Shown here: positions 1 through 64,000 of the stretch, piece after piece | How the letters are laid out: every line of letters begins with the position of its first letter | How positions within the stretch are numbered: the stretch's first letter is position 1 | NCBI RefSeq assembly: GCF_029238675.1 | Contig: NZ_JAQWFR010000005.1 | Location: forward strand, 1 to 64,000 | Length of the DNA: 64,000 nt | Direction of reading: 5' to 3' | Origin: Oceanicoccus sp. | Lineage (GTDB): Bacteria > Pseudomonadota > Gammaproteobacteria > Pseudomonadales > Dasaniaceae | Notes under the pieces: generated by a model | Database searches by the model: none | Told to the model about the DNA's origin: nothing | Seen by the model: the letters and a program-made list of their open reading frames with translations, nothing else | Made by a program: the position numbers and the translations under genes

Positions 1-275
1 TGAATAATGGCACCGTGACCAATGGTGACATCATTACCAATCACTACGTTTTGACCATGGTCGCCGTGAATCACTACACCGTCTTGAATGTTGCTGCGAG
101 TGCCAATACGGATGGAGACTTCATCACCACGCAATACGGCACCAAACCAAACGCTGGAGTTTTCATCAATGGTCACGTCGCCGATGACGGCAGCCGTCGG
201 TGCAACAAAAACACTGTCGTGTAATTGCGGCTGGATAGTGCTATACGCCAGAATATGGCCTTGGGCATTAGGCAT
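1..275 (-). CDS. gamma-carbonic anhydrase-like / hexapeptide-repeat family protein (partial, runs off window edge)
   Basis: Reverse-strand translation MPNAQGHILAYSTIQPQLHDSVFVAPTAAVIGDVTIDENSSVWFGAVLRGDEVSIRIGTRSNIQDGVVIHGDHGQNVVIGNDVTIGHGAI, typical left-handed beta-helix gamma-CA-like sequence. Confidence 0.85.
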   Translation of the reverse strand, partial: MPNAQGHILAYSTIQPQLHDSVFVAPTAAVIGDVTIDENSSVWFGAVLRGDEVSIRIGTRSNIQDGVVIHGDHGQNVVIGNDVTIGHGAII

Positions 276-1401
276 GGATAACCTCCAAAAGGGTATGGTT
301 GGTGAGTAATGAGGGTGAGCGATACACTTGTAATAAGGCTTTTAATGCCGTGACGCCAGCAGCACCGTTGATTGAAGGCTGTTTGTTGTGAACAATGGTT
401 TCAGCAATATCTTCTAGTTGAGAAGCAAAGTGACCAAACGCTGCACGCCCCTCTAGTGACACTTTTTGTGGGCCATCGCCGTTGTTGATAAATAGAGCAT
501 TGGTGTAATGAAATATTCGCAGCGCACCATGGCTGCCGTAAATTGAGATAGAACCGGGGTCGTTTTCCCAGCCACCGGCATCGGCTACGGTGGCATCGGT
601 TAGCCACGCTTGGCCGCCACTGAACATACCTTCGCTGGGCAAGCCCGCCGTATAGGTTGCTGCGTTATACAGCAGGTGCCCTACTGCGCCATTGGCCAGT
701 TGCATCACCATATACTCACTGCCGGCCGCTTGGCCTGAGACGGAACCGCGACCATGGGCTGCAACAATGGTGCTGTCGGTTAACCAAGGGAATATATCTA
801 TAAGGTGTACGCCGTGATCGACCAAACCCATACCGGGGCCACCGGGACCTCCCAAGGGGTAATGAATGGGGGCTAGCTCGGTATAACCGTCTATACCATG
901 GCCACCAATGGCTTGCTCGGTCATCAATTGCACATCACCAATGGCACCTTCGGCGATTACTGCTTTGGCTTTGATAATGGCGGGGAGGTAGCGATAGCAG
1001 GAGCCATAAAATAAGCGTACACCCCTGCCCTCGTTGGCATTGGCACAGGCATCGACCATGGCCTCGGCATCTTCTGCAGTGACGGCGATGGGTTTTTCGC
1101 AAAACACATCAATGCCTTTTGCAGCGGCAGCTTCAACGATAGCACGGTGTGTTGAGGCGGGGGTTAATACCATCGCTACATCGATGTCGCTTTGTTCAAG
1201 CAAGGCGTGATAGTCGGCAAAAGCGGCAACGGTAAAACGTTCTGCCACGGTATCGGCCGCCTCTTGCCGTACATCACACACGGCGACTAATGACACACAG
1301 CTATTGCCTTCGGCGGCTAATAATTCAAACGCTTGTAAATGCGCTTGAGCGACACCGCCTAGGCCTATCATGCCCACTTTTATGGTTGTTGGCTTAGCCA
1401 T
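268..1401 (-). CDS. Gfo/Idh/MocA family oxidoreductase
   Basis: 377 aa; N-terminal VGMIGLGGVAQAHLQAF Rossmann motif and FCEKPIAVTAEDAEAMV motif. Confidence 0.9.
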   Translation of the reverse strand: MAKPTTIKVGMIGLGGVAQAHLQAFELLAAEGNSCVSLVAVCDVRQEAADTVAERFTVAAFADYHALLEQSDIDVAMVLTPASTHRAIVEAAAAKGIDVFCEKPIAVTAEDAEAMVDACANANEGRGVRLFYGSCYRYLPAIIKAKAVIAEGAIGDVQLMTEQAIGGHGIDGYTELAPIHYPLGGPGGPGMGLVDHGVHLIDIFPWLTDSTIVAAHGRGSVSGQAAGSEYMVMQLANGAVGHLLYNAATYTAGLPSEGMFSGGQAWLTDATVADAGGWENDPGSISIYGSHGALRIFHYTNALFINNGDGPQKVSLEGRAAFGHFASQLEDIAETIVHNKQPSINGAAGVTALKALLQVYRSPSLLTNHTLLEVIHA

Positions 1402-1427
1402 TGGCTCTCCCCTTATGATGCGTCTAT

Positions 1428-2315
1428 TTATGATTTTAGGTTTAACATTTCACGGGCTTCATCGGGTGTTGCCACTTCATAACCTAAACATTCAATAATG
1501 GTTTTGGCGCGAGCGACTAAGTCGCCATTGCTGGCAAACACGCCACGACTTAAATACAAATTATCTTCTAGCCCTACTCTGACATTACCGCCAAGCAATG
1601 TGGCTTGGGCGACAATGGGCATTTGCATGCGCGCAATACCAAAGGCGGCCCAAACAGCATTTTGGGGGAGCAGGCTTTTCATATAGATCAGGGTTTCAGG
1701 GGTGGCCGGTAAGCCCCAACGCGTGCCCATCACAATTTGGTAAGAAGGGGGCGCGTCGAATAAACCTTCTTCGAGCATTTTATTGGCCAATAAAATATCA
1801 CCGGGGGCGAAGACTTCTATTTCAGGTTTAACACCTAGCTCTTGAAAGCGTTTGGCCATTTTGCGCAGCGTATACTCCGTGTTTAGGTACACATAGGATT
1901 TGTCGCCATCTTGCTGGTTTTGGGTGGTCACATCTAATGAGCAAACCTCTGGCAGACACATTTCAATATGCTTGTAGCGCTCTTCGGCCGAGACCACATC
2001 GGTATGGGGGCCACCGCGACTTTCGTCCTCTGGGTCGGGGTAAAACATGGCCCCGCCACCGCAGGTAATATTCATCACCGCCTTCACGCCGTTTTCACGT
2101 ACACGGGTTGCCATGTCTAAAAATAAATCAGGGTCACGGCTGCCCGCCCCCGTTTCGGGGTCACGCACATGCAAATGCACAGAAGAGGCGCCGGCCTGTT
2201 CTGCCTCAAGGGCTGCGTCAGCAATTTGCTGGGGAGTTACAGGAAAGTTGGGGTGGGCTTGGTTGTATTGATTCTCGCCCACCACGGCACAGGTTAAAAT
2301 TACTTTGCGAGTCAT
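1428..2315 (-). CDS. BKACE-family (DUF849) beta-keto acid cleavage enzyme
   Basis: 295 aa; MTRKVILTCAVVGENQYNQAHPNFPVTPQQIADAALEAEQAGASSVHLHVRDPETG is characteristic of the 3-keto-5-aminohexanoate cleavage family. Confidence 0.9.
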   Translation of the reverse strand: MTRKVILTCAVVGENQYNQAHPNFPVTPQQIADAALEAEQAGASSVHLHVRDPETGAGSRDPDLFLDMATRVRENGVKAVMNITCGGGAMFYPDPEDESRGGPHTDVVSAEERYKHIEMCLPEVCSLDVTTQNQQDGDKSYVYLNTEYTLRKMAKRFQELGVKPEIEVFAPGDILLANKMLEEGLFDAPPSYQIVMGTRWGLPATPETLIYMKSLLPQNAVWAAFGIARMQMPIVAQATLLGGNVRVGLEDNLYLSRGVFASNGDLVARAKTIIECLGYEVATPDEAREMLNLKS

Positions 2316-2470
2316 AAAAAGATCCCTTCGGCTGGGTAAGTACTGGTTTGCAAGCTGCTGTTTTAAGCGTGTATTGGGATCAATTTATCAAGAAATATTA
2401 ATTCTATCTAATGTTATATTTATTGCGTATGATTGCTTTTTTGAATCAAAAAATTGATTGAGGCGGCGCT

Positions 2471-3358
2471 ATGGAACTGAGACAACTTCGCTATTTCGTC
2501 ACTCTGGCCAGCGAGTTACATTTTCGCAAAGCGGCAGAACGCCTGAACATCACTCAGCCGCCCTTAAGCCAATCTATCAAATTGTTAGAAGCCGAAATAG
2601 GCACACCACTGTTTGAGCGAGGGCGAAAACGGCTGGTAAAACTAACACCGGCTGGTGAGGCGCTTTACGCCAAGGCGCCGCGTATTTTAAAACAACTTGA
2701 GCAGGCCAAACGCGATACATTGCGAGCCAGCCTCGGTGAAACCGGCCTGCTTAGCATTGCCCATACCGACGATTTTACGTCTGGCTCTCTGGCGGATTTA
2801 TTGTATGGGTTTCACCATCAGTACCCGGGGGCGGTGTTAAGGTATTATCAAGATACCTCGCTATCGATGACGGAGCGGCTTATCAATGGTGAACTGGATT
2901 GCATTTTTGTGCTTAAACCTACCCATGCTGCTCTAGCCGAGTGCTCGGTAAAGACCTTGTCGCCCTCCCCTGTTGTGCTGACGGTGCCTGAAAACCACCC
3001 TTTGTCTCGGCGTAAAAAAGTCAAACTGAAGGAGATTGCCAATGAGCATCACCTTTACTCGGCCAATGACATCCCTACGGCATTCGATCATAAACTGGCT
3101 GAACTGTTAACTACGGCTGGGGTGAATATTAGGTCTAATGTGCAATCGTTAAGCACGGCTATCTCACTGGATATGGTGCGTAAGGGCTACGGTGTTTTAC
3201 TGGCCAGCGAAGGCTCAATTGTTAACCGTGAAGGTATTGCGTTAATTGCTATTGATGACAAGGCGGCTGTTTTGGAAAGAGCGGTGGTGTGGAAAGAAGA
3301 CAACGCCAACCCAAGTTTAAAAAACTTTTTGCACATACTTGAGGGCAGGACCGTTTGA
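2471..3358 (+). CDS. LysR-family transcriptional regulator
   Basis: 295 aa; MELRQLRYFVTLASELHFRKAAERLNITQPPLSQSIKLLEAEIGTPLFER; divergent from the BKACE gene. Confidence 0.95.
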   Translation: MELRQLRYFVTLASELHFRKAAERLNITQPPLSQSIKLLEAEIGTPLFERGRKRLVKLTPAGEALYAKAPRILKQLEQAKRDTLRASLGETGLLSIAHTDDFTSGSLADLLYGFHHQYPGAVLRYYQDTSLSMTERLINGELDCIFVLKPTHAALAECSVKTLSPSPVVLTVPENHPLSRRKKVKLKEIANEHHLYSANDIPTAFDHKLAELLTTAGVNIRSNVQSLSTAISLDMVRKGYGVLLASEGSIVNREGIALIAIDDKAAVLERAVVWKEDNANPSLKNFLHILEGRTV

Positions 3359-3739
3359 GGCGCCCCTCCCTTTTTCTCAACCCGTTAAGGTATTGCTGGC
3401 AAATGCTTTCTTAGGTTTACCTTGGTTGCTTACTGTTTTACTCATCGCTGCCGAATTATCTTGCCTGCCTTCCGATAACTGATTGACGAACCAAGTTGCC
3501 TGCCTATTTCGCCTTTGACTCACCCGACTCCTTCGGTATCGATATACACTCATATTGCACCTTACTTGAACGCTGTTTTAGCTACCCCTTATCTGTGTAT
3601 AAACGGTATGCATTTAAATAAGACACTTCACCCGCCAAAAACCCCACCTCTGGACTGTTTTTTTCAGTGATTATTTCTACTCGGTTTCAGCTAAGCCGCC
3701 TAAAAGAAGCCGTCGATGCATCCAAACGGTGAAAGACGG

Positions 3740-5158
3740 CTAGCACTCCACAATATTGACGGGAACTTCGATAACATTTAATGCTAGGCCACCACGGGCA
3801 GTCTCTTTGTATTTATCATGCATATCTCGCCCAGTCTCTCGCATGGTTTTGATCACTTTATCCAAGGAAACAAAATGGGAGCCGTCACCTCGCATGGCGA
3901 CACGCGCTGCATGAATAGCTTTGACTGAGGCCATGGCGTTACGCTCGATGCAGGGCACTTGCACTAGGCCGCCGATGGGGTCGCAGGTCAGACCGAGGTT
4001 ATGCTCCATGGCAATTTCTGCGGCGTTTTCTACTTGTTCCGGTGTTCCGCCCAGTAGTTCAGTCAAGCCTGCCGCTGCCATGGAACAAGCTGACCCTACC
4101 TCACCCTGACAACCGACTTCAGCGCCACTGATGGAGGCATTCTCTTTATACAATATGCCGATAGCCCCTGCGGTGAGTAAGAAGCGGGTTACATCGTTGT
4201 CACCGGCGTTAGGGGAAAAGCGCATGTAGTAGTGCAGTACCGCAGGGATGATGCCAGCGGCACCGTTGGTGGGTGCGGTGACTATACGCCCCCCTGCGGC
4301 ATTTTCTTCATTGACGGCTAAGGCATATAGGGTGACCCAATCCAGTACGGATAGTGGATCAGACAATGAGGCTTCTGGTTTCGCCAGTAACTGGCTATAG
4401 AGTTTTTTGGCGCGTCGACTGACTTTTAAGCCGCCCGGTAATTCGCCTTCGTTATGGATACCGGCTTCAACGCAAGCTTGCATGACTCGCCATAATTTGA
4501 GTAAGCCTGCGGTGGTTTCTGTATCGTCGCGCCAAGCTTTTTCGTTTTCACGCATCAGTGCGGAAATACTTAAGCCATGCGTTTTGCACAGGGCTAGCAT
4601 CTCGGCGCCGGTGGTAAAGTGATAAGGCAAGCTTCGGCTATCTTCTACGATGCACTCAGCCGAGGCCGCAGTTTCATCCACAACAAAACCACCACCCACT
4701 GAATAAAATAATCGTGAGCTTATAATCTCGCCTTGTGCATCAAAAGCGCTATAGCGCATACCATTTGAGTGAAAAGGCAAAGCTTCACGCTTGTGTAGCC
4801 AGAAGTCTTCGCCATGTGTGTAGCTGATGGCTCTTTCACCGAGTAAGGTCAACCGGCCTTGCTCTTTGATGGCGCTAACTCGCTGTGCAATGGTTTCTAT
4901 ATTTACCGTTTCGGGCTCACCACCTTCCAACCCCAGTAGCACCGCTTTTGGCGTGCCATGACCTTTGCCGGTAGCACCTAAAGAGCCGTACATCTCGGCT
5001 TTTATACGAGTAACACTGTCGAGTAGGCCCTCTGATTTCAACCCTAAAGCAAACTGCCTGGCAGCCCGCATGGGGCCCACGGTATGTGAACTGGAAGGCC
5101 CAATACCTATTTTAAATAAATCAAAAACACTTAGTGCCATTGTCTGAACTCCAGCCAA
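3740..5158 (-). CDS. sdaA: L-serine ammonia-lyase
   Basis: 472 aa; [24 protein letters not shown] and [17 protein letters not shown] Fe-S serine dehydratase motifs; start probably ATG at 5140. Confidence 0.95.
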
Positions 5159-5415
5159 CTACCTCGACCCATGATTACTGAACAACAGGCTCTTCCTGAC
5201 GTTGCGCTTCCTTCAATAAAGCGGCATAGATACTTGCATCAAGTTCTGCGAGATGAGTCATTGTTGGACGCCTATAAAAATATCATTACACAACCTATAG
5301 TAAGACACTCTATAACCAATAATCCCCACCCCGCTGTGAAGGTTTTATTATAAAGGCACGACCCTACTATTGCCTCTTTTTAGCGACAGGGGGTGATCAA
5401 TGAGCTAATCCACCC

Positions 5416-5892
5416 TCATCCAAATTCAGCAACAAGGCATTGCCGCCTGTCGCCACGATATTGGTGGTGATGGTTTTTTCTACAGCAAAGCGCAGAGTCT
5501 TGCGCGGTGTCTGGACACCAGTGATCACTGGCGGATCGCTCACCAACAAAAAGGGATGGTGATGCCCTTAATTGAGTATCCTTTCTCATGGTAGAAAGGA
5601 TGATATTCACCGTTGATAATAAATTTTGTGCGTAGGCTACTGCCATCCTTTTTGATAGAGTCTGCTGTCGTAAATGATCACCGTATTTGGCTACCGTATC
5701 CTTTTTGATATCCCGTGCATCTTTTATGTTGCACTCGGATTTCAAAAAATCGGCAAAGACTTTCCAGCGCCATTCATGGGACGCCTTTGTGCCATAGTGG
5801 CCGTCACCATAACGATCATTGAGCGCGTTCTTGGCAGCCCAAGTTATTTTTTTACCGTATCCAAAATTTCTTCCGCCACCGACTTTGCTCAT
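5416..5892 (-). pseudogene. truncated phage-type integrase (N-terminal SAM-like domain only), followed out of frame by a PutA-like C-terminal remnant
   Basis: MSKVGGGRNFGYGKKITWAAKNALNDRYGDGHYGTKASHEWRWKVFADFLKSE resembles integrase N-terminal domains; homology appears to end near FVGERS and no catalytic domain follows. Confidence 0.65.
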
Positions 5893-6169
5893 GGTGTAAC
5901 CCTGATTGTGGTTAGTATTACAATCGAATAGAGCGTCGACCGCGCTTGATGAATGCGTTTCATCAGACGACTTCCCGAGGGAAGCAAGAGCAAATCACTG
6001 TCAGTACAACTCACTTCAAAACAAGCTATAAATAGTACTTGCGGGTTAAGTGTGCTCAAAAGAAAACAACATAAAACGATTCTTCTTTCGAACTGTACAG
6101 GCAGTTTGTAGCAGTTTTTGGCGACCAACCCGATCACAAAACATTGATTGGATTAGTTTTTTCCGTGTC

Positions 6170-6832
6170 GCCGACAGGCGTCTCTGTGTAGCTTCGCTAA
6201 AGCAGAGACACCTGCTCCTTACCTTCTGATCTTCTTTCTTTGGGGTTTCACCTCCTTAGGCGTGAGTGATTAACGTTAAATGAATGTTGGCCATTAGTAG
6301 CCTGGCCAACCATAATGGAATTACTCCACAACGGTAGTTGCTGACGCATGCCCCTTAGGGTGAATTTCATTGCGTCTGTTCTGCCCCACTTTCATGGGTC
6401 AAGTTGTTGAGTGCTATTGCTAGCCATCAACGGGTGCCGTTAAGGGTGTAACGGCTACACTTCTATACCGCTTATTGAATACGAATACTTTGCCGACTAC
6501 GACAAAGAATCGTTCAATAGGGAAAGAACGTTATAACCACCTGACAGGCTCAAACAATCTGAGAGGCAAGGTGGTGTGAATAGGCCAATGACAGCAAGTG
6601 CCAATGGACTGATGATATGAACTTGGCCGCTGATAACAGTAGCTGTTCATTATTAAAAAGGATGAGCTATCGCCCATGTAACGGTAACTAAGTACTCGTT
6701 TACGACTAAGTCTGTAGTCGTTGCAGATCATTCGGAGGCATTACAACATAGAGGGTAACTTGCAAGCAGCGAAAAACCATACACACAAAAAAGATAGCTT
6801 TTTAAGAAGACTCGTTGCTAGCGAGTTTTTTT
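6170..6832 (+). ncRNA. candidate large structured non-coding RNA (boundaries approximate)
   Basis: No convincing ORF. Stems: 6180-6186/6203-6209, 6286-6292/6304-6310, 6343-6348/6371-6376, 6436-6441/6450-6455, composite 6473-6519, 6536-6542/6569-6575, 6583-6588/6623-6628, 6702-6708/6715-6721. Ends in hairpin plus T-tract at 6810-6832. Confidence 0.6.
6810..6832 (+). terminator. intrinsic terminator at the 3' end of the candidate ncRNA
   Basis: ACTCGTT-gct-AGCGAGT hairpin followed by a run of T (6826-6832). Confidence 0.65.
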
Positions 6833-6914
6833 GGGGGGAGCATCGTTACCAGTGGCAACAGGTATAGACCTCGCTGAAAGAAAGTTCACACACTTAACCG
6901 ACTTTTCCATGGCT

Positions 6915-6957
6915 CCCCTCTTTCGTTGTAGAGCTAAGCTCTACAACGAAAGAGGGG
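6915..6957. repeat. 43-bp near-perfect palindrome, 21-bp arms with a 1-nt centre
   Basis: CCCCTCTTTCGTTGTAGAGCT-a-AGCTCTACAACGAAAGAGGGG. Confidence 0.95.
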
Positions 6958-7003
6958 GTGGGTTTAAATTAAGTAACGGCTAAGAAGGTGAAACGATACG
7001 CGC

Positions 7004-7249
7004 CTAAGGCTTGAGAAATCTTACACCAGAGCCGCTCTTTGCATCAGCCGCAATAAATTCAACGCCTAGATTTTCTAAAGCTGATTGCAATGCCAACAAA
7101 TTATTGGGATACGGAGTTCTCGCACCGCGCTCAAAATCGACCAATGTTTGTTTTGATAGATTGGCCGTTTTAGCAAGATCGGATTGCGAGATATTTAAAA
7201 GAGCTCTTGCTGCCCTGCAAGTCTCAGGCGAAATCAATATTTTAGTCAA
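7004..7249 (-). CDS. XRE-family helix-turn-helix transcriptional regulator
   Basis: 81 aa; CRAARALLNISQSDLAKTANLSKQTLVDFERGARTPYPNNLLALQSALENLGVEF. Confidence 0.85.
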   Translation of the reverse strand: MTKILISPETCRAARALLNISQSDLAKTANLSKQTLVDFERGARTPYPNNLLALQSALENLGVEFIAADAKSGSGVRFLKP

Positions 7250-7415
7250 ACCTTTATCATTCCTATTGAACTTAATATAACCTTAGGCTAAAGTATAGAG
7301 GTAGTACCAGAACGCTACAAGCTACCAAACCCGAAAAGGGTTTAAGAAAGCGCCCGCCCGGGATGTTACTAGCACCTCGGACGAGCTAATCACAACAACC
7401 TGACAAGAGGTTCTT

Positions 7416-7913
7416 ATGACTGATCAAGATTCTACACAATCGGCACCCTTGGTGTCTCCCCATTATGCATTATTGAGCCATCCACTGGTTCATACCCCTT
7501 CTTCCCACTCCTATTCGGATTGTCTGGATGTACTTGAGAATGCTATCAATCTGTTGGCGCTATTTCATAACTTGGAATTTGAAGAAAACAGTAACCGTGG
7601 TGCGCTCTCTCCCAATGCTGCTGGCGCTTTTTATTGCCTGATTATCATGCTGCAGGATACTTTGCGTTATGTTTGCGAAAATCTAGATGATGCATGGCGT
7701 GATCGAGAGTCTTGTCGAGTCGATAGAACGCTACAGAAGACGGTGTTTTTTAAAGCTCTGCAAGAACCAACGATGCAGGAGAGAACAGGTATTTATAACA
7801 CTATGGCTGCATGTATGGGGGTTAATCCTGTAGACATTGAGACCTTTGTTGGCCTGATTGAAAAACTGGGAGACAGCACCCCCGACACCCGACCTCAATC
7901 AGTTGCCCCATAG
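7416..7913 (+). CDS. hypothetical protein
   Basis: 165-aa ORF inside the accessory island with AGAGG ribosome-binding-like sequence upstream; family not recognised. Confidence 0.6.
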   Translation: MTDQDSTQSAPLVSPHYALLSHPLVHTPSSHSYSDCLDVLENAINLLALFHNLEFEENSNRGALSPNAAGAFYCLIIMLQDTLRYVCENLDDAWRDRESCRVDRTLQKTVFFKALQEPTMQERTGIYNTMAACMGVNPVDIETFVGLIEKLGDSTPDTRPQSVAP

Positions 7914-8020
7914 AAAGATAAAGCAGTGAATAGACAAGGCGAACAAACTTAGGCAAAGTAACGCAGACAAGAGGTTGACAAGGAGTCAACCTTGACTTAG
8001 TGTTGACACACAGGCAACTT

Positions 8021-8338
8021 ATGCACGTTTTATCCAAAAAGCCGTTTAACGATGCGGCCAAGAAATACCCCAACGACCGATTGGCGTTAATGGAGATGTA
8101 CCGAGTACTGAGCAGTACCCAGTTCAAAACGCCAAAGGAATTAAGAGCCGTTTTTCCGTCGCTCGATAATTTCAAATACAACGACCGTTGGTGGGTGCTG
8201 GATGTAGGGGGGAATAACCTGCGGGTGATGGCCTTTATCCAGTTTGTGAATGGGCGTATTTATATTAAACACATTGTGAACCACGCTGATTACGACAAGC
8301 TAACCGAGAAGTACCGTAGAGAAAGTAAAAAGAGGTGA
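8021..8338 (+). CDS. higB: type II toxin HigB (mRNA interferase)
   Basis: MHVLSKKPFNDAAKKYPNDRLALMEMYRVL...FPSLDNFKYNDRWWVLDVGGNNLRVMAFI matches E. coli HigB-type sequence; ATG at 8021 preferred over 8000. Confidence 0.92.
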   Translation: MHVLSKKPFNDAAKKYPNDRLALMEMYRVLSSTQFKTPKELRAVFPSLDNFKYNDRWWVLDVGGNNLRVMAFIQFVNGRIYIKHIVNHADYDKLTEKYRRESKKR

Positions 8339-8339
8339 T

Positions 8340-8777
8340 GTGATGACACAGTTAGCACTAACTGATGCTTATGAAGCATTTATGCAAACCGCGCACGCTT
8401 ATGTAAACCTGTCTACTGAGGCAGATTATGAGGCCGCCTTAGAAGCTTTGGAAGCTACGCTGGAATCTGCTGAGGATACACCTAACGATCCGCTGAACCC
8501 TCTGATTGAGTTGTTGAGCCAATCTATTGAAACCTATGAATCTCAAAACAGTGAGTTAACGGCATTCGTTGATGAAGCCATGTCGATGCCAACGGATATT
8601 GCCCTATTGAAAACCCTAATGAGGCAATACAATCTCACCGGCAGTGATTTTCCTGAAATTGGTGACAAGACTATGGTGTCAAAAGTACTTAACGGAAAGC
8701 GAGTTTTACAACGACAATCCATGGAACAACTAGGGCAACGGTTTGGTATTCGGCCTGCTATGTTCTTGGGTGGGTGA
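8340..8777 (+). CDS. higA: HigA-family antitoxin
   Basis: 145 aa; MRQYNLTGSDFPEIGDKTMVSKVLNGKRVLQRQSMEQLGQRFGIRPAMFL, HigA C-terminal HTH; immediately downstream of higB. Confidence 0.92.
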   Translation: MMTQLALTDAYEAFMQTAHAYVNLSTEADYEAALEALEATLESAEDTPNDPLNPLIELLSQSIETYESQNSELTAFVDEAMSMPTDIALLKTLMRQYNLTGSDFPEIGDKTMVSKVLNGKRVLQRQSMEQLGQRFGIRPAMFLGG

Positions 8778-8948
8778 ATCAACACGATAGTCTGCAATCC
8801 CCACTTGCCTCTACAAATAACTACGCCATAAAGTTATCTTTTCACTCTGTACGGTTAATACCTGACAGCACCCGCACAATCAATTTAAGGTCACACTTTT
8901 TATAAGTCTTGATGAAAATGATCCTCAAGATTTTTAGAGTGACCCAAC

Positions 8949-9311
8949 ATGCTGCAACGCATTTACCGCCTTCGTGATGCCCCAACATATCTTGGTATGG
9001 ATAGGCATACCTTTAATGCCACTGTACGCCCCTACCTCACCATAATACCTGTTGGAAAACGCGGAATCGGTTTTGATCGACTGGAATTAGATGCTTATGC
9101 GACTTACACTAAGCAGGCTGTTGGGTGTCCTCCAAAGAGGAAACCCTTATGGACAAATCATCAACAAAAAAGCACAGAGCAAGGCGTCGATCACCTGGAC
9201 TTACCCAGCGAGGTAATATCTGGTGGATCGATAAGCGACTCAAAGGATTGGACTCGCCGCTTCGAGAAAGCACGGGCACAAGCGATCTCGAAGAAGCGGA
9301 ACGCTACTTAG
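8949..9311 (+). CDS. small excisionase/AlpA-like DNA-binding protein (C-terminal extent uncertain)
   Basis: MLQRIYRLRDAPTYLGMDRHTFNATVRPYLTIIPVGKRGIGFDRLELDAYATYTKQ; upstream of and overlapping the integrase in another frame. Confidence 0.65.
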   Translation: MLQRIYRLRDAPTYLGMDRHTFNATVRPYLTIIPVGKRGIGFDRLELDAYATYTKQAVGCPPKRKPLWTNHQQKSTEQGVDHLDLPSEVISGGSISDSKDWTRRFEKARAQAISKKRNAT

Positions 9312-10339
9312 CTAAACGGATATCGGATATCCGCAACGCAACCATTTACGGTATGCGGCTTGAACGCACATTCCAAGAGGCAGCCGTTAAATACCTTGAG
9401 GAAAACACCCACAAGCGAAGCTTGCATGTGGATGCTGAGAATCTGACGACGGTAATGCCCTTTATCAAAGACCTGTCTTTACAGCGGGTTCACGATAGCT
9501 CATTAAGACCTTTTGTTAAGTACCAGTTAGACAAAGGGTTGAGTCAGGGTACGATCAACCGCAGGTTGGCCATAGTGAGACGGATTTTAAACCTTGCCGC
9601 GAGAAGTTGGCGCGATGAGCACGGTTTAACATGGTTGGAAACAGCCCCGTTGATTACTTTGCCAAGCTACGAACCTCGCCAGTCTTATGTGCTGAGTTGG
9701 GAAGAGCAGAAAGCGTTATTTCAGCGACTGCCCGACTACTTAAGCCAAGCTTGTTTGTTTGACGTCAACTGCGGCGCAAGGGAGCAGGAGGTATGCCAAT
9801 TACGGTGGGACTGGGAGATTGTGTTTGAAGGCCGGTCACTGTTTCTTTTACCGAAGCAGTTAACCAAGAACAAACAGGATCGCATCTTAGTCCCCAATGA
9901 CGCAGCGCAAACCGTATTGAATCAAGTTCGCCACCAACACGACGACTATGTTTTCAGTTACAAAGGTAAGCGCCTACGGAATTTGCGAACGATGGCTTGG
10001 AGAAAAGCGTGGGTAGCCAGTGGCTTACCCCAAGAGAAAATGATCCGCCAAGGGGTACATAATTTGCGGCATACCTATGCTACTAGATTACGTGCCGCAG
10101 GCGTTTCACATGAAGATAGGAAGGATTTATTAGGCCACTCAAATGGCAGTATGACCACACACTATTCGCAGGCGGAGATTAGCAATTTAATGGCTGCATC
10201 GAATAAAGCTTGTGAGGAAATGGTCAAACCATTATTGACTTTGGCGAGGGTGAGAAACGCGCAATTGGGCAATTCCCACAATTCTCCCACAGTCGATAAT
10301 ATTGAGGGCTTGAAAGTAGAGAGGAAAATAAGGCTCTAA
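9125..10339 (+). CDS. tyrosine-type site-specific recombinase/integrase
   Basis: 404 aa; DVNCGAREQEVCQLRW, HNLRHTYATRLRAAG, LLGHSNGSMTTHYSQ catalytic motifs; start may be ATG at 9149. Confidence 0.95.
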   Translation: MSSKEETLMDKSSTKKHRARRRSPGLTQRGNIWWIDKRLKGLDSPLRESTGTSDLEEAERYLAKRISDIRNATIYGMRLERTFQEAAVKYLEENTHKRSLHVDAENLTTVMPFIKDLSLQRVHDSSLRPFVKYQLDKGLSQGTINRRLAIVRRILNLAARSWRDEHGLTWLETAPLITLPSYEPRQSYVLSWEEQKALFQRLPDYLSQACLFDVNCGAREQEVCQLRWDWEIVFEGRSLFLLPKQLTKNKQDRILVPNDAAQTVLNQVRHQHDDYVFSYKGKRLRNLRTMAWRKAWVASGLPQEKMIRQGVHNLRHTYATRLRAAGVSHEDRKDLLGHSNGSMTTHYSQAEISNLMAASNKACEEMVKPLLTLARVRNAQLGNSHNSPTVDNIEGLKVERKIRL

Positions 10340-10384
10340 AAAGACAAAACCCCCGTGGTTATTAGCCTACGAGGGTTCTGAATA

Positions 10385-10460
10385 TGGTGGAGCTAAGCGG
10401 GATCGAACCGCTGACCTCAACACTGCCAGTGTTGCGCTCTCCCAGCTGAGCTATAGCCCC
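10385..10460 (-). tRNA. tRNA-Ala (anticodon GGC)
   Basis: GGGGCTATAGCTCAGCTGGGAGAGCGCAACACTGGCAGTGTTGAGGTCAGCGGTTCGATCCCGCTTAGCTCCACCA; CCA encoded; loop CTGGCAG. Confidence 0.95.
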
Positions 10461-10546
10461 GAATTTGGGAGGCAGCATCATAAGTAGGGACACTCTTATT
10501 GTCAATAACAGATAGGAAAAAGTTTAGTAATTCAACAGCTTAATGC

Positions 10547-12241
10547 TTAACCAGCGCTATGCTGGCCCTGGCGAAGCTGCTCGACAAACTCCAATGCCAA
10601 TTCAATGCGTGAGTCGATATCGCCCCGGTCGCCACTGGGGTCTCGGGCCTGATGGGTGCGTTCCGCCACTAGTAAGGCTTCTGCTACATCAAAGGCGCCG
10701 CGGTTGGCTGCCTCAATGGCATCAGAGATTAGTTCATCAACTTCGTCGTGGTAGTTCTTGTCGTGTTCTTGCAGTGCTGGTGGACTGTAAGTTTGGGTCT
10801 TGGCCTGAATGCTCTGCTTAACGATATCATCAGGGCGACGGTTAAAGCGATTGACCAGAGGCTGGTTAATAGTCTCAAAGACGTCTTTGTCATCATCCTT
10901 GTAAGACGCGGCGGTATTGGCGGTAATATCAAAGGCGCTCTGGGAATCAATAATATCGTCCAGCTCTTGAAGCAACTCGCTTTCTTGCTGGATATCGGCG
11001 GCCTTTGTTGATGATGCCGATGCGGGTTGAGCGCGCCAGCGCAGTAGGAAAAACAACATACCGGCCATGGCAGCCAGCAATAACATGATCGCCATCCATA
11101 ACTGCTGAATGGTATTGGCATCATCGCTGGAAGGTTCAGTTTTCTCAACAGCGGGAGCTTGTGGTTCGGGGGGTGTTACTGGTGGTTTAGCCGCTGGCTC
11201 GGTAATAGGCTGGTTTTTAGTCGCCAGTTGCGCCTGTAAGGTCGTGATCTCTTCTTCTTTTAGCATCACCAAACGCTCTAAGGACTCGACATACCCCGAC
11301 TTCTCAATCGCTATTAGCCTTAAGCGCATTGCTTCGTTTTCACGTGTCAGCCGGTCAACCACCTCATTGGTTACCGCCATTTGCGTTTCCAGGGCTTTGA
11401 GGTTGTCGGTGTCGGCGTCTTTGCCTTTGGCTGTGCCAGCTTGGGCCGCCATAGGAGTAATAATGGATAAGCGCTCGGTAGTCTCAGCACTGGCTGGTGC
11501 TGTTGCAGGCTTAGCGGTTGGCAGCTTTAAGGTAACCCCTGCCAATAGGCGGTTCATTTCACCATTAATAAAAGCACGGGGGTTATTTTCCAGTAACCAC
11601 TGCATCACATCCCGGCGCGATGTTTGGGTACCGCCCACCAGGCGACTGGCAATTTTGGACAGGCTATCGCCACTGCGTACCCGATAGGTTGCCGCACCAG
11701 GCTGTATGTCGATGGTTTTTGCGGCGGGCTTGCTCGGGCTGGTTTTGATAGCCACAGGCTTAGCAGGCTCAGGGCCAAAAGGCTGGCCGGAAGACTGCTG
11801 TAGTGTAATAGGATCTAAAAACACGGTGTACTCTCTATACACTGTGCCTTTAGGCCACTTAAGCTCTACCAGCATATTTAAGAAAGGTTCATTGACCGGT
11901 TGCCGGCTAATTAGTTTGACTTTCAAGCGGCCGTTATCCAGCGTTGGCGTCAGTCGGTAATAGGACTGGTAGCCAGCCAGGTCAATACCCAGATTGCTGG
12001 CTTCTACGTTATTGAGTTGGCGTACACGTATATCTTCGGGGCCGTAGTCTTCGCCATCTAGCAGCACGTCGATGCTGGCTTCCAGCGGCTGCCCCAGAAA
12101 GGAGGTCGAACTCAACTCGCCCAGACCCAGGGCATGGCTGTGGCTGGCTGCCAGAAGGCCTGCCACCAAAGTTAACTTAGAGATTATTCGCGCAACGCAA
12201 GGCTGCGTTCTGCTGCTGGGTGTTGGCTGTCTAAAAAGCAC
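10547..12241 (-). CDS. FimV-like LysM-domain membrane protein
   Basis: 564 aa; LGLGELSSTSFLGQPLEASIDVL N-terminal FimV motif, LysM-like YRVRSGDSLSKIASRL, one TM segment. Confidence 0.88.
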   Translation of the reverse strand: MLFRQPTPSSRTQPCVARIISKLTLVAGLLAASHSHALGLGELSSTSFLGQPLEASIDVLLDGEDYGPEDIRVRQLNNVEASNLGIDLAGYQSYYRLTPTLDNGRLKVKLISRQPVNEPFLNMLVELKWPKGTVYREYTVFLDPITLQQSSGQPFGPEPAKPVAIKTSPSKPAAKTIDIQPGAATYRVRSGDSLSKIASRLVGGTQTSRRDVMQWLLENNPRAFINGEMNRLLAGVTLKLPTAKPATAPASAETTERLSIITPMAAQAGTAKGKDADTDNLKALETQMAVTNEVVDRLTRENEAMRLRLIAIEKSGYVESLERLVMLKEEEITTLQAQLATKNQPITEPAAKPPVTPPEPQAPAVEKTEPSSDDANTIQQLWMAIMLLLAAMAGMLFFLLRWRAQPASASSTKAADIQQESELLQELDDIIDSQSAFDITANTAASYKDDDKDVFETINQPLVNRFNRRPDDIVKQSIQAKTQTYSPPALQEHDKNYHDEVDELISDAIEAANRGAFDVAEALLVAERTHQARDPSGDRGDIDSRIELALEFVEQLRQGQHSAG

Positions 12242-12375
12242 TGAACTGTCCTATGATCAAGTGTTTAGGCGGGGCTGCTATGACTCATTTATGATCCCTG
12301 TATGCAAAGCATAGCTTAAGCCAACAGTTTCGGCGTATAAAAATGTCCTGAATTTGGTACTACTATCACCATATC

Positions 12376-13863
12376 TTAGCTGTAAGGTATTGCAGCATAC
12401 GCCTTTTCCAGTTTCTTAAGCTTTTTCTTGCCGACACCACCCAACTGGTCAATGGCAAACCGAACACGGGCGCGGGACATATCCGGCCCAAGAATGGTCA
12501 TTGAGTCGATTACCGATACGGAAGATGTGGTACCTGCAATAGCAATAAATAGCGGCGCAAAAAAGTCTTTAACTTTGATATCAAGACTATCTGCCAGCGC
12601 TTTCATGGCTGCAAAGATATCGTCCCGCTCCCAACTCCTTAGGGCTTCCAGTTTCCACAGGGCAAATTGCAGCACTTTAAGCAGTTCATCATCCTGCAAT
12701 TTCAGGCCCGCGAAGCTATCTGCCTTAATGGGCAACATACCCGAGGCAAAAAAGGCTGCCAGTGGGGCAAAATCACTGAGGGTCTCCATCCGCTGTTGGG
12801 CATGGGGCAGGATTTTTAATAAATAGTCTTTATTTAAAGCCCAATCATGCAGGCGTTGGGCAAGCTCTTGCTGGCTAAGGTCTTCACGAATCCAGAGGCC
12901 ATTGAGCCAGCTGAGTTTTTCCACATCAAAAATGGGACCGCCAAGACTGACACGCTGGATATCAAAGTGCTCCAGCATTTGTTGCAGTGTGAACTTTTCG
13001 CTTTCATCGGGCATGGACCAACCCATACGGCCCAAATAGTTGACCAGGGCTTCTGGTAAATAACCCATGCGCTGGTAATACAAAATGCTGGTGGGGTTTT
13101 TACGCTTGCTAAGCTTGGACTTATCCGGGTTGCGCAGCAACGGTAAATGGCAGAGCTCTGGCATATCCCAGCCGAAGTATTCGTAGAGCAATTTATGTTT
13201 GGGGGCTGAGTTAATCCATTCTTCACCGCGCAGTACATGGGTGATTTCCATCAGATGATCGTCCACCACATTAGCCAGGTGGTAGGTGGGCATACCGTCG
13301 GATTTCAGCAAGATCTGGGCATCAACTAAAGTCCAGTCCAGCTCCATCGTGCCGCGTAGCATATCCTCGACTTCAACTTTACCTTCCATGGGTACATTCA
13401 TACGAATAACGTAGGGGGCGTTAGCAGCTTGGCGCTTTGCCACTTCGTCTTTTGGCAATTCGAGGTCGTAAGGCTTCAGGGCGCGATTGAAACCCTGCTC
13501 TTTTAGGCCAGCACGGAGTTCATCCAGCTCTTCCGAGGTGCGGTAACAGCGGAAGGCATGGCCTTTTGTTATCAAATCTTCAGCATATTGGGCATACATA
13601 CCCTTGCGCTCACTTTGGCGGTAGGGGCCAAATTCACCCCCCACATCCGGGCCCTCGTCCCATTCCAGCCCCATCCAACGCAGCGAATCAAAGATCGCCT
13701 GTTCCGATTCAGGGGTTGAGCGAGTCTGGTCAGTATCTTCAATGCGCAGTACAAATTTACCGCCATGCTTGCGGGCAAAGCACAGGTTAAACAGGGCTAT
13801 ATAGGCTGTTCCTACATGGGGATCACCCGTTGGTGAGGGGGCAATACGGGTTCGTACAGTCAT
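12376..13863 (-). CDS. gltX: glutamyl-tRNA synthetase
   Basis: 495 aa; [23 protein letters not shown] and [10 protein letters not shown] (KMSKS-type) motifs. Confidence 0.97.
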
Positions 13864-14173
13864 GGCGGAGAATTTCTCTTTGTTACGGTTGGCTTAAGGC
13901 GCACGATTATACGGGCTGATGGAATATTTCTCACCCCCTGCCAGAGAGTTAGGGCTGGGAAATAAGCGATAACTCTATAAATATAAGAAGCCATAATCAA
14001 CACCAGCTAACACAACCGCAGTGAACACAGTCACATACACAGCATGGGGAGCGACTTCAAACCCGAAAGCGCTTGATTACCTATACATTGGCTTTAAGAT
14101 TCAGGCATATTATTAAAAATATGATTCGAGATACGACGTAAATTGGCAGTTCGTAGACATTCGGGGAAAAACC

Positions 14174-15547
14174 ATGCACCTGGCCAAACAGCTATTATCA
14201 ATCGCACTTCTCACCCTATTCATCACCGCCTGTGGTGGTGGTGGCGGCTCTGAGAGTACTGAGAGCACTGAGAGCAACAATACCTCGCAAAGCCCCAATC
14301 AGAACACACAAACCATCGATACAGAAACAACCTTCACGGTTACCCAAGTCAATAGCATGGCGGTAAAGGGGCCCTTAGCCAATGCTATTGCTTCACTCTA
14401 TGGTATTGATACCAACACTAACGATTTTAAAGGGCAGCTACTTGCCGAAGGTTTTACCGATAGTAATGCACAGCTGGTGATGGATATTGAGAACCGGTTT
14501 TTAAGTGAATCATTTTTTATTATCGAATATACGCTAGGTAAAGAACTTAACGGTGCCACCCCTGTAATTCCAACTTTGCGCACCTTAATAACAAGCGACC
14601 AGTTGCGTAATAACACGCCGGTTTACGCCACCCCTTTAACCACCCTTGCCATTGATTATGCCATTGCCGGTCTGGCCTCCAGCAGCGCTATTTCAGTGAC
14701 TGATTTTGCCTCCGCGGTTAACGATGCCGCGCTGGAGACTAAAGCGGCTTTCGGTTTGGGCATTCTCGATGATGATGTCAATATTTTTACCAGCTCCCCC
14801 ATCCTCTCAACCAACACTGCCCAGGCAAAGTCTTTAGCCTACCGCACCACGATTGAGGTGTTTGCCGCGCTTGCTGAAAAAGTGCAGGATGAATCAGCAA
14901 CTGAAGGAACAACCATTGAGGCCGAAGCTTTGGTACAGGTTTTTGCCGAGGATATGCTGGATGGCACACTGGATGGTGAAAATGACGGTGAGCCAATCAC
15001 TCAACTGGCAGCACTGGGTACCACCAGGGTTCAACAGATTCTAAGTACTGACCCCAATACCCTGACCATTCCCGGTACACAAATGTTGGTTTCAGAACTG
15101 TATGAAATTATTGTCGATGAAGCAAAGCAAGTGGCACGTGATAATGTAACACCGACTGCATTAAGCCAACCCACAGCAGGTACGGTTAGCCTGAGCCCTG
15201 AAGTACCAACGTCTAGCAATGAAAGTGCGCCCCAGGTAGATGTGGAGGTTGTATCCTCAAGCAATCATGAGCCAGCGAACCTCACGGTAACTCTATCATG
15301 GTCAGCTCCAACCACTCGTTTAAACGGTGATCCTTTAACCGTTGCTGAACTGGCCGGCTATGCAATTTATTATTATCTGGAAGGGGCGGAAGAAGACGGA
15401 GAAGTGGTGAGTATCAGTAACCCCGGCACCACCAGCCAGTCGATTACCCTATCGGCTAGCGGCACCTACAATTTCGCTATTGCCACTATTGACACTGACG
15501 GGCTGGAAAGCGATATGTCAACGCCGATTAGTTTTGTCGTTGACTAA
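14174..15547 (+). CDS. putative lipoprotein with C-terminal fibronectin type III-like domain
   Basis: 457 aa; signal peptide with lipobox LFITAC-GGGGGS; C-terminal SWSAPTTRLNGDPLTVAELAGYAIYY...YNFAIATIDTDGLESDMS. Confidence 0.8.
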   Translation: MHLAKQLLSIALLTLFITACGGGGGSESTESTESNNTSQSPNQNTQTIDTETTFTVTQVNSMAVKGPLANAIASLYGIDTNTNDFKGQLLAEGFTDSNAQLVMDIENRFLSESFFIIEYTLGKELNGATPVIPTLRTLITSDQLRNNTPVYATPLTTLAIDYAIAGLASSSAISVTDFASAVNDAALETKAAFGLGILDDDVNIFTSSPILSTNTAQAKSLAYRTTIEVFAALAEKVQDESATEGTTIEAEALVQVFAEDMLDGTLDGENDGEPITQLAALGTTRVQQILSTDPNTLTIPGTQMLVSELYEIIVDEAKQVARDNVTPTALSQPTAGTVSLSPEVPTSSNESAPQVDVEVVSSSNHEPANLTVTLSWSAPTTRLNGDPLTVAELAGYAIYYYLEGAEEDGEVVSISNPGTTSQSITLSASGTYNFAIATIDTDGLESDMSTPISFVVD

Positions 15548-16860
15548 TCCGTAAGCCATTCTATTGCAAGGCCCTGTTCACCAGGGCCAACGCCCCAGCC
15601 CTCACAAACCCACAAGCCAGCAACCGCTATCATTACATCATCGCAATACAGTACAGGCGCCCTGTCCCTTAACCATGGCGCCAGTTCATATTCCTGAAAC
15701 AGTTTTTTTAAGCTCTGGGAGTGGCCACGCCCCTGGGGCTGGCAGCGTTCACCACCCTGACGAAATCTGACAGTAATGTCTTTGCTGTTTACTAAATCCG
15801 GATTTATGCCCTCACCATAAAGCAGCTCAAGTGATAAGCAGCTGTCCTCTGCTATTTGCAGCGGTGCCTGCATATCCCAGCAAAAAGTCTGTTGGCCATC
15901 AAACTCGGTCAGTGGGTGCATTACATATAATGCACCCTTAAATCGCCTCACCTCTACATCCCCCCAACTGATTAAGGGTTGGGCCTGTTGCTCGGCTGTT
16001 AAAGCCTGGGCCAGCACCATTTGTAGCTGCCTGGTACTGGGCAGACTAAAGTCATTGACCCGAAACCAGAAACGCAGCAGGTTTTTTTGGCGCAGCAAGC
16101 TTAGGGACTGGAGTAAAGCGATAGGGAGTTGGGGTTGCAGGGGCGAGACTGAAGCTTGTTCAAAATCCATTAGCGCCAGCTCATCGTTTAACTCAGCGGA
16201 CTCCTCGCTAAGGGATGCTGCTCGTGCCAGTGTTTGTCGATATGCTGGCCAGCGTGATGCTATAGTTGGTAATAAGTCGCTGCGCAGAAAATTCCGGTCA
16301 AAGTCAGTGCTTTGATTACTGGGGTCTTCAACCCATTGTATTGCGTGCTCTTTGGCGTACTGCTCAATCGCACTGCGGGGAAGCTCAAGTAAAGGCCGCG
16401 CCAACAACCCCTGCCCCAGCGGGCGGCTGAAAGGCATAGCGGCAAGCCCGCGGGAACCACTGCCTCGCAACAGGCGCAGCATCAGGGTTTCAACCTGGTC
16501 ATCCCGATGATGTCCCATCAGCAAAACATCACCAGGCTCAAGTAGTGCTTCAAACGCCTGATAGCGCGCTTTACGGGCCTGCTCTTCGAGGCTGCCTGTT
16601 GTATCCACAGCCACGGTGATTGTATGCAAGGGGATATTTAACTGATCAGCCTGTTGCTGGCAGTGTTGTTGCCACTGCCCTGCCTCATCCTGTAACTGAT
16701 GATTAATATGGACGGCTTCAATGGGAGGATGATTGGGATATTGCAGCAGGCTGTGCAACAGCACGTGGGAGTCAACACCGCCGCTATAGGCTACCAGCCA
16801 GCGAGGGGCATCCAGAAAAGGGGTAAGCTGTTTAACAAGCTCAATGGATGAAAAAGACAT
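15544..16860 (-). CDS. tilS: tRNA(Ile)-lysidine synthase
   Basis: 438 aa; VAYSGGVDSHVLLHSL PP-loop and GHHRDDQVETLMLRLLRGSG. Confidence 0.96.
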   Translation of the reverse strand: MSFSSIELVKQLTPFLDAPRWLVAYSGGVDSHVLLHSLLQYPNHPPIEAVHINHQLQDEAGQWQQHCQQQADQLNIPLHTITVAVDTTGSLEEQARKARYQAFEALLEPGDVLLMGHHRDDQVETLMLRLLRGSGSRGLAAMPFSRPLGQGLLARPLLELPRSAIEQYAKEHAIQWVEDPSNQSTDFDRNFLRSDLLPTIASRWPAYRQTLARAASLSEESAELNDELALMDFEQASVSPLQPQLPIALLQSLSLLRQKNLLRFWFRVNDFSLPSTRQLQMVLAQALTAEQQAQPLISWGDVEVRRFKGALYVMHPLTEFDGQQTFCWDMQAPLQIAEDSCLSLELLYGEGINPDLVNSKDITVRFRQGGERCQPQGRGHSQSLKKLFQEYELAPWLRDRAPVLYCDDVMIAVAGLWVCEGWGVGPGEQGLAIEWLTD

Positions 16861-16870
16861 ACTCTTCTTC

Positions 16871-16923
16871 GTAGGGTGGATTGTAATCCACCGCTGTTGA
16901 AGGTGGATTACAATCCACCCTAC
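16871..16923. repeat. REP-like palindrome
   Basis: GTAGGGTGGATTGTAATCCACC-gctgttgaa-GGTGGATTACAATCCACCCTAC; related copy at 58343-58368. Confidence 0.9.
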
Positions 16924-16926
16924 CTT

Positions 16927-17877
16927 TTACTCATTGCCGTAGGACATTAAGCGCTGGTAGCGTTTATCTAATAGCTGATCTTCAGGTAATGCTTTGAGTT
17001 CGGCTAGCTGCTCAACCAAATGTTCTTTAATGCGGTTGGCCATCACATCGATATCCCGATGGGCACCACCTAAAGGCTCTTTAATGGTCGAATCAACAAT
17101 ACCAAGACCTTCCAGTACCGTTGAGGTCAGGCCCATAGCTTCTGCTGCATCAGGTGCCTTTTCTGAAGTCTTCCAAATAATATTGGCGCAGCCTTCAGGG
17201 GAAATAACAAAGTAGGTGGCGTATTGCAGCATGGCCAAATGGTCGCCAACACCGATACCTAAAGCACCGCCAGAGCTACCTTCACCAATCACCACACAGA
17301 TAATTGGGGTTTTAAGCCGGGACATAACCGCCAGGTTCTGGGCGATGGCTTCGGAGATACCACGCTCTTCTGAATCAATACCCGGATAGGCCCCCGGTGT
17401 ATCGATCAGGGTAACGATGGGTAATTTAAAACGCTCAGCCATTTCCATTAAACGCAGGGCTTTGCGGTAGCCTTCAGGCTTGGGCATACCAAAGTTGCGC
17501 TTGACCTTTTCCTGTACACCGCGACCTTTTTCCTGACCGATAACCATCACGGGCTCACCATTCAAGCGGGCCAAACCGCCAACAATAGCGGAGTCATCGG
17601 CAAAGTGACGGTCACCGTGCAGTTCTTCAAAATCGGTAAATACACGGGAGATATAGTCCAGGGTGTAGGGACGCATGGGGTGACGCGCTACTTTGACGGT
17701 CTCCCATGGGCTTAGGTCAGAATAGATTTTCTCGGTAAGCTTGGTGCTTTTTTCACGCAGCTTATTGATCTCTTCGCCGATATTGATGTCATTATCGGAA
17801 CCCACCAACTGCAGTTCTTCAATCTTTACTTCTAGCTCAGCGATGGGTTGTTCAAAATCGAGGTAATTGGGGTTCAT
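16927..17877 (-). CDS. accA: acetyl-CoA carboxylase carboxyltransferase subunit alpha
   Basis: 316 aa; [22 protein letters not shown] and [20 protein letters not shown]. Confidence 0.97.
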
Positions 17878-17997
17878 AGTATCAATATAGTATCAATATA
17901 GTGTCTGTTATACGTCTGTTAAAACGGATAGATGGCTGCGCGCAACGATACGCGATTCTGGCCTTATAGTCGACCCTCTGAGTCGCTAAAGCGCATT

Positions 17998-20900
17998 TTA
18001 CTCGCCAAAATCGAGGCGGACGCTGTTGTCACCAAACCGGTCTTTTAAACGTTGAATAAGCTCATCACTGGGCTGAATCTGCCATTCACTGCCCAAGCGA
18101 ACCTGGCCTTTGGCACCATCGCGCTGGTAGTCGATCAATACCGGGCAGCGTCCATTTAAGCGACTGGGTTCCAATAAGCGCTTAAACTCACTGCTAAAGC
18201 CATTTTTGCCATTAATTCCGTTAAAGTCGGCGGTGCACAGGGTCAACTCAAGGGCTTTGACATTAGACTGGCGAGCCTCTAACAGAGTTCTTACGCTGCT
18301 GCCACGGACTTTCAGCTGTCCAGAATAATCATCAAAGGCGACTTTGCCCTCTACCACCAGAATCGCGCCCTTGCTGATTTTCTCTCTTGCCTCTTCAAAG
18401 GCTTCGGAAAATAAACTGATTTCAATTCGGGCGGAACGATCATCCAGGGTTAAAAACGCCATGGTATCGCCGCGCTTGTTTTTCATAGTGCGTAGATCTA
18501 CCACCAGACCGGCCATGGTTTGATGATTAAAATCGGCTTTTAAATCAACAATGCGGTTGCGAACAAACTGACGCAGTTCTTTTTCATATTCATCAATCGG
18601 GTGACCGGTGACATAAAGACCCAGTGTATCTTTCTCACCGCCGAGTTTTTCTTTAGGTGTTAGCGGCCTGACTTTATGATGATCCGCATAGACATCGCCG
18701 CTGTCATCGGCCTGAACTACATCGCCAAATAAATCCATCATACCGGCATCACGATTACCGGCGCTTTGCTCCGCGGCTTTAACTGCTTCGGGCATGGAGG
18801 ACAATAATACGGCCCTTTCTACGCCCAAAGTATCGAAGGAACCCGAGCGGATTAATGCTTCAATGGCACGCTTATTCACTTTACGTGGGTCGGTACGCTC
18901 ACAAAAATCAAATAAGTTTTTAAAGGCACCGCCTTCATCGCGAGCGGCAATAATATTTTCGATAGGCCCTTCACCCAAGCCTTTAATCGCTCCCAAACCG
19001 TAAACAATGGCGCCTTCTTTGTTAACCGTAAACATATACTCGCCTTCATTGACATCGGGCAGGCGGTAATCCAGTTCCATTGCGCGGCATTCTTCAATAA
19101 AGATGACAATTTTATCGGTGTTCTGTAATTCCGAGCTCATGGTGGCCGCCATAAACTCAGCGGGGTAATGGGTTTTTAGCCAGGCGGTCTGGTAGGAAAC
19201 TAATGCATAGGCGGCGGAGTGAGATTTGTTAAAACCATAACCGGCAAACTTTTCTACCAGATCAAAAATCTTAATCGCCAGAGTGGGATCCACCCCTTTA
19301 TTTTTCGCGCCCTCTTCAAAGGTCTTGCGTTGTTTGGCCATTTCTTCGGGTTTTTTCTTACCCATGGCACGACGCAACATATCCGCCCCCCCCAGACTAT
19401 AGCCCGCCAGTTCCTGGGCGATTTGCATAACCTGTTCCTGGTAAACAATAACGCCGTAAGTCGGTTCAAGAATAGGCTTTAACCATTCGTGTTGGTACTG
19501 GGCATCGGGGTAGGCTACCTCGGCTCGACCGTGCTTACGGTTAACGAAGTCATCAACCATCCCGGAATCCAGTGGACCGGGACGGAACAGCGCTACCAGT
19601 GCAATCATATCTTCCAGATTATCCGGTTGCAGGCGTTTGATCAGATCTTTCATACCCCGGGATTCCAGCTGGAAAATCGCGGTGGTTTCTGCACGCTTTA
19701 GTAGCTGGTAGGAAGCAGGGTCATCCAGGGGGATACGCTCAATTTCTATATTGGCGCAGCTGCCATCTTGTTGCGGGCGGTTAATCATTTTCAACGCCCA
19801 GTCGATAATGGTCAGGGTACGCAAGCCCAGGAAATCGAATTTAACCAAACCCGCTTCTTCAACATCGTTTTTATCGAATTGGGTTACCAGGCCGCTACCA
19901 CTTTCATCGCAATACAGTGGTGCAAAGTCTGTTAATTTGGACGGGGCGATTACCACACCACCGGCGTGCTTACCGACATTCCGGGTGACGCCCTCAAGCT
20001 GAAGCGCCATATCCCAGATTTCTTGCGCCTGCTCATCATCGCGCAGAAAATCCCTGAGCACTTCTTCCTGTTCGAAACCTTTTTGCAGGGTCATACCTAC
20101 TTCAAACGGAATCATTTTTGAGAGTTTATCGGCCAGGCCATAGGATTTACCCTGAGCTCTGGCCACATCGCGCACTACCGCTTTTGCAGCCATGGTACCG
20201 AAGGTAATAATCTGGCTTACTGCATCACGGCCGTAGTTATCGGCTACATAGCTAATCACCTGGTCGCGATTATCCATACAGAAATCGACATCAAAATCCG
20301 GCATGGAAACCCGTTCAGGGTTTAGGAAACGCTCAAACAGCAAGTCGTATTCAAGGGGATCAAGGTCGGTGATTTTCTGGGCATAGGCTACCAGTGAACC
20401 CGCACCGGAACCACGGCCTGGGCCTACAGGAATGTCATGGTCTTTGGACCACTGGATAAAGTCCATTACGATCAGGAAGTAACCCGGAAAACCCATCTCC
20501 AAAATAATATCGAGTTCAAAATCCAGACGCTCTCGATACTCAGGAGCTTTTTCTTTGGCCTTTTCAGCAAATAAAAAATCCAGTCGTTCGTTTAAACCTT
20601 CAATGGAAATTTTTCTAAAAAATATGCCGGTAATTAATTCCTTGGCATACTCGGGTGTATTTTCCTTGCCCTCCCATTTGGCTTTTAAGGACTTCTCGGT
20701 TTGTTGCTTAAGCCCTTGGTAGGATTCAATTTTGAAAAAGGGATCATTCTCAAAATTGTCGGGAATGGGGTACTCTGGTAAATAATAAGTACCCAGGGAA
20801 ATTTCAACATTGCAGCGCTTGGCAATTTCAACGGTATTGGCCAGGGCTTCAGGAATATCACTAAATAGCTCCTGCATTTCTTCCGGGGAGCGAAGGTATT

Positions 20901-21609
20901 GCTCTTCACTATAACCACGGTTGCGCCGCGGATCATCCAAAGCCCTGCCGTCGTGAATACATACTCGGGTTTCATGGGCCTCAAAGTCACTGCTATTTAA
21001 GAAGCAAACTTCATTGGTAGCAACCACGGGGCAATCCAGCTCAGCGGCCAACTCAACCGCCGCATGCAGATAGTCCTCTTCATATTGGCGACCAGTACGC
21101 TGTAGCTCAAGATAAAAACGATTGGGAAACAAAGCCATGAGTTCGCCCAGTCGCTGCCTGGCTTCATCGTGTCTGGAGGCGAGTAAGGCCTGCCCTATTT
21201 CCCCCTTGCGACCGCCTGACAAGGCAATCAATCCGTCAGCATATTCTGCCAGCCAGGAGCGCTTAATATAGGGCACGCCCAAACGCTGGCCTTGCTGATA
21301 AGCCCTGGATATTAATTCGGTAAGGTTGCGATAGCCTTGATTATTTTGCGCCAATAAACACAGACTGCTGATCTGGGTTTCATCATTATCGTCCACCAGA
21401 TGAAAGTCACTGCCATAGATGGGTTTTATACCAGCACCAATAGCGGCCTTATAAAATTTGATCAGGGCATAGAAGTTGGTGTGGTCGGTCAACGCCACCG
21501 CAGGCATCCCTAACTCCGCCACCTGCTTCACCAAAGGCTTGATACGAACCAGGCCATCAATCAATGAAAATTCACTGTGAAGGCGGAGATGGACGAAGGA
21601 GGCGCTCAT
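17998..21609 (-). CDS. dnaE: DNA polymerase III subunit alpha
   Basis: 1203 aa; PHP N-terminus [40 protein letters not shown]. Confidence 0.98.
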
Positions 21610-21672
21610 AAAAGGACTACGGTTGGTCGGTGATAATTAGAGGTTTTATAGGCATCGAGTGTAACGGAATCG

Positions 21673-22299
21673 TCACAGTAAGGCCATTTGCTCAATCTGC
21701 TTTTTTACCGGTCCAAAGCTGGTGCGGTGAATGGGGGTTGGGCCGTGTTTTTCCAGCGCGGCCATATGCACTTTGGTGGGGTAACCCTTATGGCCAGCAA
21801 AGCCATATTCTGGGTATTGTTGGTCAAAAGCGACCATCTCACGGTCGCGCACTACTTTTGCCAAAATCGATGCCGCGGCTATCGCTTGCACCCGGCTGTC
21901 TCCCTTCACTACTGCCTCTGCGGGGTAAGTCCACTTAGGAATTTTATTACCATCTACCAGGACATGCTCCGGCTGCTGGCCCAAACCCTCAACGGCTCGC
22001 TCCATCGCCAATAAGCTGGCATGTAATATATTGATATCGTCTATTTCTTGCACTGAGGCACGGGATATACACCAGCTTAATGCCCGTTCCTGAATCAATG
22101 GGAATAAGGCTTCGCGCTTTTTCTCGGTGAGTTTTTTAGAATCATCCAGACCCTCAATGGGGTTGTTAGGGTCGAGGATTACAGCGGCGGCGACCACATC
22201 ACCGGCTAGAGGGCCGCGACCTACTTCGTCTACGCCAGCGAATAGGTGACCTTTATAGCTTGATACAAATGGTTCCATTATTAATCCTTTCATACTCAC
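21673..22299 (-). CDS. rnhB: ribonuclease HII
   Basis: 208 aa; [23 protein letters not shown]; start probably ATG at 22278. Confidence 0.95.
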
Positions 22300-22361
22300 G
22301 TCGTTCCCACCTACCCCGTCATTCCCACCTACCCCGTCATTCCCGCGAAGGCGGGAACGAC
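22299..22361. repeat. tandem 18-bp units (CGTCATTCCCACCTACCC) joined to a CGTCATTCCCGCGAAGGCGGGAACGAC palindrome
   Basis: Read directly from the sequence; same core as repeats at 37136, 42182 and 56476. Confidence 0.9.
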
Positions 22362-22375
22362 AGAGAGAGGGGGGG

Positions 22376-23539
22376 CTAGTGCTGGTTATTTTCTATCATG
22401 GTTAACAACACATCCGCCGCACGCTCACTGGCGTTCAGTTTTAATGCTTTATGAATATCCGTAAACCGCTCAACAATCTGCGCCTGCGCATCTTCGTGCA
22501 GCCTTTCCAATACCAAAGGCCCTAACATTTCAGGCCTGACATCGTTTTGTAAAACCTCAGGCACCATCTTTTCACCGGCTAATAAATTGGGCAGGGAAAA
22601 AAACGGGGATTTAACCAGGCGCGAAACAATAAAATAAGTAAACGCCGCCAGGCGATAAGCAACCACCATCGGTTTTTTCAATAACAGAGCTTCCAGCGTT
22701 GTAGTGCCTGAGGCCATTAGCACAACATCCGCCGCCGCCATTACCGTTTGCGATTGACCATCAAGCAAAGTAATTGGCAGGCCTTTGCCATGCTCCTGTA
22801 GCAGAGCCTCTAACTGCTCTCGACGCTGGGCATTGGCCGCGGGAATCACAAACTTAAGGTCTGGGCGCTGATGCAAACACCAGCGGGCCGTTTCGATAAA
22901 CGACTGGCCTAACATCTTCACTTCACCGCCACGACTGCCGGGTAATAAAGCCACCATGGTCGCATCACTATCTAAAGACAAGGTGCTGCGGGCGGCTTGT
23001 TTTTGCATGGCAAGCTCATCTAATTCAATAGCAAACTTATCTGCCAAAGGGTGGCCAACAAAGGTGACCGGAACATTGTGCTGATGATAAAACTCAGCCT
23101 CAAAGGGCAATAAAGTCAGCATTCGGTCAACCGCTTTAGCAATTTTTTTCACCCGTCCCTGACGCCAGGCCCATACCGAGGGACTCACATAATGTGCGGT
23201 TAAAACGCCCTCATTACGCAGTGCCAATTCAATATTCAAGGTAAAGTCTGGCGAATCAATGCCAATAAAAAGATCGGGAGGGGAGTTAATAAAGTGTGCT
23301 TTTAAATCGCGTCGAATGCGCAACAATTCAGGAAGCCGTTTCAGGGGTTCAACAAAGCCCATCACCGATAAACGGTCCATAGGGATATGGCTATTAAAGC
23401 CCTCCGCTATCATTAGCGGGCCGCCTACTCCTTCAAAAATCACCTGAGGGTGTTTGCGTTTGATAGCCTGCATCAGGCTGGAGCCTAGAATATCTCCCGA
23501 GGCCTCCCCCGCTACAATACCAATACGCAATGTGGACAT
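22376..23539 (-). CDS. lpxB: lipid-A-disaccharide synthase
   Basis: 387 aa; [24 protein letters not shown]. Confidence 0.97.
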
Positions 23540-23552
23540 AAAACCGTCTCGT

Positions 23553-24329
23553 TTAACGCACTATTCCGCGTCTGGAAGCCTCCAAAGACTCAACTAACAA
23601 CCCAATTTCAGGATGCTCCTGTTGCATCTCACGCAACTTCACCAAAGCTTCTTCTGTAGTCAGACCCTGGCGATAAACAACCTTATAGGCGCGCCGGATA
23701 GCGGTAATCGTCTCACTACTAAAACCTCGACGGCGTAAGCCTTCAACATTAACCGTCTTAGCTTCAGCAGGTTGGCCGTTTACCGTCACATAGGCCGGTA
23801 CATCCTTGCTCAAATGGCTGCCATAACCGGTAAAACTGTGGGCGCCAATCGAACAAAATTGATGAACCAGGGTGTAACCCGCCAGAATTGCCCAATCGCC
23901 AACCGTCACATGACCAGCAATAGCGGCATTGTTAACAAAAATGGTATGGTTGCCCACCACGGAGTCATGGCCAATATGGGCATAGGCCATAATTAAATTA
24001 TCATTACCAATAAGGGTTTCACCGCGGTCCTGAACTGTGCCCCGGTGAATCGTCACACCTTCACGGATAATATTATTGTCGCCAATCACCAAACGGGTAG
24101 GCTCACCCTGGTACTTCATATCCGGGGTATCTTCGCCCACAGAAGAAAACTGATATATTTTATTATTAGCGCCGATTTTAGTCGGGCCTTTGACCACTAC
24201 ATGGGAAGCCACCACGGTACCGGAGCCAATTTCTACATCGGGTCCAATAATCGTCCACGGCCCGACTTCTACATCGTCGGCTATGATGGCACTGGGATCT
24301 ATAATCGCTCGAGGATCTATCAAGAACAA
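23553..24329 (-). CDS. lpxA: UDP-N-acetylglucosamine acyltransferase
   Basis: 258 aa; hexapeptide repeats, YQFSSVGEDTPDMKYQGEPTRLVIGD. Confidence 0.97.
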   Translation of the reverse strand: MFLIDPRAIIDPSAIIADDVEVGPWTIIGPDVEIGSGTVVASHVVVKGPTKIGANNKIYQFSSVGEDTPDMKYQGEPTRLVIGDNNIIREGVTIHRGTVQDRGETLIGNDNLIMAYAHIGHDSVVGNHTIFVNNAAIAGHVTVGDWAILAGYTLVHQFCSIGAHSFTGYGSHLSKDVPAYVTVNGQPAEAKTVNVEGLRRRGFSSETITAIRRAYKVVYRQGLTTEEALVKLREMQQEHPEIGLLVESLEASRRGIVR

Positions 24330-24369
24330 ACCTTCCTATTTTTGTAATATTTGTTGTTGTATTACGATA

Positions 24370-24807
24370 TTAAAACGGCCTGTCAGCACAAATAATATCA
24401 GCAGTGGCGGCAAGATCATCTTTCACATAAGCGCTGCACTTAAACTTCCAGATACCGCGACGATCAGAGACGTATTCCACTTTTAATACTAACTGGTCAC
24501 CCGGCACTACCTGGCGTTTAAAACGCACATTATCCGCGCCAACAAATAAATAAATTGAACCATCGGCCGGTGTTTTGTCCGAGGTTTTAAAACCTAAAAT
24601 ACCTGCAGCCTGAGCCAGGGCTTCAACAATTAATACGCCGGGCATCACCGATATTTGCGGAAAATGCCCCTGAAAAAATGGCTCGTTAATAGAGACATTT
24701 TTTATAGCAGTAATAGACTCACCAAGGTTTAACTCGACCACCTTATCTACTAACAGAAACGGATAGCGATGAGGTAAATATTCTTGTATTTCTTTTATAT
24801 CCATCAT
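24370..24807 (-). CDS. fabZ: 3-hydroxyacyl-ACP dehydratase
   Basis: 145 aa; [17 protein letters not shown] and [20 protein letters not shown]. Confidence 0.97.
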
Positions 24808-24832
24808 GGATGTTAACCCTGTTACGCTAACT

Positions 24833-25867
24833 TTAATCTAATTTTTTTTCTACGTCTGTTAAACGCTTCGACATTTGATCTAATTGCGAAAACCTAACAG
24901 CGTTTCTTCGCCAAGTACGACTATCTTGCATAGGCGTGCCCGAAGAATAAGCACCCGCTTTAGCAATGGATTTGGTCACCAGCGTAAAGGAAGTGATATG
25001 CACATTATCAGCAATGGTTAGGTGGCCAACAATCCCCACACCCCCTGCTATGGTGCAATTTTTGCCAATTTTGGTACTGCCTGCAATCGCTGTACAGCCT
25101 GCAATACCAGTATTTTCGCCCAACTCAACGTTATGGGCTATTTGTACCTGATTATCGAGAATAACGCGATCACCAATACGGGTATCATCCAGGGCACCTC
25201 GGTCTATCGTACAACCGGCCCCGATCTCAACATCATCACCCACAACCACACCACCCAACTGGGCGATTTTAACCCAGCCGCCTTTTTCCCGGTCTGGCGA
25301 GGGAGCAAAGCCAAAGCCATCGCTGCCAATAACAGTACTACTATGGATAATAACGCGGTCGCCGATGCTAACATCATGATAAAGGCTGACATTAGCATGG
25401 AGTAAACAGCCCTCACCCAGCCTGGTATTTTTGCCGATGGTACAGCCAGCATTAACAACCGTACCGGCACCAACAACCACATGATCAGCAATAGTGACAT
25501 TTGCGCCAACACTGGCGGATGGATCAATACTGGCAGTAGCACTAATCACAGCAGAAGGATGAATACCTGCATCCTGCAATGAAGGTTCAGCAAATAGCTG
25601 GGAAGCTTTGGCGTAAATCAGGTAGGGGTTATCAGAAACCAGGCAATTGGCTGGGCCAATACCGACCATATCCGGAGCGACAATAACGGCTTCGGCCTGA
25701 GTGGCCGCAAGGGCTTTTTGGTATTTGGGGTTAGCAAGAAAGCTCAGCTGGCCCTGGCCGGCATTGGCCAGTGTAGCCAACCCGGAAATAACCACTTCCG
25801 CATCGCCTACACATTTCACCGCTAATAGCTCGGCCAATGCAGCCAAGGTATATTGATGATCAGCCAT
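24833..25867 (-). CDS. lpxD: UDP-3-O-(3-hydroxymyristoyl)glucosamine N-acyltransferase
   Basis: 344 aa; hexapeptide repeats, [39 protein letters not shown]. Confidence 0.97.
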
Positions 25868-25895
25868 TATTCAGTGCCAAACCGAAACTAAGTAA

Positions 25896-26429
25896 TTACT
25901 TAGCTTGGTTAAGTTTGTCGGTTACTTTCGCGGTAATGTTAAAGCTGCTGTCTACATGCATTGCAGCCTGTTGATTCAGCAATAAGCCAATACCTTCGGC
26001 TTCAATTAATTCGCTAACGGCTTTTTGTAGTTTAGGGGCCATTTCCTGGGCAACGGCCTGTAATAGTTGCTGCTCAGCTGTTTGTAATTTTCTTTGTACA
26101 AACTCGATATCGGTACGCTTTTCCTGAATCTTTTTAGCTTCTGCCTGCTTTTGCTCTGTACTCATTACAGCGGCATCTTTTTGCAACTGGGCTACAGTAT
26201 CCTGATAGCTCTTACCCAGGTTCTCCAACTGCTTACGGTTTTCTGCATAGCTGGACTCTTCACGCAAAGCCTTTAAACGCGCCTGGGCAACTTCGGTGTT
26301 AATAATAGCCTGCTGTGCATTTAATACCGCAATCTTGCCTTCGGCATTGGCGGCAACAGAGGCACATAACGCAACAGCAAGTAGAGCTAGCTTAATCAGT
26401 TTGTTCACAATAAATCTCCATCTCATCAA
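25896..26429 (-). CDS. skp: OmpH/Skp-family periplasmic chaperone
   Basis: 177 aa; signal peptide plus GKIAVLNAQQAIINTEVAQ, between lpxD and bamA. Confidence 0.9.
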   Translation of the reverse strand: MMRWRFIVNKLIKLALLAVALCASVAANAEGKIAVLNAQQAIINTEVAQARLKALREESSYAENRKQLENLGKSYQDTVAQLQKDAAVMSTEQKQAEAKKIQEKRTDIEFVQRKLQTAEQQLLQAVAQEMAPKLQKAVSELIEAEGIGLLLNQQAAMHVDSSFNITAKVTDKLNQAK

Positions 26430-26489
26430 TTATTAAATCTAAATAGTTATCAAGCCGGATACTCTCGGCTTAACGGTTAAAATTACTGC

Positions 26490-29159
26490 TTAAAAACTTC
26501 TGCCCAAAGAGAATTGGAAGGCTTCGGTTTCATCATCTTCAGTGTCGTTAAAGGGCTTGGCATAACTAAAGGTTAATGGACCAAAACCAGTAATCCAACT
26601 TAAACCAACACCAAAGGAATAACGCAATTCATCCAGGTCCGCTTTATAACAATTGGCTTGTGATTCACCACATTGCGTACTGAATACATTACCAAAATCA
26701 ACAAAGAAAGCGGTACGGACCGAGCGCTGGTCTTTGATAAAGGGCAATGGGAATAATAATTCCACGCCACCTTCAATCAAGACATTGCCACCGAAGGGAT
26801 CTGGGTCGTTTTCATAGGGGTTAGTAAATATTTTCTGGTCGCCATTGGCATCGTCAACCACCACATAAGACAGCTTATTATCCAGAACCAGGTCACCTAC
26901 ATTTATACCACTCTGGTCACAGATACCACTAGTAACCGTTTCACATCCATCATCACCTTCTTGAATAGCCACTCTTGCTCTATCCGTTTGGTAGATTTGT
27001 GCTGGCGTGCTCCGTGGCCCCAGGGTATTACTCTTAAAGCCTCGCACCGAACCAAAACCACCGGAATAGAAGTGGTTAAAGAAAGGGAGTTCATCATCAC
27101 CAATACCATCACCATAACCTAACTCAGTACGTAAACGTAAAGTCCAGCTGCGGCTAATGGGGAAGAATATCTGGCCGTTATAGACCAACTTATAGTATTC
27201 CAGGTCACTACCGGGAACAGTCAACTCAAGGGATAAACTTTGCGATGCACCCCGTGTTGCCATACGACCACGGTTAAGGGTCGACTGGGTCCAACTGGTG
27301 GTGATGGTAAAGTTGTCAAAGGTATCGCCACTCTCATCCAAAAAACCGGTCACGGATGGCGGCGACAAGATACTTTCAAAACCATCGATAACATTGCCAT
27401 TATCGTCAATAAAACGAATGGGCACTTCTTCAACGTTAGAGTCGGCTTCAAACTCGTAATAATCTCTATACCAATCTTCATCAGCAACATTCACTACATC
27501 AAGCAAACGTGGGCTGGCAATAATTTCCTGTACTGCACCAAAGCCCGCTTTGATTTCAGTATTACTATAACCCAAACTAAAACCTAAACGCTCGGTTTCT
27601 TTAATCGGGTAACCAAAGTTTAAGCTACTACCGAAAGTATTAGTGGTATAACGGGAAACGTTAATCTTATCGAGGTCCGCTTCACGATAGAACACCGAGA
27701 AACCACGGCTAACACCATCTTTGGTGTAATAGGGGTTAACAAAACTAAAACGGATATTGGTTAAGTAATCACTTTTGTTTAAGCCGATACCAATCTGCTT
27801 ACCGGTACCCAGAAAGTTGTCCTGTTGAATATTAGCCCCTAACAAAATACCACTATCCTGCGAGAAACCGACACTGGCGCCGATGCTACCCGAGGATTGT
27901 TCTTCAACGCTGTACAGCAGATTGATTAAATCATCACTGCCGGGAACTTCCTGAGTATCAATCGAAGCTTGTTTAAAGTAACCCAAACGCTCCAAACGAA
28001 TACGTGATTGCTCAATACTGGCAGAAGAAGCTGGCGCACTTTCCATCTGGCGCATTTCACGGCGCAATACTTCATCGGCGGTACGGGTATTACCTTCAAA
28101 ATTAATGCGGTTAACGTAGGTGCGCTTACCCGGGTCGATAAAGAATTTAATCGCCACCGTTTTATCTTCGTCGTTGATATCGGGGATGCCTTCAACTTTG
28201 GCGAAGTTATAACCCTCATTACCCAAACGCTTGGTTAGCCATTCTTCTGTGCTGGTCACGGCCGACTGGGAAAAGGTCTGGCCGTTCTTGATCAGGATAT
28301 AAGGTGTCAATTGCGCTTCGGGGAGGACGATATCACCGGACAAATCGACATCGCCGACTTCATACTTGTCACCTTCGATAATATTGACGGTGATATACAC
28401 CGCTTCACGGTCAGGCGTTACCGACACCTGTGAGGAGTCGATGCTGAATTTAATATAGCCTCGGTCGAGGTAGTAAGACCTCAGGGTATTTAAATCACCA
28501 GAGAGTTTTTCTTTAGCGTATTTATCATTACTGGTAATCCAGGATAACCAGCCAGTGGATCTAAGTTCAAATAAATCCATCAGGTCTTCATCGCTATACA
28601 CAGCGTTACCAACGATATTAATATGCTGGATCGAGGCGGTAGTGCCTTCATCAATATCGATATTCACTCCCACACGGTTACGAGGTAGCGAGGTTACATC
28701 GGTTTCAATACCGGCATCGTAACGACCCTGCGATACATATTGCCGGGTCAGTTCCATTTTCATACCTTCAAGGGTGGAACGCTTAAAGACTTTGCCCTCT
28801 GAAAGACCTGCGCCTTTTAGTCCCTCTAACAGGGATTCAGTATCAATAGCCTTGTTACCCTCGATATTGATCTCGCTAATGGAGGGACGCTCTTCTACCG
28901 TCACCACCAGAATGCTGCCATCACGGGCAATATAGATATTGTCGAAATTACCGGTACGGAAAAGGGTACGAATGCTGTTGCGAATTGTGCCAGCATCAAT
29001 AGTGTCGCCCACATTGATGGGCAGGGAGGCAAAGATACTACCGGCAGAGATCCTCTGAAGACCTTCAACCCGTATATCTGATACAACAAAAGATTCGTTA
29101 GCTCGTGCAGAAACAGCACTTAAGGCAACAAACAACAACAACAGGAAATAACGTTTCAT
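26490..29159 (-). CDS. bamA: outer membrane protein assembly factor BamA
   Basis: 889 aa; POTRA repeats, FVVSDIRVEGLQRISAGSIFASLP, C-terminal FQFSLGRSF. Confidence 0.97.
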   Translation of the reverse strand: MKRYFLLLLFVALSAVSARANESFVVSDIRVEGLQRISAGSIFASLPINVGDTIDAGTIRNSIRTLFRTGNFDNIYIARDGSILVVTVEERPSISEINIEGNKAIDTESLLEGLKGAGLSEGKVFKRSTLEGMKMELTRQYVSQGRYDAGIETDVTSLPRNRVGVNIDIDEGTTASIQHINIVGNAVYSDEDLMDLFELRSTGWLSWITSNDKYAKEKLSGDLNTLRSYYLDRGYIKFSIDSSQVSVTPDREAVYITVNIIEGDKYEVGDVDLSGDIVLPEAQLTPYILIKNGQTFSQSAVTSTEEWLTKRLGNEGYNFAKVEGIPDINDEDKTVAIKFFIDPGKRTYVNRINFEGNTRTADEVLRREMRQMESAPASSASIEQSRIRLERLGYFKQASIDTQEVPGSDDLINLLYSVEEQSSGSIGASVGFSQDSGILLGANIQQDNFLGTGKQIGIGLNKSDYLTNIRFSFVNPYYTKDGVSRGFSVFYREADLDKINVSRYTTNTFGSSLNFGYPIKETERLGFSLGYSNTEIKAGFGAVQEIIASPRLLDVVNVADEDWYRDYYEFEADSNVEEVPIRFIDDNGNVIDGFESILSPPSVTGFLDESGDTFDNFTITTSWTQSTLNRGRMATRGASQSLSLELTVPGSDLEYYKLVYNGQIFFPISRSWTLRLRTELGYGDGIGDDELPFFNHFYSGGFGSVRGFKSNTLGPRSTPAQIYQTDRARVAIQEGDDGCETVTSGICDQSGINVGDLVLDNKLSYVVVDDANGDQKIFTNPYENDPDPFGGNVLIEGGVELLFPLPFIKDQRSVRTAFFVDFGNVFSTQCGESQANCYKADLDELRYSFGVGLSWITGFGPLTFSYAKPFNDTEDDETEAFQFSLGRSF

Positions 29160-29417
29160 CTAAGGTTTTACACCAAAATATTTTTATAGGCCCAATTCAG
29201 GCTAAATGCTCATTGTCCGCACCGCAGTATCGGTGCGATAAAGGCAAACGGCATACTCAATTTTATTTCCCGTAACGGCCTCTATCGCTCGTACACATTA
29301 AGAACGAAGGCTCTTATGTCATTTTTCAAACGCGCCATTATAAACGACATTACGGCTAAGTGTGAGCCTCAAAGACGTTTCAATAGGCTATTTTTATCAC
29401 TTAATTTATGAGCCGAT

Positions 29418-30773
29418 TTATAGTCGTGAGATATCGTTATAAATCGCTAAAATCATCACACCCACAATAATAAACAGGCCCAACTGGTAACCCAACATCT
29501 GGATCCGCAGGGAGACTTCTTTGCCCGTGATCATCTCAACCAAAAAGTACAAAATATGACCACCATCCAATACCGGAATGGGCAGTAAATTAAGCACCCC
29601 CAAACTGATACTTAACAGCGCCAGAAAGCCTAAATAGGCTTCAAGGCCCGAATTAGCTGAGGCGGAGGCCACTTTAGCAATCGTTATCGGCCCACTCAAG
29701 TTTTTCGGGGAGATAAGTCCCATTAGCATCTTTTTAATGGATTCCAGCGTAAAAACACTCATTGACCAAGTACGATCGAGGGCCTGGCCAACCGCACCTA
29801 ACACGCCGTAACTAAAGCTGCGCTTCATCTCTTCCGGCCATTTGGGCCACTGCACACTGACACCAACCTGCCCGTAAGCTTCGTTGTTTTCATCGTATTT
29901 TGTGGCAGGGGTCAACAGGGTAGAAAATAACGCCCCTTCTCGCTCATATTCAATACTCATTGTCTGCCCCGGACGAGCACGAACATAGTCAACCCACTCG
30001 GACCAATCAGCAATAGCTGTTGCGTCTACGGCCAGAACTTTATCACCGGCTTGTAGGCCTGCTGTTTCAGCGGGACTATCAGCAATTACCTGGTCAACAA
30101 TAGCTAGTACAGGGGGACGATATAATTCGATGCCGAGACCACCAATTAGGTCTACAGCGTCATCACCCGCCAACCATTCATCGAGCTGGGCAGTAGACTC
30201 ATAGGTTAAATCAGACTCGGGATACTTAGCGGAAAAGGTAATCGGGCCACTTTCACCGATACGCTGCAATAGGCGCAGATGCAAAGCCTCCATAGTCGGG
30301 GTCGCTTCACCATCCACTGCTACAATCTGCTGGCCAGGTTCGAGGCTAGCTTGCTCGGCAATAGAGCCAGGCTCAATACTGCCAACCACAGGGATAACGC
30401 CAGTAACACCCCCCACAAAAACACACCAATAGACAAAAATAGCCAGAATAAAGTTGGCTAAAGGCCCCGCCGCCACGGTGGCAAGACGCTGCCCAACGGG
30501 CTTGCGGTTAAAGGCGTAAGGTAAATCTTCCGGCGCCACATCACCTTCACGTTCATCCACCATTTTGACATAACCACCCAGGGGGATGGCGGCAATCACA
30601 AACTCGGTGCCCTGCTTGTCATGCCAGCGATATAAGGCCTTGCCAAAGCCCACTGAAAAACGGATAACCTTAATGCCACAGCGGCGAGCTACCCAAAAAT
30701 GACCATACTCATGGATGGTTACCAGGATGGCGAGGGTTGCAACAGTAATCAGTATTGTTTGTAATAATTCCAT
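29418..30773 (-). CDS. rseP: RIP metalloprotease RseP
   Basis: 451 aa; HEYGHFWVARRCG and LNLLPIPVLDGGHILYFLVE. Confidence 0.97.
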   Translation of the reverse strand: MELLQTILITVATLAILVTIHEYGHFWVARRCGIKVIRFSVGFGKALYRWHDKQGTEFVIAAIPLGGYVKMVDEREGDVAPEDLPYAFNRKPVGQRLATVAAGPLANFILAIFVYWCVFVGGVTGVIPVVGSIEPGSIAEQASLEPGQQIVAVDGEATPTMEALHLRLLQRIGESGPITFSAKYPESDLTYESTAQLDEWLAGDDAVDLIGGLGIELYRPPVLAIVDQVIADSPAETAGLQAGDKVLAVDATAIADWSEWVDYVRARPGQTMSIEYEREGALFSTLLTPATKYDENNEAYGQVGVSVQWPKWPEEMKRSFSYGVLGAVGQALDRTWSMSVFTLESIKKMLMGLISPKNLSGPITIAKVASASANSGLEAYLGFLALLSISLGVLNLLPIPVLDGGHILYFLVEMITGKEVSLRIQMLGYQLGLFIIVGVMILAIYNDISRL

Positions 30774-30813
30774 AGCTTCAACTGGCCTTGTGGGCCCTTT
30801 TACCTTCTATCAA

Positions 30814-32019
30814 TCATGTTCTATCAATATGTTCATTCGCCATCTGGCGAGCCACAAGATCCTGCTCTTGGACAACCGCCAGTGTCGAGGGTTCAACCAA
30901 GGGCATAGTAGTTAATACGTGTTCAATAATAACAGGGATATCGGTAAAGCAAACCCGCCCATCCAGAAAGGCCTGGACAGCTATTTCATTGGCCGCATTG
31001 AGTACCACCATAGCGGTAGCACCGGTTTTGACCGCCTCTGTGGCTAGCCGTAAGCAGGGGAAACGCTGGTAGTCCGGGGCTTCAAAATCCAGCTGCGCCG
31101 TGGCAATAATATCCAGGCTGGGCACACCAGAGGCAATACGCTCAGGAAAAGCCAAAGCATGGGCAATGGGTGTGCGCATATCGGGGTTACCCAATTGGGC
31201 CAACACCGAGCCATCATCGTATTCCACCATGGAATGGATCACGCTCTGTGGGTGGACCACAATATCAATATGTTCAGGGCCAGTATCAAATAACCAGCAG
31301 GCCTCTATTAGCTCCAGACCCTTATTCATCATGCTGGCTGAATCGACAGAAATCTTGCGTCCCATATCCCAGTTAGGATGGGCGCAGGCTTGATCCGCTG
31401 TCATCGCCGATAATTGATCCAGTGGCGTCTGGCGAAAGGGACCACCGGAACCGGTCAACAGAATTTTCCGCACACCTTCCGCGGCCAGGCCAAGACCCTC
31501 ACCAGACTGGTATCGAGCTGGCATACACTGGAAGATAGCATTGTGTTCGCTATCAATCGGCAGCAAGGTAGCGCCACTGTGCTTAACCGCCTGCATCATT
31601 AAATCGCCAGCCATCACCAGCGACTCTTTATTGGCCAGCAGAACTTTTTTACCCGCTTCCACCGCAGCCATGGTTGGCGCCAAACCGGCACCACCAACAA
31701 TAGCAGCCATCACACTATCCACTGCCTCTGCGCCAGCCACATCCAGCAAACCCTGCTCACCCGCCAGCACTTCGGTATCGGTAAGGCCCCCGGCCTTAAG
31801 TTGTGCTGACAACTGCTCAGCGGATTGCTCATCACGCATCACTGCATAGCGGGGTTGGTGGGCTTTGATCTGGGGAAGGATTAAATCAACACGACTGTTA
31901 GCCGTCAGGGCATAAACACGGTAACGGTCAGGGTGGCGGGCCACCACATCCAGGGTACTGACACCTATCGAACCGGTAGAACCCAAGACAGTAATCAATT
32001 GTAACGACTCACCACTCAT
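30814..32019 (-). CDS. dxr: 1-deoxy-D-xylulose-5-phosphate reductoisomerase
   Basis: 401 aa; [25 protein letters not shown]. Confidence 0.97.
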
Positions 32020-32025
32020 ACCGTC

Positions 32026-32859
32026 TTACCAACCTGCCAACAATAAACTTAATGCAAATACCGGCGATGCTGCGGTCATACTATCCAGGCGGTCCATCAT
32101 GCCACCATGCCCCGGCAGGATATGGCCACTATCTTTAACACCCTGCTGGCGCTTAATCATACTTTCTAACAAATCACCTAGTACCGAAGCCAGTGAGGTA
32201 ACTACAGCCACCACCAAAACGGCCAGCAAATTATGCTCAGCAGCGTCAAATAACAACCATAACAAAGCCACCAAACAGGTACTGGCAGTAAGACCGCCCC
32301 AGAAACCCACCCAGGATTTGCCAGGGCTGACACTGGGAGCCAGCTTAGCCTTACCCCATCTTAAGCCGGTGAAGTAAGCCCCAATATCAGCGGCGGCCAC
32401 CATCGCAATCAGCAGGAATAACAAAGCGATACCGTGGTCGTGAATACGCAAATAAACCAGCGCCAACCAGGCTGGCACCAGAGTTAGATAACCCATCAGC
32501 ATACGCATTGGCGTTGAACGCCAAATCACTGCACTACCGGGGTAGCTGCGCACCCATAACAGGGCAATCGCCCACCAGAGGCAGCCCAGGCCAAGCAGGT
32601 CGCGAATATGCTCCCATTGAGGTTTGGCAGTTAGAATTTGTGTGTGCCATGAAGCTGCCACCAACAAGATAAGTACCGACGCGGTATATAGAAGCCTGGC
32701 AAGCCATAAACGTAAACCCGCTAAAGCACTCCACTCCCAGGCGGCAATAACAACCAGCAAGCCAATTAAACCAGCCAGGCCAAGGGGAGGTAATAAAAAT
32801 ATCCCGACGCCTATCAGTGTGATCATAAAAACGGCTGTGATTACCCGTTGCTTTAACAC
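32026..32859 (-). CDS. cdsA: phosphatidate cytidylyltransferase
   Basis: 277 aa; VSPGKSWVGFWGG and C-terminal SMIKRQQGVKDSGHILPGHGGMMDRLDSM. Confidence 0.96.
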   Translation of the reverse strand: MLKQRVITAVFMITLIGVGIFLLPPLGLAGLIGLLVVIAAWEWSALAGLRLWLARLLYTASVLILLVAASWHTQILTAKPQWEHIRDLLGLGCLWWAIALLWVRSYPGSAVIWRSTPMRMLMGYLTLVPAWLALVYLRIHDHGIALLFLLIAMVAAADIGAYFTGLRWGKAKLAPSVSPGKSWVGFWGGLTASTCLVALLWLLFDAAEHNLLAVLVVAVVTSLASVLGDLLESMIKRQQGVKDSGHILPGHGGMMDRLDSMTAASPVFALSLLLAGW

Positions 32860-32861
32860 GA

Positions 32862-33623
32862 TTAGTTCACCTCTCTGAGCGATTGATCATCGTCATCACG
32901 ACCACCGTAACGGCGATCACGCTGGTTATAGCTGGTTAACGCCGCATGCATATCGGCTTCACCAAAGTCGGGCCATAGGGTCTCGGTAAAAAAGAACTCG
33001 GAATAAGCCAACTGCCATAATAAAAAATTGCTAATGCGCTGCTCACCCGCAGTACGAATGCACAGGTCGGGTTTAGGAAGGTCTGCCAGGGAAATATATT
33101 GGTCCAGCAAGGTCTCGTCCACTTGTTCTGGTTCAAGGGTGCCCGCTTTAACCTGTTCTGCCAGCTGACGAGCGGCATTGGCAATATCCCACTTGCCACC
33201 GTAATCAACGGCTATTACCAAGGTCGTATCGGTGTTTTCTGCCGTTAGTTGCTCGGCATATTCCATCTGTTTAATCAGGCCATCGCTAAAACGCTGGCGG
33301 TCACCAATAAAACGCACCCGCACACCATCTTGGTTTAGCTGTTTGATTTCGCCTTTAAGATAGCTGGAAAACAAAGTCATCAAGGCTTTGACTTCCAGGC
33401 TGGGACGTTGCCAGTTTTCACTACTAAAGGCGAACAGGGTAACTATTTCTACGCCATTATCTTTAGCTGTGCGCAAAACCGTGCGCACGGTTTCCACACC
33501 GGCCTTATGACCCATAGGGGTTGACTTGCCCTGACGCTTTGCCCAGCGACCGTTACCATCCATAATGATGGCAAGATGCCGTGGGACTTCCCTGTAGGAA
33601 TACGGGCCAGATGAGTCAGACAT
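32862..33623 (-). CDS. uppS: undecaprenyl diphosphate synthase
   Basis: 253 aa; HLAIIMDGNGRWAKRQG. Confidence 0.97.
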   Translation of the reverse strand: MSDSSGPYSYREVPRHLAIIMDGNGRWAKRQGKSTPMGHKAGVETVRTVLRTAKDNGVEIVTLFAFSSENWQRPSLEVKALMTLFSSYLKGEIKQLNQDGVRVRFIGDRQRFSDGLIKQMEYAEQLTAENTDTTLVIAVDYGGKWDIANAARQLAEQVKAGTLEPEQVDETLLDQYISLADLPKPDLCIRTAGEQRISNFLLWQLAYSEFFFTETLWPDFGEADMHAALTSYNQRDRRYGGRDDDDQSLREVN

Positions 33624-33687
33624 AGTGCTTAATAAACCCTTTCAACAGTACTGTATCGATGGCGATAAAATATAGACCGCAAGCCGT

Positions 33688-34245
33688 TTATATTTCCATT
33701 AAGTCGGCTTCTTTAACGGCCAGGGTTTTGTCTATCTCTGCAATAAAGCGATCGGTAATTTTCTGCACATCATCCTGCGCTTTACGCTCTTCATCTTCAG
33801 AAATTTCTTTTTCTTTTTGTAAATCTTTTAAGTCCGCCAAAATATCGCGACGGATATTACGTACAGAAACCCGGGATTGTTCAGCTTCCTGTTTGGCACG
33901 CTTGGTAAAACCTTTACGCGTCTCTTCTGTCAGCATCGGCATGGGAATGCGAATCACAGCGCCCGCTGTAGAAGGGTTCAAACCCAGGTCAGACTTCATA
34001 ATAGCCTTTTCAACATCGGGAACGATATTTTTTTCCCAGGGAACTACAGACAGCGTGCGCGCATCTTCTACATTGATTGCCGCCACTTGGCTAAGGGGCG
34101 TTTCAGAACCGTAGTAAGACACACGAATACCATCCAAAATACTGGGATGCGCACGCCCGGTTCTAATTTTATTTAAGCTAGTACCCAGAGCGACCAGGGT
34201 TTTTTCCATACGCTCTTCAGCATCTTTTTTTAAATCTTCAATCAC
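33688..34245 (-). CDS. frr: ribosome recycling factor
   Basis: 185 aa; [32 protein letters not shown]. Confidence 0.97.
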
Positions 34246-34302
34246 GGGCCGTCTCCCAACTCGCTATGTGTTTATTAATAGAATGTTTATCTAATATCGC
34301 GT

Positions 34303-35031
34303 TTATTGCTGCTCAAAAACCAGCGTGCCTTCATCACCGCCATTGACGATATTCAACAAAGCGCCCTGCTTTTCCATTTCAAAAATACGCAGCGGCATAT
34401 TGTGATCGCGACATAAAACAATCGCCGTTAGATCCATCACCTCAAGCTTCTTATCGAGTACTTCATCATAACTCAACTCATCATATTTAGTGGCTGTAGG
34501 ATCCTTCACTGGGTCAGCAGTATACACACCATCAACCTTGGTAGCCTTCAGTACGATTTCTGCATCCACTTCAATACCTCGAAGGCAGGCTGCTGAATCG
34601 GTAGTAAAGAATGGATTACCGGTGCCCGCTGAAAAAATAACTACCTCACTTCGCTCAAGGAAACGCATCGCTTTACGGCGATCATAGTGATCGACCACAC
34701 CACTCATCGGGATGGAGGACATAACACGGGAAGGTATATTGGCTCGCTCCAGGGCATCACGCATGGCCAAACCATTCATCACAGTGGCCAGCATCCCCAT
34801 ATGGTCGCCGGTAACACGGTCCAAACCGGCTTGTTGTAGCGACGCACCGCGGAATAGGTTACCGCCACCAATCACCAAACCTACCTGAATACCAATACCC
34901 ACTAGCTGGCCAATTTCCAACGCCATGCGGTCAAGTACTTTGGGGTCAATACCAAAACCCTCATCGCCCATTAAGGCCTCACCACTAAGCTTTAATAAAA
35001 TACGCTTATATTTTTTGTCGGTGCCGGGCAT
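34303..35031 (-). CDS. pyrH: UMP kinase
   Basis: 242 aa; [22 protein letters not shown]. Confidence 0.97.
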
Positions 35032-35083
35032 AAAAACTCCTTGAGCAATAGGTTATGGGTTGCGATTGTATAACAGTCAGACA

Positions 35084-35112
35084 GAAAAAAGGGGCCCTAA
35101 GGCCCCTTTTTA
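35084..35112 (-). terminator. intrinsic terminator downstream of tsf
   Basis: AAAAAAGGGGCCctaaGGCCCCTTTTT stem-loop. Confidence 0.8.
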
Positions 35113-35122
35113 ACAACTTCGC

Positions 35123-35986
35123 TTAGCCGTTCAATTGAGCGGCAACCTCAGCTGCGAAATCCGTCTCATCTTTTTCGATACCTTCGCCCACTTCATAGCG
35201 AACAAAGGTAACCACTTCTGCGCCGCCATCTTTAGCCAACTGGCCAACGGTCACTTCAGGGTTTTTAACAAAGGGCTGGTCCAGCAGGCTGTTCTCTTTC
35301 AAGAACTTCTGGATACGGCCAACCATCATTTTCTCAACGATATTTTCTGGCTTGCCTTCCATATCAGGCTGGGCCTTGATGATGTCTTTTTCTTTCTCAA
35401 CCGCTTCAGCAGGCATATCTTCAGCGCGAACAACCTGAGGGTTAACCGCCGCTACGTGCATAGCGATATCTTTAGCCAACTCAGCATCACCACCTTTCAG
35501 GGATACCAATACCGCGATACGGTTGTTTGAGTGAGTGTAGCTGCCTACAACGCCGTCAGATTCCAGAACTTCGCTGCGACGCACAGAAATGTTCTCGCCG
35601 ATTTTCTGTACCAGGGCTTCACGGGCAGTGCTTAAGTCACCGTCCATCAACGCTTCGATATCGGTCTGCTTGTCGGCAAACGCTTTGTCAGTCACCTGAC
35701 CAACAAAAGCTAATAAACCTTCATCACGGGCGGCAAAGTCAGTTTCGCTGTTCACCTCAATCACCAAACCATAGCTGCCATCGTCAGCTACTTTAACCGC
35801 CACAACACCTTCAGCAGCAGTACGGCCAGCTTTTTTGGCGGCCTTCATACCACTGTTTTTACGCATCTCTTCAATTGCCGCATCAATATCACCGCCGGCT
35901 TCAGTCAGTGCTTTTTTGCACTCCATCATGCCAAGACCGGTGCGGTCGCGTAGTTCTTTAACCATTTTTGCAGAAATAGCTGCCAT
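35123..35986 (-). CDS. tsf: elongation factor Ts
   Basis: 287 aa; [27 protein letters not shown]. Confidence 0.98.
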
Positions 35987-36052
35987 CGTCTTATTCCTCT
36001 AACACATGCGCTAAACCTTAAGGGCAAGGCGCAGAAAACTAAAAAAAGGTTT

Positions 36053-36078
36053 CAAAAAAGGGGGCTCAGCCCCCTTTA
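36053..36078 (-). terminator. intrinsic terminator/attenuator between rpsB and tsf
   Basis: AAAAAAGGGGGCtcaGCCCCCTTT stem-loop. Confidence 0.75.
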
Positions 36079-36098
36079 AAGCTCAAAGGCTGCTGAAC

Positions 36099-36863
36099 TT
36101 ACTCAGCGACTGGAGCTTCTGGTGCTGCTTCAGCAGCTGGAGCTTCTTCAACAAACTCGTTTTTTGGTGCAGAGCCGTCAGCAGCTTTTCCCGCTAAAAT
36201 GGCATCGGCAACGGCTGTTGCATAAAGCTTGATAGCGCGGATCGCATCATCATTACCAGGGATAACATAATCAACACCATCAGGGTTGCTGTTAGTATCC
36301 ACAATACCGATAACCGGTATACCCAGGTTGTTAGCTTCCTGGATAGCAATACGCTCCTGGTCAACATCGATAACAAACAAGGCGTCAGGTAAACCACCCA
36401 TATCCTTGATACCACCGATAGAACGCTCTAATTTTTCCATCGCACGGGTACGCATCAGGGCTTCTTTCTTGGTCAATTTGTCGAAAGTACCGTCTGACTG
36501 CTGAGTTTCAAGGTCGCGAAGACGCTTGATAGAACCGCGGATAGTTTTGTAGTTGGTTAACATGCCGCCTAACCAGCGGTGGCTAACGTATGGCTGGCTG
36601 GCACGGATGGCCTGCTCTTGCATGATTTTACCGGCGGCACGCTTGGTACCCACGAATAAAATCTTGTTTTTACCAACAGACAGCTTCTGCATAAACGCTA
36701 AAGCTTCGTTGAAGGCTGGAACAGTGTGCTCCAGATTGATGATATGGATCTTGTTACGGGCGCCGAAAATATATTCGCCCATTTTTGGATTCCAGTAGCG
36801 AGTCTGGTGACCAAAGTGGACGCCAGCTTGCAACATGTCACGCATGCTTACTTGAGTACTCAT
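36099..36863 (-). CDS. rpsB: 30S ribosomal protein S2
   Basis: 254 aa; [39 protein letters not shown]. Confidence 0.98.
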
Positions 36864-37135
36864 ATAGATACCTTTTACGGGTTAGGCCTCCATATACCCC
36901 ATCAATCAACCCCGGCTCGGATTCAAATATCCGTTGAGGGCACCCTGACCAATGTGACGGTATATGTGCGGATTTAGTTAATAGTTTTTACCCAATTTCA
37001 AGGCCGATCTGGCTGGCCCCAAATTTGAGTGCGCGCTTTATACCATAAGACCATGCTGACTTAAAGTTAAAGGGGGGGTTTTGTGTGAATTTGGCTGAAA
37101 TTGGGGGCACATACTAAAGAAGGCCGTACCCCCCA

Positions 37136-37206
37136 CCGTCATTCCCGCGAAGGCGGGAATCCAGTGGAACATGCAGGCTGGATTCCCGCCTACGCGGGAA
37201 TGACGG
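37136..37206. repeat. paired inverted dRS3/REP-like repeat
   Basis: CCGTCATTCCCGCGAAGGCGGGAATCCAG ... CTGGATTCCCGCCTACGCGGGAATGACGG. Confidence 0.93.
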
Positions 37207-37433
37207 TTCGTATAGGAAAAAAAGCGTAAACGAGATGTAAGAGCTGAGGTGGGCAGGTCTTTCCCACACCATCTACTAACCCGATCAAACAACAACTATA
37301 ATCCCCCCCAACCAACAAAGATAACTTTAGCTATTGCCGACACGCATGGTTTACAATAGCAAACTCGCGGCACAACCTACCGCCAAAAAATATTATTTTC
37401 CTATAATTTCAAAGAGTTAAACCAAAAAACATC

Positions 37434-38216
37434 ATGAGCGTCGCTATTAAAACTGCCGATCAGATCGAGAAAATGCGGGTAGCGGGCCGTTTAGCCGCCG
37501 AAGTATTGGAAATGATCGCCCCTTCTGTCCAAGCCGGTATCAGCACTGAAGAGCTGGATAGGATCTGCCACGACTATATCGTCAATACCCAGAAAGCCAT
37601 CCCGGCACCGCTTAACTACCATGGTTTCCCCAAATCCATCTGCACCTCAGTTAACGAAGTGGTATGCCACGGCATTCCTTCAGAGAAAAAAATCCTTAAA
37701 AACGGCGATATTATCAATATAGATATTACCGTGATTAAAGATGGCTTCCACGGCGATACCAGCCAGATGTTCCATATTGGCAAGCCTCTAAAACACAACG
37801 AGCGTCTGGTCTCCATCACCCAGGAATGCCTCTACAAGGCCATTGATATAGTTCGCCCCGGCACCACCCTCGGGGATATCGGCCATGTAATTCAAAAACA
37901 CGCTGAAGCCAACTACTATTCCATAGTCAGGGAATATTGCGGCCACGGCATTGGCGAAGTTTTCCACGAAGACCCCCAAGTGCTGCATTACGGCAACAAA
38001 GGCGCTGGTCTGGTATTGAAAGAAGGCATGACCTTTACCATTGAGCCTATGCTGAATGCGGGTAAACGCCACGTAAAACTCAGCAAAAAAGATGGTTGGA
38101 CCGTCACCACCAAAGACAGCCGCCCATCAGCCCAATGGGAACATACGCTTCTTATCACAGCAGATGGTGTCGATGTACTGACCGCCCGTAAAGACGAGCC
38201 TTATTACAAAGGCTAA
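37434..38216 (+). CDS. map: type I methionyl aminopeptidase
   Basis: 260 aa; KTADQIEKMRVAGRLAAEVLEMI, CGHGIGEVFHEDPQVLHYG. Confidence 0.97.
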   Translation: MSVAIKTADQIEKMRVAGRLAAEVLEMIAPSVQAGISTEELDRICHDYIVNTQKAIPAPLNYHGFPKSICTSVNEVVCHGIPSEKKILKNGDIINIDITVIKDGFHGDTSQMFHIGKPLKHNERLVSITQECLYKAIDIVRPGTTLGDIGHVIQKHAEANYYSIVREYCGHGIGEVFHEDPQVLHYGNKGAGLVLKEGMTFTIEPMLNAGKRHVKLSKKDGWTVTTKDSRPSAQWEHTLLITADGVDVLTARKDEPYYKG

Positions 38217-38250
38217 CATCACTAAAGAACATTTAAGGCAGACACTGCAC

Positions 38251-40941
38251 ATGAACGAGCAGCCCTTCTCTATTCCAGCGACGGTTTTTGACCCAGAGCT
38301 TTTTACCCAGGCATTAAAAAGTGCCAAGTCCCCCATCCCCCTGCTGAAAAAAAACATCGAACGCACCACCGACTACCTGCACCAGCAGTACCAGCAAGGT
38401 GCCTATATTCGCGACCTGGTTTGGTCTCGCTCAAACTTTATTGACCAAATACTTCAATCCAGCTGGCAACGTTTTGACTGGGGCGACAACAACGACATCT
38501 GCCTGATTGCTGTTGGCGGCTATGGCCGCGGAGAACTGCACCCCCACTCAGATATTGACCTGCTAATTTTATTATCCGACGAGGCTGCAGTAGAGCGCTT
38601 ACAACAACCTATCAGCGACTTTATAACCCTACTCTGGGATATCAGCCTCGATATCGGCCACAGCGTTCGCACTATCGACCAATGTATCCAGGAAGCGGAA
38701 AAAGATATCACCATCGTTACCAACCTGATGGCATCCAGGGTGCTATGCGGCGCAGACCCACTGCACCAGGCCATGATGGACGGCACCGGCAGCGATAAAA
38801 TGTGGAGCAGCCAGCAATTTTTCCGCGCCAAGTGGGATGAACAAATTGCTCGCCACCAAAAACACGGTAATAGTGAGTATGTACTGGAAGCCAATGTAAA
38901 AAACTCACCCGGCGGCCTGCGCGATATCCAAATGATCAGCTGGATTGCCCAACGCCATTTTTCTACCCGCAGCGTTGAAGAACTGATTGGCAAAGGTTTT
39001 TTAACCGAAGAAGAAATTACCATCCTTAATCGCGGTATGGATTTTATGTGGCGGGTGAGATACGCCCTGCATATGGTAGCTGGCCGTGAGGAAGACCGAC
39101 TACTGTTCGATCATCAACGCACGCTGGCAAAAATGTTTGGCTACGATGATGACAACGCCAAAATGGCAGTAGAGCAATTTATGCAGTACTACTATCGCTG
39201 GGCGCTATCCCTCGGTGAGCTTAATGATGTCTTAATGCAGCATTTTGATGAGACTATTTTAAGAGCGTCTGAAGCGGAAACCATCGAAGAAATCAATTCA
39301 CGCTTTCATGTCCGCAACGGCCATATCGAAGTGACGAATGATAAAGTATTTGAACAAACGCCTTCTGCTTTACTGGAAATTTTTGTACTAATGGCGCAAA
39401 ACCCCAGCATTGATGGTGCCCGCGCCTCCACCATTCGCCTGATCCGACTAAACCGCCACCTGATTGATGACGATTTTCGCAGCGACCCGGTAAACACTCG
39501 CGCCTTTATAGAAGTGTTACGCTCTCCACACAAAGTTGCACTGCAATTACGCCGTATGTTGCGCTTCGGGGTACTGGGAAAATACCTGCCGGAATTTGGC
39601 AAAATCATTGGCCAGATGCAGCACGACCTGTTTCATATTTACTCAGTGGATGCCCATATTATGGAGGTGGTAAAAAATATGCGCCGCTTCCACTATGAAG
39701 AATCAAAAAAGAAATACCCGGTAGCCGCCCGTGTTGTTAAGCGCCTGCCTAAAATAGAATTACTCTATATAGCCGGCCTATACCACGATATCGCCAAAGG
39801 CCGTGGTGGCGACCACTCCACCCTGGGCATTATAGATGCACGTCATTTTTGTGAACGCCATAATTTAGGTAAACATGATGCCAACCTGGTTTGCTGGCTG
39901 GTAGAACACCATTTGCTAATGTCATCCGTGGCCCAAAGAAAAGATATTACCGACCCGGATGTCATCATTGAGTTTGCGCAAGTGGTTGGCGACCAAACAC
40001 ACCTTGACTATATCTACACCCTGACGGTGGCCGATATCAACGCCACCAACCCCGACCTCTGGAATAGCTGGCGCGCCTCTTTATTGCGTCAACTGTATGC
40101 CGAAACTAAACGTGCTTTGCGCCGCGGACTGGAAAATCCCATCGACAAAGCCGACTGGATTCGCGAAACACAAACAGCGGCCATCGACCAATTGGAAGAC
40201 CTGGGTTTTACTGAAGATGAAATCCATGAGGTATGGGCCAAAACTGGAGAAGACTATTTTTTACGGGAAAAAGTTGACGATATAGTTTGGCATACCCAAG
40301 CTATTAGCCAACACAGTGATGCGGATACTCCCTGTGTACTACTGAAGGAAACCAGTGACCTGGACTTTGAAGGGGCGACACAAATTTTTATTCACGCCCG
40401 TCATAAAGATACTCTCTTTGCCCTGGTGGCCTCAGGCCTTGAGCAACTGGATTTAAACATCCAGGATGCCCGCATCTATAATTCAGGCACCGGCGTCACT
40501 CTGGATACCTTTTATGTGCTGGATAATAACGGCCAACCGATTGGCGATAACCCGGAAAGAACCGAGAAAATCAAAGACTTTCTGATCGAACATATAAAAC
40601 AAACCACCGACTATATCGACTTTATGCAACGCCGCACGCCACGGCAAATGCGTTTATTTTCAGTGCCAACGCAAACCACATTAACCACGGACCCCTCGGG
40701 TACCTATAGCATATTGGAAGTGATGACACCGGACCGTCCCGGCTTATTGGCGCGTATTGGTAAAATATTTTTCGATTACAATATCCAGTTACAAAACGCT
40801 AAAATTGCCACCCTGGGCGAACGGGTCGAAGATGTATTTTATATTACCGATCAAAACCAACAGCCTATTGAAGACCCTGACTTGCGCGAAGCTATCCAGA
40901 TAGCTATTTGCAAAGAGCTGGATAAAAAAGCCGCCGCTTAA
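38251..40941 (+). CDS. glnD: [protein-PII] uridylyltransferase
   Basis: 896 aa; AVGGYGRGELHPHSDIDLLIL nucleotidyltransferase motif, HD domain, C-terminal ACT domains. Confidence 0.97.
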   Translation: MNEQPFSIPATVFDPELFTQALKSAKSPIPLLKKNIERTTDYLHQQYQQGAYIRDLVWSRSNFIDQILQSSWQRFDWGDNNDICLIAVGGYGRGELHPHSDIDLLILLSDEAAVERLQQPISDFITLLWDISLDIGHSVRTIDQCIQEAEKDITIVTNLMASRVLCGADPLHQAMMDGTGSDKMWSSQQFFRAKWDEQIARHQKHGNSEYVLEANVKNSPGGLRDIQMISWIAQRHFSTRSVEELIGKGFLTEEEITILNRGMDFMWRVRYALHMVAGREEDRLLFDHQRTLAKMFGYDDDNAKMAVEQFMQYYYRWALSLGELNDVLMQHFDETILRASEAETIEEINSRFHVRNGHIEVTNDKVFEQTPSALLEIFVLMAQNPSIDGARASTIRLIRLNRHLIDDDFRSDPVNTRAFIEVLRSPHKVALQLRRMLRFGVLGKYLPEFGKIIGQMQHDLFHIYSVDAHIMEVVKNMRRFHYEESKKKYPVAARVVKRLPKIELLYIAGLYHDIAKGRGGDHSTLGIIDARHFCERHNLGKHDANLVCWLVEHHLLMSSVAQRKDITDPDVIIEFAQVVGDQTHLDYIYTLTVADINATNPDLWNSWRASLLRQLYAETKRALRRGLENPIDKADWIRETQTAAIDQLEDLGFTEDEIHEVWAKTGEDYFLREKVDDIVWHTQAISQHSDADTPCVLLKETSDLDFEGATQIFIHARHKDTLFALVASGLEQLDLNIQDARIYNSGTGVTLDTFYVLDNNGQPIGDNPERTEKIKDFLIEHIKQTTDYIDFMQRRTPRQMRLFSVPTQTTLTTDPSGTYSILEVMTPDRPGLLARIGKIFFDYNIQLQNAKIATLGERVEDVFYITDQNQQPIEDPDLREAIQIAICKELDKKAAA

Positions 40942-40967
40942 ATAATTATTAACGAAAACGACAGCCA

Positions 40968-42218
40968 ATGAACCCTGATTTAAATCAATTACAGCCTTAC
41001 CCGTTTGAAAAACTGAATGCTTTAAAAGCAGCGGTAAGCCCGCCAGAAAACCTGCCCCATATTGCGCTATCTATCGGCGAACCCAAACACGAACCACCGG
41101 CCTTTGTTAAACAAAGCCTGAATGACAATATGGACAAACTGGCCAACTACCCCTCTACCAAAGGTCTACCGGAATTAAGCGCCCGTATTGGCCAATGGCT
41201 AACTCATCGCTTTAAGCTAACCGCTAACAGTATCGACCCCCAGCGCCATGTTATTCCGGTCAATGGTACCCGCGAGGCCATCTTTTCATTTGCCCAGGCC
41301 GCGATTAATAAAACTACCGGTGACAAGCCACTGATTATCACCCCCAACCCGTTTTACCAAATTTATGAAGGCGCTGCCTTTTTAGCGGGAGCAGAGCCAC
41401 ACTTTCTACCCTGTCTGGAAGACAACCATTTTATTCCCGACTTTGACGCGGTCAGCGAAGATATCTGGCAGCGCTGCCAATTATTATTTCTCTGCTCACC
41501 GGGCAACCCTACCGGCGCGGTATTTGATAGCAAAACCTTGCACAAACTGATCGCACTGGCCGATCAATACGATTTTATTATCGCCAGTGATGAATGCTAT
41601 TCAGAACTGTATTTTGATGAACAACAACCACCTACCGGTTTATTGCAGGCATGCCGTGAAATAGGCAGGGATGACTACCGTCGCTGTGTGGTATTCCACA
41701 GCTTGTCAAAACGCTCGAACTTACCCGGACTACGCTCTGGTTTTATTGCCGGTGATGCCGACCTGCTAAAACCTTTTTTGCTCTACCGCACCTACCACGG
41801 TTGCGCCATGCCGATTCAACACCAGCTGGCCAGTATTGCAGCCTGGTCTGACGAAGACCATGTCAAAAGCAATCGCGACAAATACCGCGCCAAGTTTGAT
41901 GCCGTGCTGGATATTCTCGGTGATAAGTTAGAAGTGTCCAAACCGGATGCCGGTTTTTATCTTTGGGCCAAAACGCCTATCAGTGATGTAGACTTCGCCC
42001 AACAACTATTCGCCCAGCAGAATATTACTGTCTTACCAGGCCGCTATATAGGCAGAACTGTTGACGGCTTAAACCCCGGGGAAAATCGTATCAGAATGGC
42101 ATTGGTTGCGCCGCTGGAAGAGTGCATCACCGCAGCAAAGCGCATCCGGGAATTCCTAAACACCGTCATTCCCACAAACAACCGTCATTCCCGCGAAGGC
42201 GGGAATCCAGCGCTGTAG
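40968..42218 (+). CDS. dapC: succinyldiaminopimelate transaminase (C-terminus extended by repeat sequence)
   Basis: 416 aa; MNPDLNQLQPYPFEKLNALK; located between glnD and dapD. Confidence 0.92.
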   Translation: MNPDLNQLQPYPFEKLNALKAAVSPPENLPHIALSIGEPKHEPPAFVKQSLNDNMDKLANYPSTKGLPELSARIGQWLTHRFKLTANSIDPQRHVIPVNGTREAIFSFAQAAINKTTGDKPLIITPNPFYQIYEGAAFLAGAEPHFLPCLEDNHFIPDFDAVSEDIWQRCQLLFLCSPGNPTGAVFDSKTLHKLIALADQYDFIIASDECYSELYFDEQQPPTGLLQACREIGRDDYRRCVVFHSLSKRSNLPGLRSGFIAGDADLLKPFLLYRTYHGCAMPIQHQLASIAAWSDEDHVKSNRDKYRAKFDAVLDILGDKLEVSKPDAGFYLWAKTPISDVDFAQQLFAQQNITVLPGRYIGRTVDGLNPGENRIRMALVAPLEECITAAKRIREFLNTVIPTNNRHSREGGNPAL

Positions 42219-42310
42219 ATTTCTGCAGCCTGCCCTCGAATGCTTTAGTCGGGGGCGGAAGTAACAGCATAAGCATGCAGTCTGGATTCCCGCCTTCGCG
42301 GGAATGACGG
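42182..42310. repeat. long composite dRS3/REP-like repeat
   Basis: CCGTCATTCCCGCGAAGGCGGGAATCCAGCGCTGTAGATTT ... AACAGCATAAGCATGCAGTCTGGATTCCCGCCTTCGCGGGAATGACGG. Confidence 0.93.
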
Positions 42311-42347
42311 TAATATTCGCAATATAAAGGACAGGCTCTGGAATAAT

Positions 42348-43001
42348 ATGCTGAAGAAAGAACGGGTTGAATATATTCAAAACAAATTGCAATCCCTTTA
42401 CCCAACTCAACCTATCCCCCTCGACCACAAAGATCCCTATACCCTGCTGGTCGCTGTACTGCTCTCCGCCCAATGCACCGATGAACGGGTAAACCAAGTC
42501 ACCCCCGCCCTGTTTAAACTGGCGGACAATCCCTTTGATATGGCTAAGAAAAAAGTCGACGACATCAAAGCCATTATCCGCCCCTGCGGCCTCTCGCCGA
42601 AAAAATCCAAAGCTATTAAAGTGCTGTCTGAAATGCTGGTGGAACACTATGACGGCGAAGTACCCGCCGATATGGACGCTTTAGAAGAATTACCGGGGGT
42701 CGGCCACAAGACAGCCAGCGTAGTGATGTCGCAGGCCTTTGGCGTGCCGGCCTTTCCGGTGGATACCCATATCCACCGTCTGGCACAACGTTGGGGCCTG
42801 ACCAGCGGCAAAAATGTTACCCAAACAGAGAAGGATCTAAAACGTTTATTCCCAGAGAAAAAGTGGAACGCTTTGCATCTGCAAATTATTTATTATGGCC
42901 GGGAATACTGCAGCGCCCGAGGCTGCGATGGCACCGTCTGTGAAATCTGCACTCAATGCTACCCCAACCGAAAAAACCCCAAGAAAACCAAAAAGCCTTA
43001 A
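42348..43001 (+). CDS. nth: endonuclease III
   Basis: 217 aa; LPGVGHKTASVVMSQAFGVPAFPVDTHIHRLAQRWGL and C-terminal 4-Cys cluster. Confidence 0.96.
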   Translation: MLKKERVEYIQNKLQSLYPTQPIPLDHKDPYTLLVAVLLSAQCTDERVNQVTPALFKLADNPFDMAKKKVDDIKAIIRPCGLSPKKSKAIKVLSEMLVEHYDGEVPADMDALEELPGVGHKTASVVMSQAFGVPAFPVDTHIHRLAQRWGLTSGKNVTQTEKDLKRLFPEKKWNALHLQIIYYGREYCSARGCDGTVCEICTQCYPNRKNPKKTKKP

Positions 43002-43043
43002 GTTGCAATTATCCGCTTCTATCTAATAGGTGTATGCACTTGT

Positions 43044-43469
43044 ATGACTAACCGTACCAGCTTCTCCTACGGTAAAAATCTTGCTATTCTTGCCCGCCTT
43101 CAGCAACCGAAAAACAGGGCCCAACCCGTGACCACCCTCTACGGCATTAAAAACTGCGACACTGTGAAGAAAGCCCGCAAATGGCTGGACCAACAAGGTG
43201 CGGACTATCAATTCCATGACTTTCGTGAAACCCCCATCACCCAGCGGCAGGTAAAAGCGTGGATTGAACAATTGGGCTGGGACACCGTGGTCAATAAACG
43301 CAGCACCAGCTGGAAACAGCTGAGCGAAGAACAGCGCAATAGCATGAACGAAAGCTCAGCCATTGCAGCTATTATGGAAAACCCAACACTGGTTAAACGC
43401 CCCCTGCTGGACAGGGACGGCGAATTTTCTGTGGGCTTCAACGCCAGCACTTACCAGGATATTTTCTAA
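43044..43469 (+). CDS. ArsC/Spx/YffB-family protein
   Basis: VTTLYGIKNCDTVKKARKWLDQQGADYQFHDFRETPIT; start probably around 43128-43131 rather than 43044. Confidence 0.88.
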   Translation: MTNRTSFSYGKNLAILARLQQPKNRAQPVTTLYGIKNCDTVKKARKWLDQQGADYQFHDFRETPITQRQVKAWIEQLGWDTVVNKRSTSWKQLSEEQRNSMNESSAIAAIMENPTLVKRPLLDRDGEFSVGFNASTYQDIF

Positions 43470-43500
43470 TTTTTAATCATTTAATCGTTATAGGTGAAAC

Positions 43501-44538
43501 ATGAGCGAACAACTTTTTAGTATTGGACTGGGCGTAGGCACCCAAAACGCCAAAGGCGAATGGCTAGAAGTCTATTATGCCCAACCACTACTCAACCCCA
43601 GCGCTGCATTGGCCGAAGCCGTTGGCGCCAGCGTTAATTATCAGGGCGGCAACCAGGCCATCAGTCTCGACAAAGGTCAACTGGGCACACTGGAAGCAGC
43701 TTTAACCGCTGCCGGCGAAGCAGACCAGGCAGCTATCGTTAATGCCTTGAAAACCAGCAGCCGACCTTTGGTAGCCACCATCCTGGCCACTGATGACAAT
43801 CCTGCATCCGTGCCAGAAGGTTACTTAAAGCTGCAACTGCTTTCACACCGCTTAGTCAAACCACACGGTATTAACCTGAACGGTTTATTCGGTGCACTGC
43901 CCAATGTAGCCTGGACAAACAAAGGCGCCATTGATCTGGATGAATTGCCTGAAGCACAATTACAGGCACGCCTGAACGGCGAATTACTCAGCGTCGACTG
44001 TGTCGATAAATTTCCTAAAATGACCAACTATGTAGTACCCGCTGGTGTGCGCATTGCCCACACCGCCAGAGTAAGACTGGGTGCTTATATTGGTGAAGGC
44101 ACCACCATTATGCATGAAGGGTTTGTTAACTTTAATGCGGGTACTGATGGCCCGGGCATGATCGAAGGTCGTATTTCTGCTGGCGTATTTGTAGGTTCAG
44201 GTTCTGACCTTGGTGGCGGTAGCTCTACCATGGGTACACTATCTGGAGGCGGCAACATTGTCATTTCTGTCGGCAAAGAATGCCTGTTAGGTGCCAACGC
44301 GGGTATTGGTATTCCATTAGGTGACCGCTGTACTGTTGAGTCTGGCCTTTATATTACTGCGGGTACCAAAGTCACCATGCTGGATGACCAGAACAATGTG
44401 GTTGAAACGGCTAAGGCGAGAGACCTGGCGGGAAAATCAGATTTATTATTCCGTAGAAACTCTGCAACGGGTGCAGTCGAATGTTTAACCAATAAAACGG
44501 CGGTTGAATTAAACCAGGAACTACACGCCAATAACTAA
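43501..44538 (+). CDS. dapD: 2,3,4,5-tetrahydropyridine-2,6-dicarboxylate N-succinyltransferase
   Basis: 345 aa; MSEQLFSIGLGVGTQNAKGEWLEVYYAQP and hexapeptide repeat GFVNFNAGTDGPGMIEGRISAGVFVGSGSDLGGGSSTMGTLSGG. Confidence 0.95.
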   Translation: MSEQLFSIGLGVGTQNAKGEWLEVYYAQPLLNPSAALAEAVGASVNYQGGNQAISLDKGQLGTLEAALTAAGEADQAAIVNALKTSSRPLVATILATDDNPASVPEGYLKLQLLSHRLVKPHGINLNGLFGALPNVAWTNKGAIDLDELPEAQLQARLNGELLSVDCVDKFPKMTNYVVPAGVRIAHTARVRLGAYIGEGTTIMHEGFVNFNAGTDGPGMIEGRISAGVFVGSGSDLGGGSSTMGTLSGGGNIVISVGKECLLGANAGIGIPLGDRCTVESGLYITAGTKVTMLDDQNNVVETAKARDLAGKSDLLFRRNSATGAVECLTNKTAVELNQELHANN

Positions 44539-44581
44539 ACCTTTAAGCCAGGCCTCTAAGCAAGGCCTCTGTGCTTTTCTT

Positions 44582-45286
44582 CTACCAGCCCATAGTCGCT
44601 TTAACAAAAGGCACTGTTAAGCGACGCTGCTCTTTTAAAGAAGCATGGTCCAGAATATCCAGTACGTCTAACAGGGCCTCCATGTCGCGCTGGCAACGGT
44701 GATAGATAAACTGCATCACCTCATCATTCAATTCAAGACCCCGTCCTTCGGCACGTAACTGAATAGCCGCAATTCGCTGCTCATCAGTCAGTGGTTTTAA
44801 CTGAAAAACAGCCCCCCAACTCAAGCGCGACGCCAAATCTGCCAGGGCTGTATTTAGCTCCCGCACGGCAGCATTGGCACTAATCACCAAAGCGACCTGT
44901 TGCTCCTGTAAACGATTAAACAAATGAAATAAGGCTTGCTCCCAGGCACTGTCCCCCATCACCGCATCGATATCATCCAGGCAGACCAGTGATAACTGCT
45001 CCAGACCTTCAAACAATTCTTCCGGTGGGTAATCCCGCAATTCCTGTAGGGGCAAATAGACTGACGCCAAACCCGCTTCATCCGCCTGATGGCAAGCCGC
45101 CTGCAATAAATGACTGGCACCTGCGCCCCTGGCACCATAGAGATAAATATAACGCTCGCCCTGCCCCGCTAACTGAACGCGTAGCGTCTCAACCAGCAAA
45201 GCATTATCACCCCCATAGAAATTATCAAAGGTCGTATCATCGCGCAGCTGGACAGCCAGCGGTAATTGCTCAAAAGTAAAACTCAT
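44582..45286 (-). CDS. hda: DnaA regulatory inactivator Hda
   Basis: 234 aa; DnaA-like AAA protein, FDNFYGGDNALLVETLRVQLAGQGERYIYLYGARGAGASHLLQA. Confidence 0.93.
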   Translation of the reverse strand: MSFTFEQLPLAVQLRDDTTFDNFYGGDNALLVETLRVQLAGQGERYIYLYGARGAGASHLLQAACHQADEAGLASVYLPLQELRDYPPEELFEGLEQLSLVCLDDIDAVMGDSAWEQALFHLFNRLQEQQVALVISANAAVRELNTALADLASRLSWGAVFQLKPLTDEQRIAAIQLRAEGRGLELNDEVMQFIYHRCQRDMEALLDVLDILDHASLKEQRRLTVPFVKATMGW

Positions 45287-45321
45287 AAACCGTACATCTA
45301 ATTCCTGTCAGGGCATTTTCT

Positions 45322-46389
45322 TTAGGGGGCGTTGTCTGCTGTATAAAGCTTGCTGTCTTTATAGCTGGTATGGGCATGGCGCAACAACACCATCACCACC
45401 GCAGCAACAGGTAAAGCCAATAACACACCGGTAAAACCGGCAAGCTGGCCGCCGGCCATAATCGCAAAAATAACCGCTACCGGATGCAAACCAATTCTAT
45501 CGCCCACCAATAACGGAGTAAGCACCATACCTTCTAATATTTGCCCAATGGCAAATACCACACCCACCGCCAGTAACATCGGCAATTCATAAAACTGAAA
45601 CCAGGCCGCAATGCCGGCAACAGTGATGCCAACAATAAAACCCATATAGGGCACTATGCTGGCAAGGCCCGCGATTAAGCCTAAAATAAAGGCCAAATCC
45701 AAACCCACAAACTTTAAGCCAATACTGTAAATAATCCCCAATGCCAACATCACCAATAGCTGGCCACGGATAAAAGCGCCCAGGATCTCATCACACTCGG
45801 TGGCCAGTTGCACCACTGTAGGCTCAACAGAGCGAGGTAATAAATCCCGCAGATGGGCCATCACAATATCCCAGTCCCGCAGCAAATAAAAAGTCACTAC
45901 CGGAATCAATACCAGGTTGGCTAGCCATGTCATCATCGCCAGGCTTGAACCGGCCACCTTTGACCATAGCGTCCCAAGCAAGCCTCCCGCGGACATCCAG
46001 TTTTCAGTCAGCACGGTTTTAAACTGGGTAATGGGCAAACTGTCTTTGGGTAAATTCAGGGTTTGCTGTAGCCAGGGAATAAGCACATCCTGAATAGCAT
46101 GCAGCCACTGGGGTATTTTGGTTGCCAATAAATCCAGCTGCCGACCCAATAGTGGAATCGTTAGCAGCACCAGCACAATCAATACCGAGCTTAGCCCCAC
46201 AAACACCAACGACACCGCCAGGGTACGCCCAAGTCCACGCGCCTCTAACCGATCTGCTAAGGGGTCGCCAAGATAGGCCAGCAAAGTACCCACCAGAAAG
46301 GGCATCAATATCGGCTCTAACAACCCAACAAACAGCACTGCCAAAGCCAGTGCCAGCAGCGCCCATACCCGTTGTATATCTGTCATCAA
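45322..46389 (-). CDS. AI-2E family transporter (PerM-like)
   Basis: 355 aa polytopic membrane protein; LEPILMPFLVGTLLAYLGDPLADRLEARGLGRTLAV. Confidence 0.92.
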   Translation of the reverse strand: MMTDIQRVWALLALALAVLFVGLLEPILMPFLVGTLLAYLGDPLADRLEARGLGRTLAVSLVFVGLSSVLIVLVLLTIPLLGRQLDLLATKIPQWLHAIQDVLIPWLQQTLNLPKDSLPITQFKTVLTENWMSAGGLLGTLWSKVAGSSLAMMTWLANLVLIPVVTFYLLRDWDIVMAHLRDLLPRSVEPTVVQLATECDEILGAFIRGQLLVMLALGIIYSIGLKFVGLDLAFILGLIAGLASIVPYMGFIVGITVAGIAAWFQFYELPMLLAVGVVFAIGQILEGMVLTPLLVGDRIGLHPVAVIFAIMAGGQLAGFTGVLLALPVAAVVMVLLRHAHTSYKDSKLYTADNAP

Positions 46390-46437
46390 TTTATTCCCTT
46401 ATTGAAAAATTTAAGGTGCAAGATTTAAGGTCAAGAC

Positions 46438-47550
46438 TTAAGAGGAAGGCCAAAAATAGTCCAGCACAATATCATAATCACCCTGATAGCTACCCGATAT
46501 CTGGGGCTGAATTTTTTTATCCAGGGCAAAAGATTGCTCTAACTGTGTCAGCAAGCCATCGGCTACCAGGCGAACAATAATCTCATCCCCCTCGACACTT
46601 AATACATTAGCATGGCGAACCGCCGCAACCGATTCCAGATAGTTAATCGCCCGGGCATAATTAATAAAATCATCAATACCGCTGAGCCTTAGTAGTACGC
46701 CATTGTCGGCGATATTAACTGGCGCGATAGCGTATTGCTGAGCCAACAACTGCGCCACCTGATCAATAGCTACCGCTATATAATCGTTAGCTGCCATGGC
46801 TTCGGCATCAAAACTCTGTCGCTGCTCCGCATAGTTATACTGCCAACTCCCCAGCCACTCGCCATTGGTTAGCAAGCTAACACGGCCAAACAATACTGTA
46901 TCCGCCTGATAGCGTTCAGCGGCGGCATTGGCCTTTGGGTGATTCAATTGCCAGAGTTGGCTGGTGGAAACCGCCACCATATCTTCCAGATCCAGTGTCG
47001 GTAATTTAATCGCCAAACCCCGGCGCTGCGCATTGATAGTGATGGCCTGAATAATATCGGCATCGGTCTCGGCATTGGCAAAGCGGCGTTTATTGCCCTC
47101 GGCTACCACCAGCCATAGTAATACCGTGGGGCGATTACTGGACCATAGGGGTAAACCGGCTGCGCGCAGGGTGGCATCTACCAGCTTGGGTTCAAATTCA
47201 ATTACCGCGTACAGCTGTTCAGTGGGCTGGTCAGGCTTATCCTCGGTCTTATCAGCCTGCCAAACTAACCCGGGGCGGGTTTCATAGCGGAACTGCCTGG
47301 TATATTGAGTGGCTTTTTTAAGGGCTGCTTTGATGGCCGACTGCTGCGCCAACCCGGCATCGCCGGAAACACGGACAAACACCGTACTCAAGCCCTCACG
47401 GGTGGCCCGTCGCAGTTCCTGGCTGGACTGGGACGCTACCGGTACCGCGATATCATAGAGGCCATCTACCTGCTCAGCAGCAGTCAGCAGCGGAAAAAAC
47501 AGGCTCAATGCTATAGCAAGCTTGCAAATGATCAAATGTCGAAAAAACAA
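46438..47550 (-). CDS. DUF2066 domain-containing protein
   Basis: 370 aa; signal peptide, VDGLYDIAVPVASQSSQELRRATREGLSTVFVRVSGD; located next to perM-like and purM genes. Confidence 0.88.
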   Translation of the reverse strand: MFFRHLIICKLAIALSLFFPLLTAAEQVDGLYDIAVPVASQSSQELRRATREGLSTVFVRVSGDAGLAQQSAIKAALKKATQYTRQFRYETRPGLVWQADKTEDKPDQPTEQLYAVIEFEPKLVDATLRAAGLPLWSSNRPTVLLWLVVAEGNKRRFANAETDADIIQAITINAQRRGLAIKLPTLDLEDMVAVSTSQLWQLNHPKANAAAERYQADTVLFGRVSLLTNGEWLGSWQYNYAEQRQSFDAEAMAANDYIAVAIDQVAQLLAQQYAIAPVNIADNGVLLRLSGIDDFINYARAINYLESVAAVRHANVLSVEGDEIIVRLVADGLLTQLEQSFALDKKIQPQISGSYQGDYDIVLDYFWPSS

Positions 47551-47746
47551 AATAGCTTATCCCAAACCGGTGATTTATGGAGCGCATTGTAGCAATCTCA
47601 ATCAGTCAGTACAGCTTTGATCACGATTACGGCAAAGAACCGAATTTATAGTCGTACTCCAGCGGCATTCAAGCTAAAATAGCGCGCCTGTAAACAGACC
47701 CTCTAACACTGAACCCTTAAGACCAAAACAAGAGCCCAGCCAATCC

Positions 47747-48799
47747 ATGAGCGAACAAACTCCCAAACAATCCCTGAGCTATAAAGATGCCGGCGTAGAT
47801 ATCGATGCTGGTAACGCCCTGGTTGACCGTATCAAACACGTCGCCAGGCGCACCCGTCGCCCCGAGGTGATGGCCGGTCTGGGAGGCTTTGGCGCCCTGT
47901 GTGAAATCCCTGAAGGCTATAAGCAGCCAGTACTGGTCTCCGGCACCGACGGTGTAGGTACTAAATTGCGACTGGCCATGGATCTGGGTATCCATAACAC
48001 CATCGGTATCGACCTGGTGGCCATGTGTGTTAATGACCTGATTGTAGCCGGTGCAGAACCGCTGTTTTTCCTCGACTACTACGCCACCGGTAAACTGAAT
48101 GTTGATACTGCCGCGGCCGTGGTTGAAGGAATTGGCAAGGGTTGTGAATTATCCGGCTGTTCATTGGTTGGCGGCGAAACCGCTGAAATGCCCGGTATGT
48201 ACGAAGGCGAAGACTACGACCTGGCAGGCTTCTGTGTCGGCGTAGCAGAAAAGTCCGAGATTATTGATGGCAGCAAAGTCAGCACCGGCGACACACTGAT
48301 TGGCCTGGCCTCATCCGGCCCTCACTCCAATGGCTATTCCTTAATCCGTAAAATTATCGAAGTCAGCGGTGCTGACCTTAGCCAAAGCGCTGGTGATAAA
48401 ACCCTGGCAGAAGCTTTAATGGCCCCCACCCAGATTTACGTTAAGGCGATCCTGGCATTAATGAAAAGCTGCTCTGTTAACGCACTCTCCCATATTACCG
48501 GCGGTGGTTTACTGGAAAACATCCCCCGCGTATTGCCTGACAATGCCAAAGCGGTGATCGATCTAAACAGCTGGCAAATGCCCGAAGTATTTAACTGGCT
48601 GCAAGAGCAAGGCAATGTTGATGCCGTTGAAATGTACCGCACCTTTAACTGCGGCGTAGGAATGGTGTTAGCGGTACCTGGCAGTGAAGCCGAGCAAGCA
48701 CTGGCGGTATTAAAAGAACAGGGCGAAACCCCTTGGGTGATTGGCCAGATTGCCGCTGCGGCAGAAGGCGAAGAACAGGTAGAATTGCAAGGGCTATAA
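47747..48799 (+). CDS. purM: phosphoribosylformylglycinamidine cyclo-ligase
   Basis: 350 aa; [41 protein letters not shown]. Confidence 0.97.
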
Positions 48800-49462
48800 T
48801 TGATGAGTGCCTCTACCTCCCCTTGCAAACTGGTTATCCTGGTTTCTGGCAGCGGCTCCAACCTGCAATCGTTTATTGATGGCATCAACAACGGCAGCCT
48901 GTCTGCTGATATCGCTGCGGTATTTAGCAACCGTCCCAAGGCCTATGGCCTTGAGCGTGCAGCCAATGCTGGTATAGCCACTGAAGCTATTGACCACACC
49001 GAGTTTGAAAGCCGCGAAGCCTTTGATGCCAAACTAATGGAGCGCATCGACAGCTACTCCCCCGACCTGGTTATCCTCGCCGGCTTTATGCGCATACTTA
49101 CACCGGGCTTTGTGCAAAATTATCACGGCCGCTTATTGAACATTCATCCTTCATTGTTGCCCAAGTACCCAGGCCTGCACACCCACCAGCGCGCTATTGA
49201 CGCCGGTGACCCGCAAACCGGAGCCACCGTACACTTTGTGACTGAAGAGCTGGACGGAGGCCCTGCCATTATTCAGGCGGCCGTTAATATAGAAACCGGT
49301 GACACCGCTGAGACACTGGCTAAACGTGTACTCACTAAAGAACATATTATCTACCCGCAGGCAGCGCAGTGGTTTGCTGAAGGTAGACTAACACTGGAGT
49401 CTAATAATGCCATACTGGATAACACCCCACTCTCCGCTGGCGGCTATCAATATAACGATTAG
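48800..49462 (+). CDS. purN: phosphoribosylglycinamide formyltransferase
   Basis: 220 aa; LVILVSGSGSNLQSFIDGI, LNIHPSLLPKYPGLHTHQRAIDAGD. Confidence 0.97.
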   Translation: MMSASTSPCKLVILVSGSGSNLQSFIDGINNGSLSADIAAVFSNRPKAYGLERAANAGIATEAIDHTEFESREAFDAKLMERIDSYSPDLVILAGFMRILTPGFVQNYHGRLLNIHPSLLPKYPGLHTHQRAIDAGDPQTGATVHFVTEELDGGPAIIQAAVNIETGDTAETLAKRVLTKEHIIYPQAAQWFAEGRLTLESNNAILDNTPLSAGGYQYND

Positions 49463-50186
49463 ACGTATCCTGCTAGCTGCATTGCTACTGGGACCCCCTG
49501 CCCTGGCCAATGCGAACCCCACCCATTCTATAAAGCCCTACAAAGCCATCTACAGCAGTAAAGTAAAAGGCGTGGCGGCGGAAGTGGAGCAAACCCTCAA
49601 CAAAACCGACAACCAGCAATGGCAGCTGCGCAGCTATGCCTCTATGCTATTAACCAGTATTGAAAAAAAAGCGACCTTTGTCATAAAAGGCAATCAACTA
49701 ATACCTCTTAGCTACCACTCCAGCAACGGGCTAATCAGTCAACGAAATAGCGAACTGGTATTTGATACAGAAAACCAAACCGTGCTTGATCAGCTACATG
49801 GCAAAGAAGCCCTGCCATTGATAGAAAACACCTTTGATCATTTAAGCTTTCAGTCGCAACTGCGTTTGGATTTATTAAACGATGCACACTTCAAGCAAAA
49901 AACCTATCACCTGATTGATCGCAGCAAACTCAAAACCTACCAGGTCAAAAAACTGGGTGAAGAAACTATTACTACACCACTGGGTACCTTTACTGCGGTT
50001 AAGTTAGAACAGCGCCGCCCCAACAAAAATAAATACATCCTAATATGGCTAGCCAAAGACTGGGATTATTTTTTACTGCGCATCGTCAGGATTAAAGAGG
50101 GTAAAGAAGAATATCAAATTGATTTAAAAACTGCCGAGCTGGATGGGCAGATGATAAAAAGTATAGAGGGCATCAAAACCGAATAA
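49407..50186 (+). CDS. DUF3108 domain-containing exported protein
   Basis: 259 aa; signal peptide, SIKPYKAIYSSKVKGVAAEVEQTL; overlaps the purN 3' end. Confidence 0.85.
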   Translation: MPYWITPHSPLAAINITIRRILLAALLLGPPALANANPTHSIKPYKAIYSSKVKGVAAEVEQTLNKTDNQQWQLRSYASMLLTSIEKKATFVIKGNQLIPLSYHSSNGLISQRNSELVFDTENQTVLDQLHGKEALPLIENTFDHLSFQSQLRLDLLNDAHFKQKTYHLIDRSKLKTYQVKKLGEETITTPLGTFTAVKLEQRRPNKNKYILIWLAKDWDYFLLRIVRIKEGKEEYQIDLKTAELDGQMIKSIEGIKTE

Positions 50187-50195
50187 ACACTATCG

Positions 50196-51377
50196 TTAAC
50201 ATACCTCAAACAAACCCGCCGCGCCCATACCACCACCAACACACATAGTAATCACCACATACTTTACCCCGCGGCGGCGGCCTTCAATCAATGCATGCCC
50301 CACCATGCGAGCACCACTCATTCCATAAGGGTGGCCAATCGAAATCGCACCGCCATTGACATTGAGTCGCTCAATAGGAATACCCAGGTGATCACGACAA
50401 TAAAGCACCTGCACAGCAAAGGCTTCGTTTAATTCCCACAGACCGATATCATCAATGCTTAAACCGTGGTGCTTTAGCAATTTGGGTATAGCCCATATCG
50501 GACCAATACCCATTTCATCCGGCTCACAACCGGCGACGGCCATACCTCGATAAACCCCTAACGGCTGCAAACCCCTTTGTTCAGCTAATTGGCTACTCAT
50601 CAGCACACAAGCCGAGGCACCGTCCGATAACTGCGAAGCATTACCTGCCGTTATCGAACCACCGTCAATCACAGCATTCAGGCTGGCCAGATTGTCCAAC
50701 TGGGTTTGCGGGCGGTTGCCTTCATCTTTGCTTAGCAATACTTCCTCGTAGCTAAGCTCTTTAGTTTCTTGATCAATAACAGATTTTATCGCATTAACCG
50801 AAACAATCTCTTGATCAAAAGCCCCTGCGGCTTGTGCAGCCGCCGTACGCTGCTGGCTTAACAGTGCATATTCATCCTGTGCTTCACGGCTAATGTTATA
50901 ACGCCTGGCTACCACTTCTGCGGTTTCCAGCATCGGCCTGTAAATATCGGGGGCTATCTCCAATAGGTCCGGGTCTTCAGCACGAAAGTTATTCATATGC
51001 TCATTCTGCACTAGTGAAATACTTTCTATACCCCCCGCCACCGCAATGGACTGACCATCAAGAATAATCTGTTTGGCGGCGGTGGCAATAGCCATTAAAC
51101 CGGAGGAGCACTGACGCTCAATAGACATGGCTGGCACAGTGACGGGCAAACCTGCCCGCAGTGCTATTTGCCGAGCGACATTCATACCGGTTGTGCCCTG
51201 CTGCAGCGCACAACCGAATACACAGTCATCCACTTCGGCGAACTCAATACCTGCACGCTCAAGGGCAGCTTTAACGGGAATCGCACCCAGGCTTGGGCCA
51301 TTGATATTATTAAAGGCTCCCCTATAGGCTTTAGCAATGGGAGTGCGGGCGGTGGAAACAATAACAGCTTCGTTCAT
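50196..51377 (-). CDS. thiolase family acetyl-CoA C-acyltransferase
   Basis: 393 aa; [52 protein letters not shown]. Confidence 0.95.
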
Positions 51378-51426
51378 AGATATACCTGATAATAGTCGCG
51401 GGTAAAAACCTACTGACTATAGACAT

Positions 51427-51454
51427 AAAAAAAGCCGCTAAGTAGCGGCTTTTT
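51427..51454. terminator. bidirectional-type intrinsic terminator
   Basis: AAAAAAAGCCGCTAagTAGCGGCTTTTT between the thiolase and sat genes. Confidence 0.85.
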
Positions 51455-51472
51455 ATAAATCAGGGCTTGGGT

Positions 51473-52663
51473 TTAACTATCTAAACCCTGATAGTAATCC
51501 ATTAGGATTTGAGCGCACTCAGGTCGAGAAAACTCAGGCGGTGGTGCAATACCGTTGCCCAGCATTTCACGGACCTTGGTACCTGACAGCAGGATAAAAT
51601 CATCCTTGCCGTGATCAGGAGCGTCTTTCATCATAATAACTTTGTCCAGTTTCTTGGAGTAAGCCGTATGGTCAGCGCGGTAGATTTCAATCTCCAGAGC
51701 ACCTTCAGGGACTTTTTCATCAAAGATGGTTTGCGCATCAAAGCCGCCGTAGTAGTCGCCAACACCGGCGTGGTCACGGCCGACAATAAAGTGGGTACAA
51801 CCACAGTTCTGGCGGAATACGGCGTGCAGTACCGCTTCACGTGGGCCGGCGTACAACATATCAAAGCCGTAACCGGTGATCATCACCGTATTGGCCGGGA
51901 AGTAAACCTCTACCATTTTACGGATACAGTTATCGCGCACATCAGCTGGAATATCACCCGGCTTCAATTTACCCAACAGCATATGAATCAGGATACCGTC
52001 GCTGCCCAAGTCTTCCTGCGCCATGCGGCAGAGTTCTTCGTGGGCGCGGTGCATGGGGTTACGGGTTTGGAAGGCTACAGCTTTTTTCCAACCGCGCTCG
52101 GTCATTTCGTTGCGAATTTCTACCGCGGTGCGGAAGGTATCCGGGAAATCGGTTTGGAAGTAGCTGAAGTTTAGTACCTGGATAGCGCCAGATAGCAGGT
52201 TATTGCCCTGCCCTTTAAAGGCAGCTACACCTGGGTGCTCAGGGTCCAGGGTGCCGAAAATATTCTCAGCCATAAAATCAATTTGCTCATCGCTAACCGT
52301 TTCAATCGCATCGATATCCATAATGGCCAACACAGGGTTGCCTTCAACATTAGGGTCACGCAGCGCAATCCGCTTGGCATCACCAATAGAGCTGATATCG
52401 TTATTAAGGTTAACAATGGGCACAGGCCAGAATAAACCGTCGGTGGTGTGCAGATTTTCTGCCACGGCCAAAGAATCGGCCAGGTTCATATAACCGGTTA
52501 ACGGAGTGAAGTAGCCAGCGCCCAGCATTACAGCATTGGCGGCGGCGGCAGAACTGACCAGCAGTGAAGGCAGGGTTGCTGCTTCGGCATTCAGGGCGTG
52601 GTGTTGTTCAGTATCGTAGACGAATAATGGTTTTAGCTCGTCTGCACCATGGGGTTTAATCAT
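51473..52663 (-). CDS. sat: sulfate adenylyltransferase (Sat-type ATP sulfurylase)
   Basis: 396 aa; AFQTRNPMHRAHEELCR and FIVGRDHAGVGDYYG. Confidence 0.96.
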   Translation of the reverse strand: MIKPHGADELKPLFVYDTEQHHALNAEAATLPSLLVSSAAAANAVMLGAGYFTPLTGYMNLADSLAVAENLHTTDGLFWPVPIVNLNNDISSIGDAKRIALRDPNVEGNPVLAIMDIDAIETVSDEQIDFMAENIFGTLDPEHPGVAAFKGQGNNLLSGAIQVLNFSYFQTDFPDTFRTAVEIRNEMTERGWKKAVAFQTRNPMHRAHEELCRMAQEDLGSDGILIHMLLGKLKPGDIPADVRDNCIRKMVEVYFPANTVMITGYGFDMLYAGPREAVLHAVFRQNCGCTHFIVGRDHAGVGDYYGGFDAQTIFDEKVPEGALEIEIYRADHTAYSKKLDKVIMMKDAPDHGKDDFILLSGTKVREMLGNGIAPPPEFSRPECAQILMDYYQGLDS

Positions 52664-52698
52664 TGATCTTTCCTTTTGCTTTTACTTTCGCTTTTAAA

Positions 52699-53316
52699 TT
52701 AGGCGGATAAGAGGCCGCGTTCTTCCAGCAGAGCAAGCAGTACGCTCACTTCCTCTTCCAAAGACATTTCATGACTGTTGAGCACCACTTCTGCGTTTAG
52801 AGGCTCTTCGTAGGGGTCAGAGATACCGGTAAAGTTTGGAATCTCACCGGCGCGGGCTTTCTTATACAAGCCCTTGGGGTCACGGCTTTCGGCCACATCT
52901 AATGGGACGTCCACAAAGACTTCGATAAACTGCATACCAGCAGCTTCGTGGAGTTCTCGGACTAAGTCGCGGTCAGCGCGGTAGGGGCTGACAAAGCTGG
53001 ACAGGGTAATCACACCCACATCCACAAACAGTTTGGAAATTTCACCGATGCGGCGAATATTTTCAGTGCGATCTTCAGCGCTAAAGCCCAGGTTTTTGTT
53101 GATACCCAGGCGGATATTGTCGCCATCAAGTCGGTAGGTCAGTTTGCCTTTGGCGGTCAGGGCCTGCTCAAGGGCTACGGCTACGGTGCTTTTACCGCTG
53201 CCGGAAAGGCCGGTAAACCAGAGGGTAGCGCCTTTTTGGTTAAGGATTTTGTTACGGTCTTCGCGGGTGACGTCACCCTCGTGCCAGTGGACATTGGTCG
53301 CTTTTTGTTCAGTCAT
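52699..53316 (-). CDS. cysC: adenylylsulfate kinase
   Basis: 205 aa; LWFTGLSGSGKSTVAVALEQAL, LDGDNIRLGINKNLGFSAEDRTENIRR. Confidence 0.97.
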   Translation of the reverse strand: MTEQKATNVHWHEGDVTREDRNKILNQKGATLWFTGLSGSGKSTVAVALEQALTAKGKLTYRLDGDNIRLGINKNLGFSAEDRTENIRRIGEISKLFVDVGVITLSSFVSPYRADRDLVRELHEAAGMQFIEVFVDVPLDVAESRDPKGLYKKARAGEIPNFTGISDPYEEPLNAEVVLNSHEMSLEEEVSVLLALLEERGLLSA

Positions 53317-53432
53317 GCTATTCTCGGCCCTGGTTTACGGGTTTATTAATCAGCTTGTTAGATTTTTGGGAGCGCGGAGTGTACATGATTTGTCCGTTTA
53401 TAGCCAAAGCAATGGCTGTGAATATGCTCCTG

Positions 53433-53615
53433 TCATGCCCCTGTGTAGTAACGAATCAATCCCAGTACCAGTAATAGCATGATGGAGACCATCGCAATAC
53501 GGGACATTTTTGCCTGTTGCTGCTCGTCCACCGGCTTGGCATGGCGCTCTGTGAGTTTGACGACAATAAACAGGGCGGCAAATAAAACCCCCAGAACCAA
53601 TAATAAATTACCCAT
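53433..53615 (-). CDS. small membrane protein
   Basis: MGNLLLVLGVLFAALFIVVKLTERHAKPVDEQQQAKMSRIAMVSIMLLLVLGLIRYYTGA (two predicted TM helices), directly after trmH; 53615 ATG preferred over 53696. Confidence 0.65.
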   Translation of the reverse strand: MGNLLLVLGVLFAALFIVVKLTERHAKPVDEQQQAKMSRIAMVSIMLLLVLGLIRYYTGA

Positions 53616-53616
53616 G

Positions 53617-54336
53617 TTACATGTCCCCCTCCAGTTTCTGCTGTCGCCGTTTTGCCAGTATTTCCCGCTTATCCGCATACCAGCCTGAGGCATCAATAAT
53701 TTCGCCGTCTTCCCTTAGGGCCGGGTACTCAAAGCGGTGGGTACGGCAAAAGTCGCGGATTTTGGGGTGGGCCCATTCAAAGAATAAGCGGTCGTATTCG
53801 GCCGTGTCGATACGTTGCTGGTCATACAGCCCAGCCAACTGACGCTGGTGGCGAGCTTCGCTAAGGATAATGCCTGCAGCTACGGAGACATTAAAGGATT
53901 CCACCATCCCCACCATGGGGACAGTGACGTGAATATCCGCTAATGCGCTAGCCTCATCACTGATGCCGTCTTTTTCTGCCCCCATCAGCAGGGCCGTTGG
54001 TTTGGTAAAGTCCACTTCGTGGTAATCCACTGCCTGCCTGGATAAATGCGCCGCCACAATTTGAAAGCCCCGGGCCTTGAGTTCGCCAACCGGGGTTTGC
54101 AGTTCACGGTAGCGGTGGACTTTGACATAGCGATGGCTGCCCAGCGCGGTACCGCGAAATGAGTGGTAGTCTTTATCACCAATCACGCAGTGTACATCCC
54201 CTACTCCCACGGCGTCGGCGGTGCGGACTATGGCTGAGAGGTTGCGGCCTTTATGAACGTAATCGGTTAATACGGTTAAGTCCGGCTGGCGTTTATCCAG
54301 GGTGGCGCATAGGCGGTTAAAACGTTCTGGGGTCAT
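53617..54336 (-). CDS. trmH: tRNA (guanosine(18)-2'-O)-methyltransferase
   Basis: 239 aa; SPOUT family, KGRNLSAIVRTADAVGVGDVH, MVGMVESFNVSVAAGIIL. Confidence 0.95.
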   Translation of the reverse strand: MTPERFNRLCATLDKRQPDLTVLTDYVHKGRNLSAIVRTADAVGVGDVHCVIGDKDYHSFRGTALGSHRYVKVHRYRELQTPVGELKARGFQIVAAHLSRQAVDYHEVDFTKPTALLMGAEKDGISDEASALADIHVTVPMVGMVESFNVSVAAGIILSEARHQRQLAGLYDQQRIDTAEYDRLFFEWAHPKIRDFCRTHRFEYPALREDGEIIDASGWYADKREILAKRRQQKLEGDM

Positions 54337-54348
54337 GGGGCAGTAGCA

Positions 54349-55179
54349 CTAGCCCAACAGGCGAATGCCTTTCTCCTCGATAGCTATGCGGCGTTGTTTA
54401 TACAGCGCTCCAATCGCTTTTTTATACACTTTTTTACTGATTTTAAACACTGAGCGAATAGTTTCCGGCGAGCTTTTGTCGGTAATCATTAAGTAGCCGT
54501 CGTGCTCTTTAAGTACTTCAAGAATTTGCCCAGCCACACCAGAGATTTTTTCATAGCCCGGTTGGGTCAGGGTAATATCCAGCCGGTTATCATCACGCAC
54601 TCGTTTTACATAGCCAGAAATTCGGTCGCCTTTGTTAAGCGGCTGGAAAACTTCGTTGCTATAGAGCATACCCCAATAGGCGCTATCAACAATGGCTTTA
54701 AAACCCAGCTCGGTTTTATCGGCAACCATCAGGTCAACCTCCTGACCCACGGTATAGCCGGTAGTTTCTTCCTTCAGGTATTTATCAATACGGGATGAGG
54801 CCGCTAAACGGTTGCTGTTATCCAGATAGACTTTAACCAGTACGCGTTTCCCCTCTACCGGAGGAAATTTCTGTTGTGCAAAAGGCAGTAGTAAATCTTT
54901 GGGCAAGCCCCAGTCGAGAAAGGCCCCTACTTTGTTGATCTCAACCACTTTAAGCCAGGCAAAGTCACCTTCGCAGGCATGGGGAGTATCGGTGGTGGCG
55001 ATTAATCTATCATCCGAATCAAGATAGATAAAAACCGTTAGATTATCACCCAGCTGGGCCTGGTCTTTAAGAAAGCGCTGGGGTAACAGGATTTGCCCAA
55101 AATCACCGCCATCCAGAAACACGCCAACATCGCTATCTTTTACGATTTCGAGTTGATTAAATTGTCCGATGGCAACCAT
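54349..55179 (-). CDS. CvfB-like S1 RNA-binding protein
   Basis: 276 aa; repeated S1-like domains GVFLDGGDFGQILLPQRF / GAFLDWGLPKDLLLPFAQQ. Confidence 0.9.
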   Translation of the reverse strand: MVAIGQFNQLEIVKDSDVGVFLDGGDFGQILLPQRFLKDQAQLGDNLTVFIYLDSDDRLIATTDTPHACEGDFAWLKVVEINKVGAFLDWGLPKDLLLPFAQQKFPPVEGKRVLVKVYLDNSNRLAASSRIDKYLKEETTGYTVGQEVDLMVADKTELGFKAIVDSAYWGMLYSNEVFQPLNKGDRISGYVKRVRDDNRLDITLTQPGYEKISGVAGQILEVLKEHDGYLMITDKSSPETIRSVFKISKKVYKKAIGALYKQRRIAIEEKGIRLLG

Positions 55180-55199
55180 GGGTTTTGACCTGTGTGTGA

Positions 55200-55502
55200 T
55201 TACACTTCGTAATCGATTAAGCGACGTTCGCTGATAATGCTTTTAATAAAAGGCAGTACGGCTTTATGCTCGGGGTGGCCGGCATAGACTTCCAGGGCCT
55301 CCCGTGATTCAAACTCTGAGTATAGCGCCATATCGGCGGAGTCGGGGCTTTCGGAAAAATCCACCCCCACTTCTACTTTGATCAAGCCAGGAATTTTACC
55401 ATTCATACCTTCAATCAGGGCTTTAGCCTGGGCAATGCTTTCGGCTTTGCTGCGACCCTCTACGCCCTCTTCAATCTTAAATAGCAGTATATGTTTTATC
55501 AC
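55200..55502 (-). CDS. Dabb family (stress-responsive alpha/beta barrel) protein
   Basis: 100 aa; MIKHILLFKIEEGVEG...DMALYSEFESREALEVYAGHPEH. Confidence 0.88.
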   Translation of the reverse strand: MIKHILLFKIEEGVEGRSKAESIAQAKALIEGMNGKIPGLIKVEVGVDFSESPDSADMALYSEFESREALEVYAGHPEHKAVLPFIKSIISERRLIDYEV

Positions 55503-55528
55503 TATAAGTCCTCTGTTGCTTTCTAGCG

Positions 55529-56452
55529 CTAAGCCGCTTTTACCGCATCCTGGTTTTCACCACCAAAGATTTCAATCACCGCTGAGATTAAGGCGGCCAG
55601 TTCCAGTGTCATAATGGAGAAGTCGACATCAAACTGTTCCGCCGCATCATGGGCATCTACCTGGTTAGCTTTTTCCTGGATAATATCATCGAAGGTCAGA
55701 CGCTTTATGGCCAGGGCATCATCCACTACAAACTCAATACCACCACTAAAGCTTAAACCGAGTTTGCTAACGTACATACCAGCCTTAATATGATTGTTAA
55801 TTTCGGTGGAAGTCAGATCCTGGTGTTTGCAACGAATCACACCGCCTTCATCGGTAGGATCTTTTAATTCACACTCATGACCAAACTCGAAATTTTTCGG
55901 TGCATGGCCGGTTTTCAACCAGGAGGTCATGGCGTGCTGGGGAATATTATTCGCCGTTACTGGAATCACAGGCACACTGCCAATACTTTCCCGCAGGGTG
56001 CTAATCAGTTCTTCGGCCTTTTTGCTGGAGGCGCTGTTAACGACTAACAGTCCTTCTTTGGGGGCGATATAAGCAAACTGTAATGAAGAGCGGGCAAAGG
56101 CTTTTGGCAATAACTCAAAGGTAATTTCTTCTTTGAGGTTCATCCGTTCTTTACGACCTACTGAACGGCCTTCCTGAGTTTGTATGGCCAGGGCTTTTTC
56201 AGCCACTTGCTCATTCACTACGGAGGCAGGTAGTACTTTGTCCTGCTTTTTTGCACAGAGCATAATATAGCCACCGGCGGCATGAACAAATTCAGTACCG
56301 TGATGCCCTAGAGGGGGCACCCAACCATATTGGGATAAGTCCTGGCTACCGCAGGGCTTGAAGGCATATTGTTCAAGTTGTTCACCTAGCTCTTCGGGAG
56401 TTAGCTCGAAGGGTTTGGTGAAGCGGTAGACTTGTAAATTTTTAAACCACAT
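55529..56452 (-). CDS. rdgC: recombination-associated protein RdgC
   Basis: 307 aa; MWFKNLQVYRFTKPFELTPEELGEQL. Confidence 0.96.
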   Translation of the reverse strand: MWFKNLQVYRFTKPFELTPEELGEQLEQYAFKPCGSQDLSQYGWVPPLGHHGTEFVHAAGGYIMLCAKKQDKVLPASVVNEQVAEKALAIQTQEGRSVGRKERMNLKEEITFELLPKAFARSSLQFAYIAPKEGLLVVNSASSKKAEELISTLRESIGSVPVIPVTANNIPQHAMTSWLKTGHAPKNFEFGHECELKDPTDEGGVIRCKHQDLTSTEINNHIKAGMYVSKLGLSFSGGIEFVVDDALAIKRLTFDDIIQEKANQVDAHDAAEQFDVDFSIMTLELAALISAVIEIFGGENQDAVKAA

Positions 56453-56475
56453 CTTTATTTAATTCCTACAAAGAC

Positions 56476-56580
56476 CCGTCATTCCCGCGAAGGCGGGAAC
56501 CCAGCGCTGTAGATTTCCGCGTACGCGGAAATAACAGCATAAGCATGCAGGCTGGATTCCCGCCTTCGCGGGAATGACGG
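56476..56580. repeat. long composite dRS3/REP-like repeat
   Basis: CCGTCATTCCCGCGAAGGCGGGAACCCAGCGCTGTAGATTTCC ... AACAGCATAAGCATGCAGGCTGGATTCCCGCCTTCGCGGGAATGACGG; internal spacer shared with the copy at 42182. Confidence 0.93.
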
Positions 56581-56590
56581 GGGCTGGCGT

Positions 56591-57211
56591 CTAGCTAACG
56601 ATATCAATCAATTCGACGTCAAAGACTAATGTCGCATAAGGCCCAATAGCACCACCGGCACCACGCTCACCATAAGCCAACTGATAAGGCAGATATAAAC
56701 GCCATTTAGAACCCACACCCATCATTTGCAGGGCTTCAGTCCAACCGGCAATCACACCATTAACAGGGAATTCCGCTGGCTCACCGCGATCAACAGAGCT
56801 GTCAAAAACAGTGCCGTCGACTAAAGTACCGTGGTAATGAGTACGAACAGTAGAAGTTGCAACCGGCTTTTCGCCATCGCCTGCTACCAGTACTTCATAC
56901 TGCATACCGCTTTCAGTAACAGTCACTTCATCGCGCTTGGCGTTGTCGGCTAAAAAGGCTTCCCCTTCGGCGGACATTTCTTTTGATTGTTCAGCCTCCT
57001 TAGCTTGCATGCGCGCATTGATTTCTTCATAGGCTGCACTGAGTAACTCAGTCTCAACAGCACTGGGCACACCGTTAAGAGCGTCTCTAACACCTTCAAC
57101 CACGGCATCCATCTCAATACCATCAAAAGGGTTGCCCGCTAGCTGGTCGCCCATTTGGCGGCCCACACCGTAGCTGACGCGTTGTTCTACTGTTGTATAT
57201 TTCTCAGACAT
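56591..57211 (-). CDS. FKBP-type peptidyl-prolyl cis-trans isomerase
   Basis: MSEKYTTVEQRVSYGVGRQMGDQLAGNPFDG... with VRTHYHGTLVDGTVFDSSVDRGEPAEFPVNGVI; 57211 start preferred over 57337. Confidence 0.94.
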   Translation of the reverse strand: MSEKYTTVEQRVSYGVGRQMGDQLAGNPFDGIEMDAVVEGVRDALNGVPSAVETELLSAAYEEINARMQAKEAEQSKEMSAEGEAFLADNAKRDEVTVTESGMQYEVLVAGDGEKPVATSTVRTHYHGTLVDGTVFDSSVDRGEPAEFPVNGVIAGWTEALQMMGVGSKWRLYLPYQLAYGERGAGGAIGPYATLVFDVELIDIVS

Positions 57212-57379
57212 AAGTTTCACTTCACCGGATATTAAAAAGGCGCGCATTCTAGCATAAAGCCTGTGGCGATAAACCCGAATTGTGGACCAGCCAGCATAAT
57301 CGGCCGCCATCAACTCTGGGCGAGGCATAGCGGCCATTGTCTGCTATGATGACCTAATGCCCTTTAAAAGACCCTCTCC

Positions 57380-57703
57380 GTGAAAAAAATTATCTCTAAA
57401 GCCGATATTCGTAATGATATGGAAAAACAAATTGCCGACTTCCTTAAAAAAGGCGGCGAGGTGGCGGAAATTGAACGGGGAATTAGTGGCAGGGAAAATC
57501 CCAACGGGCCATTAAAGCCCGACGGCACTGCTTTTCAACAACCCAAACAAGGCCGCACTTATGTACCTGAGGTGATTGCTGCCATTGATGCACGGCGCAA
57601 TAAGAAGCTGGAAAAACCCAAGCCCAGTATTCGCCGGCCGCGAAAGAAAATTATTTATGATGATTTTGGTGAACCATTGCGCGAAGTTTGGGTGGATGAG
57701 TAA
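57380..57703 (+). CDS. hypothetical protein
   Basis: 107 aa lysine-rich ORF; KKIIYDDFGEPLREVWVDE; no family recognised with certainty. Confidence 0.7.
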   Translation: MKKIISKADIRNDMEKQIADFLKKGGEVAEIERGISGRENPNGPLKPDGTAFQQPKQGRTYVPEVIAAIDARRNKKLEKPKPSIRRPRKKIIYDDFGEPLREVWVDE

Positions 57704-57818
57704 TCCATACACCGCCCTATATCATAGGGTATGAGCCAGCCTGCCTGGTTGAAACATCAAAATACGCCTATCCAATTGATTTTATTACGTATTCCCCCCC
57801 TTTTTAAGTGACTTCTTA

Positions 57819-57892
57819 AACTATTCCCTAACTATTCCCTAACTATTCCCTAACTATTCCCTAACTATTCCCAACCATCCCCAACCATCCCT
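57819..57892. repeat. short tandem repeat, 11-bp unit AACTATTCCCT, degenerating into 10-bp AACCATCCC(C/T) units
   Basis: About five 11-bp units followed by two degenerate units, read directly. Confidence 0.95.
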
Positions 57893-57975
57893 AAATCGCC
57901 ACTGCTCGAGACAAGTGACTAAAAATCTCACTTTTTTTCACAAATAGACTTGCGAGATAAACAAAGCCCACTAAA

Positions 57976-58009
57976 CTGTATAGTTATACAGTACTGGTCA
58001 TTGATACAG
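57976..58009. promoter_or_regulatory. two LexA-type (CTG-N10-CAG) SOS boxes
   Basis: CTGTATAGTTATACAG at 57976-57991 (perfect arms) and CTGGTCATTGATACAG at 57994-58009. Confidence 0.75.
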
Positions 58010-58072
58010 ACATGCTGATCGATACAGTACTTACCTGATTTATTAAACCGAACAGAAAACAGCAGAGAGAAG

Positions 58073-58333
58073 ATGATGATGAACTCAGCCAGCAACAGCG
58101 TATTTACCCAGGTCGACTACCGTCAGTTTCGCCAGCACCTCGCGGATATCACCACTAATGCCGTTAAGGGTAAAGGTTACGAAACAGCCATCTATGACCG
58201 CAAAGGTGATATTCAGGCGATTGTTCACGCCGCCTCTATTGATACCAACGGCCGCTGCTACCCTGCGGAATACTTTATTCGCACATCGGCTATACCGGCT
58301 GTTGCTGAACTTGATTGGCAATACGCCGCTTAA
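58073..58333 (+). CDS. small hypothetical protein, putatively SOS-regulated
   Basis: 86-aa ORF with AGAGAGAAG upstream of ATGATGATG; downstream of the LexA-type boxes. Confidence 0.75.
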   Translation: MMMNSASNSVFTQVDYRQFRQHLADITTNAVKGKGYETAIYDRKGDIQAIVHAASIDTNGRCYPAEYFIRTSAIPAVAELDWQYAA

Positions 58334-58342
58334 CTCCCTCCT

Positions 58343-58368
58343 GTAGGGTGGATTGCAATCCACCCTAC
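58343..58368. repeat. REP-like palindrome
   Basis: GTAGGGTGGATTGCAATCCACCCTAC, perfect palindrome related to 16871-16923. Confidence 0.9.
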
Positions 58369-58439
58369 CCCCTCCCCAGTTGGCCCCAAACTTATGCTAT
58401 GATGCCGCCTCTTTAAAACAGGCCAAATCAGACCCCATT

Positions 58440-58724
58440 ATGTATGTATTCTCCGTCAATGCCCGCACCCCCAAAGCTTTAGAAGGTTTTGCCAAAGGCG
58501 CTGAAGTACCCTTTATTATCTATATCAATTTCAAAGACCTGTTTGGTGCCGAGCAACTGTGCCAGATTTATTTAAAACAACAGGGCTTTGAAAGACCCGC
58601 GATTGAAAAAAGAAAATTGATTGAAGATAAATTTCTTGTTGACCAAAAACTCATTGCAGCCGACCCAGCCCTGAAAGAAGCGCTATCTACTGGTTACTCT
58701 ATTCAAATCTTTAGCTCCCACTAA
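58440..58724 (+). CDS. hypothetical protein
   Basis: MYVFSVNARTPKALEGFAKGAEVPFIIYINFKDLFGAEQLCQIYLKQQGF; the in-frame extension back to 58353 starts inside the REP repeat and is unlikely. Confidence 0.7.
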   Translation: MYVFSVNARTPKALEGFAKGAEVPFIIYINFKDLFGAEQLCQIYLKQQGFERPAIEKRKLIEDKFLVDQKLIAADPALKEALSTGYSIQIFSSH

Positions 58725-58733
58725 AACAATACC

Positions 58734-59744
58734 ATGACCTTACAGCATTGCATTATCCACCAGATAGAGCGCCCGGTGCCCGGCGCTGATGTCACTACTA
58801 CTCTGCGCGACGAAGAAAACAGCAGCTCCGGCCCTGCCTATTCGCTGTTTGAGCAACTCAAGCAAAGCTACCAGCGCAGCAGCCAAAAACAGTACGGTCA
58901 TTTTGATAGTGAGCAAACCGATAACCCGGTGCCGGGTTGGTTGCAGGAACAACAGCAGGGTAAGTCACCTTTTGCCAGGACAACGCAACGGTTGTTAGAG
59001 CATTTGCAGCAAAAAATGGGCGACAATGACGAGGCTTTTTCTGCCCATATTCTATTTGCGCTGGAAACGGTAATGGACCAGGAGCAGCTGTATATTTTTT
59101 GGTTTAACCATGTTGAAGCTGCCCATATTGATAACACCCTGGATATAGCACCCACGCAATATATCGACAGTAATAAAATACTCTACGGAGCACGTCTGTT
59201 TATTGAAGAGTGGTTAGAAGAAGATTCGCAAAAATATCTTTCAATGATTACCAGCCGTGGTAATAAAAACTTAAGTGATACCTTCAGTGCCTTTCTTGGT
59301 TTTTCTACCGGCCTTGATCTGGTGGTTGAAACCAGTGAGTTCTTAACCATTGTTGACGACTATGCACAATCACTACCTGAAGAAAAAGTCACCGATTATA
59401 AAGGTAAAATTCTCGACTACTGTGTTGAGCAAGATAAGCAAGGGGCACCGGTTGTGTTTGAAGATATTTCCACACAACTGAACGAGCAACAACCCAAAGA
59501 ATTTGCTGAATTTGTCTCTTCCAAACAAGAATCCCCCAAGGCAGAAATCTATACCGACCGAGGCAGTTTAAAGCGCTATGTGCGTTATTTTGGTCGCGAT
59601 AAGAATATGAGTATCAGCTTTTCTGCTGATATGTTCGGCCAGAATATCGTCTATGACGAAGCCTCCGGCACTTTAACTATTAAAGAGATTCCCAAGTCCT
59701 TAAAACAGCAGTTGAAAAACTCTAATAAGCCAACAAAGGAATGA
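58734..59744 (+). CDS. nucleoid-associated protein (NdpA/YejK family)
   Basis: 336 aa; IHQIERPV...VFEDISTQLNEQQPKEFAEFV. Confidence 0.88.
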   Translation: MTLQHCIIHQIERPVPGADVTTTLRDEENSSSGPAYSLFEQLKQSYQRSSQKQYGHFDSEQTDNPVPGWLQEQQQGKSPFARTTQRLLEHLQQKMGDNDEAFSAHILFALETVMDQEQLYIFWFNHVEAAHIDNTLDIAPTQYIDSNKILYGARLFIEEWLEEDSQKYLSMITSRGNKNLSDTFSAFLGFSTGLDLVVETSEFLTIVDDYAQSLPEEKVTDYKGKILDYCVEQDKQGAPVVFEDISTQLNEQQPKEFAEFVSSKQESPKAEIYTDRGSLKRYVRYFGRDKNMSISFSADMFGQNIVYDEASGTLTIKEIPKSLKQQLKNSNKPTKE

Positions 59745-59836
59745 TATTTACTATCAAAAAAATTGTGCTATAACTACTACCCAGAAACAAGGATGACCCT
59801 TCGGGGTTAATTAAATACTGTAAAAGGATAGCTAGT

Positions 59837-60247
59837 ATGCATGATATATGGGTTACCGAACTAATGACCCGCGAGGTCACCACCTGTAAAGCAGAAACAC
59901 TACTCACCGATGTAGTTAAAATGCTGCACAATCAAAAATTTTCATGCCTGGTCGTCGTCAAAGACGAAGCCCCCGTCGGCATAATCACCGAACGCGATAT
60001 GGTCACCATCCTGGCCGACATGCTAGCCGATGTGAGCTGGGACTCTCTCTCCGTTGCCAACTTTATGTCTGTGGACCCCATCACTATTATGGAAGACCAT
60101 ACCTTATTTGAAGCAGTTGATATTATTCGCGAAGAAGGCATTCGCCATGCACCGGTGATTAACCGGGAAAACAAATTGATAGGCTTGCTGACTCAAACCG
60201 ATATTATTAATGGCCTATATCGAGCAGCAGTATTAGAAGAAGCCTAA
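59837..60247 (+). CDS. CBS-domain protein
   Basis: 136 aa; tandem CBS motifs VTELMTREVTTCKAETLLTDVVKMLHNQKFSCLVVV...GIITERDMV and FMSVDPITIMEDHTLFEAVDIIREEGIRHAPVI. Confidence 0.95.
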   Translation: MHDIWVTELMTREVTTCKAETLLTDVVKMLHNQKFSCLVVVKDEAPVGIITERDMVTILADMLADVSWDSLSVANFMSVDPITIMEDHTLFEAVDIIREEGIRHAPVINRENKLIGLLTQTDIINGLYRAAVLEEA

Positions 60248-60636
60248 GATATATTTTGCAGTGGATAATCCTGCACCAGATTTTCAGTCGGTATTTTTAG
60301 GCCAGCATGCAGTTTTCGAATCATGGTTAAGGTCAGCTTGCGCCGATAACTCAACACTTCTGACACTCGACCTGAGTGGCCGATATAGGGAATCAGGTCT
60401 TTGTCCTTAAGCCCGTATTGCTCCATACGAAAGCGAATCACCTCAATCGGGTTGGCTGCTTTGATCGTGAAGTTTTTGGCTTCGTAGACTTCGACCAGCG
60501 TCCCTAAAATATCGAGCTCATCACCCTCGGGGGTATCAGCGCGGGCATCCATCAGCACCATAATACGTTTTAGTGCCGCCTCGTAATCTGCTTTGGTTTT
60601 AATAGGTTTGATTGTCATGGTTGTCATGGTTGTCAT
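60244..60636 (-). CDS. higA: HigA-type antitoxin (second higBA locus)
   Basis: 130 aa; PIEVIRFRMEQYGLKDKDLIPYIGHSGRVSEVLSYRRKLTLTMIRKLHAGLKIP. Confidence 0.9.
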   Translation of the reverse strand: MTTMTTMTIKPIKTKADYEAALKRIMVLMDARADTPEGDELDILGTLVEVYEAKNFTIKAANPIEVIRFRMEQYGLKDKDLIPYIGHSGRVSEVLSYRRKLTLTMIRKLHAGLKIPTENLVQDYPLQNIS

Positions 60637-60932
60637 ATAGTCACCGCATCTATTTTATTGTAGGCCTCGTGGGTACCCACAAAACGCACATATACCATCT
60701 TGTATGGGTAATTAATTTTTACAATTAGCCGGTAGTCATTACCCTTTATGTTAAATACCACCCGGCTATCTGGCAGTATGCTGGCGTTTCTAAACTGCGC
60801 CTTTAGCTCTTGAGGTGTAGACCAGTTTGCCTGTAATACCTCGTCATGCGATGCCTCTAACTGCCCCTGTGAATCCGAATAAGCTGGCTGCTGCCAGAAC
60901 TCTCTCAAAGTCCTTTTTGAAATAATCCGCAT
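60633..60932 (-). CDS. higB: HigB-type toxin (second higBA locus)
   Basis: MRIISKRTLREFWQQPAYSDSQGQLEASHDEVLQANWSTPQELKAQFRNASILPDSRVVFNIKGNDYRLIVKINY; ATG at 60932 preceded by GGAGG. Confidence 0.92.
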   Translation of the reverse strand: MRIISKRTLREFWQQPAYSDSQGQLEASHDEVLQANWSTPQELKAQFRNASILPDSRVVFNIKGNDYRLIVKINYPYKMVYVRFVGTHEAYNKIDAVTI

Positions 60933-61115
60933 ATTAATTCCATTTCCTCCCATTATGGGAGCATTTATTGAATTGTCAAACACTATTTGCCAAAGGTTGT
61001 TTGGCCTGTTTAGTTGTTAGTTAATAGCACCGGATAGCATCCCTACCTTGGCTAGAAAAGTTTTACCTTTAAAATCAACAGCTTCTTTGTATGCGCCCTA
61101 TTGCATGCGCAGGAT

Positions 61116-61436
61116 TCACTCATTAACCCGATAAGCATCCATATGGATTTTCTCTACAAACCGCCCGAGCATAATCACCTGCCCACTATAGCGCTCATTC
61201 CCTGTACTGGTAAATTCAAAATTATAGGAACGCCATAGACACAGATCGCCGTTTTTGTTGCGCTTAAACCAAAAGCCCTTGAGCGCTACGCCATCATCCA
61301 ATAATTGTACGTTCATTTTTTTACAATGATCCCGGGTCGACCTTAAAGCAATTTGCTTCACACCCTGGGCATTCCACCACAACATAGTAAAGGCAACAAA
61401 AATAAACCCGACCAGCAAATCCCCTAAATCATACAT
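61116..61436 (-). CDS. DUF3301 domain-containing protein
   Basis: 106 aa; MYDLGDLLVGFIFVAFTMLWWNAQGVKQIALRSTRDHCKKMNVQLLDDGVALKG. Confidence 0.85.
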   Translation of the reverse strand: MYDLGDLLVGFIFVAFTMLWWNAQGVKQIALRSTRDHCKKMNVQLLDDGVALKGFWFKRNKNGDLCLWRSYNFEFTSTGNERYSGQVIMLGRFVEKIHMDAYRVNE

Positions 61437-61440
61437 CGCC

Positions 61441-61983
61441 TTACCACATTAAATCATCAGGGATTTGGTAATCCGCATAGGGATCATCTTCATCCACTTC
61501 ATTACTGGCCACTTCATTGGCTACAATCACCCGCTTGGGTAAACGCTGCTGTATTTTTCCCGCTACGCCTGCAGGTACCACTTCATATTTGTCATTCAAA
61601 CTGACAATGGCTAAACGGCCACGACTAAGCTGCTCCAGCATGGTGTTATCAACCAGTATTTTTTTGATTTTTTTCTGGTCGGTAAAGTTGTAATCAATAT
61701 CGGCACCCTCGCGAGACAAACGATTAACCTCGATTAGCTGCTTAACCTGTGCAGCAATCGCTTTTTTATCCGCTTCGGCCTTGCGCTGTTCATTTAACTG
61801 ACGGTCGCGCTGTTGTTTCTCCTGACGGGATAGCTGTACTTGCTGCCTGGTTTCATCCACCACGCCATCTTTCGACTTGCGTTGCTGCTGAGTCTGTTTG
61901 GTTTTTTCTTTTTTGATTTGTTTGGCTTTCTTTTTATCTGCCAAGCCAGCTTTTAATAGCTGATCCTGTAATGAACCGGCCAT
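61441..61983 (-). CDS. DUF2058 domain-containing protein (YaiL-like)
   Basis: 180 aa; SLQDQLLKAGLADKKKAKQIKKEK... Confidence 0.9.
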   Translation of the reverse strand: MAGSLQDQLLKAGLADKKKAKQIKKEKTKQTQQQRKSKDGVVDETRQQVQLSRQEKQQRDRQLNEQRKAEADKKAIAAQVKQLIEVNRLSREGADIDYNFTDQKKIKKILVDNTMLEQLSRGRLAIVSLNDKYEVVPAGVAGKIQQRLPKRVIVANEVASNEVDEDDPYADYQIPDDLMW

Positions 61984-62253
61984 TACGCCACCTCCTGAGT
62001 CACTTTATCTAACACATCTACCATATGGCCTCACTGATGATTTCATGGTTGATAGTCATTATTTATTGGGTCGTTATTCAATAATGCTAGTTTACTGTGA
62101 AAGCGTCTTTTTAAACACCGTCCACCGCAGGGAATATTCAACCGTGATGAAAAAACCCCCAATGTCACAAAATCATCAAAAAGCACAGCTAGATTAGTAG
62201 TAATATCAGCAACTTGAACCATACTAGAAGCTCAATTTAGATAAGGATACACA

Positions 62254-63690
62254 ATGGTTAGAAGAACAAAAATTGTTGCCACTATAGGCCCCGCCTCCGG
62301 CAGCCGTGAAATGATTGGCCGCCTGTTAGATAAAGGGGTGAATGTGTTTCGCCTTAACTTCTCCCACGGCTCCGCCGATGGCCACCGGCAGCAAGCGCAA
62401 ATTATCCGGGAGGTCTGCGCCGAGAAGAAGATTTATGCTGCGATTTTAGGTGACTTGCAAGGCCCCAAAATTCGCATTGGCGATTTACATAAAGAGTCCC
62501 TGACACTGCCTGATGGTGGTGAGATTACCCTGACCATTGATGACAGCAAAGAGAAAACCGATAGCTGTGTCTCTGTAGGCTATAAGGCCCTGCCCTCTTC
62601 TGTGACTGTCGGCGATACCCTGCTGTTAGATGACGGGCTTATTCAGCTAACAGTCAATGATATTGAAGGTGACGATGTCCATTGCCAGATTAAAGTGGGC
62701 GGAGAATTAAAGTCACGTAAAGGCCTCAACCGCTTGGGTGGTGGTTTATCGGCCCCTGCTATTACTGAAAAAGACCTGGCTGATATTGAACTGGCAGCGG
62801 AACTTAAGCTGGATTTCCTGGCTGTTTCCTTCCCCAGTTGCGCTGATGACCTGATACCGGTTAAACAGAAGTTAGCAACCCTGAATGTCACCATTAATAT
62901 TATTTCCAAGATTGAACGCGCCGAAGCCGTGGCTAGCGATGATACGCTTAACGAGTTGATTAAAGCCTCAGACGGCGTGATGGTGGCCCGTGGTGACCTT
63001 GGCGTTGAAATTGGCGACGCCCAATTGATAGGCGTACAAAAGAAAATCATTCGCCAGGCCCGCCGTGCTAATAAGCCAGTGATTACTGCCACACAAATGA
63101 TGGAATCAATGATTAATGCACCGGTGCCAACCCGCGCTGAAGTCTTTGATGTGGCCAATGCCGTATTAGATGGTACCGATGCCGTTATGCTATCCGCCGA
63201 AACCGCCACCGGGAAATACCCGGAGAAAGTGGTTGCTGCTATGGCCGATGCCTGCCTGGGCGCAGAGCAACACCCGGATACACGAACTTCCGGTTACCGC
63301 ATTGATAAAACCATCGGCACGATTAATGAGTCGATCGCATTAGCTGCCATTTATGCCGCCAATCATCTTGAAAATGTCAAGGCGAGTATTTGTTTAACCG
63401 AATCCGGCGCTACCGCATTGATTATGTCGCGGCTAAGTTCAAGCCTACCCATTTATGGAATTTCCCGTCACCAGCAAACCTGCCAGCGCATGGCGCTGTA
63501 CCGTGGGGTTGTGCCTATTTTTGTAGACCTTAGCCATAACAATGGCGATACGCTCTATCCCGCCGCACTGGAAACCGCCGCCAAGCCAGCCTCGCTACAA
63601 CAAGGTGACCGGGTGATTATTACCTATGGCGATATTCACGGCTCAGGGGGTATGACTAATAACGTTAAAATCCTTGAATACCAGGGTTAA
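62254..63690 (+). CDS. pyk: pyruvate kinase
   Basis: 478 aa; [49 protein letters not shown]. Confidence 0.97.
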
Positions 63691-63701
63691 GTGAGCGCCC
63701 C

Positions 63702-64000
63702 ATGTTGATTCTCTCTACCCATGTCACGATACCCAGCCATGAATTGGAAATTACTGCTATTCGGGCACAAGGTGCCGGCGGCCAGAATGTTAACAAGGTA
63801 TCTTCAGCTATTCATTTACGTTTTGATGTCAAAGCCTCATCACTGCCAGACTTTTATAAACAGCGGCTACTGCAACTTAGCGACCAGCGCATCAGTAAAG
63901 ACGGAGTGATTGTGATTAAGGCCCAGACCCATCGCACCCAGGAAAAAAATCGTGACGATGCCCTGCAACGCCTGAAAGAGCTGATTAAAAAAGCGACCCA
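63702..64000 (+). CDS. arfB: ArfB/YaeJ-family alternative ribosome-rescue hydrolase (partial, runs off window)
   Basis: [60 protein letters not shown] motif. Confidence 0.93.

Follow-up and report, generated by a model that had tools for sequence, protein, structure and literature searches.

A predicted structured leader RNA on the minus strand before a truncated integrase gene in an Oceanicoccus island

The integrase gene and the non-coding stretch before it

The DNA analysed here (the window) is a stretch of 64,000 nucleotides from Oceanicoccus sp. (contig NZ_JAQWFR010000005.1), which carries on its minus strand an open reading frame for a truncated integrase of the Integrase_1 type (5416-5892), with 54% identity to the intact integrase of the genome G001. 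Residues 1-120 of this frame (5533-5892) are integrase, and the rest is unrelated. The intact G001 protein matches the Pfam family PF12835 (Integrase_1), as do seven of the eight family members that were aligned. An earlier note on this DNA had drawn attention to a non-coding region at 6170-6832, and in a second genome of the same genus (G006) this entire stretch is present with 83% identity, next to an integrase remnant of about 16 residues, versus about 120 in the window. In both genomes the stretch immediately precedes the 5' end of the integrase gene, which reads from the opposite strand. Six other genomes with relatives have a non-coding leader of 0.6-0.9 kb directly before a recombinase gene of the Integrase_1 family (PF12835), the leader measuring about 0.6 kb in G001 and about 0.9 kb in the window. 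The sample consisted of 80 genome loci of this integrase, the close relative in G247 and eleven viral contigs; an alignment of all the integrases was too divergent to be used for scanning.

The hairpin stems listed in the earlier note do occur at the coordinates given for them or close by, and relatives exist whose substitutions keep the stems. The ORF check gave no credible reading frame in 6170-6832, and the frames around the conserved hairpin differ between the loci of the relatives. A coding region was also considered and rejected, since the frames at this hairpin vary by locus and a 102-aa ORF of G001 is not conserved. The region has no Rfam match at gathering score, and a search of 5900-7000 at E<=10 returned only sub-threshold chance matches, nearly all of them to microRNA models on a palindrome. 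As the stems are present, no frame is conserved and Rfam holds no match, the original description of a large structured RNA was right, and a large and ornate structured non-coding RNA within a mobile element is supported. Among phages the only nucleotide homolog was a single chance-like match of 33 nt, and among plasmids there was none. From these comparisons we interpret the region as a predicted minus-strand structured 5' leader of about 0.9 kb, from roughly 6800 to 5893, of the truncated PF12835-type integrase gene, which would encode a tyrosine recombinase of a mobile element.

The window also contains a HigB-type toxin gene and its partner (8000-8777), with matches to components A and B of PD-Lambda-2 in PADLOC. 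Another integrase gene, different from the first and of phage type (9125-10339), adjoins a tRNA-Ala gene (10385-10460), so that two recombinase systems are found in one island. On the left side of the island, a search for a duplicate of the tRNA-Ala end found no 13-bp repeat.

The conserved 3' domain and its strand

The part of the RNA with the best support is a 3' domain at 5897-6050 on the minus strand, which falls outside the extent of 6170-6832 proposed earlier. It was identified with a covariance model (R1) built from five sequences, those of G001, L023, L024, G247 (L114) and L025, with the window left out; a wider model (R2) includes the window, and the E-values of both models are rough. 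Over the 64 kb, R1 gave this match alone, with 58.9 bits (E=2.1e-13), and R2 scores the same domain at 63.1 bits. When R1 was run over 80 sources (1.28 Mb) it produced 73 matches, at most one per locus, all of them in the sense of the integrase and immediately before its operon, and most of the Pseudomonas operon leaders were matched. In a class-wide draw, R1 matched the window's own genome alone.

Searching 384 genomes of the order with R2, irrespective of integrases, yielded nine matches, every one before an integrase or its operon. Six are known loci (the window, G006, G001, G247 and two in G210); as for the other three, at one the integrase is intact, at another it breaks off after about 38 codons and an hsdM-type gene follows, and at the third the first gene of the operon is broken. 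The leader is thus retained before a broken gene in four of the nine (the window, L007 of G006, L171 of G154 and L173 of G291), the broken gene being the integrase in the window, in G006 and in contig 49 of G154, and the first operon gene in G291. Some divergent PF12835 integrases had no R2 match in the DNA fetched, showing that the leader does not accompany the whole Pfam family.

The leaders have in common, between a GTCTC hairpin and the start of the gene, the hairpins H1 (6022-6041), H2 (5970-5985) and H3 (5947-5965) and an H-type pseudoknot, pkZ (5922-5946), which in the window are all on the minus strand. pkZ stands about 30 nt upstream of the start codon and is succeeded by TAACACTCA or a near variant. 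Two-sided changes among the relatives support four hairpins, of which H1 is the weakest, and pkZ. pkZ has one geometry throughout, with changed letters on either side, and both of its stems covary. Stem S1, AGCG:CGCT in the window, also occurs as AGCA:TGCT and AGGG:CCCT, and in Pseudomonas as AGGT:GCCT, AGGC:GCCT and AGGT:ACCT; stem S2, GGTCGA:TCGATT in the window, is found elsewhere as GACCGG:CCGGTT, GACCAG:CTGGTT and GACCGC:GCGGTT. The domain is closed by a helix, P0, whose 5' strand is TAACCC (6043-6048, minus strand) and whose 3' strand is GGGTTA (5897-5902), covering the likely Shine-Dalgarno sequence. P0 pairs AACCC with GGGTT in the window's group, and likewise in G210, and CCCGCC with GGCGGG in Pseudomonas, where it is located away from the Shine-Dalgarno sequence, at a greater distance upstream of the start codon.

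With five genomes in a plain MAFFT alignment, the share of cells that pair is 91.5%, against 30-43% for slid partners, and 11 pairs show a two-sided change, compared with 3.2 in shuffles (0 of 500 shuffles). Among 72 distinct R1 rows, in an alignment that leans to the model, two-sided changes are seen in 20 of 22 pairs. The 3' domain is common to the leaders of dozens of Pseudomonas integrases; it is previously undescribed and corresponds to no Rfam 15 family.

The strand assignment rests on three lines of evidence that agree, namely the R1 match, an excess of G-U pairs and better folding, from which we conclude that the predicted RNA reads from the minus strand. When eight helices were read as minus in up to eleven sequences, the cells without a Watson-Crick pair were 20 G-U versus 3 A-C; this count is a guide and not a proof, because the helix arms were chosen by eye with G-U accepted. 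Relative to dinucleotide shuffles (20 in each case), the folding of 6170-6832 has a z of -3.8 on the plus strand and of -6.0 on the minus strand, and the minus strand of 5893-6832 reaches -7.4. The "one consistent orientation (+)" of the earlier note was therefore not borne out: the stems can be drawn on both strands, and what distinguishes the strands favours minus.

The 5' part of the leader and the known RNA families

The GTCTC/GAGAC hairpin, HG (6175-6214, minus strand), is conserved in nearly all leaders. Upstream of it, the 5' part of the window's leader (6215-6832, minus strand) could be aligned over its full length with G006 only. It contains at 6248-6257 (minus strand) the sequence AAGGAGGTGA, a full match to the Shine-Dalgarno consensus with no conserved ORF behind it; the similar GGAGGTGA/GGAGATGA is found in G006, G001, G247, L023 and L024, and each of the five relatives in the window's group retains this long anti-Shine-Dalgarno match in mid-leader. 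Two further pseudoknots occur on the minus strand of the 5' part. pkB (6436-6460; GTGT:ACAC and GCCGTT:AACGGC) has the geometry of pkZ and is present in the window and G006 only. pkA (6702-6726) shows a compensatory change in G006 and G247, and the pair at the inner end of its S1 is broken in the window and intact in the relatives. Neither a conserved promoter nor a transcription start could be identified.

At the far end of the leader lies a near-perfect palindrome of 43 bp (6915-6957), and G006, G001 and G247 have palindromes resembling it in the corresponding position, as does contig 28 of the window's own genome. Long near-perfect palindromes of unrelated sequence are likewise seen at the far end of the leader in L013 (8708-8752) and in the Pseudomonas leaders, in the latter about 850 bp upstream of the integrase, and these palindromes adjoin an AlpA-like gene where one exists. 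In G001, G247 and contig 28 this gene, named by eye, is found beyond the palindrome and reads away from the leader. In contig 28 (locus L005, 1334-1612) the 5' end of the leader occurs a second time, as a partial copy that also carries the palindrome and the AlpA-like gene, with a 26-bp stretch repeated in inverted order around the palindrome.

In Pseudomonas the place of the 5' part is occupied by radC, a candidate RNA motif published in 2010 (Weinberg et al. 2010, PMC2864571), for whose function we found no later work in the literature. The Rfam radC motif is upstream of the GTCTC hairpin, on the integrase strand, in all seven Pseudomonas loci scanned for it (L016, L029, L037, L040, L072, L098 and L121), and it is also present at both G154 loci. 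The radC model (RF01754; gathering score 40 bits) has no match in the window, including 5900-7000 at E<=10, nor in the genomes of the genus, nor in G001, G247, L023, L024 and L025. The context of the window's RNA is like that of radC, in that it sits in the leader of a mobile-element gene acting on DNA, the integrase. Both are proteobacterial leaders on the integrase strand, and Rfam classes radC as Cis-reg; however, the 3' domain is downstream of radC, outside its model. Since the radC model was run on the window and gave no match, we do not claim membership in that family.

A second likeness is to STAXI (RF01728), a repeated pseudoknot near XerDC-type integrases (PMC2864571), between which and the integrase the EFASI motif is located (PMC2864571, PMC12370729). 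The window leader also repeats pseudoknots of one geometry (pkA, pkB and pkZ) near an integrase, but these are spread out and not in tandem, and they have no UUCG loop. The STAXI model had no match in 5900-7000 at E<=10 and none over its cut-off in the genomes of the genus. A search of viral contigs with a published primer retrieved no STAXI locus, and the Salmonella locus had no close match in E. coli. With no enterobacterial STAXI locus retrieved, the link to STAXI remains a lead.

The comparison with GOLLD and ROOL made from the first reading did not hold up, the nearest described motifs being radC and, by architecture only, STAXI. GOLLD, ROOL, HEARO, OLE and the group I and II introns are similar in size and in mobile-element context, whereas the window's RNA is attached to a gene and reaches its start codon, and none of their Rfam models matches the window. 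The leader belongs with a known kind, the integrase-associated candidate RNAs, together with radC and, in architecture, STAXI; the RNA of the window itself has no match among known motifs.

Possible function of the leader

The leader would be transcribed within the integrase mRNA and act in cis, and we consider it probable that it controls expression of the integrase. The position of the leader, the proximity of pkZ to the start codon and the placing of P0 over the Shine-Dalgarno sequence suggest that such control may be translational. In the window's group an invariant AACCC would pair with the GGGTT overlapping the Shine-Dalgarno sequence and close the 3' domain; because of this overlap, the folded leader would hold translation of the integrase down until something unfolds it. 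This occlusion step is a tentative proposal for the window's group. In Pseudomonas, where P0 is further from the start codon, control would have to be different or indirect; many Pseudomonas loci have an operon that begins with a yfjI-type gene, before which the leader is placed, at a distance of about 1.8 kb from the integrase.

A stretch at the far 5' end of the window's leader (6887-6899) can form 11 bp with 6044-6054, a strand whose other partner is the Shine-Dalgarno region. The perfect complementarity of this alternative long-range pairing extends over 11 nt in the window and 10 nt in G006 (0 of 300 shuffles), the homologous pairing in G006 being longer with one G-U, and it is absent from the five other leaders examined. 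One could imagine from this a mobile-element RNA switch that toggles translation of the integrase, of which radC, and perhaps STAXI and EFASI, would be local forms in a wider class, a generalization that we regard as speculative and rather improbable.

The integrase is broken in this genome, and the leader is therefore probably a fossil here. Its survival beside a broken integrase or operon could also mean that it has a role apart from the integrase, as an independent RNA in the integrase sense that acts in trans or protects the element, the adjacent gene being merely its usual neighbour. The leaders kept despite a broken integrase in the window, in G006 and in contig 49 of G154, and despite a broken first operon gene in G291, are in keeping with such a role, which nevertheless seems unlikely to us, given that every match is strictly just upstream of the integrase operon, that no conserved terminator is seen between the RNA and the gene, and that the broken copies may simply be recent.

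The structure might instead function at the DNA level, as a single strand or as a site such as an attachment site, recombinase arm sites or a replication origin, an option raised for STAXI by Weinberg et al. (PMC2864571). The leaders are indeed those of recombinase genes, S2 of pkZ forms an inverted repeat with an 8-nt spacer like a recombinase core site, and a long palindrome stands at the far end. A simple inverted repeat, however, needs no covariation of the kind that S1 of pkZ also displays, the wobble pairs are of the G-U type on one strand, and pkZ is, in many Pseudomonas loci, 1.8 kb from the integrase and just before the first operon gene, all of which makes a DNA site quite unlikely. 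The candidacy of pkZ as an attachment core was rejected, since integrated chromosomal copies have element sequence on both sides of it, so that it is not the crossover point.

Least probable is the free-standing plus-strand RNA of about 650 nt that the earlier note had proposed, for although the ACTCGTT/AGCGAGT hairpin with seven Ts does exist on the plus strand (6810-6832) and the plus strand also folds better than its shuffles, the hairpin sits in an insertion that G006 lacks, outside the conserved RNA, and was not listed by a terminator scan, and the strand evidence given above, with the model matching minus in the window and the integrase sense at all loci, points the other way. The hairpin is present but not supported as the transcript's own terminator, and in place of a transcript ending there we propose a minus-strand leader that reaches the start codon of the integrase.

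The interpretation of this region as an integrase leader places radC within the 5' part of a larger leader, which has a 3' domain with a covarying pseudoknot. This 3' domain is common to a widespread integrase family, in Pseudomonas, the Spongiibacteraceae and relatives. Studies of how integration is controlled in these islands can thereby start from a definite gene, strand and set of base pairs, and the covariance model detects such islands from the RNA alone, including those in which the integrase is broken.

Follow-up and report, generated by a model that had tools for sequence, protein, structure and literature searches.

A small, conserved gene preceded by LexA boxes in the Pseudomonadales: a candidate SOS effector that might stand in for SulA

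SulA (PF03846) is a LexA-controlled inhibitor of FtsZ which is degraded by Lon. LexA-controlled small proteins are an already known kind; DinI, YebG and PsiB are small SOS- or RecA-related proteins without an enzymatic domain, with DinI having a C-terminal acidic helix. Across lineages, the SOS division inhibitors are largely unrelated in sequence and several of them are restrained by proteolysis, which acts at the C-terminus to control both YneA and SosA (PMC6851548). The small damage-response protein DdrR is reported to be unique to Acinetobacter (PMC11332147). The gene described here lies in a 64-kb stretch of Oceanicoccus sp. DNA (the window, i.e. the whole stretch that was analysed) and encodes a protein of 86 aa behind an array of LexA boxes.

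The reading frame runs from 58073 to 58333 on the forward strand and translates into the 86-aa protein given in the first-pass annotation. The true start is more likely the second of three ATGs, at 58076, because the closest homolog begins with MKNSASN, and the purine-rich cagagag at 58063-58069 on the same strand is the probable Shine-Dalgarno sequence. The core of the family is an ungapped domain of 63 residues (residues 9-71 of the window protein, 58097-58285), in which F, T, G and Y are invariant. No significant match to the protein was retrieved from Pfam, NCBIfam, PHROG, PADLOC or the PDB sequences; a likeness of residues 59-76 to DUF1482 was discarded as it did not reach the cut-off (E 0.2). 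No membrane segment was seen in the family. AlphaFold predicts the same beta-alpha-beta-beta-beta-beta topology for the window protein (pLDDT 73) and its Dasania homolog (pLDDT 79). Foldseek gave no credible PDB fold match for either model, a comparison which is limited by the moderate model confidence and the shallow alignments, and no description of the family was found in the open-licence papers searched. Judging by these sources, neither the family nor its fold seems to have been described.

Of 392 Pseudomonadales genomes searched, 33 carry a homolog, and these genomes are spread over seven families of the order; as the number of candidates scored in each genome was capped, strongly diverged members may have escaped the search. 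In the home family, 10 of the 11 genomes carry a homolog, the exception being a MAG that is 64% complete. The carriers include HTCC2143, Dasania, other Spongiibacteraceae and a MAG of the same species. In family f13, one genus has long variants of about 154-196 aa, nearly all of which end in WTTxRLTA or a close version of it (L135, L136, L016, L040-L043, L046 and L047). Beyond the order, neither the remaining members of the class nor those of the phylum yielded a convincing homolog. Weak matches outside the order (G678, G445 and G449) are without a LexA box and align only partially, and were treated as chance. Searches among viral contigs, phage records and plasmid records did not yield any sequence homologs either. 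The gene had initially been called an orphan, which holds in the sense that no database family covers it, but it is not an isolated ORFan, as it belongs to a family conserved in 33 genomes.

The chromosomal neighbours of the gene are unremarkable. No conserved partner gene or two-gene operon was found, the downstream genes varying among genomes. The upstream gene (57380-57703) encodes a protein with a SutA RNA-polymerase-binding domain (PF20661, E 3e-12), and a similar gene lies upstream in HTCC2143. At 58441-59744, a conserved pair of genes encodes a 94-aa protein starting with MYVFSVNAR and then a 37-kD nucleoid-associated protein (PF04245, YejK/NdpA); several relatives have this pair close to the SOS gene. 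In two other families, a small gene with a motif of the WF-x-T-x-x-G-P-F type, which we take to resemble DUF6316, lies downstream on the same strand (L016:761-1003, L138:3450-3719, L038:975-1259) and is a possible partner of the homologs in those families. The region also contains an 11-bp tandem repeat, AACTATTCCCT, with 7.2 copies at 57819-57894, just 5' of the SOS promoter, which was not seen upstream of the copies in relatives. A palindrome, GGGTGGATTGCAATCCACCC, is found 3' of the gene (58346-58365), with near copies at 16874-16893 and 16901-16920 and more of them near the G006 copy; it is a predicted REP-like element.

Upstream of the gene, a near-ideal LexA box had been noted at 57976, followed 18 bp later by a weaker one. 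Both are present on the forward strand: box 1, CTGTATAGTTATACAG, is an exact CTGT-N8-ACAG at 57976-57991, and the weaker box 2, CTGGTCATTGATACAG, is located at 57994-58009, 18 bp further from start to start. The description as two tandem boxes missed a weak third site, ATGCTGATCGATACAG, at 58012-58027 on the same strand, again 18 bp beyond box 2 and in the same register, with a poor left arm and an intact right arm ATACAG. Tandem Repeats Finder reports the box array as a repeat with an 18-bp period (57986-58031). When six genomes from the genus are aligned, the three box sites are the best-conserved upstream columns: the site of box 1 is conserved, box 2 is kept in five of the six and degraded in G002, and the third-box columns ATG...ATACAG are kept in all six. 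No other LexA site in the window is as strong as box 1, which is also the sole exact instance of CTGT-N8-ACAG. As 0.57 instances are expected in 64 kb, the bare pattern is not significant by itself; the 20-mer of box 1 with its flanks is expected 0.02 times in the window and was found once.

Box 1 overlaps a putative promoter on the forward strand, with TTGCGA as -35 element (57950-57955) and TAAACT as -10 element (57972-57977), the last two bases of which are the first two of the box. The corresponding pattern TTG-N19-TANNCTG, where the CTG of the box overlaps the -10 hexamer behind a spacer of exactly 16 bp, lies upstream of 24 of 29 homologs, versus 0.13 expected from shuffling. Moreover, several homologs have a second box within the -35/-10 spacer. 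A box overlapping the predicted promoter in this way is a classical steric-occlusion operator.

The host genome encodes one LexA (G000:C26:89070-89264, E 1.6e-29), and every genome tested has a single LexA. The promoter of the host lexA (L081, G000:C26) carries two boxes, at L081:1528 and 1546, with the same spacing of 18 bp as at the small gene. Good boxes are also located upstream of genes which, based on their translated starts, we take to be radA, umuD and dinB, and one box lies in the interval adjoining grpE, where recN is expected and presumably located, judged by position only. In the host genome, the LexA pattern is enriched, with 35 sites versus 11 for the reversed control. Based on these boxes and this enrichment, the LexA motif of the lineage is the canonical gammaproteobacterial one.

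Boxes were scored at the homologs by requiring at least 12 of 16 positions matching the consensus and one intact CTG/CAG end. They were found upstream of 27 of 30 homologs, with 53 sites versus 0.58 in dinucleotide shuffles. The remaining three homologs, all from one genus, have an exact CTGT-N8-ACAG with the sequence CTGTACGCAAACACAG at the promoter overlap, and three loci that were found later have paired boxes too. Conservation of the boxes at orthologs, which had been suggested as a check on the original claim, is thereby seen for all 33 homologs examined. When the 18-19 kb surrounding four of the homologs were scanned at each locus (about 75 kb in all), only one other site of at least 12/16 was found. 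Two or more boxes per homolog are the rule. They lie 18 bp apart in the home genus and 15 bp apart in f13, where the two boxes share one base, while others have them 31 or 49 bp apart; that several operators are kept while the spacing drifts suggests selection for tight repression. With a motif-matching operator at the promoter, a canonical LexA, operators conserved at orthologs and boxes at known SOS genes, the LexA control proposed at the outset is strongly supported, and the gene is almost certainly a member of the LexA regulon.

The protein ends in Ala-Ala (codons at 58325-58330, forward strand), a putative ssrA-like degron in view of the homolog tails and of the host tmRNA tag, ANDDNYGAQLAA, which ends in AQLAA. 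Among related and thus not independent sequences, a C-terminal Ala is present in 22 of 26 complete homologs versus 13 of 98 other proteins of the same genomes, and a C-terminal AA in 14 of 26 versus 3 of 98. The sequence between the core and this Ala aligns poorly among homologs. Some members are without the Ala tail, such as G123, which ends in ...SLND, and the -RAV/-RSV ends of f11 are loosely degron-like at most. The tails look like the end of the host ssrA tag and show the small hydrophobic, Ala-Ala end of an ssrA-like C-degron. Both ssrA and the LexA fragment are established cases of such tails feeding ClpXP. The degron of LexA is discussed in PMC5742171. Regulated proteolysis through the tail is a reasonably probable property of the new protein, with degradation itself being what we infer from the C-terminal residues.

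No match to PF03846 was found in the 86-aa protein or in the host genome, nor was a sulA found adjoining lexA in the host genome, and a SulA structure is not among the PDB fold matches listed for the family models. Only two weak SulA matches were obtained in the 33 carriers, one of them below the curated cut-off and in a 306-aa frame, versus 157 in 351 non-carriers. The carriers are without a convincing SulA. The p-value of this anticorrelation (4e-6) is overstated, since the carriers are clustered in seven families, and many non-carriers are without SulA as well. Because of this clustering by family, the association is only suggestive.

Several operators, a probable degron and the lack of a partner gene, of phage or plasmid copies and of a membrane segment are compatible with a protein that regulates the host cell potently and is short-lived. 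Based on this profile and on the distribution of SulA, we favour an SOS effector which is repressed by LexA and kept short-lived by proteolysis, most likely a brake on division or the cell cycle standing in for SulA, with a probability of about 0.42. LexA bound to box 1 would mask the start site along with the -10 hexamer, and repression would be tightened by boxes 2 and 3, which lie early in the transcribed sequence. Upon DNA damage, the small protein would be switched on and, taking the role of SulA, would bind and inhibit a cell-cycle target, with the division machinery as the likeliest one. Through its -AA tail, the protein would be degraded by ClpXP or a similar protease, which would end the arrest once LexA returns. 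Arrest of division or of the cell cycle is a tentative assignment, in which both the activity and the target are presumed. It is doubtful whether the family represents a new SOS checkpoint protein that is found across the lineage, has a fold absent from solved structures, took over from SulA in some of the Pseudomonadales and is removed by way of a tail mimicking ssrA.

Against a brake, no sequence or fold homology to any division inhibitor was found, and the tight repression and the degron would fit a modulator of RecA, LexA or polymerase equally well. The roles originally offered, i.e. division inhibitor, repair modulator or toxin, are inseparable by sequence; a brake on division or the cell cycle, itself a putative role, is the most economical of them. 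A type II toxin is unlikely in view of the lack of a conserved partner gene and the absence from plasmid and phage records. The main rival, itself rather unlikely, is a small SOS-induced modulator of RecA, LexA or UmuD which tunes the response itself, comparable to DinI and PsiB acting on RecA or DdrR acting with UmuDAb. The size, the single gene, the tight LexA control and the lack of a membrane segment would suit such a protein, and the umuD of the host genome has a box. A precedent in the wider group is the small damage-response corepressor DdrR of Acinetobacter (PMC11332147). However, solved SOS proteins give neither a sequence nor a fold match, and the family is found in seven families of the order only.

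The best viral fold matches are small uncharacterised phage proteins, with Bacillus phage AR9 A0A172JHR9 on top (TM 0.62, rmsd 1.8, prob 1.00), which would suit a domesticated small phage protein employed during SOS, e.g. one directed against prophage induction or an inhibitor of the host-takeover type. The E-values of these fold matches are about 1e-3 or weaker, though, and as neither viral contigs, phages nor plasmids contain a sequence homolog, the neighbours are unremarkable and no significant PADLOC match exists, a phage-derived or phage-directed effector is improbable. More improbable still is a protein of Phd/YefM-like fold acting as an orphan antitoxin or as an autoregulator that binds DNA: the idea arose from a likeness in sequence pattern (YRQFRQHLAD..AIYDRKGDIQAIV) and from an hhalign match to P1 Phd/YefM that is in register but weak (P 0.011, probability 4%), but the AlphaFold topology differs and there is no conserved toxin neighbour. 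Several Phd/YefM structures have been solved and none is among the PDB fold matches listed; the antitoxin family PF02604 was rejected, as there is no Pfam match and the AlphaFold/Foldseek topology differs. That the boxes stand by chance before an unrelated housekeeping ORF, as the expected number of bare sites in the window might allow, has a negligible probability because boxes are conserved upstream of all the homologs examined, together with the promoter overlap.

Regardless of its exact role, the gene is an apparently undescribed, conserved member of the SOS regulon in a large marine gammaproteobacterial group, whose carriers have no recognisable SulA. If the favoured reading as a division brake during DNA repair is true, the family would be another independent solution to the same checkpoint. 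As a modulator of RecA, LexA or polymerase, it would be a new entry point to damage tolerance and mutagenesis. Both readings provide a precise, testable hypothesis for a protein annotated in none of the databases searched.

Compared with SulA, which occurs in other families of the same order, the new protein is likewise LexA-repressed (as predicted), small and without a membrane segment, and a rapid turnover is proposed for it as well. Unlike SulA, to which it has no sequence similarity and no fold match, its gene is not beside lexA and its tail looks like a ClpXP-type signal rather than the Lon signal of SulA. DinI, YebG and PsiB were not matched by the protein in the Pfam, NCBIfam and PDB searches, and its predicted fold is without the C-terminal acidic helix of DinI. 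As a lineage-specific small protein with probable SOS induction, it resembles SidA/DidA, YneA, SosA and DivS, but these have a membrane segment whereas the new family shows none. It also resembles DdrR of Acinetobacter in being a small damage-response protein, a comparison based on its published description; DdrR acts with UmuDAb in a genus without LexA, whereas the new gene lies under canonical LexA boxes.
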